In this document: positions 1 through 64,000 of the stretch, piece by piece
Layout: each line of letters starts with the position of its first letter
Position numbering within the stretch: position 1 is the stretch's first letter
Origin: Seonamhaeicola algicola
GTDB lineage: Bacteria > Bacteroidota > Bacteroidia > Flavobacteriales > Flavobacteriaceae
Assembly: GCF_007997385.1 (NCBI RefSeq)
Contig: NZ_VOSC01000012.1
Location: 310,001-374,000, forward strand
Reading direction: 5' to 3'
DNA: 64,000 nt
Translations under genes and position numbers: made by a program
The notes under the pieces: model-generated
Told to the model about the DNA's origin: nothing
Databases searched by the model: none
Seen by the model: the letters and a program-made list of their open reading frames with translations, nothing else

Positions 1-181
1 GTGGGCTTCTCACGGTATCTATATTAATGCTCTTTAAATAACGAAAAGCTGAAACCTCCTACTTAATTAGTAAATACCTCTGCGTTAAGGATTGAGGCAT
101 TTGTTGAAGCTCCTCGACGAAGGAGAGAGCGACTGCCGAAAGCCTGACCCTTGTGGTAACGCCCAAATTAAAACATTAAAT
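1..181 (+). other. Possible structured RNA leader or dispersed intergenic element (5' edge of window)
   Basis: The stretch before the radical SAM gene is markedly more GC-rich from about 80 to 173 than other intergenic DNA here. It holds a perfect 5-bp hairpin, CTCCT (110-114) with AGGAG (121-125), followed by the compact blocks GCCGAAAGCCTGACCC (134-149) and GTAACGCCC (156-164). It can be read as an open frame from a TTG at 92, but that reading has no protein family character. I infer a folded leader RNA or a dispersed non-coding element and cannot name it. The window edge may truncate it. Confidence 0.35.
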
Positions 182-1579
182 ATGCCTGTTAGAAAATATA
201 CCTATTACGACTATACTTTAAGCCTTTGCCCTGAATGTTTAAAGCGTGTTGATGCCAAAATTGTTTTTGAAAACAACAAAGTGTATATGCTAAAATATTG
301 CAAAGAACACGGAAACTCTAAAGTACTAATTGCTGATGATATTGATTATTATAAAAACATAAGAAACTACAATAAACCTAGCGAAACACCATACACCTTT
401 AATACCAAAACGCATTATGGTTGCCCTTATGATTGCGGCTTGTGCCCAGACCATGAACAACACTCGTGTTTAACGGTTATTGAGGTTACTGATAGGTGTA
501 ATTTAACCTGCCCTACGTGTTATGCGGGCTCCTCGCCTACTTACGGAAGACATCGTACTTTAGATGAGGTAAAACAAATGCTTGATACTATTGTTAAAAA
601 TGAAAAAGAGCCTGATGTGGTACAAATTTCGGGTGGCGAACCTACTATTCATCCACAATTTTGGGAAATTCTAGATTATGCCAAATCTCTACCCATTAGG
701 CATTTAATGCTTAATACCAACGGTATAAAAATAGCTAAAGATGTTGCTTTTGCTGAAAAACTTAAAACCTATGCGCCAGATTTTGAAATTTATTTACAGT
801 TTGATTCGTTTGAGAATAGCGTATTGCAAGAATTACGAGGTGCTAATTTGAATGAAGTACGGAAACAGGCTTTACATAATTTAAATAAATTAAACCTATC
901 TACAACCTTAGTAGTTACGCTTCAAAAAGGCTTAAACGACCACGAAATTGGTAAAATTATAGATTATGCCCTAAAACAAAAATGTGTACGAGGTGTTACA
1001 TTTCAGCCCACACAAATTGCCGGCAGATTAGATAATTTTAACCCCGAAACTGATAGAATGACACTTACCGAAGTACGCAGAAACATCATGGAGCAAACCA
1101 ATATTTTTACATCTGATGATTTATTGCCGGTACCCTGTAACCCAGATGCATTGGTTATGGGTTATGCCTTAAAGCTTAATGGCCAGGTGTTTCCGTTAAC
1201 ACGCTATATTAACCCAAACGATTTGTTAGACAATAGCAAAAACACCATTATTTATGAGCAAGATGAACAGTTACATGGTAAAATGATTGAGCTTTTTAGC
1301 ACAGGAAATTCGGTTGAAGTGGCCGAAGAAAATTTAAAAAGCATAATGTGCTGCTTACCAAATATTGATGCGCCTAATTTAGGATATGATAATTTATTTC
1401 GTATCATTATAATGCAATTTATTGATGCTTATAACTTTGATGTACGCGCCATAAAAAAATCATGCGTGCATATTGTTAATAAAGACAATAAAATTATTCC
1501 TTTTGAAACCATGAATTTGTTTTATAGAGATGATAAAAAACAACGTTTACAAACACTTAGAAACCAGCTAACTTTTTAG
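182..1579 (+). CDS. Radical SAM protein of the tetraether lipid synthase (Tes)-like family
   Basis: Radical SAM enzyme of 465 residues. An N-terminal CPEC zinc/iron-ribbon-like motif and a Cys/His pair (KYCKEHG) are followed by a second Cys cluster, GCPYDCGLCPDHEQHSC, then the radical SAM motif CNLTCPTCY, a GGEPT motif and a conserved C-terminal Cys-His block ending IIPFETMNLFYR. This order of Cys clusters is that of the COG1964 family, whose archaeal members (Tes/GDGT-MAS) join lipid chains carbon to carbon. A lipid substrate here is inference; the bacterial members are poorly characterised. I place the start at ATG 182, because the upstream TTG-started extension has no family character. An 18-bp gap separates it from the small membrane protein downstream. 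Confidence 0.85.
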   Translation: MPVRKYTYYDYTLSLCPECLKRVDAKIVFENNKVYMLKYCKEHGNSKVLIADDIDYYKNIRNYNKPSETPYTFNTKTHYGCPYDCGLCPDHEQHSCLTVIEVTDRCNLTCPTCYAGSSPTYGRHRTLDEVKQMLDTIVKNEKEPDVVQISGGEPTIHPQFWEILDYAKSLPIRHLMLNTNGIKIAKDVAFAEKLKTYAPDFEIYLQFDSFENSVLQELRGANLNEVRKQALHNLNKLNLSTTLVVTLQKGLNDHEIGKIIDYALKQKCVRGVTFQPTQIAGRLDNFNPETDRMTLTEVRRNIMEQTNIFTSDDLLPVPCNPDALVMGYALKLNGQVFPLTRYINPNDLLDNSKNTIIYEQDEQLHGKMIELFSTGNSVEVAEENLKSIMCCLPNIDAPNLGYDNLFRIIIMQFIDAYNFDVRAIKKSCVHIVNKDNKIIPFETMNLFYRDDKKQRLQTLRNQLTF

Positions 1580-1597
1580 CTTTAATTTTTTTTTTGA

Positions 1598-1801
1598 ATG
1601 ACTACATTTTTTCTTGAAGCTAATTTTGATGGTATTATTTATTTAATACTCGCCATTATGTTTGGGCCAGCCGTTTTTTTAACACTTATAGGCTTTTTAG
1701 TAAGGCGAAAAAGCAAAAAAGCAGCCACAGTACTATTTATAATTGCTGCTGTTTATGTAATTGTTAGCCTTGGCATTTGCGGTACTTTAATGGCAGAATA
1801 A
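1598..1801 (+). CDS. Small two-TM membrane protein, unknown function
   Basis: A 67-residue hydrophobic protein. Two predicted membrane segments (about residues 10-35 and 43-63) are separated by a short basic loop, VRRKSKKAA, which by the positive-inside rule would face the cytoplasm. It follows the radical SAM gene by 18 bp on the same strand, so it is probably cotranscribed with it. I recognise no family; a partner or anchor for the upstream enzyme would be guesswork. Confidence 0.6.
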   Translation: MTTFFLEANFDGIIYLILAIMFGPAVFLTLIGFLVRRKSKKAATVLFIIAAVYVIVSLGICGTLMAE

Positions 1802-1901
1802 AAAAATGAGTAACAGGTTAATTTTAAAGTAAATAATATTGAAATTTCACAAAAACAAACGGGTAAACTAGCCGTAAATTGTTGCTACAAAATAATAGTT
1901 T

Positions 1902-1928
1902 TATCTTTGATTAAATAGAGTATCTTTG
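1902..1928 (+). promoter_or_regulatory. Promoter region of lepA (two TATCTTTG -7 motifs)
   Basis: The Bacteroidetes -7 motif TAnnTTTG occurs twice, as TATCTTTG at 1902-1909 and at 1921-1928. The first has a TTG at 1882-1884, 17 bp upstream, matching the -33 element. Transcription would give a leader of more than 100 nt before lepA. Confidence 0.6.
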
Positions 1929-2000
1929 CGCCTCTAGTAATTTGAAATAATCAGCTAGGTATTGCACCACAGATAGTTTACTAGAAAACAAATTTTAATT

Positions 2001-2040
2001 TTGAGGTAAACCTCAATTCACTTAAATCTCGATAACCGAG
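2001..2040 (+). promoter_or_regulatory. Two small hairpins just upstream of the lepA start
   Basis: TTGAGG-TAAA-CCTCAA (2001-2016) is a perfect 6-bp stem with a 4-nt loop, and CTCG-ATAAC-CGAG (2028-2040) is a second small stem ending 8 nt before the lepA ATG. They could occlude the translation start. A regulatory role is inference. Confidence 0.3.
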
Positions 2041-2048
2041 TAACAAGC

Positions 2049-3845
2049 ATGAAAAACATTAGAAACTTTTGCATTATAGCACATATAGATCACGGTAAAA
2101 GCACACTAGCAGACCGCTTATTAGATTTTACAGGCTCTGTAACTGATAGAGAAAAACAAGATCAGTTACTAGATAGTATGGATTTAGAGCGCGAGCGTGG
2201 TATTACCATTAAAAGTCATGCTATTCAAATGGATTATGAATTTAATGGCGAAAAATACGTGCTTAACTTAATTGACACACCTGGTCACGTAGATTTTAGT
2301 TACGAAGTATCGCGCTCAATTGCTGCCTGCGAAGGCGCTTTACTTATTGTAGACGCTGCACAAAGCATACAAGCTCAAACAATTTCTAACTTGTATTTAG
2401 CGCTTGAAAATGATTTAGAAATTATTCCTGTACTTAACAAAGTAGATTTACCAAGTGCTAACCCAGAAGAAGTTACCGATGATATTGTAGATTTATTGGG
2501 CTGCGACCCCGAAGATGTTATACACGCCAGTGGTAAAACTGGTTTTGGTATTGAAAACGTTTTAGCTGCGGTTATTAATCGTATTCCTGCACCAAAAGGA
2601 AACCCAGATGAGCCTTTACAGGCTTTAATTTTTGATTCTGTTTACAACCCCTTTAGAGGCGTAGAAACCTACTTTAGGGTTATTAATGGCTCTATAAAAA
2701 AAGGGCAAGAAATAAAATTTATTGCTACCAATAAAAAGTATTTTGCTGATGAAGTTGGTACCCTAAAACTTAAACAATTACCAAAAAAAGAAATTAAAGC
2801 AGGCGATGTTGGTTACCTTATTACCGGCATAAAAGATGCACGCGAAGTTAAAGTTGGTGATACTATTACCGATTCTAAAGAACCAACAAAAAATGCCATT
2901 TCTGGTTTTGAAGATGTAAAACCAATGGTTTTTGCTGGTATTTACCCCGTTGATACTGAAGATTATGAAGAGCTAAGAGCTTCAATGGAAAAACTTCAGT
3001 TAAATGATGCCTCATTAATTTTTGCTCCTGAAAGTTCAGCCGCTTTAGGCTTTGGTTTCCGTTGTGGTTTTTTAGGCATGCTTCATATGGAAATTATTCA
3101 AGAACGCCTTGAACGTGAGTTTGACATGACGGTAATTACAACCGTTCCCAACGTATCATACCACGCTTACACCAAAAAACAACCAGACGATATTATTATT
3201 GTAAACAACCCAAGTGATTTACCCGATCCTTCAACCCTAGACCGTGTTGAAGAACCTTATATTAAAGCAACCATAATAACTAAAGCCGATTTTGTTGGTA
3301 ATGTAATGAGCCTTTGTATAGAAAAACGTGGGCAAATTACTAACCAAACCTATTTAACTACCGAACGTGTAGAACTTAATTTTGATATGCCTCTAGCCGA
3401 AATAGTTTTTGATTTTTACGATAGATTAAAAACCGTTTCAAAAGGATATGCTTCTTTTGATTATCATCCAATTGGCATGAAACCATCAAAACTTGTACGT
3501 GTTGATATTTTATTAAACGCACAAACGGTTGATGCGCTTTCGGCATTAATTCACGCAGATAATGCACAAACTATTGGTAAAAAAATGTGCGAAAAACTTA
3601 AAGAATTAATTCCGCGTCAGCAATTTGATATTCCAATTCAAGCGGCCATTGGCGCTAAAATTATTTCAAGAGAAACTATTAAAGCACTTCGTAAAGATGT
3701 AACAGCTAAATGTTACGGTGGTGATATTTCGCGTAAGCGTAAACTTTTAGAAAAACAGAAAAAAGGTAAAAAACGTATGAGGCAAGTTGGTAACGTTGAA
3801 ATTCCACAACAAGCTTTTATGGCCGTTTTAAAACTTAACGATTAA
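2049..3845 (+). CDS. lepA: Elongation factor 4 (LepA), back-translocating ribosomal GTPase
   Basis: Full-length EF4 of 598 residues. The G1 P-loop AHIDHGKST lies at residues 11-19, the effector region RERGITIK and G3 DTPGHVDF follow, then G4 NKVD. The EF-G-like domains II, III and V come next, then the lysine-rich LepA C-terminal domain ending in a [11 protein letters not shown] segment. The protein acts on the ribosome in the cytoplasm during initiation and stress. It has its own TAnnTTTG promoters and a leader, is followed by 228 bp of non-coding DNA and is probably monocistronic. Confidence 0.98.
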
Positions 3846-4038
3846 TAAAATACTAGCCAACAAATAAGTTTTTTAAGCACTAAAAACATAATAGTACCTA
3901 CCGGAAGACTTTGTTGAATTTTATAGAATATTAAAGAAAAATAAAGGTATTTGTTAAATTTCTTTAACGAAAAAATCAAATATCCTCAATAATGCTTTTT
4001 TTTTCTCAAAAATGAGATTTCAACAAAGTTATTAACAA

Positions 4039-4046
4039 TATTTTTG
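4039..4046 (+). promoter_or_regulatory. Promoter -7 element for the glycogen cluster
   Basis: TATTTTTG matches the TAnnTTTG consensus and lies 27 bp before the glgA ATG. I see no convincing -33 TTG at the expected distance. Confidence 0.5.
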
Positions 4047-4073
4047 TATGTTTATAACATATGAAAGTTTAAT

Positions 4074-5492
4074 ATGACAGTAATACATATTAGTGCAGAA
4101 TGCTATCCGGTAGCCAAAGTTGGTGGTTTGGCCGATGTTGTTGGTGCCTTACCAAAATATCAAAATAACGCTGGTATTTCTTCGCATGTTATAATGCCTT
4201 ATTATGACAATAAATTTACCAAAGCCCATAATTTTAATAAAATTTACAGTGATACACTCACACTTGCCAATGAAACACTAGAGTTTAACGTTTTAATGCT
4301 TAATAAGGACGTGCTGGACTTTAATGTTTATTTTATTGATGTGCCAGAATTAATTTTTAAAGATTATGTGTACTCAAATGAAGATACAGAACGGTTTTTA
4401 GCCTTTCAAATTGCAGCACTAAACTGGTTAACAACATGGAATGATTTGCCAGATATTATACATTGTCATGATCATCACACAGGGTTAACACCCTTTATGA
4501 TGCAGCAATGCAAACAATATGCTGCTTTTAAAAATACGCCCAGTATATTTACTATACACAATGCACAATACCAAGGTTGGTTTTCGCATGATAAGGTAAA
4601 CCTAATTCCAGAATTTAATTTTGATAATGTTGGATTGTTAGATTGGGGTGGCTCTATAAACCCCTTAGCCGCAGCCATTAAATGTGCTTGGAGAGTTACA
4701 ACGGTATCACCAAGTTACATGGAAGAGCTTAAAAAATCTGCTAATGGTTTAGAAAATTTATTAAGTAGTGAAGCCCCAAAATGTGTGGGTGTTTTAAATG
4801 GTATTGATGTAAATGTTTGGAATCCGGAGACAGACCCATTCATACAAGAAAATTATAACACAAAAACTATAAATACGGGTAAAGTTGCCAATAAAGCATA
4901 CTTATGTAAAAAATTTAACTTAGATGCTAAAAAACCACTTTTTGCCTTCATAGGAAGACTTGTTTTAGAAAAAGGAGCCGATTTATTTCCAGAAGCTTTT
5001 AAAACAATTCTCAATACAAAAAATGCCTCTATTTTACTTTTAGGATCAGGCAATAGTGATATTGAAGAACCTTTAAAAGATTTATTAAACTTTAAAGGTT
5101 TATACAACGCCTTTATTGGGTATGACGAAGCCTTATCGCATAACATTTATGCTGGTGCTGATTTTTTACTAATGCCATCACGCGTTGAGCCTTGTGGTTT
5201 AAATCAAATGTACGCATTAAGATACGGTACCATACCAATTGTTAGAAGCGTTGGCGGGCTCAAAGATACCGTTACAGATATTGATGAACCTAATGGTTTT
5301 GGTATTTGCCACAGAGAAATAACCGCTGCAAGTGTAGTGCACGCTGTTAATAGAGCTATAGAGTTATACAAAGACACTAAAACCTTTAGCGCACTTCAAA
5401 AACAAATAATGACTATTGATCATTCTTGGAATAAATCTGCTATTACATATATAACCCTTTATAAATCAATTAAACAACCAGTAAATGATTAA
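4074..5492 (+). CDS. glgA: Glycogen synthase (ADP-glucose, GT5)
   Basis: A 472-residue GT5 glycogen synthase that transfers glucose from ADP-glucose to alpha-1,4-glucan. The ADP-glucose binding motif KVGGL is at residues 15-19, and the C-terminal Rossmann half carries the SRVEPCGLNQMYALRYGTI block and a second glycine motif, VGGLKD. The length is normal for the family. The last 8 bp overlap glgC, so the two are translationally coupled and form the start of the cluster glgA-glgC-glgB. Confidence 0.95.
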   Translation: MTVIHISAECYPVAKVGGLADVVGALPKYQNNAGISSHVIMPYYDNKFTKAHNFNKIYSDTLTLANETLEFNVLMLNKDVLDFNVYFIDVPELIFKDYVYSNEDTERFLAFQIAALNWLTTWNDLPDIIHCHDHHTGLTPFMMQQCKQYAAFKNTPSIFTIHNAQYQGWFSHDKVNLIPEFNFDNVGLLDWGGSINPLAAAIKCAWRVTTVSPSYMEELKKSANGLENLLSSEAPKCVGVLNGIDVNVWNPETDPFIQENYNTKTINTGKVANKAYLCKKFNLDAKKPLFAFIGRLVLEKGADLFPEAFKTILNTKNASILLLGSGNSDIEEPLKDLLNFKGLYNAFIGYDEALSHNIYAGADFLLMPSRVEPCGLNQMYALRYGTIPIVRSVGGLKDTVTDIDEPNGFGICHREITAASVVHAVNRAIELYKDTKTFSALQKQIMTIDHSWNKSAITYITLYKSIKQPVND

Positions 5493-6750
5493 CGACAAAG
5501 TTTTAGCCATAATTTTAGGTGGCGGCCAAGGCTCTAGACTATATCCACTAACTAAAGACAGATCAAAACCCGCAGTGCCAATTGCAGGTAAATATAGATT
5601 GGTAGATATTCCTATTTCAAACTGTATTAATTCAGACATAAAACGCATGTTTGTTTTAACACAATTTAATTCGGCCTCGTTAAACAGGCACATAAAAAAC
5701 ACCTACCATTTTAGTTTTTTTAGTAGTGCTTTTGTTGATGTTTTAGCAGCAGAACAAACACCACAAAATAAAACTTGGTTTCAGGGTACCGCCGATGCTG
5801 TTCGCCAAAGCATGCATCACTTTGTTAGACATGATTTTGATTATTTTTTAATACTTTCTGGAGATCAGCTTTACCAAATGGATTATGATGAAATGGTAAA
5901 AGCTCATAAAAAAAGTAAAGCCGAAATATCTATTGCAACCATTCCTGTTAGTGCAAAAGATGCGCCTGGTTTTGGTATTATGAAAGCTAACGAAGAAAAC
6001 GTTGTAACCTCGTTTATTGAAAAACCAGATGCTAGTTTACTTCCTGATTGGGTATCAGAAGTAAGTGACGACATGAAAAACCAAGGCCGTAATTATTTAG
6101 CATCAATGGGTATTTATATTTTTAACAGAGAACTTCTTGTTAAATTAATGGAAAACCCTGATACTATTGATTTTGGGAAAGAAATTATACCTCAAAGTAT
6201 AGAAAATCATAAAACTGTTAGCTACCAATATGAAGGTTACTGGACAGATATTGGAACTATTGAATCATTCTTTGAAGCAAATATTGGTTTAACTGAAGAT
6301 ATTCCTGCCTTTGATTTATATGATAAAAGTCGACGCATTTACACAAGAGCACGCATGCTACCAACAACAAAAATAGCAGGCACAACTTTAGAAAAAGCTG
6401 TAATTGCTGAAGGATGCATTATAAACGCCGCAAAAATTGAAAAATCAGTTATAGGTATTCGTTCAAGAATTGGTAAAGATTCAACCATTATTAACACCTA
6501 CATGATGGGGTCTGATAGATACGAAACGCTAGAAAAAATTGAAGAAGATAAAATTGATATTCTTTTAGGTATTGGCGAACGTTGTTTTATTAAAAATGCC
6601 ATTGTAGATAAAAATTGTAGAATTGGTGATGATGTTAGAATTAACGGTGGTAACCATCTAGAAGACACAGAAACAGATACCTACTTTATTAAAGACGGTA
6701 TAGTAGTAATTAAAAAAGGCGTAACCATTCCTAGAGGGTTCACATTATAA
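5485..6750 (+). CDS. glgC: Glucose-1-phosphate adenylyltransferase
   Basis: A 421-residue ADP-glucose pyrophosphorylase, making ADP-glucose from glucose-1-phosphate and ATP, the committed step of bacterial glycogen synthesis. The N-terminal nucleotidyltransferase signature GGGQGSRLYPLTKDRSKPAV and the SGDQLYQMDY block are intact, and a left-handed beta-helix (hexapeptide-like) fills the C-terminal third. It overlaps glgA by 8 bp and is 3 bp from glgB, so the three are one operon. Allosteric control by glycolytic intermediates is typical of the family but cannot be read from the sequence. Confidence 0.96.
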   Translation: MINDKVLAIILGGGQGSRLYPLTKDRSKPAVPIAGKYRLVDIPISNCINSDIKRMFVLTQFNSASLNRHIKNTYHFSFFSSAFVDVLAAEQTPQNKTWFQGTADAVRQSMHHFVRHDFDYFLILSGDQLYQMDYDEMVKAHKKSKAEISIATIPVSAKDAPGFGIMKANEENVVTSFIEKPDASLLPDWVSEVSDDMKNQGRNYLASMGIYIFNRELLVKLMENPDTIDFGKEIIPQSIENHKTVSYQYEGYWTDIGTIESFFEANIGLTEDIPAFDLYDKSRRIYTRARMLPTTKIAGTTLEKAVIAEGCIINAAKIEKSVIGIRSRIGKDSTIINTYMMGSDRYETLEKIEEDKIDILLGIGERCFIKNAIVDKNCRIGDDVRINGGNHLEDTETDTYFIKDGIVVIKKGVTIPRGFTL

Positions 6751-6753
6751 TTT

Positions 6754-8664
6754 ATGGCACATGTAAAAGCGTACAGTTTATTTACAGATTTTGATATCAA
6801 CCTATTTAAAGCCGGTAAACACTACCGCCTTTATGAAAAGTTTGGCGCACACACTGTAACCGTTGATGGTATACAAGGTACTTATTTTGCTGTTTGGGCA
6901 CCAAGTGCTAAACAGGTTTCTGTAATTGGCGATTTCAATTTCTGGACAGATGAAGAACATCAACTTAACGTAAGATGGGATTCTAGCGGTATTTGGGAAG
7001 GCTTTATACCCTTTGTTGGTAAAGGTAATTTATACAAATACAAAATTCATAGCCACCATAATGGCGTAATTACTGAAAAAGCAGATCCGTACGCAAAACG
7101 TTGCGAACACCCACCAAGAACAGCCTCTGTAATTTGGGAAGATAATTACAAATGGAAAGACCAAGATTGGTTAAAAAAACGTAAAAAACACAATGCTTTA
7201 GATGCGCCATATTCAGTTTATGAAGTTCACTTAGGTTCATGGCGAAAAAAAACCGAAGAAAACCGTTCCTTGTCATATTTTGAATTAGCCGATGAATTGG
7301 TTAATTACGTAAAAGATATGGGGTTTACACACGTTGAACTTATGCCAATAATGGAATACCCTTTTGATCCTTCATGGGGTTATCAATTAACTGGCTATTT
7401 TGCACCAACATCTCGTTACGGTTACCCCGAAGAATTTAAATATTTAGTTGATAAACTTCACCAAAATGATATTGGTATTATTCTAGATTGGGTGCCATCA
7501 CATTTCCCTGAAGATGCCCACGGTTTAGGCTTTTTTGACGGATCACACCTATACGAACACCCCGATAAGCGCAAAGGCTATCACCCAGACTGGAAAAGCT
7601 TAATTTTTAATTATGAAAGAAACGAAGTAAAATCGTTCTTAATTAGTAATGCCATTTTTTGGTTAGACCAATACCACGCCGACGGTTTACGTGTAGATGC
7701 CGTTGCATCTATGCTATTTTTAGATTATTCTAGAGAAGATGGCGAGTGGGAACCAAACATATACGGTGGCAGAGAAAATTTAGCAGTTATAGACTTTTTA
7801 AAAGAACTAAATAAAGAAGTTTACAAAACGTTTCCTGATGTACAAACCATTGCCGAAGAATCTACAGCATTTCCCATGGTTTCAAAACCAACAAACCTTG
7901 GCGGATTAGGCTTTGGTATGAAATGGATGATGGGTTGGATGCATGATACTTTAGAATATTTTGCTAAAGATCCTGTTTACAGAAAATATCACCACAACGA
8001 AATTACTTTTAGCTTAGCTTACGCCTTTACTGAAAATTTTATGCTGCCTTTATCGCATGATGAAGTTGTTTATGGTAAAAACTCTATTTTAGGCAGAATG
8101 CCTGGTGATGAGTGGCAACGTTTTGCTAATTTACGCCTACTTTACGGCTACATGTTTACACACCCTGGAACTAAACTGCTCTTTATGGGTGGCGAGTTTG
8201 GGCAATATAATGAGTGGAATTTTCAAGAAAGTTTAGACTGGAATTTACTAGAATTTGAACCTCATAAAAATACACAAAACTATTTCAAAGCACTAAACAC
8301 ACTTTACAAAACAACGCCAGCCCTATATGAAAAACCGTTTACTGGCGAAGGTTTTGAGTGGATTAGTTATGATGATTATGAAAACTCAGTAATATCATAC
8401 ATAAGAAAAGGATATAACCAAGAAAACAATGTTATTGTAGTATGTAACCTAACACCTTCCGTTAGAAAAAAATATAAAATAGGGGTACCAAATAAAGGTA
8501 AATTAGTTGAAATTTTTAACTCCGATGCCACAAATTTTGGTGGTAGTGGCGTTAGTAATAAAAGAGCCATTTCAATAAAAGAAAACCCTTGGAATGGTAA
8601 AGATTTTTCAGCAGAAATAACCATTCCGCCATTAGGACTGGTTGTATTTAGCATTAAAAACTAA
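6754..8664 (+). CDS. glgB: 1,4-alpha-glucan branching enzyme (GH13)
   Basis: A 636-residue branching enzyme that introduces alpha-1,6 branches into glycogen. An N-terminal CBM48 (about residues 25-125) precedes the GH13 barrel. The four catalytic regions are visible, including the nucleophile region DGLRVDAVASM, the acid/base Glu in IAEESTAFP and the HDEVVYGK block. At 636 residues it lacks the extra N-terminal module of enterobacterial GlgB. It is the third gene of the glgACB set, followed by a hairpin terminator. Confidence 0.96.
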   Translation: MAHVKAYSLFTDFDINLFKAGKHYRLYEKFGAHTVTVDGIQGTYFAVWAPSAKQVSVIGDFNFWTDEEHQLNVRWDSSGIWEGFIPFVGKGNLYKYKIHSHHNGVITEKADPYAKRCEHPPRTASVIWEDNYKWKDQDWLKKRKKHNALDAPYSVYEVHLGSWRKKTEENRSLSYFELADELVNYVKDMGFTHVELMPIMEYPFDPSWGYQLTGYFAPTSRYGYPEEFKYLVDKLHQNDIGIILDWVPSHFPEDAHGLGFFDGSHLYEHPDKRKGYHPDWKSLIFNYERNEVKSFLISNAIFWLDQYHADGLRVDAVASMLFLDYSREDGEWEPNIYGGRENLAVIDFLKELNKEVYKTFPDVQTIAEESTAFPMVSKPTNLGGLGFGMKWMMGWMHDTLEYFAKDPVYRKYHHNEITFSLAYAFTENFMLPLSHDEVVYGKNSILGRMPGDEWQRFANLRLLYGYMFTHPGTKLLFMGGEFGQYNEWNFQESLDWNLLEFEPHKNTQNYFKALNTLYKTTPALYEKPFTGEGFEWISYDDYENSVISYIRKGYNQENNVIVVCNLTPSVRKKYKIGVPNKGKLVEIFNSDATNFGGSGVSNKRAISIKENPWNGKDFSAEITIPPLGLVVFSIKN

Positions 8665-8719
8665 TAGATACTTTAATTATCCTTAATTTAAGTTTCAATA
8701 ATTTAATATTTACTTAATA

Positions 8720-8753
8720 AAAGCGTGGTTTTTTTAAAAAAAAACTACGCTTT
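8720..8753 (+). terminator. Terminator after glgB
   Basis: AAAGCGTGGTTTTTTT pairs with AAAAAAAACTACGCTTT after a tight turn, giving a long hairpin with an AT-rich upper stem and one G-T pair. It separates glgACB from the GH31 gene. Confidence 0.6.
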
Positions 8754-8805
8754 AAATTATATTCTTTTAGTAATTTCGTTTACTCATAACTAACTGATTT
8801 TATTT

Positions 8806-11205
8806 ATGATACTTAATACCGAATTAGAATACAAAGGCGATTTATTCCCTTCAAATATTATAGACTATAAAAAAGATGTAGACGTACTACATTTTAAAAC
8901 CGCAAACAATGTTATTTTACAACTAACCGTTTTAAGAGACAGTGTTTTAAGGTTTAGATATTCTACCGTAGGAAAGTTTAATAAAGACTTCTCATATGCC
9001 ATTGATGAAGATGCAAGCCGTGGTTTTAACCATCTTGAAATTACTGAAGATGATGAAAAATACATTGTAACTACCGCAAAACTTATTTGCCATGTTTATA
9101 AAGTAGATTTAAGAACATCAATACTAGATGCTAAAGATGGCACTATAATATGTCAAGATGAATTAGGTTTCCATTGGGAGGAAAGCTATGAATTAGGTGG
9201 CGATATTGTAAAAATGAGCAAGGTATCCCAAACAGGCGAAAGTTACTATGGTTTAGGTGATAAACCAGAACACGTAAACCTTAAAGGTAAAAGGTTTGAA
9301 AATTGGGCAACAGATTCTTACGCATTTGGTAAAAATACAGACCCTATTTACAAAGCCATTCCGTTTTACACCGGTTTACATAACAACAAATCTTACGGTA
9401 TATTTTTTGACAATACTTTTAGAACATATTTTGATTTTTGCCAAGAAAGACGCAACGTAACAAGCTTTTGGGCTTCTGGTGGCGAAATGAATTACTATTT
9501 CTTTTACGGCCCTAATATGCAAGATGTAGTTGTAAGCTACACAGATTTAACCGGTACACCAGAGTTACCACCATTATGGGCATTAGGTTACCACCAGTGT
9601 AAATGGAGTTACTACCCAGAATCTCAAGTTAAAGAAATAACACAAAAATTTAGAGACCTAAAAATACCTTGTGACGCCATATATTTAGATATAGATTACA
9701 TGGAAGGTTTCCGTTGTTTTACTTGGAGTAAAGAGTATTTTCCAGAGCCAAAACGTATGGTTAAAGAATTAGCTGATGATGGTTTTAAAACGGTTGTAAT
9801 AATAGATCCGGGTATTAAAATAGACATGGAATACGATGTATTTCGTGAAGGTTTAGAAAAAGACTATTTCTGTAAACGTGCAGATGGCCCTTACATGAAA
9901 GGTAAAGTTTGGCCTGGTGAATGTTATTTCCCAGACTACACAAGACCCGAAGTACGCGAGTGGTGGGCAGGCTTATTTAAAGAACTCGTTTCTGAAATTG
10001 GTGTAAAAGGTGTTTGGAATGATATGAACGAACCCGCAGTAATGGATGTTCCTGGAAAATCATTTCCGCCTGATGTAAGACACGATTATGATGGCAACCC
10101 ATGCTCACACCAAAAAGCACATAATATTTACGGTATGCAAATGGCAAGAGCCACATACCATGGTTTAAAGCGCTTTAATTACCCAAAACGCCCATTTGTA
10201 ATTACACGCTCAGCTTATTCTGGTACACAACGTTATACCTCAACTTGGATGGGTGATAACGTAGCCACATGGGAACACCTACAAATTGCAAACATACAAG
10301 CACAACGTTTAGCCCTTTCTGGTTTCTCTTTTGCTGGTTCTGATATTGGTGGTTTTGCTGAACAACCAAACGGCGAATTGTATGCACGTTGGATTCAATT
10401 AGGCGTTTTCCATCCGTTTTGTAGAACACACTCTTCTGGTGATCATGGCGAGCAAGAACCTTGGACATTTGGCACTGAAATAACCAATGTGGTTAGAAAA
10501 TTTATAGAACTTAGGTATCAATTACTTCCTTATTTATACACAACCTTTTATCAGTACCATCAAAATAACGTGCCTATGTTAAAATCATTGGTGCTGTTTG
10601 ACCAAGAAGATATTCAAACACATTACAGAACCGATGAGTTTATTTTTGGAAATCAAATGTTGGCATGCCCAATAAATGAGCCAAACTCAAAAGGAAGGCG
10701 CATGTATATTCCGCGTGGTGAATGGTATAACTACTGGACAAATGATATTGTTTCTGGAGGAAAAGAAATGTGGGTTGATGCAGATTTAGATGAAATGCCA
10801 CTATTTGTTAAAGCTGGTGCCGTAATACCTAAATACCCTGTACAACAATATGTTGGTGAGAAAGATATTGACCAATTAACATTAGATGTGTATTTTAAAG
10901 ATGGTAAAGAAGACTCTCAAATTTTTGAAGATGCAAATGATGGTTATGATTATACCAAAGGACGCTACAGCCTAAAGAAATTTAACTTAGCAGGAAATAG
11001 TGATAAACTTATTATTAGAATTCATAAAACAGGCCAATTCTATACATCATATGATACGTATAAAATTAACTTTATTGGTCTTCCTTTTGAAGTAAAATCA
11101 ATTAAAGTTGATAATGAATATGTAGATTTTAATGATGTACAATTTGAAAACAACACACTAGTTGTTAGTAAGGAATTTACAAACCTTCAGCTTAAAGCAG
11201 ATTAG
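8806..11205 (+). CDS. Alpha-glucosidase, glycoside hydrolase family 31
   Basis: A 799-residue GH31 enzyme releasing terminal glucose from alpha-glucans. An N-terminal beta-sandwich (to about 230) is followed by the catalytic barrel with the nucleophile motif WNDMNEP and the acid/base region around GSDIGGFAEQPNGELYARW, then C-terminal beta domains. There is no signal peptide, so it should act in the cytoplasm. It lies 141 bp after glgB on the same strand, which suggests a role in breaking down glycogen or maltooligosaccharides. GH31 also contains alpha-xylosidases, but the context favours alpha-glucosidase. Confidence 0.88.
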   Translation: MILNTELEYKGDLFPSNIIDYKKDVDVLHFKTANNVILQLTVLRDSVLRFRYSTVGKFNKDFSYAIDEDASRGFNHLEITEDDEKYIVTTAKLICHVYKVDLRTSILDAKDGTIICQDELGFHWEESYELGGDIVKMSKVSQTGESYYGLGDKPEHVNLKGKRFENWATDSYAFGKNTDPIYKAIPFYTGLHNNKSYGIFFDNTFRTYFDFCQERRNVTSFWASGGEMNYYFFYGPNMQDVVVSYTDLTGTPELPPLWALGYHQCKWSYYPESQVKEITQKFRDLKIPCDAIYLDIDYMEGFRCFTWSKEYFPEPKRMVKELADDGFKTVVIIDPGIKIDMEYDVFREGLEKDYFCKRADGPYMKGKVWPGECYFPDYTRPEVREWWAGLFKELVSEIGVKGVWNDMNEPAVMDVPGKSFPPDVRHDYDGNPCSHQKAHNIYGMQMARATYHGLKRFNYPKRPFVITRSAYSGTQRYTSTWMGDNVATWEHLQIANIQAQRLALSGFSFAGSDIGGFAEQPNGELYARWIQLGVFHPFCRTHSSGDHGEQEPWTFGTEITNVVRKFIELRYQLLPYLYTTFYQYHQNNVPMLKSLVLFDQEDIQTHYRTDEFIFGNQMLACPINEPNSKGRRMYIPRGEWYNYWTNDIVSGGKEMWVDADLDEMPLFVKAGAVIPKYPVQQYVGEKDIDQLTLDVYFKDGKEDSQIFEDANDGYDYTKGRYSLKKFNLAGNSDKLIIRIHKTGQFYTSYDTYKINFIGLPFEVKSIKVDNEYVDFNDVQFENNTLVVSKEFTNLQLKAD

Positions 11206-11230
11206 TAAATTTTTTACACCACAAAAACAC

Positions 11231-13048
11231 TTAAAAAGGCTTTCCTAGATATACTAGTTGAAAGCCTTTTTCTATTTTCATAGATTTATTAATGGCCGAA
11301 ATAATTTCTAAAACGCCTTTATTATCTTTAACTAATAAAGGTACCATAACATCATTTGAACTGGTTATTTCAATAAGTTCTTCATAGTGATTTTTGTCTT
11401 TTATTTCAATTTCATGTATAAACGGATATTGCAATGCTATGTTTGTTAAAGAATTAAAATCATCGGTTTGAGAAAATAAGCCTTCTTTTGGCATGTTTTC
11501 AGGGTTATTCATTTCTTCAGCAGTAATTAACCTAAATGATCCGTTTTCACCAAATTGTTCGCTAAAGCGGCTAATAGCATAATGGTTAATATCGGCACTT
11601 CCGGTTAAAGCCATTAAAAAACCAACGTCATTTAACTCAATATTATCTTCAAGAGACACCGAATAAATATCTGTATTAATAGCCTCTAAACCCATTTCTT
11701 TAGCTTGTCTAACGTTATTATGGTTACTATCTATTAATACAACATGCCTGTTATTATCTACTAAATACTTACCTATTAAACGCGCTACTGGTGATGCACC
11801 TACAATTAAAATACCATCAGAATTCTTTAAAAACACCCCTATTAACTTTGCAAAAAAGCGTGCTGTAGTTGCGTTTAAAAGTACGGTACCAAGTACTACC
11901 ATAAACACTAAAGGAGTAAGGTAGTTTGCATTAACAACATCTTCGGCCATTAATTTACTGCCAAAAAGAGATGCAATACCAGCTGCCACAATACCACGCG
12001 GACCAACCCAACTTATAAATATTTTTTCATTAAAAGTTAATTTTGATCCGTATGCGCTTAAAAACACGCCTAATGGCCTAATTATAAACACTACTACTGC
12101 AAATAGTGCAGCGGTTTTCCAAGTGGCTAATAACATTAAGTTTTCAAAATCTATATTAGCGGCTAATAGTATAAAAAGTACAGATATTAATAACACACTT
12201 AATGACTCTTTGAAGTATAGTATTTCTTTTAAATAAGAATCGTTTTTATTACCTAAAACCATACCCATTACCACTACTGATAATAAACCAGATTCATGCG
12301 CAAATGTATCAGATAGTACAAATAACCCTAATACAGCTGCTAATGAAAATACATTCATTAAATAATGTGGTATGAGTTTTTTCTTTACTAAAAAATGAAA
12401 ACCATGGGCAAATGTAAAACCAAAAGTGCAACCAAAAAGTATAATTTTACCAAACTCAATTAAGGCTGTTTTGGTAAAACCACCGCCACCACCAACAAAA
12501 ATAAATTCAAAAACAATTACGGCTACTAAAGCGCCTATAGGGTCTATTAAAATACCTTCCCATTTTAAAACGGTAGATACATCTTTTTTTAACGGAATGT
12601 TTCTTAAAATAGGGGTAATTACTGTAGGGCCGGTAACTATTATTAATGCTGAAAAGAGAAACGACAATTCATAATCTAAATTAAAAAGATAGTGTACTGC
12701 AATTGCACCTACAAAAAAAGTAACTAAAGAGCCTATTGATATTAGCTTTGTTATAACACCTGTGGTGTTTTTAATTTCACGTAATTTTAAAGTTAAGCCG
12801 CCTTCAAATAGAATAATACTAATGGCTAATGATACAAAATAATATAACCCTTCGCCTGGGAACAAACCTTTTTTACCATTCCAAATAGGTTCAATCCATT
12901 TATACCCATCATCACTTATAAACTCTGCAGCAATAGGCCCAACAAATAAACCAATTAATATTAATGGTAAAATTGCAGGAATTTTAAGCTTCCAAGCAAA
13001 CCATTGGGCTAAAATTCCTAGAATTATAATTCCGGATAGTTCTAACAT
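11231..13048 (-). CDS. CPA1-type cation:proton antiporter with TrkA-N (RCK) domain
   Basis: A 605-residue inner-membrane antiporter. Roughly residues 1-400 form 12 or so hydrophobic segments typical of Na+/H+ exchangers (NhaP/CPA1), with the conserved helix containing SWVGPRGIVAAG. The cytoplasmic tail starts with a Rossmann motif, DGILIVGASPVARLIG, and the acidic IDSNHNN strand end, a nucleotide-binding TrkA-N/RCK domain thought to gate transport. The exact ion (Na+ or K+) is not decided by the sequence. The gene is single and converges on the GH31 gene, with 25 bp between them. Confidence 0.9.
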   Translation of the reverse strand: MLELSGIIILGILAQWFAWKLKIPAILPLILIGLFVGPIAAEFISDDGYKWIEPIWNGKKGLFPGEGLYYFVSLAISIILFEGGLTLKLREIKNTTGVITKLISIGSLVTFFVGAIAVHYLFNLDYELSFLFSALIIVTGPTVITPILRNIPLKKDVSTVLKWEGILIDPIGALVAVIVFEFIFVGGGGGFTKTALIEFGKIILFGCTFGFTFAHGFHFLVKKKLIPHYLMNVFSLAAVLGLFVLSDTFAHESGLLSVVVMGMVLGNKNDSYLKEILYFKESLSVLLISVLFILLAANIDFENLMLLATWKTAALFAVVVFIIRPLGVFLSAYGSKLTFNEKIFISWVGPRGIVAAGIASLFGSKLMAEDVVNANYLTPLVFMVVLGTVLLNATTARFFAKLIGVFLKNSDGILIVGASPVARLIGKYLVDNNRHVVLIDSNHNNVRQAKEMGLEAINTDIYSVSLEDNIELNDVGFLMALTGSADINHYAISRFSEQFGENGSFRLITAEEMNNPENMPKEGLFSQTDDFNSLTNIALQYPFIHEIEIKDKNHYEELIEITSSNDVMVPLLVKDNKGVLEIISAINKSMKIEKGFQLVYLGKPF

Positions 13049-13227
13049 AAAAACGCTTTTAAGTTCACTAATATAAATAAATCCTTTGGTTTTGAGTTTT
13101 TAAGTGTATTTTTTATAAAAAGAATAACTTTTTAAATACATTTTATAGCAATTAGTTATAAAATACTCTCTTAATATATTCTTAACAAAACTTAATTTTT
13201 GTTGCGATTTTTTTAATTTTACCACCT

Positions 13228-14088
13228 ATGAACTTATTTCCAGTAAATGCCGGTAATTTTAAGCTAGATGGTGGTGCTATGTTTGGCGTGGTACCAAAAT
13301 CTTTATGGCAAAAAACAAACCCTGCCGATGCTAACAATATGATAGACTTAACTGCCCGTTGCCTGTTAATTGAAAATGGCAATAGGCTTATTTTAATTGA
13401 CACAGGCATGGGTAATAAGCAATCTGATAAATTTTTTGGCTACTACCACCTTTGGGGCAACCACACACTAGAGGGGTCATTAAATAAACTCGGCTTTACT
13501 AAAAATGATATAACTGATGTGTTTTTAACACACTTACATTTTGATCACTCTGGCGGATGTATTGAATGGAATAATAATAAAACCGGTTACAAACCCGCCT
13601 TTAAAAACGCACATTTTTGGAGTAATAAAGACCATTGGCAATGGGCCACACAACCCAATGCACGCGAAAAAGCATCATTTTTAAAAGAAAACATAATACC
13701 TATTGAAGAAAGTGGGCATTTAAAGTTTACTGATATTCCTGAAACTGACATATTAAAAAATTCAGCATTAGGTTTTGATATTTTTTTTGCAAACGGACAT
13801 ACTGATAAGCAAATGATTCCTATGATTAATTACAAAGGAAAAACCATTTGTTTCATGGCCGATTTACTACCAACCGTTGGGCATTTACCATTACCCTACG
13901 TTATGGGCTATGATACTAGGCCGCTTTTAACACTAACCGAAAAAGAAAAATTCCTAAATATAGCAGCAAAAAACAACTACTATTTGTTTTTAGAACATGA
14001 TGCTCACAACCAAATTATTACAGTAAAAAACACCGAAAAAGGTGTAAGACTCAAAAATATTTACACAACACAAGAAATATTCAATTAA
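13228..14088 (+). CDS. MBL-fold metallohydrolase
   Basis: A 286-residue metallo-beta-lactamase fold hydrolase. The metal site is complete: HLHFDH (HxHxDH), a downstream His in NGHTDKQM, the bridging Asp in FMADL and a C-terminal His in LEHDAH. There is no signal peptide, so it is cytosolic. Members near this branch are often lactonase-like or unassigned hydrolases, so the substrate is unknown. It lies 12 bp upstream of the S8 peptidase gene and may share its transcript. Confidence 0.85.
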   Translation: MNLFPVNAGNFKLDGGAMFGVVPKSLWQKTNPADANNMIDLTARCLLIENGNRLILIDTGMGNKQSDKFFGYYHLWGNHTLEGSLNKLGFTKNDITDVFLTHLHFDHSGGCIEWNNNKTGYKPAFKNAHFWSNKDHWQWATQPNAREKASFLKENIIPIEESGHLKFTDIPETDILKNSALGFDIFFANGHTDKQMIPMINYKGKTICFMADLLPTVGHLPLPYVMGYDTRPLLTLTEKEKFLNIAAKNNYYLFLEHDAHNQIITVKNTEKGVRLKNIYTTQEIFN

Positions 14089-14100
14089 TAAAATTAAAAC

Positions 14101-15699
14101 ATGAAAACATTAAAAGTTTTAACTGCTTCGGCATTTTCTGCATTCCTTATATCTAGCTGTGGCTCTGCAGACATTCTTTCTACTCCTATAGAAAATATTG
14201 ATGCAACCCCTTTAAAAGTTTCTGAATTAACAAAAGCTGAAAAAGAAAATTGGGGACATTTAGATTTGGTAAAAGATACCATACCTGGTATGAGTGTTGA
14301 TAAAGCCTATGCCGAAATAATTAAAAACAAAAAAGGCCAAAAAGTAATTGTTGCTGTTATAGATTCTGGTATTGATATTGACCACGAAGATTTAGATGAC
14401 GTTATTTGGACTAACACAGATGAAATACCAAACAACGGTATTGACGATGATAAAAATGGGTATATTGATGACGTACATGGCTGGAACTTTTTAGGCGATG
14501 GTTACAATGAACAGTTAGAGTTTGTTAGAATTTTAGCCAGTGGAGATACATCAAACCCAGATTATGCTAGGGCACAAGCAGAATATGATGCTGAATACCC
14601 TAAATGGATGGAGCGCAAAACACGCTATGAGCAAATATTAACATAAGTAAAAGGTGCTCATGATGTTTTTAAAGCTCATTTTGGTAAAGAAGATTACACC
14701 AAAAAAGACGTTAATGCAATTAAAACTGAAGATGAAAAACTAAATCAGGCTGTGCAATTAGCAAAATTTATGTATAGTAACGGTTTAGAGTCTTTACCTG
14801 ATGCTATTGATGAACTATCAAACGGTTTAGAAAGTATTAACGAACGTTTAAACTACAATTTAAACAAAGAATTTAAAGGTCGTTTAACTGGCGATGATCC
14901 TAATGACTTTTCAACAAAAGGGTATGGCAACGGAAACGTAAAACCAGTTAAAAAAAGTGAAAGCCACGGTACACACGTAGCTGGTATTATTGCTGCCGAA
15001 CGTAACAATGGTAAAGGTGCAAACGGTGTTGCAAATAATGTTGAAATTATGAGTATTAGAGCTGTACCAAACGGTGATGAATATGATAAAGATGTAGCTT
15101 TAGCTATAAGATATGCTGTTGATAACGGTGCAAAGGTAATTAATGGTAGTTTTGGTAAAAGCTTTTCTCCGCACAGTGATAAAGTACGTGAAGCCATAGC
15201 TTACGCTAGTAAAAAAGATGTTGTTTTTGTACACGCAGCTGGTAATGATAGTAAAGATGTTGATACTGAACCTAATTTTCCTGATGATAATGTAAATTAC
15301 GTTGAAATATCAAACTCATACATTAGAGTAGGTGCATTAGCACCAAAATATGGTTCAAACTTACTTGCTAGTTTTTCTAACTACGGTAAAAAAAATGTTG
15401 ATGTGTTTGCTCCAGGAGCACAAGTGTATTCTACTACACCAGAAAATGAGTATGATACAAAAGGTGGTACATCAATGGCAGCGCCTGCTGTAGCTGGTGT
15501 TGCTGCTTTAATTCGTTCATACTACCCAAAATTAAGCGCTGCTCAGGTTAAACAAATAATTATGGACTCTGGCTTACCTATTAAAAGCAAAGTTGTTGTT
15601 GGTGGTAATAGCGATGATGTAAGATCATATGCCGATGTTGTAAAATCTGGAAAAATAGCCAATGCATACAATGCATTAATTATGGCTTCAAAAATGTAA
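14101..15699 (+). pseudogene. S8 (subtilisin-like) serine peptidase lipoprotein interrupted by an in-frame TAA
   Basis: One continuous frame encodes a 532-residue subtilase apart from a single TAA at 14644-14646 (codon 182). Before it lie a lipoprotein signal (ISSC at 17-20) and the catalytic Asp in VIDSGID (about residue 88). After it, without frame change, lie the catalytic His in SHGTHVAG (about 289), the oxyanion Asn in HAAGND and the catalytic Ser in GGTSMAAP (about 458). The codons just after the stop read VKGAHDVFKAHFGK, normal coding sequence. A single C-to-T change from CAA (Gln) would explain it. Either a recent nonsense mutation, a sequence error or readthrough. As written, neither half is a complete protease. 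Confidence 0.85.
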
Positions 15700-15740
15700 A
15701 AAAGAAACCAAAAACAATTTTAAAATAAATACGTAAATTA

Positions 15741-17555
15741 ATGATTCGTTATTATTCAGCTTTTCTATTTGTAATGGTATTATTGGGTTGTAATACACCT
15801 AAAAGTGCTACTACAGCCGCAGTACCAAACACGCCACTAACACCCAATACATCAACCCTAAATACTGCTTATTGGCAACAACATGCAGATTATACCATGG
15901 AAATTGATATGGATGTTAATAAATATCAGTACAACGGAAAGCAAACATTGGTTTACACAAATAATTCACCCGATGTTTTAAACAAAGTTTTTTACCATTT
16001 ATATTTTAATGCCTTTCAACCTGGTAGTGAAATGGATGTAAGATCGCGCACCATTGCAGACCCTGACCCCAGAGTTGGAGATCGTATTAGCAAGTTAAAA
16101 CCAAATGAAATTGGTTACATAAAAGTAAACAGCTTAAAACAAAACGGTGAAACTATACAATATGAAGCCGTTGGAACCATATTAGAAGTAACTTTAAACA
16201 AACCAATATTACCAGGTGAAAAAGCTACTTTTAATATGGATTTTAACGCACAAGTACCAGTACAAATACGAAGATCTGGTAGAAATAATAAAGAAGGTGT
16301 AGCTTTATCAATGGCACAATGGTACCCTAAATTAGCCGAATATGACTTTGAAGGTTGGCATGCAGACCCATATATTGGCAGAGAATTTCATGGTGTTTGG
16401 GGTAATTTTGATGTAAAATTAACTATTGATAAAAACTACGTAGTTGGTGGTACAGGTTATTTACAAGGAAATCCTAAAATAAATGGTAATAAAAAAACAC
16501 TACACTTTAAAGCACCAAACGTACATGATTTTACTTGGGCTGCAGACCCTGATTATATTCACGATACTAAACAAGTACCTAATGGCCCATTGTTAAACTT
16601 TTATTACAAAAACTCTTTAGATGCTCAAACTAAATCATATTGGAAAAAATTTCAACAAAAAACAGTTGAACTTATGCAATATTTCAGTGAGCATATTGGT
16701 AAATATCCATACAAACAATACTCCGTTATTCAAGGCGGCGATGGCGGTATGGAATATGCCATGTGTACTCTAATTACAGGTAAACGTAGTTTTGGTAGTT
16801 TAGTTGGCGTAACAGCACATGAGTTAGCACACACTTGGTTTCAATTTTTATTAGCCACTAACGAGGCTAAACACGAATGGATGGATGAAGGTTTTACAAG
16901 CTATATAAGTGATGCTGCAATGAATTACGTAATGAAAGAAGGTAAAGAAAACCCATTTGCTAATGCTTACAAAGGCTATATTTATTTAGCAAACTCTGGT
17001 AAAGAACAACCGCTTTCTACACATGCAGATAGGTATACTTTTAATCAAGCTTACGGTATTGCTGCATATAATAAAGGTGAAGTGTTTTTAGCACAATTAG
17101 GCTATATAATAGGTGAAGAAAATTTGAAAAAAACTATAAAAGAATATTTCAATACTTGGGCCTTTAAACACCCAACACCTAATGATTTTATTAGAGTTGC
17201 TTCAAAAGTTTCTGGTTTAGAATTAGATTGGTATTTAACAGATTTTACACAAACTACCAATACCATTGATTACGGTGTAACCACTATTGAAGATAAAACA
17301 GTTACATTACAACGTTTTGGTGTAATGCCAATGCCTATAGATGTAACCGTAACATATACTGATGATACTACCGAAAACTTTTATATACCATTACAAATGA
17401 TGCGTGGTGAAAAACCAACAACAGCAACTATAATTGCAGATTGGGCTTGGGCGTATCCAACATATACTTTTAACACATCAAAATCTATTAAAAGCGTTAC
17501 TATTGATCCTGAAGAAATGATGGCCGATGTTAATAGAAAAAATAATACTAAGTAG
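15741..17555 (+). CDS. M1-family metallopeptidase lipoprotein (aminopeptidase N-like)
   Basis: A 604-residue gluzincin. The zinc site HELAH (360-364) followed after 18 residues by Glu383 (in WMDEG) fits the HExxH-x18-E pattern of M1 peptidases, and a GGMEYAMCT block just upstream matches the family's GxMEN-like exopeptidase loop in altered form. The N-terminus ends in a lipobox, LLGC (Cys17), so it is probably an envelope lipoprotein. It starts 41 bp after the S8 peptidase gene. A strong intrinsic terminator follows. Confidence 0.9.
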   Translation: MIRYYSAFLFVMVLLGCNTPKSATTAAVPNTPLTPNTSTLNTAYWQQHADYTMEIDMDVNKYQYNGKQTLVYTNNSPDVLNKVFYHLYFNAFQPGSEMDVRSRTIADPDPRVGDRISKLKPNEIGYIKVNSLKQNGETIQYEAVGTILEVTLNKPILPGEKATFNMDFNAQVPVQIRRSGRNNKEGVALSMAQWYPKLAEYDFEGWHADPYIGREFHGVWGNFDVKLTIDKNYVVGGTGYLQGNPKINGNKKTLHFKAPNVHDFTWAADPDYIHDTKQVPNGPLLNFYYKNSLDAQTKSYWKKFQQKTVELMQYFSEHIGKYPYKQYSVIQGGDGGMEYAMCTLITGKRSFGSLVGVTAHELAHTWFQFLLATNEAKHEWMDEGFTSYISDAAMNYVMKEGKENPFANAYKGYIYLANSGKEQPLSTHADRYTFNQAYGIAAYNKGEVFLAQLGYIIGEENLKKTIKEYFNTWAFKHPTPNDFIRVASKVSGLELDWYLTDFTQTTNTIDYGVTTIEDKTVTLQRFGVMPMPIDVTVTYTDDTTENFYIPLQMMRGEKPTTATIIADWAWAYPTYTFNTSKSIKSVTIDPEEMMADVNRKNNTK

Positions 17556-17583
17556 TTTGTACTTTAAAATATTTTAAATTTTG

Positions 17584-17619
17584 AAAGCGATTCTTAATAT
17601 GAATCGCTTTTGTTTTTTT
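17584..17619 (+). terminator. Rho-independent terminator after the M1 peptidase gene
   Basis: A perfect 10-bp stem, AAAGCGATTC (17584-17593) and GAATCGCTTT (17601-17610), with a 7-nt loop is followed by TGTTTTTTT. It shows that the frame open upstream of rnpA here is not coding. Confidence 0.85.
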
Positions 17620-17644
17620 AAAAGTATGTCATTTTATAATTTGC

Positions 17645-17652
17645 TACCTTTG
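17645..17652 (+). promoter_or_regulatory. Promoter -7 element for rnpA
   Basis: TACCTTTG matches TAnnTTTG and lies 21 bp before the TTG start chosen for rnpA. Together with the terminator just upstream it supports a new transcript beginning here. Confidence 0.55.
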
Positions 17653-17673
17653 ATTTTTGTTAAAACAAAACCA

Positions 17674-18048
17674 TTGAAATTTACCTACCCAAAAAAAGAA
17701 AAACTTAAAAGTAAAACACTTATTAACCAGTTGTTTTCTGAAGGACAATCAGTTTCAGTATACCCTTTGCGTTTGGTATATTTAAAAACAACATTTCCTG
17801 AAAATATTGTAGCAAAAACGGGTGTATCGGTTGGTAAACGCTACTTTAAAAAAGCCGTTGATAGAAACTTAATAAAACGCTTGTTAAGAGAATCTTATCG
17901 CTTAAATAAACCATCATATTTTAACAACATAACTGCTCAATATGCGTTCATGATTTTGTACATTGGAAAAGAAAAATCATCATTTGCAAAAATTCAAAGC
18001 AAAATGAATACACTATTCAATAAATTTTCAGAAAAAGTTAACAACTAA
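17674..18048 (+). CDS. rnpA: Ribonuclease P protein component
   Basis: The 124-residue protein subunit of RNase P, which binds the catalytic RNA and helps remove 5' leaders of pre-tRNA. The basic signature FKKAVDRNLIKRLLRE (the RNR motif region) and the N-terminal FPKK-like KEKLKSKTLINQLF segment are typical. I choose TTG 17674 as start: the frame stays open further upstream, but that extension runs through a terminator (17584-17619) and the promoter motif at 17645, and 124 residues is the usual length. It is followed after 39 bp by the S41 protease, and rpmH is not adjacent. Confidence 0.9.
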   Translation: MKFTYPKKEKLKSKTLINQLFSEGQSVSVYPLRLVYLKTTFPENIVAKTGVSVGKRYFKKAVDRNLIKRLLRESYRLNKPSYFNNITAQYAFMILYIGKEKSSFAKIQSKMNTLFNKFSEKVNN

Positions 18049-18087
18049 ACTATTTGCCAATAGTATTTGTTTCAAAAAACATAAAAC

Positions 18088-19722
18088 ATGAAAAAAATTA
18101 TAAAAAATAAACTTGTGCTTTTAAGCTTAGCTTTTACTGTTTTTTTAAGCACTACAGCTTTTAAAAACGATTTTTTTGAAATTGCTAAACAAATAGAAAT
18201 TTTTACTACAGTTTTTAAAGAACTCAACATGAATTATGTTGATGAAACCAATCCTGCCAATTTAATGGATACAGCCATAAAAAGCATGTTGGCAGATCTT
18301 GATCCGTATACAAATTTTATGAATGAACAAGATGTAGAATCTGCCAGAATTAATAACACAGGCGATTATACCGGTATTGGCGCAAAAGTTAAAACCCTAA
18401 AAGACAAACTTGTAATTGTTGAGCCTTATAAAAATTATCCTGCCGATAATGCAGGCTTAAAAGCAGGCGATGAAATAATAAAAGTTAATGATACACGTAT
18501 TGAAGATTACAAAGAAAACAGTGGTAATTTACTAAAAGGCACTGCAGGATCTACCATAAATGTAACCTACAAACGCCAAAATAAACTAGCCACCGCTACT
18601 ATAAAAAGAGCTGAAGTTGAAATAAAAGCAGTACCCCATTTTTCAATGGTAAATGATAAAACAGGCTATATTGTTTTAAGTAAATTTAATAGAAAAGCTC
18701 ATGCCGAAACCAATTATGCACTGCGTGATTTAAAAGCTCAAGGCGCAAAACGTATCATTTTAGATTTAAGAGGAAATCCTGGAGGTTTGCTAAACGAAGC
18801 TATAAAAATTGTAAACTTATTTGTGCCTAAAGGGCAACTGGTGGTTACCACAAAATCTAAAGTAAAAAAATACAATAAAACATACTATACGCAAGCTGAA
18901 CCTATTGATACTGAAATTCCATTAGTAGTTTTAATAGATGGTGGTAGCGCATCAGCAAGTGAAATTGTTTCCGGCGCATTACAAGATTTAGATAGGGCAG
19001 TGGTTGTGGGCTCTAGAAGTTTTGGTAAAGGATTAGTACAGCGCCCAAAAGCACTTACTTACGGTACACAAGTTAAAATTACAATTTCTAGATATTATAC
19101 ACCTTCAGGCAGATGTATTCAGTCTTTAGATTATTGGAATAGAAACGATAAAGGCGAAGCTGTACGTGTTAAACAAGAAAATTATAATGAATTTAAAACT
19201 AAAAACGGACGTAAAGTTTTTGATGGCGGTGGCGTTTTACCCGATGTTATTTTTCCAGCTTCAAAAAACTCAACTATTACAAATGCTATTTTAAATGACG
19301 ATTTGGTTTTCAATTTTGCCACTAATTTTTACTACAATAACAACATTGAAAACATTAATAATTTTACTTTAAATGATAAGCACTTTTCAGAATTTAAAAA
19401 TTATTTAAACGCCAACAAATTCTCATTTAAAACAGATACTGAAAAAGCGCTTTTTAAGGCTTTTGAAACTGCAACTAAAGAAGAATTGAATGATAATATT
19501 GAAAAAGAATTTAACGCCTTAATTTCAAGTTTAAATAACTCAAAAGAAACGGTACTTAATGAAAATAAAAACTTTTTATTAGAATTGCTTACCGAAGAAA
19601 TTGTAAAACGTTACGTATACCGCGAAGGTTTATATGAATATTACAAAATACACGACGAAAAAATAAAAAAAGCTACTAGTATACTTGCAAACCCAACAAC
19701 ATATTCTAGTTATTTAAAGTAA
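18088..19722 (+). CDS. S41 family C-terminal processing peptidase (CtpA/Prc type)
   Basis: A 544-residue tail-specific protease. A hydrophobic N-terminal segment (about residues 9-26) exports or anchors it, a PDZ domain covers about 90-165, and the catalytic core has the Ser in GGSASASEIVSGAL and the Lys in SRSFGKGLVQ, the Ser-Lys dyad of the family. The C-terminal 120 residues are helical and variable. It would cleave periplasmic proteins or tails. It is probably cotranscribed with rnpA (39-bp gap). Confidence 0.92.
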   Translation: MKKIIKNKLVLLSLAFTVFLSTTAFKNDFFEIAKQIEIFTTVFKELNMNYVDETNPANLMDTAIKSMLADLDPYTNFMNEQDVESARINNTGDYTGIGAKVKTLKDKLVIVEPYKNYPADNAGLKAGDEIIKVNDTRIEDYKENSGNLLKGTAGSTINVTYKRQNKLATATIKRAEVEIKAVPHFSMVNDKTGYIVLSKFNRKAHAETNYALRDLKAQGAKRIILDLRGNPGGLLNEAIKIVNLFVPKGQLVVTTKSKVKKYNKTYYTQAEPIDTEIPLVVLIDGGSASASEIVSGALQDLDRAVVVGSRSFGKGLVQRPKALTYGTQVKITISRYYTPSGRCIQSLDYWNRNDKGEAVRVKQENYNEFKTKNGRKVFDGGGVLPDVIFPASKNSTITNAILNDDLVFNFATNFYYNNNIENINNFTLNDKHFSEFKNYLNANKFSFKTDTEKALFKAFETATKEELNDNIEKEFNALISSLNNSKETVLNENKNFLLELLTEEIVKRYVYREGLYEYYKIHDEKIKKATSILANPTTYSSYLK

Positions 19723-19835
19723 ACAACCTTGTTTTTCATCCTTAACTAAAGGCAATTAAACCCAAAAAAACCTTAAATTAAGCGCTAATTGCTTAAAAAT
19801 ATTATATTTATATCCCTAATTAATAGCAACCTACA

Positions 19836-20708
19836 ATGAATAAACTACATGTATTTATACTATGCTTAATACTTACCTGTAAGTTTACTTATGCCCAAAA
19901 ATTAACCCACGAGGTATATTTTGATACTGATAAATTTACTGTACCACCAACTGAAGAAAGCCGGTTACTCTTATTTATTTCAACATTAACTGATATTGAT
20001 ATTCAAACCATTTCTATTTATGGTTTTTGTGATGATGTTGGGGCAGATACTTATAATTTAAGACTCTCTCAACAAAGAGCCGATGCTATAAAAAACCTAT
20101 TTTCAGAAAATGAAATAAGCGAAAGCCTCATTACAAATGTTGATGGAAAAGGTGAAGTTTTACTTAAAATTGTTGATGAAAAAAATGCTATAAAAATACG
20201 CGGTTTAAACCGTAAAGTTGAAATTATTGTAACACCAAAACCTAAAATTGAACCCAAAAAAGTAGAAGAAGAAACCGCTACAGTTACCAAAGTTGAAAAA
20301 AAGAAAACTGTACAAGAACAAATTAAAGGTGAAATTAAAGCGGGCGATAAAATTGTTTTTGAAAACATATTATTTAAAACAGGCTATGCTACCGTTACTC
20401 CAAACTCAAAAAAAACATTAGAGTCTATAGCTAAAGCATTAGCTGAGCGTAAAAACATATATTTTACAATACAAGGGCATGTTTGCTGCACAAAATTTTC
20501 TAGAGATGCTATTGATAGAAAAACTAAAAAGCGCAACCTATCTGAAGCCAGAGCAAAATATGTACATGATTATTTTATAAAAAAAGGTGTTGATAAAAGA
20601 CGCATGCGTTACATGGGTATGCGCCGAAAATTTCCTTTGGGTGGCGACCCAAAATTTGATAGAAGAGTAGAAATTCTCATAACATACGTTGGTAAAGAAA
20701 ACCCTTAA
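19836..20708 (+). CDS. Secreted protein with two OmpA-like domains in tandem
   Basis: A 290-residue protein with a signal peptide ending near TYAQ (residue 21). The first OmpA-like (peptidoglycan-binding) domain runs from about 25 to 130 (VYFDTDKFTV ... YGFCDDVGADTYNLRLSQQRA ... LNRKVEI). After a charged, Lys/Glu-rich linker a second covers about 175-288 (ILFKTGYATVTPNSKKTL ... RRMRYMGMRRKFP ... FDRRVEILI). The second carries a Cys pair (CC) and a diverged peptidoglycan site. Most OmpA proteins have one such domain. The next gene starts 2 bp later, so they form an operon. Confidence 0.8.
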   Translation: MNKLHVFILCLILTCKFTYAQKLTHEVYFDTDKFTVPPTEESRLLLFISTLTDIDIQTISIYGFCDDVGADTYNLRLSQQRADAIKNLFSENEISESLITNVDGKGEVLLKIVDEKNAIKIRGLNRKVEIIVTPKPKIEPKKVEEETATVTKVEKKKTVQEQIKGEIKAGDKIVFENILFKTGYATVTPNSKKTLESIAKALAERKNIYFTIQGHVCCTKFSRDAIDRKTKKRNLSEARAKYVHDYFIKKGVDKRRMRYMGMRRKFPLGGDPKFDRRVEILITYVGKENP

Positions 20709-20710
20709 AA

Positions 20711-22102
20711 ATGCTGCAAAAAACTACATATTTAATACTTGTTTTAAACATGTATGTTTTTTCGCAAAACACAGTAATACCCGATGCTAATTTTGAACAA
20801 GCTTTAATTGATTTAGGTTTAGATACTGCACCAATTAATGGCGTTGTGCCTACTGCAAATATAGCTTCTGTAACAAATTTAAATATAGAATCTAAAAATA
20901 TAAACAACCTAACAGGTATTGAAGATTTTTCTAGTTTAATGGTGCTAGAATGTGCTAATAATAACATTTCAAGCATTAATACTTCAGCTAATTTAAACTT
21001 AACACAGTTATTTGTTAATAATAATGCACTTACTAACATTGATATTAGTAACAACAGTTTACTTCAAATTTTATGGTGCGATAATAACCAATTAAGTAGC
21101 TTAAATGTTTCTCAAAATCCAAATTTAATTTCAATAGCTTGTAGTAATAATAACATTACTACACTTAATGTTTCAAACAATATTAAACTTAATGTTTTGG
21201 TTTGCGATAATAACCAATTAAATACCTTAAATATTACTAATAATACTACCTTAAATAGGCTGCAATGTGCAGGTAATTTATTAACCAGTTTAAATGTATC
21301 ATTAAATACAGATTTGGCTTTTTTATACTGTAATAATAACCAAATAGATAGCTTAAGTTTAAATTCACGTTTAATTGAAATTAACTGTAGTTTTAATAAT
21401 TTAACTGTTTTAAATGTATCTGAAAACAACAGGCTTACCCAACTTAATGCAAGTTATAATAACCTTTGTAGTTTAAATGTTAATAACGGAAATAATAATA
21501 ATTTTACGCTGGTTGATTTTTCAGAAAACAATAATTTAAATTGTGTAGTTGTTGATAACCCCAACGGAAATCATTCTACTTGGAATCCGGTTGATTTTTC
21601 AAACTATGTAAATTCTGAAAATGCTTGCGAAGATTTAATTCTGGTAGATAAACTTCCTGATGTTGTTGGGCCTTCATATACCTTACCAATATTAACTAAT
21701 GGTAATTATTTTACCGAAGCAAACGGTAATGGTAATGCACTTTTTGCTGGCCAAGTTATTAACAATTCGCAAACTATTTTTATTTATAATAACACAGCAT
21801 GTTATAGCAACCAGTCTAGTTTTTATGTGTTAATAACTAACGCTAGTTTTTATATACCCAAATATTTTACACCTAATAATGATAATACCCATGATACTTG
21901 GAAGGTAATTGATAATTCAGGTACGTTTTTATCAATAAATATTTATAACAGATATGGTAAGTTGTTAAAAACATTACAACCTAATAATTTAGAGTGGGAT
22001 GGCACGTATAACGGTAATGTTTTAATTTCTGATGATTATTGGTACGTTATTAACAGATTAAATAATAAACCTATTAAAGGACATTTTACACTAAAGAAAT
22101 AA
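20711..22102 (+). CDS. Secreted leucine-rich-repeat protein with T9SS type B sorting domain
   Basis: A 463-residue cell-surface protein. A short signal peptide (about 1-18, ending FSQ) precedes at least nine leucine-rich repeats of about 21 residues with a Cys in many strands (pattern L..L.C.NN.L..LN.S.N..L). The C-terminus (about 375-463, from FTPNNDNTHDTWKV to WDGTYNG and a terminal KGHFTLKK) is the gliding-motility-associated type B tail that directs export by T9SS. It is probably a surface adhesin or ligand-binding protein; the ligand is unknown. It follows the double-OmpA gene by 2 bp. Confidence 0.85.
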   Translation: MLQKTTYLILVLNMYVFSQNTVIPDANFEQALIDLGLDTAPINGVVPTANIASVTNLNIESKNINNLTGIEDFSSLMVLECANNNISSINTSANLNLTQLFVNNNALTNIDISNNSLLQILWCDNNQLSSLNVSQNPNLISIACSNNNITTLNVSNNIKLNVLVCDNNQLNTLNITNNTTLNRLQCAGNLLTSLNVSLNTDLAFLYCNNNQIDSLSLNSRLIEINCSFNNLTVLNVSENNRLTQLNASYNNLCSLNVNNGNNNNFTLVDFSENNNLNCVVVDNPNGNHSTWNPVDFSNYVNSENACEDLILVDKLPDVVGPSYTLPILTNGNYFTEANGNGNALFAGQVINNSQTIFIYNNTACYSNQSSFYVLITNASFYIPKYFTPNNDNTHDTWKVIDNSGTFLSINIYNRYGKLLKTLQPNNLEWDGTYNGNVLISDDYWYVINRLNNKPIKGHFTLKK

Positions 22103-22118
22103 ATTGTTAGTTTAGTTA

Positions 22119-22562
22119 TTAACTTTTTATCATACTTATATGTGGTATATTATCTTCAAGGTACTGTTCACCTATTTGTTTAAAGCCTAAATTATTATAA
22201 AATTTTACTAGATAGCATTGTGCTGAAATTTTAATAATAGTTTCATTAAAATAGTTATTAACAGCAGTTATTGATGCATTCATAATGTCATAGCCATAAT
22301 TGTGTTTTCTTTCATTTTTAGCAACAACAACTCTGCCAATGCTAGCGTTTTCAAAGTAATCACCTGGTTTAAAAATACGTGTATAAGCCACTATTTTGTT
22401 GTTTTTAAAGCCTAAAATATGTAAAGCTTTTTGGTCTTTATAATCAATATCTTGGTATACACAATCTTGTTCAACAACAAAAACTTCGCTTCGTAATTGT
22501 AACATATTATAAAGTTCTGTAATTGTTAATTGGTTAAAGGTTTTGGTTTGTATTGTTAACAT
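22119..22562 (-). CDS. elaA: GNAT acetyltransferase, ElaA family
   Basis: A 147-residue GNAT-fold protein. The N-terminal LRSEVFVVEQDCVYQDIDYKD segment and the acetyl-CoA binding region IGRVVVAKNERKHNYGYDIM match the ElaA family, whose acceptor is unknown. It is third in a minus-strand set after rpiB and the CDF transporter (35-bp gap) and converges on the LRR gene. Confidence 0.85.
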   Translation of the reverse strand: MLTIQTKTFNQLTITELYNMLQLRSEVFVVEQDCVYQDIDYKDQKALHILGFKNNKIVAYTRIFKPGDYFENASIGRVVVAKNERKHNYGYDIMNASITAVNNYFNETIIKISAQCYLVKFYNNLGFKQIGEQYLEDNIPHISMIKS

Positions 22563-22597
22563 ATTAATTTACATTGTGAAAAAAATAAAAACACGTA

Positions 22598-23509
22598 TTA
22601 ATCTTGTACAATAATATCTTTAATATCGTCTTTATTAAACTCTGGCTGAATAGTTACGTGGTTTATATGATATTTATCTTGCAATAGTGTTTCAATTGTT
22701 AATAAGATATTATCAAACTCAGTAATGCTTACATTTTCATTTAAGTCTAAGTGCGCCTCTAAATGCAGCTCATTATCACTTAAATTCCAAATATGAACAT
22801 GATGTAATTTTTTTACTTTTGGTAGCTTGTTAACACTAATTACAACATCTTTAATATCAATATGTTCAGGTGTAAAAAGCATAAGCATTTTTGTAGATGA
22901 TTTTAATAAAAAATAACCTACCCAAATTAAGTAAAGCGCTAATAAAAATGTTAATAAACTATCTACCCAAAAAAGCCCGTAATACTTCATTAATAAACCA
23001 CCTATTAACACTGCTATACTTGCTAACATATCTGTTAATAAGTGTATGTAAGCCGATTTTATATTAAGGTTATTATCAGAATCTTTTTTTAACAACAGTA
23101 CACTAAACCCATTACCAATAATAGCTAACAATGCTAAAATAATAACTAGGTTAGATTGTATGGTTTCTGGGTTTTTAAAGCGTAAAATAGCTTCTTTTAT
23201 TAAAATAATAGCTACAATAATTAAGGTAGCTGCATTAATAAAAGCTGCTAAAATTTCGGCACGTTTGTAACCAAAAGTTTTATCTTCAGAGGCCTTTTTT
23301 TGTGCTAATCTTGTTGCTACATAACTAACAATTAATGATATAACATCACTAAAATTATGTAAAGCATCACTTAGTAATGATAAACTACCAGATACCAAAC
23401 CACCAATAACCTGCGCAATAGTTATTACCACATTTAAAAAAATAGAAATAATAAGATTTCTACCTTTTAAATTAGCATGTGTGTGGTTATGGTTTTGGTT
23501 ATTAGCCAT
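22598..23509 (-). CDS. Cation diffusion facilitator (zinc/cobalt efflux, CzcD-like)
   Basis: A 303-residue CDF transporter. A His-rich N-terminus (NHNHTHAN) is followed by six membrane segments. The metal-site motifs are present in TM2 (SDALHNFSD) and TM5 (HLLTDMLAS, HxxxD), and a cytoplasmic C-terminal domain carries HHVHIW. It exports divalent cations such as Zn2+ in exchange for protons. Its ATG follows the rpiB stop with no gap. Confidence 0.93.
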   Translation of the reverse strand: MANNQNHNHTHANLKGRNLIISIFLNVVITIAQVIGGLVSGSLSLLSDALHNFSDVISLIVSYVATRLAQKKASEDKTFGYKRAEILAAFINAATLIIVAIILIKEAILRFKNPETIQSNLVIILALLAIIGNGFSVLLLKKDSDNNLNIKSAYIHLLTDMLASIAVLIGGLLMKYYGLFWVDSLLTFLLALYLIWVGYFLLKSSTKMLMLFTPEHIDIKDVVISVNKLPKVKKLHHVHIWNLSDNELHLEAHLDLNENVSITEFDNILLTIETLLQDKYHINHVTIQPEFNKDDIKDIIVQD

Positions 23510-23944
23510 TTAACATGAAACCGGAATTTTATCTATTCTATTTTGGTGGCGTCCGCCTTCAAAAGGTGTATTTAAAAACGTTTCAACCATAGCAATGGCT
23601 TGAGGTATAGCAGTAAATCTTGCAGGAATACAAATTATGTTAGCATTATTATGGCCTCTAATAAGTTGTACAATTTCATTATTCCAAGCTAATCCAGCAC
23701 GTATTTTTTGGTGCTTGTTAGCTGTCATAGCTACGCCATTGGCACTTCCACAAATTAAAATTCCGTATGTAGATTTCTCATTTACAACATCTTCAGCTAC
23801 CGGATGCACAAAATCTGCATAATCAACACTATCATTACTATCAGTTCCGTGGTTAATAACAGTAATACCTTTAGATTCTAAAAGTTCAATAATTGCAAAT
23901 TTATAATCGGTACCAGCGTGGTCGTTTCCTATAGAAATAGTCAT
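23510..23944 (-). CDS. rpiB: Ribose-5-phosphate isomerase B
   Basis: A 144-residue RpiB/LacA-family isomerase interconverting ribose-5-phosphate and ribulose-5-phosphate in the non-oxidative pentose phosphate pathway. The N-terminal GNDHAGTDYK, the active-site Cys region CGSANGVAMTANK and the HNNANIICIPAR block are typical. It is the first gene of the minus-strand set rpiB-CDF-elaA and faces away from rnr across a 576-bp gap. Confidence 0.95.
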   Translation of the reverse strand: MTISIGNDHAGTDYKFAIIELLESKGITVINHGTDSNDSVDYADFVHPVAEDVVNEKSTYGILICGSANGVAMTANKHQKIRAGLAWNNEIVQLIRGHNNANIICIPARFTAIPQAIAMVETFLNTPFEGGRHQNRIDKIPVSC

Positions 23945-24520
23945 AACTTAATTTGTGTTTATAATTTTTGGTAAAGTTAATAAATCAAAAGCTGTTAACT
24001 GTACTTTTAATTAGTTGTTAATATCTATTCATTAATTTCTAAAAAATAAAGTTGGAAAATTGCATAAAAATTACAATCCATAACATTTAGTTAACAGCCA
24101 AATTAGTTAATGTAAATTTTCTGTTAAGTTATTAGCACTAAAATGTACATTACTAACCAATGTTAAGTAATATAATTATTAAAAAAAAGGTGTTTAATAA
24201 TGTTGTTAACAACTGTTAATAGCAATACTAAATTACTTAAAAATAAATAAGTTAACCTAAAAATAATGTGTTAATTTCCTATCAATAAAATTAAATAAGA
24301 TACTTTTCAAAGTAAACTTTAAAAAAGTTATACCAGTTATTAACACACTATAATAACCATCATTATTTTTTTTAAATTTTTAAAAGAAAAAGATATTATA
24401 ATATATAATGTGGATAACTGTTTTTTTAATTAAAAGTAGCTTATAAAGAATTTAACATGGTCTTTAGTTAAAACTTAATATCTTTAGCGTATTATATTGA
24501 TTTAAAAAATATCCATTAGG
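23945..24520. other. 576-bp AT-rich gene-free region with a DnaA box (candidate oriC)
   Basis: No credible gene lies between the divergent rpiB and rnr. The region has a perfect DnaA box on the minus strand (TGTGGATAA at 24409-24417), directly beside an A/T-only run (24393-24408), a one-mismatch box TTATTAACA near 24338, about a dozen GTTAA/TTAAC motifs and a 12-bp palindrome GTTGTTAACAAC (24202-24213). The rnr promoter must also lie here (TATCTTTA at 24479-24486). These are traits of a replication origin, but dnaA is not in the window and flanking gene strands show no clear switch. Confidence 0.35.
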
Positions 24521-26752
24521 ATGGCAAGAAATAATAGAAGGAGAGCAAAAAAGGGTATTCCTAATCTAACAAATACTATTTTAAGTATTTTAAAAAAAGA
24601 ACGTAACCAAGCTTTTAACTACAAACAAATAGCTGCTAAATTACAAGTAAATGATGCTAGTAGCCGTAACCAAATAATAAAAACACTTGTTAAACTTACT
24701 GCTAAAAAAGAAATTCAGGAGGTAGATAGAGGTAAATACAAAGCCATTGTTAATACAGAGTATCATACCGGTAAATTAGATATGACTCCAAAAGGCTCTG
24801 GTTACATTATTTGTGATGCTTTTGAAGAAGATGTGTTTATAGCCTCAAATAATGTTAATAGAGCATTGCATGGCGATGAAGTTGAATTTTATTTATACAA
24901 AAGACGTAAAAGAGGAAAATTAGAAGGCGAAATTACCAACGTTATTAAACGCGAAAAAAGTGAGTATGTTGGTGTTATTCAAATACATAAAAACTATGCG
25001 TTTGTAGTGCCCGATAATCCAAAAATGTACAAAGATATTTTTGTTCCAATTAATAAAACGTTTAATGCTGAAGAAGGCGATAAAGTGTTGGTTAAAGTTG
25101 AAGATTGGCCTGAAAATGCCGATTCTCCTTTTGGTAGCATAGTTAAAGTTTTAGGAAAACCAGGTGAGCATAACACTGAAATTCACGCTATTCTATCAGA
25201 TTACGGATTGCCTTATGAATTTCCATACGAAGTTGAAGATTATGCCAATAAAATTGATACATCAATAACCAACCAAGAAATAGCAAACAGGCGCGATATG
25301 CGTAAAGATTTAACCTTTACCATAGACCCTAAAGATGCTAAAGATTTTGATGATGCACTGTCATTTAAAATACTTGAAAATGGGTTATTTGAAATTGGTA
25401 TTCATATTGCCGATGTATCACACTACGTAAAAGAAGGTACGGTTCTAGATGATGAAGCTTACAACAGAGCCACATCAGTATATTTAGTAGATAGAGTAGT
25501 GCCAATGTTACCCGAAATTTTATCAAACAATGCTTGTTCATTACGTCCGCACGAAGAAAAATATACCTTTTCAGCTGTTTTTAAAATAAATGATAAAGCA
25601 GAAGTAAAAGACCAATGGTTTGGTAGAACTGTAACCTACAGTGATGCACGTTTTGCTTATGAAGAAGCACAAGCAATTATAGAGCAAAACCATAACTTAA
25701 ATTTTAATGATGCTTTACAATTAGAAAGTATTCAAACTACTATACCTCAAGAAGTTTCATTAACAGGTAAAACTTATAATACCACACCTAATATTGCGCA
25801 AGCTGTTTTAATTTTAGATAAACTAGCTAAAAAAATGCGCAGTAAACGTATGCGTAATGGTGCTATTTCTTTTGATAAAGTTGAAGTTAAATTTAATTTA
25901 GATGAAGAAAAAAATCCTGTTGGGGTTTTCTTTAAAACCAGTAAAGATGCCAATAAACTTATTGAAGAGTTTATGCTACTAGCAAATAAAAAAGTAGCCG
26001 AATTTATTGGAAAACAAAACCCTAAAAAAACATTTATATACAGGGTTCATGATGAACCCGATGATAGCAAATTAGCAGCATTACAAAATATTGTTAGCAG
26101 GTTTGGTTATAAATTAAATTTTCAAGACCGCAAAAGTGTTACCGCTTCTTTAAATAATTTATTAAAAGAAGTAGTTGGTAAAAAAGAACAAAATTTAGTT
26201 GATACTTTAACAATTAGAAGCATGAGTAAAGCCGAATATACTACTCATAATATAGGGCATTACGGTTTGGCTTTTGATTATTATTCGCATTTTACATCGC
26301 CCATAAGGCGTTATCCTGATGTTATGGCACACAGGCTATTACAACACTATTTAGATGGCGGAAAAACAGCTAATGAAGAAGCTTTTGAAGAAAAATGCCA
26401 ACATTCTAGCAACATGGAAAATTTAGCAATCAAAGCTGAAAGAGATTCTATAAAATACATGCAAATTCGTTTTATGGAAGATCATAAAAATGAAGACTTT
26501 TTAGGTGTAATTTCAGGTGTTACAGATTGGGGAATTTATGTTGAAATAATTTCAAATAAATGCGAAGGCATGGTAAGTGTTAGAGATATTACTGATGATC
26601 ATTACGCCTTTGATGAAAGTCAATTTGCATTAGTTGGCAGAAACACTAAAAACATGTACCAATTAGGTGATGAGGTTATTGTTAAAGTTAAAAACACAGA
26701 CCTTGTTAAAAAACATTTAGATTTTTTATTAGTTGGTAAACCTGAAGATTAA
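24521..26752 (+). CDS. rnr: Ribonuclease R
   Basis: A 743-residue 3'-5' exoribonuclease of the RNB family. An N-terminal winged-helix domain (about 15-70), cold-shock domains (about 75-230), the RNB catalytic core with the acidic motif DPKDAKDFDDALS, the block HYGLAFDYYSHFTSPIRRYPD and a C-terminal S1 domain (about 655-740) are all present. It degrades structured RNA in the cytoplasm. Confidence 0.96.
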   Translation: MARNNRRRAKKGIPNLTNTILSILKKERNQAFNYKQIAAKLQVNDASSRNQIIKTLVKLTAKKEIQEVDRGKYKAIVNTEYHTGKLDMTPKGSGYIICDAFEEDVFIASNNVNRALHGDEVEFYLYKRRKRGKLEGEITNVIKREKSEYVGVIQIHKNYAFVVPDNPKMYKDIFVPINKTFNAEEGDKVLVKVEDWPENADSPFGSIVKVLGKPGEHNTEIHAILSDYGLPYEFPYEVEDYANKIDTSITNQEIANRRDMRKDLTFTIDPKDAKDFDDALSFKILENGLFEIGIHIADVSHYVKEGTVLDDEAYNRATSVYLVDRVVPMLPEILSNNACSLRPHEEKYTFSAVFKINDKAEVKDQWFGRTVTYSDARFAYEEAQAIIEQNHNLNFNDALQLESIQTTIPQEVSLTGKTYNTTPNIAQAVLILDKLAKKMRSKRMRNGAISFDKVEVKFNLDEEKNPVGVFFKTSKDANKLIEEFMLLANKKVAEFIGKQNPKKTFIYRVHDEPDDSKLAALQNIVSRFGYKLNFQDRKSVTASLNNLLKEVVGKKEQNLVDTLTIRSMSKAEYTTHNIGHYGLAFDYYSHFTSPIRRYPDVMAHRLLQHYLDGGKTANEEAFEEKCQHSSNMENLAIKAERDSIKYMQIRFMEDHKNEDFLGVISGVTDWGIYVEIISNKCEGMVSVRDITDDHYAFDESQFALVGRNTKNMYQLGDEVIVKVKNTDLVKKHLDFLLVGKPED

Positions 26753-26775
26753 ACCAAAAAACATATTCAAAAAAA

Positions 26776-27078
26776 ATGATTTTAACTACAACACAAACTA
26801 TTGAGGGTTATAAAATTGAAAATTATTTAGGTATTGTAACAGGTGTAAGTGTAAAAATGCCTAAAGTATCATTAAGTTTTAATATGAAAAAGTACTACCA
26901 ATCTTTTGAAACTAGATTGAATGATATTAAAGAAGAAGCCTTTCAAAATTTAAAAGAAAATGCTCAAAAATTACAAGCAAATGCCGTAGTTGGAATTAAT
27001 TTAGATATTGAAACATCAGATTCTACAGGTGTTATTTTAGTATCTGTAACAGGTACTGCAGTAAAAATTGCTGTTTAA
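26776..27078 (+). CDS. YbjQ-family (UPF0145/DUF74) protein
   Basis: A 100-residue protein of the YbjQ family, recognised by the pattern of an N-terminal IEGYKIENYLGIVTG, a middle helix with RLNDIKEEAF and a C-terminal ANAVVGINLDIE ... VSVTGTAV. The family forms pentameric beta-rich assemblies and is often called heavy-metal-binding, but the function is not established. It is 23 bp after rnr and likely cotranscribed. Confidence 0.85.
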   Translation: MILTTTQTIEGYKIENYLGIVTGVSVKMPKVSLSFNMKKYYQSFETRLNDIKEEAFQNLKENAQKLQANAVVGINLDIETSDSTGVILVSVTGTAVKIAV

Positions 27079-27154
27079 TCCAAAAGTTTTCTTAAAGTTA
27101 ATTTACAACGGAATAATTCTTGATAATTTTACGTTTAAATTAAAAACACTTCAT

Positions 27155-27829
27155 ATGAAACGCATATTATCATTAGTACTAATACTAACAACTTCATTAA
27201 CTTTTTCACAAAAATCAATAGAAAAAGAAATAGGGGAGTTTAGTGAATTAAAAGTGTACGATTTAATAAATGTAGAGCTTATAAGTTCAAACAAAAATAA
27301 AGTAGTTATTACCGGAAAAAATAAAGATAACGTATTAATAAACAATAAAAATGGTACGCTTAAAATAAAAATGAGTTTAAAAGAAATTTTTGATGGTAAT
27401 GAAACTAATATTAAGCTTTACTACTCAAAAGTTGATATTATTGATGTAAATGAAGGCGCCAATGTTTTCTCTGATGATACTATAAAACAGTTTGAAATAG
27501 ATTTAAAAGCCCAAGAAGGCGCTAAAATTAAAATTCCAGTAAATGTTACTTATGCTAATATAAAATCGGTTACAGGTGGTAGTATTACAGTTTCAGGTAA
27601 TGCTAAAAGTCAAAATATATCTATATTTTCTGGCGGAATTTATAAAGGTGAAACTTTAAACACCAATACAACCGAAGTAGCCGTTAGAGCCGCTGGCGAA
27701 GCTTATGTAAACGCTAAAGATGTAGTAGATGTAAAAATTAGAGCAGGTGGTGATGTGTTTATTTACGGTAATCCAAAAACTGTAAATGAAAATAAAGCAC
27801 TTGGTGGCAGAGTTAAACGCATGCAATAA
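27155..27829 (+). CDS. DUF2807 (putative auto-transporter adhesin, head GIN domain) protein
   Basis: A 224-residue secreted protein. A signal peptide (about 1-18, ending TFSQ) precedes a repetitive beta-rich DUF2807 domain with regularly spaced Gly/Asn turns (SVTGGSITVSGNAKSQ, VAVRAAGEAYVNA) and a C-terminal VKIRAGGDVFIYGNP. The domain is a beta-helix-like fold common in Bacteroidetes, function unknown. I choose ATG 27155 because the signal peptide begins there; a longer frame from 27068 only adds sequence overlapping the previous gene. Confidence 0.8.
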   Translation: MKRILSLVLILTTSLTFSQKSIEKEIGEFSELKVYDLINVELISSNKNKVVITGKNKDNVLINNKNGTLKIKMSLKEIFDGNETNIKLYYSKVDIIDVNEGANVFSDDTIKQFEIDLKAQEGAKIKIPVNVTYANIKSVTGGSITVSGNAKSQNISIFSGGIYKGETLNTNTTEVAVRAAGEAYVNAKDVVDVKIRAGGDVFIYGNPKTVNENKALGGRVKRMQ

Positions 27830-27856
27830 ATTTCAAAAAAAAATATAAAATAACTA

Positions 27857-27885
27857 AAAACCATGCATTGCATGGTTTTATTTTT
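27857..27885 (+). terminator. Terminator after the DUF2807 gene
   Basis: A perfect 10-bp stem AAAACCATGC (27857-27866) and GCATGGTTTT (27870-27879) with loop ATT is followed by ATTTTT. Confidence 0.75.
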
Positions 27886-27955
27886 AATAACAAGTTAGTA
27901 TCTGTAAAAAAAATCATAAAATATTTATTTACTTTGCGTAAAGCTTTTAAATTCT

Positions 27956-28654
27956 ATGTTTGATGATATTTTAGCTGCTATCCCTTTTGGTATTGTACTT
28001 GCTTTTACAATTGGCCCTGTGTTTTTTGTACTTTTAGAAACCAGTGCCACAAAAGGCTTTAGAAGTGCCTTAATATTTGATTTAGGCGTTATTTTAGCCG
28101 ATGTTATTTTTATAATAATAGCTTTTTTTAGTACCAATAAATTGTTGGAAAAGGTAAAAGATGATCCTAATTTTTTAATTTTTGGTGGCGTACTTTTAAT
28201 AGTTTATGGGTTAATATCATTTATAAAAACTTCAAAATCGTTCAGAGAAATTGTTAGAGAATATCATAAAGTTGAAATAAAAAAAGGCTACGGAAAACTT
28301 TTTTTAAAAGGATTTCTTTTAAATTTTATAAATATTGGTGTGCTTTTAGGTTGGGTAGCTTTTATTGTTTTAGCAAATACGTTAACCGAATCTAAACAAG
28401 GTGTAGTAGTTTTTTTAAGTACTATTTTAGTAGTATATTTATTTGTTGATATTTTAAAAATTATAGTAGCAAAACGCCTTAAAAATAAACTCACACCACG
28501 TTTAATTTTTAAAACAAAAAAAATTGTGGCCTTAGTTATTTTAGGCTTTGGTATTTTACTATTAGCACAAGGTTTATTCCCTGAAGCTTATAATAAAAAC
28601 AAAGAAAAGCTTGAAGAACGTATTGAACCATTAAAAGAAAAGCTTCCAGGGTAA
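27956..28654 (+). CDS. LysE/RhtB-family exporter
   Basis: A 232-residue inner-membrane protein with about six hydrophobic segments. The N-terminal FGIVLAFTIGPVFFVL matches the LysE/RhtB signature (the GP in TM1), and a charged tail (KLEERIEPLKEK) ends it. The family exports amino acids or small metabolites; the substrate is not readable. It converges on the ubiquitin-T9SS gene with 39 bp between the ends. Confidence 0.85.
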   Translation: MFDDILAAIPFGIVLAFTIGPVFFVLLETSATKGFRSALIFDLGVILADVIFIIIAFFSTNKLLEKVKDDPNFLIFGGVLLIVYGLISFIKTSKSFREIVREYHKVEIKKGYGKLFLKGFLLNFINIGVLLGWVAFIVLANTLTESKQGVVVFLSTILVVYLFVDILKIIVAKRLKNKLTPRLIFKTKKIVALVILGFGILLLAQGLFPEAYNKNKEKLEERIEPLKEKLPG

Positions 28655-28693
28655 ACTGAAAGCTTTATTTATTTATTTATAAAATTAAAAATA

Positions 28694-29203
28694 CTACTTC
28701 TTTACAAATTGTGTTACATAGTTATTTAGTTTTAATAAGTACATACCACTTTTTAAATGTGCTATATTTATGTAGTTATTTGTTACATTGCTACTAGTTA
28801 TTTTTGTTCCTAAAACGTTATAAATAGTATAGGTTTTGTTTGCTGATGTGTCAGAAATGTACAAACGATCAATACAAGGATTTGGATATACAATTGTATT
28901 ATTTTTTTTAATTGTTAATGTATTTAAAGAAGAAACAATTAAATTAAGTGTACTTTCTTTTTGAATATTATAATCGGCAAGCGTTCTCCCGTCTTCAAGT
29001 TGTCTACCAGCAAAAATAAGTGTTTGATTGTTTGGATGAATACCTTCTTTATCCTGTATTTTAGCTTTAATATTTTCAACACTATCATTAGCTTCAACAT
29101 CTAAAGTAATAGTTTCACCAGACTCTAGCTTCACAAAAATTTGCATAGAAAACAGGTTAAAAGACATAAGAAGAAATAGAGATAAAGTGTAAAGTTTTTT
29201 CAT
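28694..29203 (-). CDS. Exported ubiquitin-domain protein with T9SS type A sorting tail
   Basis: A 169-residue protein in three parts. Residues 1-19 are a signal peptide whose predicted end falls exactly before ubiquitin Met1. Residues 20-95 align without gaps to eukaryotic ubiquitin: MQIFVK at the start, [22 protein letters not shown] and [10 protein letters not shown], 52 identities over the first 71 positions by hand count. Of the hydrophobic patch, Ile44 is kept, Val70 is Ile and Leu8 is Glu. Lys6, 27, 29, 33 and 63 are kept; Lys11 is Glu and Lys48 is Arg. The LRLRGG tail is absent (SSLNT instead), so diglycine conjugation is impossible. Residues about 103-169 (VYPNP ... YTIYNVLG ... GMYLLKL) are a T9SS type A tail. 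The fold and export are clear; host mimicry is inference. Confidence 0.93.
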
Positions 29204-29235
29204 GTGTTATTAATTGTTAGGGTTTATGTTTATTA

Positions 29236-29267
29236 TAAAAAAAACTTCCAGTTTAAAACTGAAAGTT
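29236..29267 (-). terminator. Terminator downstream of the tRNA-Cys pair (minus strand)
   Basis: On the minus strand AACTTTCAGTTT pairs with AAACTGGAAGTT (one T-G pair) and is followed by a run of eight T. It ends the tRNA transcript before the ubiquitin gene, whose ATG lies about 33 bp further on. No TAnnTTTG motif is visible between them. Confidence 0.6.
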
Positions 29268-29274
29268 TAATTGA

Positions 29275-29343
29275 GGCGTCGAATGGATTCGAACCACTGT
29301 ACCAGGTTTTGCGAACCTGTGCCTACCACTCGGCCACAACGCC
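29275..29343 (-). tRNA. tRNA-Cys-like (GCA), divergent copy with C33
   Basis: A 69-nt cloverleaf close to the upstream tRNA-Cys. The acceptor stem GGCGTTG/CGACGCC pairs (one T-G) and the T arm folds. The anticodon loop reads TCGCAAA, so the anticodon would be GCA but position 33, almost invariably U, is C. The D-loop is two nucleotides shorter than in the other copy. CCA is not encoded. It may be a degenerate duplicate and is perhaps not functional. Confidence 0.7.
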
Positions 29344-29419
29344 ATTTTAGTATTTTATTTCGTGCTATTAGTATTCTTGTGAGGGTAGAATCAAGAATAT
29401 AAATTTAAAAAAATCTAGA

Positions 29420-29490
29420 GGCGTCAAGCGGATTCGAACCGCTGTACCAGGTTTTGCAGACCTGTGCCTAAGCCACTCGGCCATGACGCC
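29420..29490 (-). tRNA. tRNA-Cys (GCA)
   Basis: A 71-nt tRNA. The acceptor stem GGCGTCA/TGACGCC is perfect, the D arm is GCC/GGC, the anticodon stem CAGGT/ACCTG carries loop CTGCAAA with U33 and anticodon GCA (Cys), and the T arm AGCGG/CCGCT has loop TTCGAAT. CCA is not encoded. Only 76 bp separate it from the divergent copy. A TTCTTG...CAAGAA inverted repeat lies upstream of each copy, so the whole unit looks duplicated in tandem. Confidence 0.92.
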
Positions 29491-29580
29491 TTTTTATTTT
29501 ATCTAAATTTTTTGATATAGTTTTCTTGTTGAGGGAGTCAAGAACAACGCTGCAAATGTAAAAAAAAATATTGCTTTTTC

Positions 29581-29952
29581 TTACTTAAATTTATTTTTTC
29601 GCCTATCAGTCATTTTTATCGTTACACAAGCCACATCGCCACCTATTGGCGGATTAATTTTACTTACCCAAACCGTTGCTTTTTTTACCATAGCATCTTC
29701 ATTAAAAATTCTATCTAAAATGCGTCTGGCAACGGTTTCTAGTAGTTTTGATGGTATGGCCATTTCTTCTTTTATAATACGGTTTAAAAAAACATAATCT
29801 ACAGTATCACTTAAAGCATCAGTTTTTGCTGAGGTTTGTAAATTAGCTTTTATTTCTAAATCAACTCTATATTCGCTACCAATTTGAGTTTCTTCTTTTA
29901 AACATCCGTGGTAAGCATTAACTTTTATATTTTCAACTTTAATTACGCCCAT
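29581..29952 (-). CDS. folB: Dihydroneopterin aldolase
   Basis: A 123-residue FolB enzyme converting 7,8-dihydroneopterin to 6-hydroxymethyl-dihydropterin and glycolaldehyde in folate synthesis. The N-terminal AYHGCLKEE motif, the substrate region DTVDYVFLNRII and the catalytic Lys in TVWVSKINPP are all present. It is full length and cytosolic. It reads toward the tRNA-Cys genes on the same strand, so they may share a transcript. Confidence 0.94.
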   Translation of the reverse strand: MGVIKVENIKVNAYHGCLKEETQIGSEYRVDLEIKANLQTSAKTDALSDTVDYVFLNRIIKEEMAIPSKLLETVARRILDRIFNEDAMVKKATVWVSKINPPIGGDVACVTIKMTDRRKNKFK

Positions 29953-30131
29953 TATTTTATAAAAAATACATACTTATAAGGGCTAAAATAGGTTGATTTT
30001 GTGTAATTTTCTTTTGTAAAACTATTTTTTAATAAAATTTTAAAAAATATAGCTTTACTTATGTAATAACAATATAAAAACAAGCTTGTTTTCATTTGTT
30101 TTTTTAAAGTTTTTAAATGAAAAAATTCACG

Positions 30132-30139
30132 TATTTTTG
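30132..30139 (+). promoter_or_regulatory. Promoter -7 element for glnS
   Basis: TATTTTTG fits the TAnnTTTG consensus and lies 29 bp before the glnS ATG. No clear -33 element is visible. Confidence 0.55.
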
Positions 30140-30168
30140 GCTCTTATTTGATAGAAAAACATTTTACA

Positions 30169-32163
30169 ATGTCTGAGGAAAGAAAACCACTCAATTTTAT
30201 TGAGCAAATTATAGAAGAAGATTTAGCTAACGGAATGTCTAAAAACACATTACGTTTTAGGTTTCCACCAGAACCAAATGGCTATTTGCACATTGGGCAC
30301 ACTAAAGCAATTGGCATAAGTTTTGGTTTAGGCGAAAAATATAACGCTCCCGTAAATTTAAGATTTGATGATACAAACCCTGCAAAAGAAGAGCAGGAAT
30401 ACGTTGATGCTATTAAACGTGATGTTGCTTGGTTAGGCTATAAATGGGATAAAGAATTATATTCTTCAGATTATTTTCAGCAATTATACAATTGGGCCAT
30501 TAAACTTATAAAAGAAGGCAAAGCGTATGTAGATTCGCAAAGTAGTGAGGCTATGGCACAACAAAAAGGTTCACCAACACAACCTGGTGTTGATGGTCCT
30601 TTTAGAAATAGATCGGTTGAAGAAAATTTAGATTTATTTAACCGAATGAAACTTGGTGAGTTTGATGAAGGCGCACATATTTTAAGAGCAAAAATAGATA
30701 TGCAACACCCTAATATGTTAATGCGAGACCCAATCATGTACAGAATTTTAAAAAAGCATCATCATAGAACGGGTAATAATTGGTGTATTTACCCAATGTA
30801 TGATTGGACACATGGAGAAAGTGATTACATTGAACAAATTTCACACTCCTTATGCTCACTAGAATTTAAGCCTCACAGAGAACTTTATGATTGGTTCTTA
30901 GATCAAGTTGTTGATGAAGATAAATTACGCCCAAAACAACGCGAATTTGCACGTTTAAACCTTAGCTACACTATAATGAGTAAACGTAAACTACTCCAAT
31001 TAGTTAATGATGGTGTTGTAAATGGTTGGGATGACCCACGTATGCCAACCATATCTGGTTTAAGGCGCAGAGGTTATACACCAAATGCATTAAGAAAATT
31101 TGTTGAAACCGCAGGTGTTGCAAAACGTGATAATGTTATTGATGTTTCGCTTTTAGAATTTTGTATACGTGAAGATTTAAACAAAACAGCACCAAGAGTT
31201 ATGGCTGTTTTAAACCCTGTTAAATTGGTAATTACTAACTATCCTGAAGATAAAGTAGAGTGGTTAGAAGCCGAAAATAATCAGGAAGATGAAACTGCTG
31301 GTTATAGAAAAGTACCATTTTCTAGAGAATTATACATTGAAAAAGAAGATTTTAAAGAAGAAGCTAGTAGTAAGTTTTTCAGATTAAAATTAGGTGGTGA
31401 GGTTAGATTAAAAAATGCCTACATTATTAAAGCTGAAAGTGTAATTAAAGATAGCAACGGAAACATTACCGAAATACATTGTACTTACTCTGAAGATACA
31501 TCAAAAAAAGTAAAAGGTACTTTGCATTGGGTATCAATAAAACATGCTATAAAAGCTGAGGTTAGAGAATACGATAGATTGTTTATGGATGAAGCCCCAG
31601 ATGGCCACCAAGACAAAGATTTTATGGAGTTTATAAACCCTAATTCTTTAAAACTTATTGAAGCTTTTGTTGAGCCAAGTTTAACAGAAGCTAAAGTAGG
31701 AGATAGGTTTCAATTTCAACGCTTAGGTTATTTTAATGTTGATGATGTTTCAACACCCAATAATCTTGTATTTAACAAAACAGTTGGGTTAAGAGATACT
31801 TGGGCAAAGAAAAAACCTGCACAAAATAACACACAAAAACCAGTAGTAAACCAAACTAAAATTGATAGAAAAGCTATTGATGTTATTAAACAATTAGGAA
31901 AAAAATACACTAATTTACCCGAAGCTAAACAAGAAAAAACAAAAGCTGAAATTTTAAAATTAGCCGAAAATGTTTCTTACGAAGATTTAGAGCCATTATT
32001 TAATACTGCAGCAAAAAAAGTAGGTACACGTATTGCTACAGCATTAGCTTTAAGTGTTCTATTAAAAAATGGTTTAGCTAAAAATGAAGCTATTGATGCT
32101 TTTATTGCTAAAGCTTTAGAAGATAAAAATGAATTATTAGTGGCTGAAGCCCAATTGTTATAA
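30169..32163 (+). CDS. glnS: Glutaminyl-tRNA synthetase with a C-terminal extension
   Basis: A 664-residue class I synthetase charging tRNA-Gln. The HIGH motif is in PEPNGYLHIGH and the KMSKS equivalent reads MSKRK; the GlnRS anticodon beta-barrels follow to about residue 555. The final 100 or so residues (from about 562) are a helical, Lys/Ala/Glu-rich extension (KAEILKLAENVSYEDLEPLF) not present in E. coli GlnRS (about 550 residues). I choose ATG 30169; the TTG frame from 30148 only adds seven residues in the promoter leader. A terminator follows. Confidence 0.95.
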   Translation: MSEERKPLNFIEQIIEEDLANGMSKNTLRFRFPPEPNGYLHIGHTKAIGISFGLGEKYNAPVNLRFDDTNPAKEEQEYVDAIKRDVAWLGYKWDKELYSSDYFQQLYNWAIKLIKEGKAYVDSQSSEAMAQQKGSPTQPGVDGPFRNRSVEENLDLFNRMKLGEFDEGAHILRAKIDMQHPNMLMRDPIMYRILKKHHHRTGNNWCIYPMYDWTHGESDYIEQISHSLCSLEFKPHRELYDWFLDQVVDEDKLRPKQREFARLNLSYTIMSKRKLLQLVNDGVVNGWDDPRMPTISGLRRRGYTPNALRKFVETAGVAKRDNVIDVSLLEFCIREDLNKTAPRVMAVLNPVKLVITNYPEDKVEWLEAENNQEDETAGYRKVPFSRELYIEKEDFKEEASSKFFRLKLGGEVRLKNAYIIKAESVIKDSNGNITEIHCTYSEDTSKKVKGTLHWVSIKHAIKAEVREYDRLFMDEAPDGHQDKDFMEFINPNSLKLIEAFVEPSLTEAKVGDRFQFQRLGYFNVDDVSTPNNLVFNKTVGLRDTWAKKKPAQNNTQKPVVNQTKIDRKAIDVIKQLGKKYTNLPEAKQEKTKAEILKLAENVSYEDLEPLFNTAAKKVGTRIATALALSVLLKNGLAKNEAIDAFIAKALEDKNELLVAEAQLL

Positions 32164-32196
32164 TTAATAATTTTATGTAATTTTTAAATATAAATT

Positions 32197-32230
32197 AAGA
32201 CTGAAGTGTTTAACTTCGGTCTTTTTATTT
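32197..32230 (+). terminator. Terminator after glnS
   Basis: An 11-bp stem AAGACTGAAGT/ACTTCGGTCTT (one T-G pair) with loop GTTTA is followed by a TTTATTTTT tract. Confidence 0.85.
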
Positions 32231-32234
32231 TTAG

Positions 32235-33392
32235 TTGATACATTTTAAAATTTACAATACCGTTAATGAAATTCCTAATGAATGGGATGCATTACCTGTT
32301 AATGATGTTTTTTTAAAAACACCTTTTTTAAAAGCATTAGAGCAGGCTTTACCAAGTAATATTTCATCATATTTTGTAGCAGTTTATAAAAATAATACCC
32401 TAGTTGGTATTGCTATAATACAACGTGTACAAATGTATTTAGATGATGTTTTTAGAGATACATCAAACACATTTATAAAACAAGTTGGTAAAGGTTTAGT
32501 ATCAAAATTTGTTCGTGGTAACGGTTTGGTAGTTGGCAATTTAATGCATACAGGCCAACATGGAATTTGGTATAATTATGAAGTAATTTCTCTAAAAGCA
32601 TTTTTAAATACCATTAAAAATGCTATAAGCCAACTTTCAGTTTACATTAAAAAAACCTTTAATAAAAAAGTTAGAATTATTGTTTTTAAAGATTATTTTG
32701 AAGACGATAAAATTCATAATAATACAACATTCTTCAAAAGTCAAAATTTATATAAAGTACAAGTGCAACCAAACATGTTATTTCATGTTAACACTACTTG
32801 GACTAACACTAATGATTATGTTGCGGCATTTAATAAAAAATATAAAAGACGCTACACCACCGCCCGAAAAAAAAGTGCTCAATTAGTTTGCAAAGAATTA
32901 AGTTTAGACTTTATTAAAGCAAACACTGAAACTATTTACAAGCTATATAAGCAAGTTTCAGATAACGCCAGGGTAAATTCCTTTAAACTTCCTAAAAATC
33001 ATTTTTTGAGTCTTAAAACACATTTAAAACAAGACTTTAAAATGTTTGGGTATTTTTTAAATAATGAGCTTATTGGTTTTTATTCTTTAATTTTAAATAA
33101 TACCATTTTAGAAACATACTTTTTAGGGTATAATAAACACTTACAACAAAAGCATCAATTGTATTTAAATATGCTGTTTAATATGGCTTGTTATGGTATT
33201 GATAATAGTTTTAAAACCATTGTATATGCCAGAACCGCTATGGAAATTAAAAGTTCTATTGGTGCTAAACCTCATACAATGCATGTATATTTAAAACACA
33301 CTAACCACTTAATTGCTAATACGGTTTTAAAATGTGTAGTTAAATATATGAACCCAATTAGAACTTGGGAAGAAAGGCATCCGTTTAAGTAA
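32235..33392 (+). CDS. GNAT/FemAB-like acyltransferase-fold protein
   Basis: A 385-residue cytosolic protein. The C-terminal half (about 240-350: FKMFGYFLNNELIGFYSLI ... TAMEIKSSIGAKPHTMHVYLKH) resembles the GNAT-like half of the peptidoglycan-bridge/FemAB-type proteins common in Bacteroidetes; the N-terminal half is a related but weaker copy. No substrate can be assigned. It begins with TTG at 32235, only a few bases after the glnS terminator T-tract; I found no later start that keeps the conserved N-terminal segment. Confidence 0.65.
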   Translation: MIHFKIYNTVNEIPNEWDALPVNDVFLKTPFLKALEQALPSNISSYFVAVYKNNTLVGIAIIQRVQMYLDDVFRDTSNTFIKQVGKGLVSKFVRGNGLVVGNLMHTGQHGIWYNYEVISLKAFLNTIKNAISQLSVYIKKTFNKKVRIIVFKDYFEDDKIHNNTTFFKSQNLYKVQVQPNMLFHVNTTWTNTNDYVAAFNKKYKRRYTTARKKSAQLVCKELSLDFIKANTETIYKLYKQVSDNARVNSFKLPKNHFLSLKTHLKQDFKMFGYFLNNELIGFYSLILNNTILETYFLGYNKHLQQKHQLYLNMLFNMACYGIDNSFKTIVYARTAMEIKSSIGAKPHTMHVYLKHTNHLIANTVLKCVVKYMNPIRTWEERHPFK

Positions 33393-33462
33393 TTTTAATA
33401 ACTTTTTAAGATAAGTTGGTTTGTAAATTCATTATATTATTTCAAACAAAAAATAATGCTAT

Positions 33463-33669
33463 ATGAATTCTACAGACAATAAATTACTTAGTGAAATTAC
33501 TAGTTTAACAAGAAAAATTGAAGATAATTATCCGGAGTTACAAAAGTATTTAGATGAAAATAGGATAACAATATCATCACAAAATTTAAACACATCACGT
33601 ATTAATACTGATGAATTATTAAATTATAAAAATACTTTAAAAACGCTTATTGATAAATATAAAAACTAA
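33463..33669 (+). CDS. Small conserved-looking hypothetical protein, helical
   Basis: A 68-residue acidic/basic mixed protein predicted mostly helical (LLSEITSLTRKIEDNYPELQKYL ... ELLNYKNTLKTLIDKYKN in two segments). It has no signal peptide, Cys or membrane segment. Its start, 70 bp after the GNAT-like gene, and the strong terminator after it support a real gene. I recognise no family. Confidence 0.6.
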   Translation: MNSTDNKLLSEITSLTRKIEDNYPELQKYLDENRITISSQNLNTSRINTDELLNYKNTLKTLIDKYKN

Positions 33670-33691
33670 AATTGAGTTTTAAATATTTTAT

Positions 33692-33744
33692 AAAAAAACG
33701 TCATTATGAGTAAGTAGTTTTAAGCTCATAATGACGTTTTTTTT
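33692..33744. terminator. Long bidirectional terminator
   Basis: A perfect stem of 17-18 bp (AAAAAACGTCATTATGAG at 33693-33710 with CTCATAATGACGTTTTTT from 33725) and a 14-nt loop, flanked by A and T tracts. It serves the small gene on + and the SPFH gene on the minus strand. Confidence 0.85.
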
Positions 33745-33762
33745 GTGGTTTCTTTTTATTAT

Positions 33763-34689
33763 TTATGCGTCGTCATTTTTCTTTTTTTGTTTTTTCATAG
33801 CTTCACCAATTTGGTTACTTGCTGTAAAACTAGCAACCATGTTATTTAGCATATCGCTACCGGCTTGTGGAGAGTTTGGTAATAAAATTAAATTACTGTT
33901 AGTTTCTTCACCAATAGATTGAAGTGTATCATAATGTTGGGTTACAACTATTAATGCTGATGCTTCTTGGCTATTAATACCAACACGATTTAAAACTTCA
34001 ACCGATTCTTCTAAACCACGAGCAATTTCTCTACGTTGGTCTGCAATACCTTGTCCTTGTAAACGTTTGCTTTCAGCTTCGGCTTTTGCTTTTTCAACAA
34101 TTAAAATACGTTGAGCATCACCTTCGTACTGAGCTGCAATTTTTTCACGCTCAGAGGCATTAATTCTATTCATGGCTGCTTTTACCTGTGCATCAGGATC
34201 AATATCTGTTACTAGGGTTTTAATAATATCATAACCATACTCCATCATGGCATCATTTAATTCAGATTTTACAGCAATAGCAATATCATCTTTTTTAACA
34301 AATACGTCATCTAACTTCATTTTTGGCACCTCGGCACGCACAACATCAAATACGTAACTTGTAATTTGATCATGCGGATAATCTAACTTATAAAACGCAT
34401 CATACACTTTTTCTCTAATTACTTTATATTGAACAGATACTTTTAAGCGTACAAAAACATCATCTAAAGTTTTGGTTTCAACAATAACATCTAGTTGCTG
34501 AATTTTTAAACTTAGTTTACCTGCAATTCTATCTACAATTGGAATTTTTAGTTGTAAACCAGAATGACGAATACTTTGAAACTTTCCAAAACGCTCAATT
34601 ATAGCAGCTGTTTGTTGTTTCACAATAAAAAATGAAGAGATTAAAATAATTAATCCGAAAAAAATAATTGGATAAATAAGATAGCCCAT
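33763..34689 (-). CDS. SPFH/stomatin-like membrane protein
   Basis: A 308-residue SPFH (band 7) protein. One N-terminal membrane segment (about 3-23) is followed by the SPFH domain (TAAIIERFGKFQSIRHSGL ... AAMNRINASEREKIAAQYEG), an Ala/Glu-rich coiled coil (KAKAEAESKRLQGQGIADQRRE), and a Lys-rich tail KKQKKKNDDA. It is of the slipin/HIR-like type and likely forms oligomeric rings in membrane microdomains. It is monocistronic by context. Confidence 0.88.
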   Translation of the reverse strand: MGYLIYPIIFFGLIILISSFFIVKQQTAAIIERFGKFQSIRHSGLQLKIPIVDRIAGKLSLKIQQLDVIVETKTLDDVFVRLKVSVQYKVIREKVYDAFYKLDYPHDQITSYVFDVVRAEVPKMKLDDVFVKKDDIAIAVKSELNDAMMEYGYDIIKTLVTDIDPDAQVKAAMNRINASEREKIAAQYEGDAQRILIVEKAKAEAESKRLQGQGIADQRREIARGLEESVEVLNRVGINSQEASALIVVTQHYDTLQSIGEETNSNLILLPNSPQAGSDMLNNMVASFTASNQIGEAMKKQKKKNDDA

Positions 34690-34758
34690 GGTAGAAATTT
34701 AATTGATTTATAATGTGTTACTAATTTAAGTTATATTTACGCTTTAACCCAAAAGAGA

Positions 34759-35442
34759 ATGAAAAAAATACAACGTTTCTTATTAGTAGTAATTTTACTA
34801 ACTTTTGTTACAAAAACTTTTGCACAACGTGGAAATTATAGAATAACCAACGGTTTTTCAATTTCTGGTGGTTATAGTCAATTTGATATTGTTACTAATA
34901 ATTTTGAAACCAAAGCTGGTAATGGTTTTGCAGCTGGTTTTTTAGCCACTGTAGATATACCTAACCAATGGTATAATATTGGTTTTGGTTTGCAATTTGC
35001 TGAAAATACCTTAGGAATTTCAGGAAGACAAGATTTAATCTCTGCAAACCATACGTTTATTGATTACAAGCTTATGAAAGTACAGGCTGTTTTATTAGCT
35101 AATATTAAAGTTGTTGAAAATATTTTTACTATTGATGTTGGCCCAATGATACAATACAACAGTAGTTTAGAGCTTAAAGATGATACTGAAAAAAATTACT
35201 ACATAACTAACTACAATACCTTAATGGCAGATGATATTACAGATATATCTAAATTTAATTTTAATGGTGTAGTTGGTGCTTCGGTTGGTATAAAAAATAT
35301 TAAACTGCGTGGACAATATATATACGGTTTTACCAATATTTTGAAAAACTTAGAAAATAAAAATTTAGATACTTCGGGTGGTAATGCCCGTTTTAAAGGT
35401 AACCAAAGTATGATGGTTTTTGGTGCTACAATTTCGTTTTAA
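34759..35442 (+). CDS. Outer-membrane beta-barrel protein
   Basis: A 227-residue protein with a signal peptide ending FAQ (residue 22) and alternating amphipathic strands (SISGGYSQFDIV, NIGFGLQFAENTLGI, FNFNGVVGASVGIK), ending in the aromatic FGATISF typical of outer-membrane barrels. It is a small porin-like or PorT-like beta-barrel of unknown role. It ends 1 bp before the SGNH hydrolase gene that converges on it. Confidence 0.75.
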   Translation: MKKIQRFLLVVILLTFVTKTFAQRGNYRITNGFSISGGYSQFDIVTNNFETKAGNGFAAGFLATVDIPNQWYNIGFGLQFAENTLGISGRQDLISANHTFIDYKLMKVQAVLLANIKVVENIFTIDVGPMIQYNSSLELKDDTEKNYYITNYNTLMADDITDISKFNFNGVVGASVGIKNIKLRGQYIYGFTNILKNLENKNLDTSGGNARFKGNQSMMVFGATISF

Positions 35443-35443
35443 A

Positions 35444-36394
35444 CTAATTATTTGTTTTTAAAATTTCTGAAATTTTCAAGTTTAAATCGTTTACGTGTTT
35501 TTCAGTAGGAATAATATTTTTAAGTTTTACAGTATCTTTTTTAATATAGCCCACATATTTTAACCATCCATTTGAACGAATAGCTCTTCTTAATTTTACC
35601 AGTTTAAAAAGCGTGTTGTTTTGTAAATCATTAAGTTCGTTTGTAGCATTATCAATGGAAATTTCAGGATACAAATCATTTAGAATTTTTTTAGCCATAT
35701 AGAAATGACCAACCTTATTTGGGTGAATACCATCTGGAATAAATGTAGAATCTGGGTAGGTTTCTTTCAATAATTTTAGTTTGGTATTCATGTAAGTATG
35801 CAAGTTTATTACTTGTACATTTTCAATGTGTGTTAACCAATTTGCATAGGTATCAAGTACATTATTATATTTTGCATAAGGCTGAATATATGAGTAGCTA
35901 TCACGGTTTTCAACAACATTTTTTCTACTTGCATCAAAAGGTGTTGGTGTAATTAAAATTAGTTTAGCATCAGTTGCTTCAACATCGTTTTTTAGTTTTA
36001 AAATACCGTTTTTATAATTATTAAAACGTGTACTATCTAATTCTGAATAAATACCATCATTCATACCATAGCACGCTAAAACTACATCTGGTTTGGTTTT
36101 TTGTAGGGCGTTATTTAATCTGTTATGAATGCATGGTCTAGGAAACGCATGAGCAGCCTCAGAATCTCCCGAGGCTGTTTCACTTGATAAGCCTATGCTT
36201 ATAATATTTAAAGTATCTGTTGGGTAATTTTTTCTTAAGTAATATTCTAAAAAATCAACATAACCACCATGTTGTGTAATACTATTTCCAAGTATTAAAA
36301 TTTTTTTATTGTGAAGCGGTAAATTAGTTTGTTTTGTGTTTTTACTACATGAAATAATTACTAATAATGTTGTTAAAAATAATAAACGCTTCAT
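35444..36394 (-). CDS. SGNH/GDSL-family lipase or esterase (lipoprotein)
   Basis: A 316-residue SGNH hydrolase. A lipoprotein signal ends at IISC (Cys16), block I reads ILGNSITQHGG with the catalytic Ser, block III carries GMND and block V is PDGIHPNKVGH with the Asp-x-x-His pair. It probably cleaves acyl or acetyl esters in the envelope, possibly on polysaccharides; the substrate is unknown. It is 15 bp downstream of gltX on the same strand. Confidence 0.85.
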   Translation of the reverse strand: MKRLLFLTTLLVIISCSKNTKQTNLPLHNKKILILGNSITQHGGYVDFLEYYLRKNYPTDTLNIISIGLSSETASGDSEAAHAFPRPCIHNRLNNALQKTKPDVVLACYGMNDGIYSELDSTRFNNYKNGILKLKNDVEATDAKLILITPTPFDASRKNVVENRDSYSYIQPYAKYNNVLDTYANWLTHIENVQVINLHTYMNTKLKLLKETYPDSTFIPDGIHPNKVGHFYMAKKILNDLYPEISIDNATNELNDLQNNTLFKLVKLRRAIRSNGWLKYVGYIKKDTVKLKNIIPTEKHVNDLNLKISEILKTNN

Positions 36395-36409
36395 AATAAT
36401 GTTATGGTT

Positions 36410-37927
36410 TTAAATTGATTTTATAGCAGTATTTATACGAGAAATGGTTTCATTTTTACCAATTAAGTAAATAATATCAAACACATCGGGTCCTTGTAAA
36501 GCGCCAACTAAGGCTAAGCGCAATGGCATCATTACTTTACCAAAACCTATTTCGTTACTAGTAATCCAACCTTTTACTGTTTTTTGAAGATTTTCAACAG
36601 TAAAATCATTGGTATTATTAATAATTTCAGCAACTGTAGTTAAAATAGTTTTAGTATCTTCTTTAAATGCTTTTTTTGATGCTTTTTCATCATAATTTTC
36701 AGGTGCTTTAAAGAAGAAATGACTTAAATCCCAAAGGTCACTTACAAATGTTGCACGTTCTTTAACTAGGCCTACAACCATTTCAATGTAGTTAACATCA
36801 ATATTACTGTTAATAGCATTATCAACAATGGGTTTATATTGTTCAGCAATAATGGCATTGTTTTGTTGCTGCATATAATGGTGGTTAAACCACTTTATCT
36901 TATCAGGATCAAATCTAGCACCAGCTTTATTTACGCGTTTTAAATCAAAAGCTTCAATAAGTTGTTCTAGATTAAAAATTTCTTGTTCTGTACCAGGGTT
37001 CCAACCTAAAAAAGCTAAAAAGTTTACAACGGCATCGGCAAAGTAACCATCTTCTTTATAACCTCTTGAAACATCATTTGTTTTAGGGTCTGTCCATTCT
37101 AAAGGAAATACCGGAAAGCCTAATTTATCGCCATCACGTTTACTTAGTTTACCTTTTCCGGTAGGTTTCAAAATTAATGGTAAATGTGCAAACTGTGGTG
37201 CTTCCCAACCTAAGGCTTGGTACAATTGGTAGTGTAGTGCCAAACTTGGTAACCATTCTTCACCACGAATTACATGTGATATTTCCATTAAGTGGTCATC
37301 AACAATATTTGCTAAATGATAGGTTGGCATGCCATCACTTTTAAAAAGTACTTTATCATCTAGTATATTTGTATCAATTTTAATATCACCTCTAATAATA
37401 TCTTTCAGATGAAGAGTTTCATCTTGAGGCGATTTAAAACGAATTACATAATCATGGCCAGCTTCAATTTTAGCTTTTACTTCTTCAGCAGAAAGCGCTA
37501 ATGAATTACTTAATTTTAAACGATTATGCCAATTATAGATAAATGTTTTGCCTTTAGCCTCGTGGTCTTTTCTATGAAAATCTAATGCTTCGGCAGTATC
37601 AAAAGCGTAATATGCATTGCCGTTAGCAATAAGTTTTTCAGCATATTGCTTGTATAAATTCTTGCGTTCACTTTGTCTGTATGGTCCAAATTTTTCATTT
37701 TTATTTGGTCCTTCATCAAGCGGAATACCACACCAATTTAATGCGTTAATAATATAATTTTCAGCACCTTCAACATAACGGTTTTGGTCTGTATCTTCAA
37801 TACGTAAAATAAATTGGCCGCCATGTTTTTTAGCAAATAAGTAGTTAAAAAGGGCGGTTCTTACGCCACCAATATGCAATGGTCCGGTTGGGCTTGGTGC
37901 AAAACGCACTCTTACGTTTTTGGTCAT
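36410..37927 (-). CDS. gltX: Glutamyl-tRNA synthetase
   Basis: A 505-residue class I synthetase for tRNA-Glu. The HIGH motif is in PSPTGPLHIGGVRTALFNYL and the KMSKS equivalent in KLSKRDG; the Zn-free mid domain and anticodon domain follow. Since a complete glnS is also present, this enzyme is probably discriminating (tRNA-Glu only). Full length. Confidence 0.96.
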   Translation of the reverse strand: MTKNVRVRFAPSPTGPLHIGGVRTALFNYLFAKKHGGQFILRIEDTDQNRYVEGAENYIINALNWCGIPLDEGPNKNEKFGPYRQSERKNLYKQYAEKLIANGNAYYAFDTAEALDFHRKDHEAKGKTFIYNWHNRLKLSNSLALSAEEVKAKIEAGHDYVIRFKSPQDETLHLKDIIRGDIKIDTNILDDKVLFKSDGMPTYHLANIVDDHLMEISHVIRGEEWLPSLALHYQLYQALGWEAPQFAHLPLILKPTGKGKLSKRDGDKLGFPVFPLEWTDPKTNDVSRGYKEDGYFADAVVNFLAFLGWNPGTEQEIFNLEQLIEAFDLKRVNKAGARFDPDKIKWFNHHYMQQQNNAIIAEQYKPIVDNAINSNIDVNYIEMVVGLVKERATFVSDLWDLSHFFFKAPENYDEKASKKAFKEDTKTILTTVAEIINNTNDFTVENLQKTVKGWITSNEIGFGKVMMPLRLALVGALQGPDVFDIIYLIGKNETISRINTAIKSI

Positions 37928-38009
37928 TTTAATAGTTTAAATTTGCCACAAAGATACAATTAACACATAATTATAAACAGTGTAGTAAATAAAATTGTAG
38001 TTTAGTATT

Positions 38010-41000
38010 ATGCATAATTTTAACACCATTAAAGCTAAGTTAGAAGCCTTTACAAAACGTTTTTATACAAACGAGTTATTAAAAGGTATCATTTTGTTTT
38101 TTGCCATTGGCTTATTGTATTTTCTATTCACACTTTTTATAGAATATATTTTATGGCTTAATACCACTGCCAGAACCATTTTATTTTGGTTTTTTATTAT
38201 TGTTGAAATAGCACTTTTAATAAAGTTTATTGTAATACCGTTAGCTAAATTATTTAAACTAAAAAAAGGTATTAATTATGTTGAAGCTTCAAAAATAATT
38301 GGAAATCATTTTCCTGAAGTTAATGATAAATTATTAAACATACTACAGTTAGAAAACAACAAAAACCAAACCGAATTATTACTTGCCAGTATTGAGCAAA
38401 AAGCAACTGAATTAAAACCAATTCCGTTTAAATTGGCTGTTAATTTTAAAGACAACATAAAATATTTAAAATATGCAGCCATACCCGTTTTAATTTTATT
38501 AGTTACTTTTTTAACTGACAATTTAAATTGGTTTAGTAAAAGTTATGATAGGGTAGTGCATTACAAAACAGCTTTTGAACCACCAGCACCCTTTCAGTTT
38601 ATAGTTGATAATGCTAATTTACAAACCATAGAAAATACAGATTACAAATTGGTTGTTAAAACTGTTGGAGATTTTGTGCCAAAAAATGTAAAAATAACTT
38701 ATAACAACGAATCTTATTTTTTAAAACAAACCAATTTAAACACTTTTGAGTATACTTTTACACAACCAAAGCAAGCTGTTAATTTTAGTTTATCTGCTAA
38801 TAAAGTAACATCAAAATCTTATACTTTAAATATAATAAATGCACCATTACTTTTAAATTTTAATATGCATTTAAATTACCCAAATTATATTAAAAAGAAA
38901 CCCGAAATTTTAAAAGGAACAGGTAATGCACTTGTTCCTGAAGGCACAAAAATTACCTGGAAACTTAATACCAAATCAACCGATTTTGTAAACTTTATTA
39001 GTAATGATACTGTTAAATTTAAAAAAAGTAATAACAATTTTGAAGCTTCAAAAACAGTTCTCAATAACCTAAATTATAGCATTAGTACTAATAATGAAGA
39101 TTTAAAAAATTATGAGAATTTAAATTTCAATATTGATGTAATAAAAGATCAATTTCCTGAATTAAAAGTTGATGTAAAAACAGATACTACTGATGCACAA
39201 ACATTATATTTCCACGGAAAAGCTACCGATGATTATGGATTCACTAAACTACAGTTAGTTTATTACCCAACAGATGATGAAACAGATAAAAAAAGTATTA
39301 ATATTCCGTTTAGCACGAGTAATGCCATTTCATTTATAAGCGTATTTCCTAATACTATTCCAGTTAAAGATGGTGTTTCGTATAGTTTGTATTTTCAAAT
39401 AACTGACAATGATTATGTTAATAAATACAAATCTGCAAAAAGTCATGTTTTTAATTATAGAAAACGAACTAAAGATGAAGATACTGAAAAACAACTTCAA
39501 GATCAGAGTAAAACAATCAATCAGCTTAATAAATCTTTAGACAAATTTAATACACAAGAAAAAGCTTTAGAGGCAATAACCAAAACTCAAAAAGAAAAAC
39601 AAAACTTAAGCTTCAACGATAAAAAAACGTTAGAATCATTTTTAAAACGACAAAAGCAACAGGACGAAATGATGAAAAACTTCAGTAAAAAACTAAAAGA
39701 TAATTTTGAAGATTTTCAACAAGACAAACCTACTGATGCTTTTAAAGAAGATTTAAAAAAACGATTAAACGATAACGAAGAACAACTTAAAAAAGATGAA
39801 AAGCTTTTAGAAGAACTTGAAAAGCTACAAGATAAAATTAGTAAAGAAGATTTAGTAAAAAAACTTGACGATTTAGCTAAGCAAAACAAAAACAAAAAGC
39901 GTAGCTTACAACAACTATTAGAACTTACTAAACGGTTTTATGTTGAAAAGAAATTAGAAACTTTAAAAGATAATTTATCTAAAATTTCTGAAGAACAAGA
40001 AAAGTTATCAAGGGATGAATCTAATACCAATTCAAAAGAAAAACAAGAACAACTTAATAAAGCTTTTGAAGATTTTACTAAAGCTTTAGATGACCTAAAA
40101 AAGGAAAATAAAAATTTAAAAAAGCCTTTTGATATTCCTCAAGATAAGTTAGAAGAAAACGAAATTAAAAAGGAACAGAAGGAAGCCACTAATGCTTTAA
40201 ACAATCAAGAAGAACAACAAAATAACCAAAAACAAAAGGCGCAGCAAAAGCAAAAAAATGCTGCAAAAAAAATGAAACAAATGCTATCTAAAATGCAAAG
40301 TAGCATTCAAATGAATGCCGGCGAACAAATGCAAGAAGATATGGAAATGCTTAGGCAAATTTTAGATAATTTAGTATTGTTCTCTTTTGATCAAGAAGCC
40401 CTAATGAATAAGTTTAAAAACATAAATGAAGACCATAATAAATACGCATCGCATTTAAAAAATCAATATAATTTAAAAGAACATTTTCAACATATTGATG
40501 ATAGTTTATTTGCCCTATCTACACGTCAACCTAAACTGTCTGAAGATGTCAATAAAGAAATTACTGAAGTGTATTTTAACATTGACAAAGCCATTAGTTT
40601 ATTTGCAGATAACAATTTATATCAGGGTGTTTCAAACCAACAATTTGCTATAACAGCCGCTAATAATTTAGCAGATTTTTTAAGTAATGTTTTAGACAAT
40701 ATGCAAGAAAACATGAATATGTCTGCGGGTCAAGGATCAGGTGATCAACAATTACCCGACATAATTATGAGCCAAGAACAACTTAACCAAATGATGAAGG
40801 ATGCTATGAATGATTCTCAAAAGAAAGGTGAGCAAAAAAAAGGGAATCAAGAAGGTAATAAACCTGGAGATAAATCTGGTGAAAAAAACGATGGTAATCA
40901 AGGCTCTCAAAATGCTTCTAATGGCTCTAAACCTAATGAAGATTTAAACGGTAAATTATTTGAAATCTATCAAAAACAACAACAACTTCGTCAAGATTTA

Positions 41001-41354
41001 GAAGAGCAAATTAATAAACAAGGGTTAAAAGGAAACTCAAATCATCTATTAAAACAAATGGAAGATATTGAGCTAGAATTATTAAACAAAGGTTTTACAA
41101 ACAACACACTAAACAAAATGCTTAACCTAAAACATCAACTTTTAAAACTTGATAAAGCAGCACATGAGCAAGGTGAAGAAAACAAGCGTGAATCTAAAAC
41201 CAACAATAACAATTTCAGTAATCCATCTAATAACCAATTAAACAAGGCAAAAGAATATTTTAATACTATTGAAATTTTAGACAAACAAGCAGTACCTTTG
41301 CAAAATATTTATAAAAAGAAAGTGCAACAGTATTTTAATAAAGGGAATGATTAA
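38010..41354 (+). CDS. DUF4175 family membrane protein with long coiled coil
   Basis: A 1114-residue protein. Two or three hydrophobic segments at the N-terminus (about 25-75 and 153-172) anchor it; a beta-rich extracytoplasmic region follows to about residue 490, then a long Lys/Glu/Gln-rich coiled coil (about 490-870), a Gly/Asn/Gln-rich linker near 900-970 and a final helical part. This is the DUF4175 layout common in Bacteroidetes; the function is unknown. It overlaps ybeY by 8 bp, so they are coupled. Confidence 0.85.
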   Translation: MHNFNTIKAKLEAFTKRFYTNELLKGIILFFAIGLLYFLFTLFIEYILWLNTTARTILFWFFIIVEIALLIKFIVIPLAKLFKLKKGINYVEASKIIGNHFPEVNDKLLNILQLENNKNQTELLLASIEQKATELKPIPFKLAVNFKDNIKYLKYAAIPVLILLVTFLTDNLNWFSKSYDRVVHYKTAFEPPAPFQFIVDNANLQTIENTDYKLVVKTVGDFVPKNVKITYNNESYFLKQTNLNTFEYTFTQPKQAVNFSLSANKVTSKSYTLNIINAPLLLNFNMHLNYPNYIKKKPEILKGTGNALVPEGTKITWKLNTKSTDFVNFISNDTVKFKKSNNNFEASKTVLNNLNYSISTNNEDLKNYENLNFNIDVIKDQFPELKVDVKTDTTDAQTLYFHGKATDDYGFTKLQLVYYPTDDETDKKSINIPFSTSNAISFISVFPNTIPVKDGVSYSLYFQITDNDYVNKYKSAKSHVFNYRKRTKDEDTEKQLQDQSKTINQLNKSLDKFNTQEKALEAITKTQKEKQNLSFNDKKTLESFLKRQKQQDEMMKNFSKKLKDNFEDFQQDKPTDAFKEDLKKRLNDNEEQLKKDEKLLEELEKLQDKISKEDLVKKLDDLAKQNKNKKRSLQQLLELTKRFYVEKKLETLKDNLSKISEEQEKLSRDESNTNSKEKQEQLNKAFEDFTKALDDLKKENKNLKKPFDIPQDKLEENEIKKEQKEATNALNNQEEQQNNQKQKAQQKQKNAAKKMKQMLSKMQSSIQMNAGEQMQEDMEMLRQILDNLVLFSFDQEALMNKFKNINEDHNKYASHLKNQYNLKEHFQHIDDSLFALSTRQPKLSEDVNKEITEVYFNIDKAISLFADNNLYQGVSNQQFAITAANNLADFLSNVLDNMQENMNMSAGQGSGDQQLPDIIMSQEQLNQMMKDAMNDSQKKGEQKKGNQEGNKPGDKSGEKNDGNQGSQNASNGSKPNEDLNGKLFEIYQKQQQLRQDLEEQINKQGLKGNSNHLLKQMEDIELELLNKGFTNNTLNKMLNLKHQLLKLDKAAHEQGEENKRESKTNNNNFSNPSNNQLNKAKEYFNTIEILDKQAVPLQNIYKKKVQQYFNKGND

Positions 41355-41763
41355 TTTCAATTACGAAATAGATTTTGAATTAGCTAATGAAACTGTTGTT
41401 TCAAAATGGATAGAAGATGTCATTTTTGAAGAAGGATATAAACTTGAAGAAGTTAATTATGTGTTTTGTGATGATGAATATTTACATAAACTAAATGTAG
41501 AATTCTTAAATCACGATACATTAACTGATATTATTAGTTTCGATTATACTGTAGGAAAAATTATCCAAGGTGATATATTTATTTCTGTTGAAAGAGTACG
41601 TGATAATGCTAAAGATTTTAATGTTTCTTTTCAAGAAGAACTACACAGAGTTATAGTTCACGGCATACTTCATTACTGTGGGTATAAAGACAAAACAGAT
41701 GAAGATGTACATGTAATGCGAAGCAAAGAAAACCAGTATATAGCACTAATTAAATCAATATAA
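41347..41763 (+). CDS. ybeY: rRNA maturation endoribonuclease YbeY
   Basis: A 138-residue YbeY, the metal-dependent RNase that processes 16S rRNA 3' ends and takes part in ribosome quality control. The metal motif reads HGILHYCGYKD: two His are present and the third position of the usual HxxxHxxxxxH is Asp, a change I believe is common in Bacteroidetes YbeY. It overlaps DUF4175 by 8 bp and is followed by a parS site and mnmG. Confidence 0.94.
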   Translation: MINFNYEIDFELANETVVSKWIEDVIFEEGYKLEEVNYVFCDDEYLHKLNVEFLNHDTLTDIISFDYTVGKIIQGDIFISVERVRDNAKDFNVSFQEELHRVIVHGILHYCGYKDKTDEDVHVMRSKENQYIALIKSI

Positions 41764-41794
41764 TATCATCTCCAAATATTTATTATTAATCAAT

Positions 41795-41810
41795 TGTTCC
41801 ACGTGGAACA
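41795..41810. promoter_or_regulatory. parS site (ParB-binding palindrome) upstream of mnmG
   Basis: TGTTCCACGTGGAACA is a perfect 16-bp palindrome that matches the bacterial parS consensus (TGTTTCACGTGAAACA) apart from the symmetric T-to-C pair seen in several phyla. It lies between ybeY and mnmG, 18 bp before the mnmG ATG. ParB would nucleate here for chromosome segregation. Confidence 0.85.
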
Positions 41811-41828
41811 TGTTTAATTATACACACT

Positions 41829-43700
41829 ATGTTTAATGAAATTTATGATGTTATTGTTGTTGGAGGCGGGCATGCAGGAAGTGAAGCAGCGGCAGCAGCA
41901 GCTAATATGGGAAGTAAAACATTGTTAGTTACAATGAATTTACAAAACATTGCTCAAATGTCATGCAACCCTGCCATGGGCGGTATAGCTAAAGGGCAAA
42001 TAGTTAGAGAAATTGATGCGCTTGGTGGTTATAGCGGTATAGTTTCTGACACCTCTGCCATCCAGTTTAAAATGCTTAATAAATCAAAAGGACCTGCAAT
42101 GTGGAGTCCAAGAGTGCAGAGTGACAGAATGCGTTTTGCTGAAGATTGGAGGATGCTTTTAGAGCAAACCCAGAACTTAGATTTTTATCAAGAAATGGTT
42201 TCTGGTTTATTAATTAAAGGCGATAAAGTTGTTGGCGTTAAAACATCTTTAGGTGTTGAAATTAAAGCTAAATCTGTGGTGCTTACCAATGGTACTTTTT
42301 TAAACGGTTTAATTCATATTGGCGATAAAAGTTTTGGTGGTGGTAGAGCAGGAGAAAAAGCTGCCACCGGCATAACAGAACAGTTAGTGGATATAGGTTT
42401 TGATTCTGGTAGAATGAAAACAGGAACACCACCGAGAGTTGATGGTAGAAGTTTAGATTTTTCTAAAATGATAGAACAACCTGGTGATGATAATCCGGAG
42501 AAGTTTTCGTATTTAGATATTACAAAACCATTAACCAATCAACGTTCTTGCCATATGTCTTATACAAGTCCGTTGGTGCATGATTTGCTTCGTGAAGGGT
42601 TTGATAGATCTCCAATGTTTAACGGTAGAATTAAAAGTTTAGGACCACGTTATTGTCCATCAATTGAAGATAAAATAAATCGATTCGCAGATAAAGACCG
42701 TCATCAATTATTTGTTGAACCCGAAGGTTGGAATACAGTTGAATATTATATAAACGGTTTCTCAACTTCATTACCTGAGGATGTTCAATTTAAAGCATTA
42801 CGTTCTGTTGCTGGATTTGAAAATGTGAAATTCTTCAGGCCAGGTTATGCTATAGAATATGATTATTTTCCGCCAACACAGTTAAAACATACCTTAGAGA
42901 CTAAGCTGGTAAATGGCTTGTATTTTGCTGGTCAAATTAATGGAACAACGGGTTATGAAGAGGCTGCTTCTCAAGGTTTAATGGCAGGTATAAATGCAAG
43001 TTTAAAAGTACAAGAGCGTGATGCGTTTACGTTGAAACGCGATGAAGCTTATATAGGTGTATTAATAGATGATTTAATAACAAAAGGAACTGAAGAGCCG
43101 TATAGAATGTTTACCTCACGTGCAGAGTATAGAACCTTGTTAAGACAAGATAATGCAGATTTACGATTAACACCTAAAGGTTTTAAATTAGGTATAGCCT
43201 CTGAAAAACGTTTAAAGCGTATGGAAGAAAAGCATGAATCTGCTAAACAATTTGTATCGTTTTTTGAAACAACAAGTGTTCAACCAAGTGAAATAAATCC
43301 AATTTTAGAATCTAAAAATTCATCTGTTGTTAAACAATCTGGTAAACTTTTTAAAATATTTGCTAGACCAAATATTGAAATGGATGATATTAGAAATGTA
43401 AAAAGTGTTGAAGATTATATTCAACAAAATAATCTAGATAGAGAGGTAATTGAGCAGGCTGAAATTCAAGTAAAATATGCTGGTTATATAGAAAAAGAAA
43501 AAAACAATGCAGATAAACTTAATAGATTAGAATATGTAAAAATTCCTGCTAATTTTGATTATTCACAAATTAAATCTATGAGTTTTGAAGCACGCGAAAA
43601 ATTAAAAAAAATACAGCCAACAACCGTTTCTCAAGCATCAAGAATTAGCGGAGTATCTCCAAATGATATTTCGGTTTTATTGGTTTATATGGGTAGATAA
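41829..43700 (+). CDS. mnmG: tRNA uridine-5-carboxymethylaminomethyl modification enzyme MnmG (GidA)
   Basis: A 623-residue FAD enzyme that, with MnmE, modifies the wobble uridine of several tRNAs. The N-terminal dinucleotide motif VVGGGHAGSEAAAAAA, the PAMGGIAKGQIVREIDALGG signature and the C-terminal helical MnmE-binding domain (ARISGVSPNDISVLLVYM) are all present. Cytoplasmic. A parS site lies directly upstream and the next ORF's ATG overlaps the stop by one base (TAATG). Confidence 0.97.
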   Translation: MFNEIYDVIVVGGGHAGSEAAAAAANMGSKTLLVTMNLQNIAQMSCNPAMGGIAKGQIVREIDALGGYSGIVSDTSAIQFKMLNKSKGPAMWSPRVQSDRMRFAEDWRMLLEQTQNLDFYQEMVSGLLIKGDKVVGVKTSLGVEIKAKSVVLTNGTFLNGLIHIGDKSFGGGRAGEKAATGITEQLVDIGFDSGRMKTGTPPRVDGRSLDFSKMIEQPGDDNPEKFSYLDITKPLTNQRSCHMSYTSPLVHDLLREGFDRSPMFNGRIKSLGPRYCPSIEDKINRFADKDRHQLFVEPEGWNTVEYYINGFSTSLPEDVQFKALRSVAGFENVKFFRPGYAIEYDYFPPTQLKHTLETKLVNGLYFAGQINGTTGYEEAASQGLMAGINASLKVQERDAFTLKRDEAYIGVLIDDLITKGTEEPYRMFTSRAEYRTLLRQDNADLRLTPKGFKLGIASEKRLKRMEEKHESAKQFVSFFETTSVQPSEINPILESKNSSVVKQSGKLFKIFARPNIEMDDIRNVKSVEDYIQQNNLDREVIEQAEIQVKYAGYIEKEKNNADKLNRLEYVKIPANFDYSQIKSMSFEAREKLKKIQPTTVSQASRISGVSPNDISVLLVYMGR

Positions 43701-44164
43701 TGAAAAGTGTTGTTTTAAAACAGAAATTATCTTTTACTGTGTTAGTGCAATTTGTGTTTCCTATTTCTGTAGGGTTATGTGTTTTAACTTTCTTTTTTAG
43801 TTTCCTGTTTTTTCCGTTTTTTATAATTAGTTTGTTGTGGTTGTTTGGTAGTTATAATTATGTGTTTAATGAAAATGGCAATCACAAAATTCAATATAAA
43901 ACTTTAAATATTTTGTTGTTTACACGTGATAAAGCTTTTTTGAAACCAGATTATGTTTCTTTATTCCAGCAATCTTTTAAGCAAACATTGGGTTTTGGTT
44001 TTTTAGAGTTTGGTAAGGCCAGGTATAAAGATTATACTATTAAATTATTTAGTGAAAATAAACACAAAATTGTTTACATAACTTCAAGAAAAGTAGAGGT
44101 GTTATTACTTGGTAAAAAGCTTTCTGAAGTATTAAACGTTGAATTATATAACGCTTTAAAATAA
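43700..44164 (+). CDS. Membrane-associated protein of unknown function
   Basis: A 154-residue protein. The first 60 residues contain two hydrophobic segments rich in Phe/Leu; the remainder (TRDKAFLKPDYVSLFQQSF ... KVEVLLLGKKLSEVL) looks like a small cytoplasmic domain of the bacterial PH-like type, though I cannot assign it firmly. The start overlaps the mnmG stop (TAATG), so it is translationally coupled, and its stop lies inside a 30-bp palindrome carrying parS. Confidence 0.65.
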   Translation: MKSVVLKQKLSFTVLVQFVFPISVGLCVLTFFFSFLFFPFFIISLLWLFGSYNYVFNENGNHKIQYKTLNILLFTRDKAFLKPDYVSLFQQSFKQTLGFGFLEFGKARYKDYTIKLFSENKHKIVYITSRKVEVLLLGKKLSEVLNVELYNALK

Positions 44165-44190
44165 TTTTGTTCCACGTGGAACAAAATTAT
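44161..44190. promoter_or_regulatory. parS site inside a perfect 30-bp palindrome
   Basis: The 16-bp parS palindrome TGTTCCACGTGGAACA (44168-44183) sits centrally in a perfect 30-bp palindrome (44161-44190) that includes the stop codon of the preceding gene. It is identical in core to the site at 41795. As RNA it would form a 13- to 15-bp hairpin, so it may also help terminate transcription. Confidence 0.88.
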
Positions 44191-44292
44191 TTTAAAAAAT
44201 ATTAAATATTTACAAAGATTAAAACAATATTAAGTAAGGCTTTTTACTAATTGTTTTTCAAATAACTTAAAAGGTTTAAAAAAACTAAAGAG

Positions 44293-45153
44293 GTGTCAAT
44301 TAAAAACGCATATTTAAAAGTTAAAGATCATTCCGTTTCTAAAGAAATATTTCAATTAATAGAAAACACCAAATATGGTTTTTTAGAAACACATCCGCAA
44401 CCTGCAAAAGAAAATTTACCCGCTTATTATAAAAGTGAAGATTATATTTCGCATACAGATACAAAGCGTAATCTTTTTGAAAAACTATATCATTTAGTTA
44501 GAAGTTTCACACTTCAAAAAAAAGTAAACTTTATTAATTCGTTTGTTTCAAAAAAAACTAATGAAAAATCACTTTTAGATATTGGTTGCGGTACAGGCGA
44601 TTTTATTCAAACAGCAAAAAACAATAATTGGCTAGTTTCTGGAATTGAACCAAACAATGAGGCTAGAGGTATTGCAAATAAAAAAACAAACAACGCAGTT
44701 TTTAATACTAATAAACTATTAGAATTTAAAGCGCATAGTTTTGATGTTATTACACTTTGGCATGTTTTAGAGCATTTACCAAATTTAGATGAACACATAA
44801 AAATTTTAAAAAAATTATTAAAACCAAACGGAACATTAATAATTGCTGTACCAAACTATAAAAGTTATGATGCACAAGTTTATAAAGAATTTTGGGCGGC
44901 TTATGATGTGCCAAGACATTTATGGCATTTTAATAAAACATCAATAGCTAAATTGTTTTTTGATGTTTCAATGACAATTAAAAAAATTAAACCTATGTGG
45001 TTTGATGCTTTTTATGTGTGTCTTTTATCTGAGAAGTATAAAACCGGTAAAATGAATTTTATTAAGGCTTTTTTTAATGGTTTGGTATCAAATACCAAAG
45101 CCTTGGGCTCAAAAGAAGCTTCTTCATTAATTTATGTTATAAAAAACAACTAA
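44293..45153 (+). CDS. Class I SAM-dependent methyltransferase
   Basis: A 286-residue methyltransferase with the SAM motif LLDIGCGTGDFI (about residue 96), a second motif around LWHVLEHLPN (an aromatic/acidic motif IV) and KPNGTLIIAVPN as motif VI. The N-terminus (YGFLETHPQP) and the C-terminal helix with the ASSLIYVI end are those of a Flavobacteriia branch found near mnmG. The start is a GTG at 44293, in an A-rich context. Its substrate is unknown. Confidence 0.85.
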   Translation: MSIKNAYLKVKDHSVSKEIFQLIENTKYGFLETHPQPAKENLPAYYKSEDYISHTDTKRNLFEKLYHLVRSFTLQKKVNFINSFVSKKTNEKSLLDIGCGTGDFIQTAKNNNWLVSGIEPNNEARGIANKKTNNAVFNTNKLLEFKAHSFDVITLWHVLEHLPNLDEHIKILKKLLKPNGTLIIAVPNYKSYDAQVYKEFWAAYDVPRHLWHFNKTSIAKLFFDVSMTIKKIKPMWFDAFYVCLLSEKYKTGKMNFIKAFFNGLVSNTKALGSKEASSLIYVIKNN

Positions 45154-45381
45154 TTTTTATTTAAATAAGTTTTATTAGCTTTTTTTAACAACTGTAATGT
45201 AATTGGGTGTCTTTTTTTGAAAAGTGTCTTAAAACGCTTTATTTGAAGTTGGTTTTGATAGTTAATTGTAATGTGTTCTGCAAAACAATATAAATTTTAT
45301 TTATACAATCAAATTGAGCTTAATTTTCATTTCTATATCCTTTTCTTTTTTACATTTGCTTCAAAATAATTAAAAATTAAA

Positions 45382-45894
45382 ATGAAGCATATATTTTACG
45401 TTTTATTAGCGGCTTTTGTTTTAACATCATGCCAGCAACAAAAAATTGGATACATTGATAACGGAACTGTTATTAATGACTATCAAGCAAAAAAAGATAT
45501 TGAAGCTAAATTTCAAACTAAAGAAAAAGCATTTGCTCAAAAGTATGATAGCATTGACAAAGCGTTTCAGTTAGAGGTTCAAAAGTTTCAATTGGCAGCA
45601 AATAAAATGTCGCAATCTAAAGCACAAGAACGTTACCAAGAATTAGGGCAACAAAAACAAATTAACGACCAGCAAAGGCAAGCCGAAGCACAACAGTTAA
45701 CGCAAGCATTTCAAAATGAAATAGACACGTTAATTATTGAAGTAAAAGATTTTGTAAAAGACTACGGAAAGAAAAATGGTTACAATTTTATTTTAGGAAC
45801 TAGTGATGGTGCATCGTCAGTGCTTTATGGTAAAGATGAAACCGATTTAACAAAAACTATTTTAGAAGCCTTAAATGCTGAGTATAAAAAATAG
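45382..45894 (+). CDS. OmpH/Skp-family periplasmic chaperone (lipoprotein form)
   Basis: A 170-residue Skp-like protein. A lipobox TSC at residues 16-18 gives a lipid anchor; then GYIDNGTVINDYQAKKDI, a long amphipathic coiled coil (about 40-115, Gln/Lys/Glu-rich) and a C-terminal beta segment YNFILGTSDGASSVLY. The layout is that of the OmpH chaperone that holds unfolded outer-membrane proteins. The lipoprotein form is less usual than the soluble one. A terminator follows. Confidence 0.85.
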   Translation: MKHIFYVLLAAFVLTSCQQQKIGYIDNGTVINDYQAKKDIEAKFQTKEKAFAQKYDSIDKAFQLEVQKFQLAANKMSQSKAQERYQELGQQKQINDQQRQAEAQQLTQAFQNEIDTLIIEVKDFVKDYGKKNGYNFILGTSDGASSVLYGKDETDLTKTILEALNAEYKK

Positions 45895-45919
45895 ATAAAA
45901 CACTAATAATCAATTATTT

Positions 45920-45951
45920 AACCCTGAAAAATTACTTTTCAGGGTTTTTTT
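45920..45951 (+). terminator. Terminator after the OmpH-like gene
   Basis: An 11-bp perfect stem AACCCTGAAAA/TTTTCAGGGTT with loop ATTAC is followed by TTTTT. Confidence 0.85.
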
Positions 45952-45993
45952 GTGCTTAATATGTAAAGATTTTACAAAAAAATATAGAAGAAA

Positions 45994-46023
45994 ATGCAAC
46001 CTTTAAAATTTTAGTTTGTCTAT
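45994..46023 (+). promoter_or_regulatory. Putative ECF-sigma promoter before the TonB receptor
   Basis: ATGCAACC (45994-46001) and GTCTAT (46018-46023) with 17 bp between AAC and GTC resemble an ECF -35 (AAC) and -10 (CGTC-like) pair. The same bases, spacing and length recur before the ECF sigma gene at 49432-49461. The start codon lies about 40 bp downstream. Inferred from this internal repeat. Confidence 0.6.
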
Positions 46024-46062
46024 TAAAAGCGTCAATCAATCACAAATCAAAAAACGAACAGA

Positions 46063-48435
46063 ATGAAACAATCACTTTTAGGCCTATGCCTATTATTTTC
46101 ATGGGTAGTAACCGCCCAAAATTTTACGGTTAGGGGCAAGGTAAAAGATGCTAAAAATGGAGAAACCCTTATGGGAGCCACCGTATTTTTAAAAGGCACA
46201 ACCAACGGTGCAATTACCAATAATTATGGCTTTTATTCGCTTACTGCCGTAAAAGGAAATTACACCTTGGTTGTTTCTTATATGGGGTATCAAGAAATTA
46301 CTAAAAGCATTATTTTAAATGAGAATCTAGAATTTAATTTTGAATTAAACGAACTTTCAGAATCACTTGATGAAGTTGTAATAACTGCCGATGAGCCTGA
46401 ACGCATTAGTATTAAAAAACCGCAAATGAGTGTATCAAAACTCAAAGCGTCTACCATTAAGCAAATGCCAGCAGTTTTAGGCGAAGTTGATGTTATAAAA
46501 TCTATTCAAATGCTACCAGGTGTTACTAATAATGGCGAAGGTAGCCCCGGTTTTAACGTACGTGGTGGTGCGGTAGATCAAAATTTAGTGTTGTTAGATG
46601 AAGCTATTATTTACAACACTTCACACTTTTTTGGATTCTTTTCAGTGTTTAATAATGATGCCATTAAAGATATTAAGCTTTATAAAGGCGATATACCAGC
46701 CAATTTTGGCGGTAGGGTATCATCTGTACTTGATGTGCATCAAAAAGATGGTAATAGCAAGCAATTTGCTTTAACAGGCGGTATTGGCTTAATTTCAAGT
46801 AGACTAACTGCAGAGGCTCCGCTATTTTCAAATAAAGGTTCTTTTTTAATAGCGGGTAGAAGTTCATACGCACACTTATTTATGAAGGGTATGGATGAGT
46901 TTAAAGACGATAAAATTTCGTTTTACGATTTAAACCTAAAAACGAATTATAGCATTAATAAAAACAACAAAATTTACCTATCTGGTTATTTTGGGCGCGA
47001 TGTTTTTGATATTAATAACATTATTAAAAATAATTACGGAAACGCTTCGGGAAACCTGCGATGGAATCATATTTTTAATGATAAACTATTCTCCAATTTA
47101 TCACTTATTTACAGTAAATATGATTACCAAATTGTGCTCGATTTTGTGGAGTTAGATTGGGTTGCAGATATTGTAAACTATAACCTTAAATACGATTTTA
47201 AATATTACTTAAACAATAATTTAAAACTAGATTTTGGACTAAGTAGTATTTTTTACAACTTAAACCCAGGAGAGGTTAAACCAACATCGGCATCATCACC
47301 AGTAAACCCTTTAAAACTTGATGAAAAACGTGCTTTAGAAAGCGGTTTATACATAAGTGCAGAACATAAAATATCAAATAAATTAACAGCACAATACGGG
47401 CTTAGATTAAGCCGTTTTAATCGTTTAGGAGGCCAACCTATTACAAATTATTTAAACAATTTGCCCGTAGTTTACAACAACCAGTTTGATATTTATGAAG
47501 CAGGCGAAGCAACCAGCGAAACTAATTTTAGTACCAACAAAAGTATTAAAACCTTTAATAACCTTGAGCCAAGGTTAGGGCTTTCGTATCAATTAAATCA
47601 GGCATCATCTATTAAAGCAAGCTATACAAGGTCTGCGCAATATTTGCATTTGTTATCAAATACCACATCAGTTACACCGGTTGATGTTTGGACACCTAGC
47701 GGAAAATTTATAAAACCACAACTATCAAATCAATATGCTTTGGGGTATTATAAAAATTTTAATAATCAAAAATATACTTTAGAGCTTGAAACTTATTATA
47801 AAACTACCAGCAACAGAATAGATTACATTGATGGTTCAGATTTAATAGGAAATAATAACATTGAAACCGAAATTTTAAACGGTGAAGCAAGAGCTTACGG
47901 ATTAGAGTTTTTACTAAGAAAAAACACAGGCAAATTAACAGGTTGGTTGGCCTATACATTATCAAAATCTGAACAACGCACATTGGGCGGAAATGCTGGC
48001 GGCCCCGGAATTAACAACGGTAACTGGTACAACACACCTTATGATAGAACACATGATGTTTCTGTTACAGGTATTTATAAGCTTAATGATAGTTGGAGTT
48101 TTAGCGCCAATGCTGTTTTTCAAACTGGTAGGCCCGTAACATACCCAAACGCACAATACCAGTATGAAGGCTTATCTATTGCTAGTTTTGGTAATAGAAA
48201 TGAAAGCAGATTGCCAGCATACCACAGATTAGATGTTTCGGCAACATACAAGCCTAAGAAAAATTTAAATAGAAAGCTTCAAGGTGAGTGGGTTTTTGGC
48301 GTTTACAATGCTTATAATCGTAGAAATGCCGCATCAATTTCATTCCTTCAAAACCAAGATACTGGTGTAAATGAAGCTAATAGATTATCAATTTTTGGCA
48401 TCATTCCTTCAATTACTTATAACTTCAAATTTTAA
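46063..48435 (+). CDS. TonB-dependent receptor with N-terminal carboxypeptidase-like domain
   Basis: A 790-residue outer-membrane transporter. A signal peptide (ending VTAQ) is followed by a beta-sandwich domain typical of Bacteroidetes receptors (FTVRGKVKDAKNGETLMGATV ... SYMGYQEI, about 22-105), then the plug (MPAVLGEVDVIKSIQMLPGV, NVRGGAVDQNLVLLDEA, about 140-260) and a 22-strand barrel ending SITYNFKF. It imports an unknown ligand with TonB energy. A DUF4249 gene follows immediately and an ECF-type promoter precedes it. The pairing with DUF4249, not SusD, sets it apart from Sus systems. Confidence 0.93.
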   Translation: MKQSLLGLCLLFSWVVTAQNFTVRGKVKDAKNGETLMGATVFLKGTTNGAITNNYGFYSLTAVKGNYTLVVSYMGYQEITKSIILNENLEFNFELNELSESLDEVVITADEPERISIKKPQMSVSKLKASTIKQMPAVLGEVDVIKSIQMLPGVTNNGEGSPGFNVRGGAVDQNLVLLDEAIIYNTSHFFGFFSVFNNDAIKDIKLYKGDIPANFGGRVSSVLDVHQKDGNSKQFALTGGIGLISSRLTAEAPLFSNKGSFLIAGRSSYAHLFMKGMDEFKDDKISFYDLNLKTNYSINKNNKIYLSGYFGRDVFDINNIIKNNYGNASGNLRWNHIFNDKLFSNLSLIYSKYDYQIVLDFVELDWVADIVNYNLKYDFKYYLNNNLKLDFGLSSIFYNLNPGEVKPTSASSPVNPLKLDEKRALESGLYISAEHKISNKLTAQYGLRLSRFNRLGGQPITNYLNNLPVVYNNQFDIYEAGEATSETNFSTNKSIKTFNNLEPRLGLSYQLNQASSIKASYTRSAQYLHLLSNTTSVTPVDVWTPSGKFIKPQLSNQYALGYYKNFNNQKYTLELETYYKTTSNRIDYIDGSDLIGNNNIETEILNGEARAYGLEFLLRKNTGKLTGWLAYTLSKSEQRTLGGNAGGPGINNGNWYNTPYDRTHDVSVTGIYKLNDSWSFSANAVFQTGRPVTYPNAQYQYEGLSIASFGNRNESRLPAYHRLDVSATYKPKKNLNRKLQGEWVFGVYNAYNRRNAASISFLQNQDTGVNEANRLSIFGIIPSITYNFKF

Positions 48436-48439
48436 AATC

Positions 48440-49285
48440 ATGCAACAATACATAAAATCAGCAATAATTCTAGTATGCATTATATTAACTTCTTGTGAAG
48501 ATGTTATTGATGTAACCGTACCAACATCAGCCCCAAGGCTAGTAATTGAGGCGTCTTTAGATTGGCAAAAGGGCACTACAGGTAATAACCAAACCGTTAA
48601 GTTAAGCACATCAACCCCATATTTTGAAAACACTACAAATAGTGCTGTAACTAACGCAACAGTTACTGTAACCAATGAAAATACTGGCAATGTTTACAAT
48701 TTTGTAAATGAAAACAACGGTAATTATACCATTAATAATTTTCAACCAATAATTGGCAACACCTATAGTTTAGAGATTATTTATAATAATGAAATTTATA
48801 CGGCTACCGAAAAAATGATATCTGTTTCACCCATTAAAAGAGTAGAACAATCTCTTGAGGGTGGTTTTGATGATGATGTTTTAGATGTTTCTATTTTTTG
48901 GGATGATCCTGTAGATGAAGAAAACTACTATCTTTTAGTGTTTTATGAACAAGGTGATATTGTGGCAACTTTTGAAGACTTTCCTGATGAATTTGTTAAT
49001 GGAAATGAATTAGATGAATTTTTTGAAAAAGAACGTGATGATGATGATGAGTTTGAAGAATTTAACCCCGGCGATGTGGTTGAAATTAGCTTGTATGGCG
49101 TTTCAAAACAATTTGATTATTACGCAAGTTTGTTAATTGAACAGTATGATAGTGCCGGCGATCCGTTTAGTACAATACCCGGTAAATTAAAAGGTAATTG
49201 TGTAAACATAACCAACCCAGATAATGTACCCTTTGGTTACTTCAGGCTATCAGAATTTGATAAAGTAGTTTACACATTTCAATAA
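48440..49285 (+). CDS. DUF4249 lipoprotein paired with the TonB receptor
   Basis: A 281-residue protein with a lipobox ending at TSCE, a beta-sandwich (TPRLVIEASLDWQKG-like start to VTNENTGNVYNF) and a C-terminal part with a very acidic stretch, EKERDDDDEFEEF (about residues 195-215). DUF4249 proteins commonly follow TonB receptors in Bacteroidetes and probably act as their surface partners. I set the start at ATG 48440: the lipoprotein signal begins there and the frame from 48371 only overlaps the receptor gene. Confidence 0.82.
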   Translation: MQQYIKSAIILVCIILTSCEDVIDVTVPTSAPRLVIEASLDWQKGTTGNNQTVKLSTSTPYFENTTNSAVTNATVTVTNENTGNVYNFVNENNGNYTINNFQPIIGNTYSLEIIYNNEIYTATEKMISVSPIKRVEQSLEGGFDDDVLDVSIFWDDPVDEENYYLLVFYEQGDIVATFEDFPDEFVNGNELDEFFEKERDDDDEFEEFNPGDVVEISLYGVSKQFDYYASLLIEQYDSAGDPFSTIPGKLKGNCVNITNPDNVPFGYFRLSEFDKVVYTFQ

Positions 49286-49308
49286 ATTTTGGTGGTTAAT
49301 TAATAGTA

Positions 49309-49379
49309 TTAAGCACACTGGTATGAGGTTGATTTTAAGTTTTTTAATAGATTAGTTTTTTAAAAACCAGTGTGTTTAA
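49309..49379. repeat. Inverted repeat with long loop between DUF4249 and the ECF sigma gene
   Basis: TTAAGCACACTGGT (49309-49322) and ACCAGTGTGTTTAA (49366-49379) pair over 13 of 14 bases with a loop of 43 nt. It may be a transcription terminator or an operator-like structure. The rest of this gap holds the putative ECF promoter. Confidence 0.45.
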
Positions 49380-49431
49380 TTTATTCAAATAGAAACATTA
49401 TTGCACAGCAATTAAAATTAATTTTGTAATC

Positions 49432-49461
49432 ATGCAACCCTTGTAAAATTTAGTTGTCTAT
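49432..49461 (+). promoter_or_regulatory. Putative ECF-sigma promoter before the ECF sigma gene
   Basis: ATGCAACC (49432-49439) and GTCTAT (49456-49461) repeat the TonB-receptor promoter element exactly, with identical 30-bp length and 17-bp AAC-to-GTC spacing, while the middle bases differ. This argues that the sigma factor recognises both and regulates itself. The GTG start is 42 bp downstream. Confidence 0.6.
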
Positions 49462-49503
49462 AACAATAAACCTAACTAAAAATACAAGCTATAACAACTT
49501 TAC

Positions 49504-50052
49504 GTGAGTAACGCCATAGTATTTACACATAAAGACCTTATTGAGCGCAGTAAGCAGGGTGATACCAAAACACAATACAAATTATACGCTTTGTATGTTG
49601 AGGCTATGTTTAATGTGTGTATGCGTATGGTAAAAATTAAAGAAGATGCTGAAGATATTTTACAAGAAAGCTTTATTGAAGCCTTTAAAAACCTAAACAA
49701 TTTTAGGTATGAAAGTACATTTGGTGCTTGGTTAAAACGTATTGTAATAAATAAAAGTATTAACCATTTAAAACTAAAAAAGTTACCATTAATAACTATT
49801 GAAAATGATAACTACAGCATACAAAATAACACTGAAGAACACCAAGACAACCATTTAAATTTTGATGTTAACCGTATAAAAAAAGGTATAACACTATTGC
49901 CTCAAGGCTACCAAACCATTATTAACTTGTATTTAATTGAAGGCTATGACCATGTTGAAATAAGCGAAGTGTTGGGCATAAACACATCAACATCAAAATC
50001 GCAATATCACAGAGCAAAAAAGAAATTAATTGAAATAATGCACCAACTATGA
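49504..50052 (+). CDS. ECF-type RNA polymerase sigma factor
   Basis: A 182-residue sigma-70 ECF factor. Region 2 (about 20-90: YALYVEAMFNVCMRMV ... DAEDILQESFIEAFKN) binds the core polymerase and the -10 element, and region 4 (about 125-180: EGYDHVEISEVLGINTSTSKSQ) holds the helix-turn-helix for the -35 element. It starts at GTG 49504. It overlaps the next gene by four bases (ATGA) and is probably the activator of the two ECF promoters found here. Confidence 0.93.
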   Translation: MSNAIVFTHKDLIERSKQGDTKTQYKLYALYVEAMFNVCMRMVKIKEDAEDILQESFIEAFKNLNNFRYESTFGAWLKRIVINKSINHLKLKKLPLITIENDNYSIQNNTEEHQDNHLNFDVNRIKKGITLLPQGYQTIINLYLIEGYDHVEISEVLGINTSTSKSQYHRAKKKLIEIMHQL

Positions 50053-50594
50053 GCAATAAATTTGAAAAATACGTTGAAAAACACAAATTAGAATTTGATG
50101 TTCACACCATTGATGAGGCTTCAAAATTAAGGCTTTGGGGGCAAATAGCACCACAATTAACAAAGCCCACACCTAAAGTTATACCACTTTGGCAAAAACC
50201 AGTATTTAAAGTTGCAGCAACTATTGTATTATTAATGGGTTGCACATTATTTTTTACATTATATACAAGTAATATAAACCAAAATACAATTGTAAATAAT
50301 GAATTGTATGATATTGATAACCATTACAAAGTATTGGTAAATAACCAAATAACACTTATAAAACATAACACACATTTAACTGAAGAAGATAGAACTGAGT
50401 TTTTAACGCTTATTGATGATTTAGACCAAGAATACAATAAACTTAAAAAAGAACTCACATTAGGTATAAATAATCAAAAAATTATTGAAGCCATAATTAG
50501 CAATTACCGCAAAAAAATTAAACTCATGGAAGACTTGTTAAACAGATCTTACCCAATAAATGATACTATTGATGATGAAGCAATTACGTTATAA
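50049..50594 (+). CDS. Anti-sigma-factor-like single-pass membrane protein
   Basis: A 181-residue protein. About residues 1-55 are cytoplasmic, with WQKPVFKVAATIVLLMGCTLFF (in parts 54-75) as the single membrane segment, then a helical periplasmic part ending RSYPINDTIDDEAITL. There is no zinc-type anti-sigma motif (HxxxCxxC) and no FecR domain. Its position directly after the ECF sigma, overlapping by four bases, marks it as the cognate anti-sigma. The direct interaction is inference. Confidence 0.7.
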   Translation: MSNKFEKYVEKHKLEFDVHTIDEASKLRLWGQIAPQLTKPTPKVIPLWQKPVFKVAATIVLLMGCTLFFTLYTSNINQNTIVNNELYDIDNHYKVLVNNQITLIKHNTHLTEEDRTEFLTLIDDLDQEYNKLKKELTLGINNQKIIEAIISNYRKKIKLMEDLLNRSYPINDTIDDEAITL

Positions 50595-51660
50595 AAATAT
50601 AATTAATGCCCTTTTGGTATTAACAACATGCGTGGTTTTTGGGCAAAATAAAGTGAGTAAAGAAATTAAAAAAACAGCCACACTACCTAACAACGGGCAA
50701 CTTTACATTGAGAACAAATATGGCGATGTTTTTATTGATGGTTGGAATAAACAAACCATTGAAATTACTGTTGAAATTGAAGCCAAAGGCCGAAATTTAG
50801 ATAAAGCCAAAGAGCTATTAAAACGTATTAATCCAGAAATTGAAACCTCTGGTAATGTAGTAATGGTAAAATCACATATTTCTGAACGTGAATTAGGCTT
50901 TTTTAATAAATACATTAAAAAAGTAGATGCTTTTAATGCTGAAAAAACAAACACCAATATTAATTATAAAATTAATATGCCAAAACAGGCTGAAATTGAA
51001 GTTTTTAATAAATACGGCGATGTTGTAATTACAAATTGGAACGGAACATTAAAGGCTGATATTGAACATGGCGATTTAAGAATTACAGATGCTATTGATA
51101 ATGCAAACATTACCTTAAAATATGGCCAATTAAAAACCAATAATTTAAATACTGCACTAGTAAACTCAAAACAAGCAACCGTAACAATTTCAAATGTAAA
51201 TAAGTTAAAACTAAATTCTAACGGATCAGAAATATATATAAATAGTGTTAACACTTTAGAGTTGTATTCTGACAAAGATACTATTGAAATACAAGAATTA
51301 AACACCATTTTTGGCACTGTAAAATACACCACAGCATCGTTCAATAAGTTAAAAAGTAAAGCTAATCTAGAACTTCATTTAGCAGAATTAAGAGTACTTA
51401 AATGTGCTGATAATCCTGTAATTGTTCTAAACCAAAACACTTCCGAAGTTTACATAAACATAGCTCAAACTAATTTTCATTTTAATGCTAAATTAGAACA
51501 AGGTGTATTAAGAATTCCTAAAACAATGACCAACATAACAAGCAAAGTTTTAGATGAAAAAAATAAAATAAGGCATGTAAAAGCAAACTATAAAAATGCG
51601 CAACAAGGCACTATTGATATAGCAGGCTATAAGGGCATTGTTATTTTAAAAGAACTATAA
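50575..51660 (+). CDS. Secreted DUF4097-like adhesin/beta-helix protein
   Basis: A 361-residue exported protein. A signal peptide (about 1-24, ending FGQ) is followed by two repeats of a motif of the form IENKYGDVFIDGWNKQTIEI and VFNKYGDVVITNWNGTLKAD, then beta-helix-like repeats (LKYGQL, VTISNVNKL, IYINSVNTLEL), as in DUF4097/DUF2807 adhesin-like proteins. It is third in the sigma operon, overlapping the anti-sigma by 20 bp with the start at ATG 50575. Function unknown. Confidence 0.75.
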   Translation: MKQLRYKNIINALLVLTTCVVFGQNKVSKEIKKTATLPNNGQLYIENKYGDVFIDGWNKQTIEITVEIEAKGRNLDKAKELLKRINPEIETSGNVVMVKSHISERELGFFNKYIKKVDAFNAEKTNTNINYKINMPKQAEIEVFNKYGDVVITNWNGTLKADIEHGDLRITDAIDNANITLKYGQLKTNNLNTALVNSKQATVTISNVNKLKLNSNGSEIYINSVNTLELYSDKDTIEIQELNTIFGTVKYTTASFNKLKSKANLELHLAELRVLKCADNPVIVLNQNTSEVYINIAQTNFHFNAKLEQGVLRIPKTMTNITSKVLDEKNKIRHVKANYKNAQQGTIDIAGYKGIVILKEL

Positions 51661-51688
51661 AAAATCAATCAAAAATTCAATCAAAAAA

Positions 51689-52363
51689 ATGAACAGAATA
51701 ATTACGTTTTTAGTTTTATTTACAACCATTTCGCCAACTTTTGCTCAAAAAAACACGCAAAAAGATTATGTAGAGTTTGATGACCGAAAAAATGTGGTTC
51801 ATGGTGTGTATCTTGGTTTCAACCTACATTACGGCCAAATAGACAACAGAGATACCGCCTTTGGAAATGTAAAATTAGCCTATGTTGCTAACCGAAAAAT
51901 AGAAGTTGGTTTAGGTGGTACCATTTTTTTTAACGAACAAAATAATGACAGGCCAGACTTATTTAACGGTGATAAAATTGCTATGGTTGGCGCCTATGGT
52001 GGTTTACATTTAGAGCCTATTTTATTTGGCCGTAAGTTTATTAGCGTGTCTTTTCCTGTGTTAGTTGGTGGTGGTGCTGTAGGTTATTTTGGAAATAATT
52101 TTTCTGATGATTATGAGGGTGTTGATGAAAATATAAAAGATGAAGATTTTGATGCCTTTTTTATTGTAGAACCAGGCATAAATATTCTATACAATTTTTC
52201 AAGATACACACAGTTAGAAACAGGTTTTAGGTACCGTTTTACTAGTGATTATGAGCAACCACTTTACAAAAAAGGAAATATTAACGGGTTTTCTGTAGGA
52301 GTAGGTTTAAAAGTTGGTATTTTCAATATGGGAAGAAAGAAAAAAATAAAGGATAATTTCTAA
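51689..52363 (+). CDS. Outer-membrane beta-barrel protein in the ECF operon
   Basis: A 224-residue protein with a signal peptide (ending TFAQ, about residue 20) and alternating strands with Gly/aromatic residues (VYLGFNLHYGQI, VGLGGTIFF, LVGGGAVGYFGNNF, ETGFRYRFTSD, FSVGVGLKVGIFNMG). An acidic loop (DYEGVDENIKDEDFD) sits in the middle. It probably inserts in the outer membrane as a target of the sigma/anti-sigma pair. Its stop codon lies inside the following terminator hairpin. Confidence 0.7.
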   Translation: MNRIITFLVLFTTISPTFAQKNTQKDYVEFDDRKNVVHGVYLGFNLHYGQIDNRDTAFGNVKLAYVANRKIEVGLGGTIFFNEQNNDRPDLFNGDKIAMVGAYGGLHLEPILFGRKFISVSFPVLVGGGAVGYFGNNFSDDYEGVDENIKDEDFDAFFIVEPGINILYNFSRYTQLETGFRYRFTSDYEQPLYKKGNINGFSVGVGLKVGIFNMGRKKKIKDNF

Positions 52364-52378
52364 CTAGAAATTATCCTT
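52349..52378. terminator. Terminator hairpin overlapping the barrel gene stop
   Basis: AAGGATAATTTCTA (52349-52362) and TAGAAATTATCCTT (52365-52378) are 14-bp perfect complements with only two bases between. It sits between the barrel gene (+) and the GH117-like gene (-), so it may end both. Confidence 0.6.
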
Positions 52379-52399
52379 ATATCGTTGATTTTTTACAAT

Positions 52400-53677
52400 T
52401 TATTTTAACACCTCATTATTCTGTTTTGCTATGCGTTCCTTTTGTGCTTTACTTAAACCTTGGCGGTAATACACATCTGGTTTGTGCTTAACACGGTGTT
52501 CTTTCATTTCAGGGTCATGTACATCTCTACTCAAGTCACAATCAAAACGAACCAATTTAGAGCAGAATTTACTCCAGTTTCCAGTGGCATTTATAAAGTG
52601 CGCTGTTCCCCAAGTAATGCCTCGTCCGTCAGTTGTATTGGTAAATGCATCTGGAACATATGGTGCAGCAGCGTAAGGCATTAACTCTGTAATAGAGGCT
52701 ATCTCAAAGTTTACCCAATCTTTAGCATATTGAATGGTATTATGCTCTGGTCCGTCTTTGTAAACTAAAGCCGCTACACCTTCTTTAAAGGGAAATAAAG
52801 AGGTTTCATGGCCAGAGGTAATCAATGGGTTCAATGGATGCTTTTTAAACGGTCCTAGAGGGTTATCTGCAATGGCTAAACCTTGCATTCTAACTAAATC
52901 TGGTCTTTCACCAAAATCTGATTTGTAATAAATATATACTTTGCCATCATGAACAAGAGGGTAGGGGTCATGAATAGAATATTGATCCCATTCGCCTTCA
53001 GCACCATTTGGTATAACTATTTTGTTATATGGTGTCCAAGGGCCTTCAGGAGAATCTGCGTAAGAGACAGCAACAGGACAATCGTCACCACGTTTTCCAC
53101 TAGCTTCCATAAAGCCTTGATAGTATAAATAGAATTTACCTTTCCATTCTAAAATATCGGTTGTAGTAACCGAACGCCAACCTACTGCTGGTTTTTCAGG
53201 GCGTTTAATGGCTACACCTTGTTCTTCCCAATTAAAACCATCTGTTGAGGTAGCGTACCAAATATCAGCTAAATCCCAATCTGATGAAGGAATGGTATCA
53301 TTACATTTTTTAGCACCTTGCGGTGGTGTAGGCGTATTTCTGTAGGTATACCAGATATAGTATTTTCCGTTGTGAAGCAACACTTTTGAAGGATCTCTTC
53401 GAGATATTGTACCATCATAATTATTATAGTCAAAGCCTTTCATTTCAGTGTATTTGAACTGACTAAAAAGCTCGTTGTTTTGTGGTTGTGGTGCTGCGTA
53501 ATCGGTGTATATGCGCTCCATGGCGGCACTCATTTGTCGGTTTGGTTTTTCATCTGGAAGTACAAAAGGAAAGCCTCCTTGGTTTTCTGGTTGCTCAGTT
53601 GTTTTTGTTTCTTTTGCGCTTTGTTTACAAGTAACTAGCATTAATGCTCCAACAATAGCTAAAAGTTTTAGTTTCAT
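52400..53677 (-). CDS. GH117-like glycoside hydrolase lipoprotein
   Basis: A 425-residue lipoprotein (lipobox LVTC, Cys17) with a five-bladed propeller character. The motif RRDPSKVLLHNGKYYIWYT (about residues 93-111) and WDLADIWYATSTDGFNWEEQ recall GH117, the 3,6-anhydro-L-galactosidase family that acts on agar oligosaccharides; HDPYPLV and the GHETS segment follow. Close homologues outside agar degradation exist, so the linkage and sugar are unproven. It lies downstream of a sulfatase and a gene remnant on the same strand, as in polysaccharide-utilisation loci. Confidence 0.75.
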   Translation of the reverse strand: MKLKLLAIVGALMLVTCKQSAKETKTTEQPENQGGFPFVLPDEKPNRQMSAAMERIYTDYAAPQPQNNELFSQFKYTEMKGFDYNNYDGTISRRDPSKVLLHNGKYYIWYTYRNTPTPPQGAKKCNDTIPSSDWDLADIWYATSTDGFNWEEQGVAIKRPEKPAVGWRSVTTTDILEWKGKFYLYYQGFMEASGKRGDDCPVAVSYADSPEGPWTPYNKIVIPNGAEGEWDQYSIHDPYPLVHDGKVYIYYKSDFGERPDLVRMQGLAIADNPLGPFKKHPLNPLITSGHETSLFPFKEGVAALVYKDGPEHNTIQYAKDWVNFEIASITELMPYAAAPYVPDAFTNTTDGRGITWGTAHFINATGNWSKFCSKLVRFDCDLSRDVHDPEMKEHRVKHKPDVYYRQGLSKAQKERIAKQNNEVLK

Positions 53678-53695
53678 ATTTTATTGTTTAGTTAT

Positions 53696-53968
53696 TCAAT
53701 GATTATTTCGTCTATTTCCTGATAAAACCCAATAGATTGCACTATCAGAATCGTCAACGTGGTTTTTGTTGATTTTTTCTTTCTGAAATTCCTTTCATGA
53801 AATTCGCATTAAGCCATTTTATTTATGTAATCACAGGCAATAAAATCACAAAAAATCATCTGGATCGTTTATGTTATCACCTCCATCACTTATGAGCCAT
53901 ACTTTTGGTTTTTGTGAAAAAGCAAGTGTTATACTGAAGATGAAAATAAATACTGCTAATCGTTTCAT
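53696..53968 (-). pseudogene. Remnant of a secreted nucleoside-hydrolase-like (DUF1593-like) gene
   Basis: Between the sulfatase and GH117 genes lies a start at 53968 (minus strand) encoding a signal peptide (ending AFSQ) and then KPKVWLISDGGDNINDPDDF before a TGA at 53848-53846. The mature N-terminus resembles the Asp-rich first strand of DUF1593/nucleoside-hydrolase-like proteins. Further on, in another frame, HVDDSDSAIYWVLSGN and a stop (near 53698-53696) look like a later piece of such a protein. Most of the gene seems deleted. The family assignment rests on this short segment and is tentative. Confidence 0.6.
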
Positions 53969-53973
53969 CTGCT

Positions 53974-64000: not shown

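Follow-up and report, generated by a model that had tools for sequence, protein, structure and literature searches.

The window, by which we mean the whole stretch of 64,000 nucleotides from Seonamhaeicola algicola that was analysed, contains a small gene on the minus strand that runs intact from 29203 to 28694 and encodes 169 aa: a signal peptide, a ubiquitin domain and a T9SS type A sorting tail. A preliminary description of this DNA had proposed just such a secreted ubiquitin with a T9SS tail, without giving the strand, and the intact reading frame together with matches to PF00240 and TIGR04183 confirms it. The gene lies between a gene for a LysE-type transporter and tRNA-Cys, with folB beyond (Table 1). 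The nine neighbours were assigned by Pfam to RNase R, YbjQ, DUF2807, LysE, FolB, a Glu/Gln tRNA synthetase, Band 7 and cation efflux, with one unmatched, and PADLOC called none of the 10 proteins at the locus, the ubiquitin included, a defence protein.

Table 1. Features of the ubiquitin locus, with positions in the window
Feature	Position	Strand	Basis and remarks
LysE-type transporter gene; its 3' end is the insertion site	27956..28654	+	PF01810 LysE, 3.3e-19; in 7 of 7 genus genomes
Left copy of 41-bp imperfect direct repeat (lysE end and the stretch after it)	28630..28670	+	Repeat search, 71%
Gene for signal peptide, ubiquitin and T9SS type A tail, 169 aa	28694..29203	-	ORF list, translation
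T9SS type A C-terminal sorting domain, residues 105-169, stop codon included	28694..28891	-	TIGR04183, PF18962
Ubiquitin domain, residues 20-92	28928..29146	-	PF00240, PDB ubiquitins, AlphaFold2, Foldseek
Predicted signal peptide, residues 1-19, ending directly before ubiquitin Met1	29147..29203	-	Sequence, by eye; seven relatives
Right copy of 41-bp direct repeat, abutting tRNA-Cys	29232..29272	+	Repeat search; resembles lysE end adjoining tRNA-Cys in empty-site genomes and G003
Extra tRNA-Cys, 71 nt, 69 bp before the ubiquitin start codon	29273..29343	-	ARAGORN
tRNA-Cys	29418..29490	-	ARAGORN

The signal peptide was judged by eye, residues 1-19 being hydrophobic with a Ser at -1, and its end point directly before ubiquitin Met1, as had been proposed, recurs in the similar stretches of seven relatives, these also judged by eye. 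The ubiquitin domain (residues 20 to ~91), which a short linker joins to the tail, matches PF00240 over residues 22-91 (2.9e-26; 91.5 bits against a Pfam gathering score of 25.4). At 52 of its first 71 positions it is identical to human ubiquitin (~73%), the same count as given in the preliminary description, and the low identity that was named there as telling against the proposal was not found; the alignment, said to be free of gaps over residues 20-95, is indeed ungapped but reaches only residue 90 or 91. An AlphaFold2 model built with 30 sequences has a mean pLDDT of 87.2; most of the ubiquitin part falls in blocks of 94-97, while the linker is loose. A Foldseek search of the PDB with this model returned ubiquitin chains, those with a single domain superposing at ~0.4 to 1.0 A over ~73 columns with 66-74% identity. 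The tail scores 39.6 bits with TIGR04183 over residues 105-169 (curated cut-off 23), which was the check asked of it, and 46.6 bits with PF18962 (Por_Secre_tail; cut-off 27, 4.3e-12). Among matches at E up to 10 the gene is the sole clear ubiquitin of its own genome; 24 of the other 26 matches extend into the tail, as this tail is common to many T9SS cargoes, and the remaining two are weak (E 0.047 and 0.46). The anatomy of the protein can thus be regarded as secure. It is also very unlikely that the gene is assembly contamination, the other outcome named as telling against it, since the source genome is rated 100% complete with 0.01 contamination, the contig that carries the gene is 669 kb or longer, and another genome of the genus (G003) has an orthologue at this very site.

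The transporter gene is found in all seven genomes of the genus and the ubiquitin gene in two of them. In four (G001, G002, G005 and G006) the site is empty, a single tRNA-Cys and folB coming directly after lysE; G003 likewise has one tRNA-Cys, whereas the window has two. The lysE gene of G003 lacks its last codons, and a stretch that matches them adjoins tRNA-Cys on the far side. Between these displaced parts lie the ubiquitin gene and a 1459-bp element, which has inverted ends and an 8-bp target repeat and carries a transposase of the ISL3 type. In the window a stretch resembling the lysE end occurs on both sides of the gene, forming the direct repeat of 41 bp (71%). From these arrangements we infer that the end of lysE is a site that takes up foreign DNA and that the ubiquitin gene entered there, and a single insertion event is likely to lie behind both genomes that have it. 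The five genus genomes without the gene may have lost it or may never have had it, G000 being as close to G003 (0.770) as to G006 (0.771), or nearly so, over the DNA that was compared. In G004 the spot between lysE and tRNA-Cys is taken by three ORFs without a Pfam match (L110:2196-3550), and the site resembles an insertion hot spot of the genus. Base composition was tried as a signal of transfer and gave none, the GC content of the gene being 0.267 and that of the window 0.311, which places the gene at the 17th percentile of 510-bp stretches. The ubiquitin gene follows the doubled tRNA-Cys (29273-29490) on the same strand. A Bacteroidetes-type promoter motif was not found in the 220 bp upstream of the gene, and it may be transcribed together with the tRNA genes.

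Relatives were sought in overlapping sets of 397 genomes of the family, 395 of the phylum, 395 of the order and seven of the genus, and the numbers of genomes with a match were 7 (own included), 6, 4 and 2 respectively. The tally for the order is that of the domain query; a full-length query was set aside for the domain because two of its six hit genomes had tail-only matches and at most nine candidates per genome were scored. Eight proteins are of the same build, namely those of the window, G003, G186, G127 (two), G025, G316 and G1096, spread over seven genomes, six genera and two families, and the tails of all eight pass the TIGR04183 cut-off. The remaining matches are built otherwise: those of G150 and G700 (two in the latter) are ubiquitins with a signal peptide but no tail, those of G288, G511, G582 and G703 are longer proteins, and that of G629 is an open frame of 199 aa. 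Around the T9SS-ubiquitin genes no neighbour gene is common to the genera compared, so no linked partner was seen, and among the neighbourhoods compared there was no conserved partner or immunity gene that would point to a target.

The tailless proteins of the Flavobacteriaceae (L078 of Flavobacterium sp. KJJ, that of G150 and the two of G700) belong to the same family and also have a signal-peptide-like stretch directly before the ubiquitin. They differ from the window protein in that TIGR04183 found no T9SS tail in any of the four scanned, and in the cysteine that stands at or near the end of the three compared, which end in LRC, SNPCP and RTPPCN; the second G700 copy ends in RKEM. Three tailless genes from two genomes (L078; L124:6893-7817) share a near-identical promoter-like stretch, TTG...TAAGTTTG, which starts ~60 bp before the start codon, and the two copies in G700 lie close together.

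When the parts of seven of the eight T9SS proteins are compared, the ubiquitin is the most conserved, with a mean identity of 59% as against 50% for the signal peptide and 46% for the tail. Mean pN and pS are 0.25 and 0.59 in the ubiquitin part and 0.33 and 0.61 in the tail, values that demonstrate constraint but do not fix how strong it is, as many pairs are near synonymous saturation; the ubiquitin part is under purifying selection. It could be thought that the gene is a recently transferred passenger that drifts without function, or even contamination, given that it is absent from five of the seven genus genomes and sits at an insertion site. This would seem very improbable, as there are eight intact copies in six genera, non-synonymous change is below synonymous change in the ubiquitin part and the orthologue of the second genome is at the same site. 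The preliminary description had called for a tree of the domain, and in the tree made (92 rows, 72 columns) no branch is starred, whilst the seven T9SS rows, on long branches, require three label changes against a shuffled mean of 5.5 (17 of 500 shuffles as low). With no starred branch, long T9SS branches and three label changes, the tree was rejected as a readout of a single origin and of a donor alike; identity to eukaryotic ubiquitin is high, as had been expected, but the tree names no donor.

The source genome encodes SprA (2754.7 bits, cut-off 200), taken here as the sign of a T9SS translocon, and together with the score of the tail this makes export of the protein by T9SS very likely. 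Sec would export the protein, with removal of the signal peptide leaving ubiquitin Met1 as the N-terminus; it would then cross the outer membrane by T9SS and lose its tail, after which the ubiquitin domain would either stay on the cell surface or be shed. In its tail and in the presence of SprA it resembles any T9SS type A cargo, from which it differs in that the cargo is little beyond a ubiquitin domain.

The preliminary description listed Leu8 as Glu, Lys48 as Arg and the LRLRGG end as missing, with Lys63, Ile44 and Lys6, 27, 29 and 33 remaining, all of which is borne out; to these can be added Lys11Glu, Arg42Thr, His68Asn, Val70Ile, Leu71Val and Arg72Ser. The chain continues past ubiquitin position 71 without a diglycine, lacking the LRLRGG of a conjugated modifier, and ends in FVKK without a C-terminal cysteine. 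Without the diglycine, conjugation through its own C-terminus is lost, so the earlier statement that the protein cannot be conjugated in this way follows from the sequence. The E2 family PF00179 has no match in the source genome, but control genomes were equally silent. In bacterial ubiquitination-like defence operons a ubiquitin-like gene lies beside genes for E1, E2 and a deubiquitinase. No such operon is found here, eight of the nine neighbours having other Pfam assignments and one having none.

The nearest published case that was found in the open-licence full-text literature is BfUbb of Bacteroides fragilis, other hits being reviews that mention it. In PMC5705921 and PMC3352274 BfUbb is presented as one of few eukaryotic-like bacterial ubiquitins, is 63% identical to human ubiquitin, has a signal peptide that ends at Met1, is found in some strains only, apparently without an immunity protein, and is required for the inhibition of some B. 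fragilis strains. It ends in a cysteine and not in a diglycine, and forms a disulphide with human E1 in vitro (PMC3352274). The likeness suggested earlier therefore holds: the window protein, of the same phylum, shares the signal peptide ending at Met1 (by eye), a eukaryote-type ubiquitin, the lack of a diglycine and a patchy distribution. Going by the published description of BfUbb, what sets the window protein apart is its T9SS type A tail, the lack of a C-terminal cysteine that could react with E1 and a worn Ile44 face (see below).

By analogy the window protein may be an antibacterial protein that acts like BfUbb, being secreted and inhibiting close relatives. The shared secretion signal up to Met1, the missing diglycine, the common phylum and the restriction of BfUbb to certain strains with no apparent immunity protein all agree with this, as does the occurrence of the window gene in only two of seven genus genomes. 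In the portions of the two papers at hand, though, a T9SS tail is not mentioned for BfUbb, whose mode of action was given as unknown in 2017, and its E1-reactive C-terminal cysteine has no counterpart in the window protein; in their terminal cysteine it is the tailless Flavobacteriaceae proteins that look closer to BfUbb. On balance we consider that the window protein is rather unlikely to act in this way.

The preliminary description held that the protein could bind ubiquitin receptors. The Ile44 face was taken as ten positions, that is Leu8, Ile44, His68, Val70 and neighbours, which were picked after the table of identity to human ubiquitin had been seen. In seven T9SS proteins identity to human ubiquitin is 88% in the core, 73% on the other surface and 36% on the Ile44 face, a value matched or undercut by only one of 5000 sets of ten positions drawn at random outside the core; for the strict four positions (8, 44, 68 and 70) the figure is 292 of 5000. 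The eighth T9SS protein (G1096), found afterwards, keeps none of the ten (4 of 20000 random sets as low) and the window protein keeps four (622 of 20000). G127a of the same group keeps seven, including all of the strict four, and a Carboxylicivirga protein with a T9SS tail (L030) keeps eight. By contrast the face is complete in three tailless proteins (L078, G150 and one of G700). These three are closer to human ubiquitin overall, with 57, 57 and 62 of 71 positions identical as against 41 to 56 in the T9SS group, and the divergent G511, outside that group (49 of 71), keeps three face positions, so the wear may in part follow divergence; G629 (55 of 71) keeps nine. The pattern of a worn face in T9SS forms and an intact one in tailless forms is good but not perfect. 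As the Ile44 face is the most worn region in the T9SS group, canonical receptor binding is unlikely; on the evidence of these residues the window protein probably does not bind canonical ubiquitin receptors, and the idea that it could is weakened both by the difference between this face and the other surface and by the complete loss in the eighth protein.

Of the 419 stretches returned by a scan of named prokaryotic genomes, 262 encode a relative with a similar domain, and the best 80 of these 262 loci were kept for analysis. In 73 of these 80 there is a hydrophobic stretch within the 35 residues that precede ubiquitin Met1, with a small residue at -1, by a simple ad hoc rule that accepts A, G, S or C; in the clostridial L039, L041, L042, L046, L073, L080 and L082 cleavage is likely to fall a few residues ahead of this point. 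The seven that fail the rule are L014 (Thr at -1), L031 (cut off), L065, L015, L043, L045 and L049, the last four of which have no signal-peptide-like stretch and may include eukaryotic contamination. When 77 proteins (76 of the best 80, leaving aside those four, plus that of the window) were scanned for modules, an autotransporter was found in 17, a dockerin in 10, S-layer homology in 5, a T9SS tail in 5 (window included) and IPTL-CTERM in 4. Cultured sources among the best 80 include Ruminococcus albus, Saccharibacillus, Dyella, Malaciobacter and Carboxylicivirga, most of the remainder being MAGs, two of them archaeal (Methanotrichaceae). Comparison of 75 domains, the best 80 without those four and L034 (which has an insertion), revealed that they keep 59 to 70 of 71 human residues, with identity of 88% on the Ile44 face and 89% on the other surface, in a sample that leans to conserved domains because the best 80 are the top matches of an identity search; only four of the 75 keep a terminal diglycine.

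These exported ubiquitins of other phyla share with the window protein the signal-peptide-like stretch followed by a eukaryote-type ubiquitin, and are unlike it in their autotransporter, dockerin, S-layer or IPTL-CTERM modules and in their largely retained recognition face. The earlier view that T9SS delivery is an independent use of the idea seen in BfUbb is right as to the likeness but understates the case, as exported ubiquitins with many surface modules occur in many phyla. No paper on exported ubiquitins with surface modules was found in the open-licence full-text literature, and no such class is mentioned in the portions of PMC10892293 and PMC11354881 available.

Several members of this class are of interest in themselves. 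In the Ruminococcus-type L042, L051, L074, L080 and L088, picked by eye, the ubiquitin is joined to dockerin-like sequences, and Dockerin_1 is matched by 10 of the 77 proteins scanned; such fusions suggest ubiquitin docked on cellulosomes. L053 of Dyella sp. OK004 has a signal-peptide-like stretch and then a ubiquitin that ends exactly at Gly76. The window domain has three matches among plasmid records, the one from Ruminococcus albus 7 at 74.6% and the others below 60%, and none among phage records. Two viral contigs, L112 and L134 (L133-L135 being the contigs of L112-L114), encode a ubiquitin with a signal peptide and, by eye, an IPTL-CTERM-like tail; that of L112 lies just upstream of the small and large terminase subunits, and L134 also carries terminase, portal and structural genes. 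Neither ubiquitin has a match in 50,697 phage records. A further viral contig with tail fibre and baseplate genes (L137:4811-5134; L111) encodes a signal-peptide ubiquitin that still ends in LRLRGG.

The wider class bears on two further explanations. The window protein may mimic ubiquitin towards algae, protists or animals, whose ubiquitin receptors or enzymes it would bind. Its 73% identity to human ubiquitin, with Lys63, Ile44 and the Phe4 patch kept, is in keeping with this, and so is the recognition face that 75 other exported ubiquitins from the best 80 largely keep (88%); it is nevertheless unlikely, as Leu8, Arg42, Lys48, His68, Val70 (only to Ile), Leu71 and Arg72 are changed in the window protein and it is the recognition face that is the most worn region across the T9SS group. 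Alternatively the ubiquitin fold may be an inert and stable cap that helps a small T9SS cargo to fold or stay soluble and itself binds nothing, which could account for a core retained at 88% alongside a drifting face, and for an exported class that joins ubiquitin to many unrelated modules. There is nothing else to cap in the window protein, whose signal peptide and tail enclose only the ubiquitin and a short linker, and such a role seems quite improbable.

We put at about even the chance that an acquired eukaryote-type ubiquitin has here been turned into an extracellular ligand that is delivered by T9SS, cannot be conjugated and has a remodelled binding face, a reading that comes from comparison of sequences. 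The window gene would descend from a horizontally acquired eukaryote-type ubiquitin, and remodelling of the face would have given a stable extracellular ligand, the likely aim of which would be other bacteria or surfaces rather than eukaryotic ubiquitin machinery; a target outside the eukaryotic ubiquitin system is favoured.

Ubiquitin is seen as a protein of eukaryotes, to which bacteria offer few exceptions, BfUbb being the one found to have been studied. The loci described above make near-canonical ubiquitin an exported module in many bacteria and in two archaeal MAGs, where its partners are surface-anchoring modules of several kinds. It is possible, and we suggest it only tentatively, that bacteria and archaea in general make use of eukaryote-type ubiquitin displayed on their surface, and that such display has arisen repeatedly with different anchors and been spread in part by phages. 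It would exist in two functional states: forms that keep the face would engage ubiquitin-binding proteins, whether eukaryotic or extracellular, and in the T9SS forms the fold would have been turned to a new target. The worn face of the T9SS forms set against the intact face of the tailless ones provides a natural experiment on the use of extracellular ubiquitin to bacteria, and the same contrast allows it to be asked whether BfUbb belongs to a wider class.
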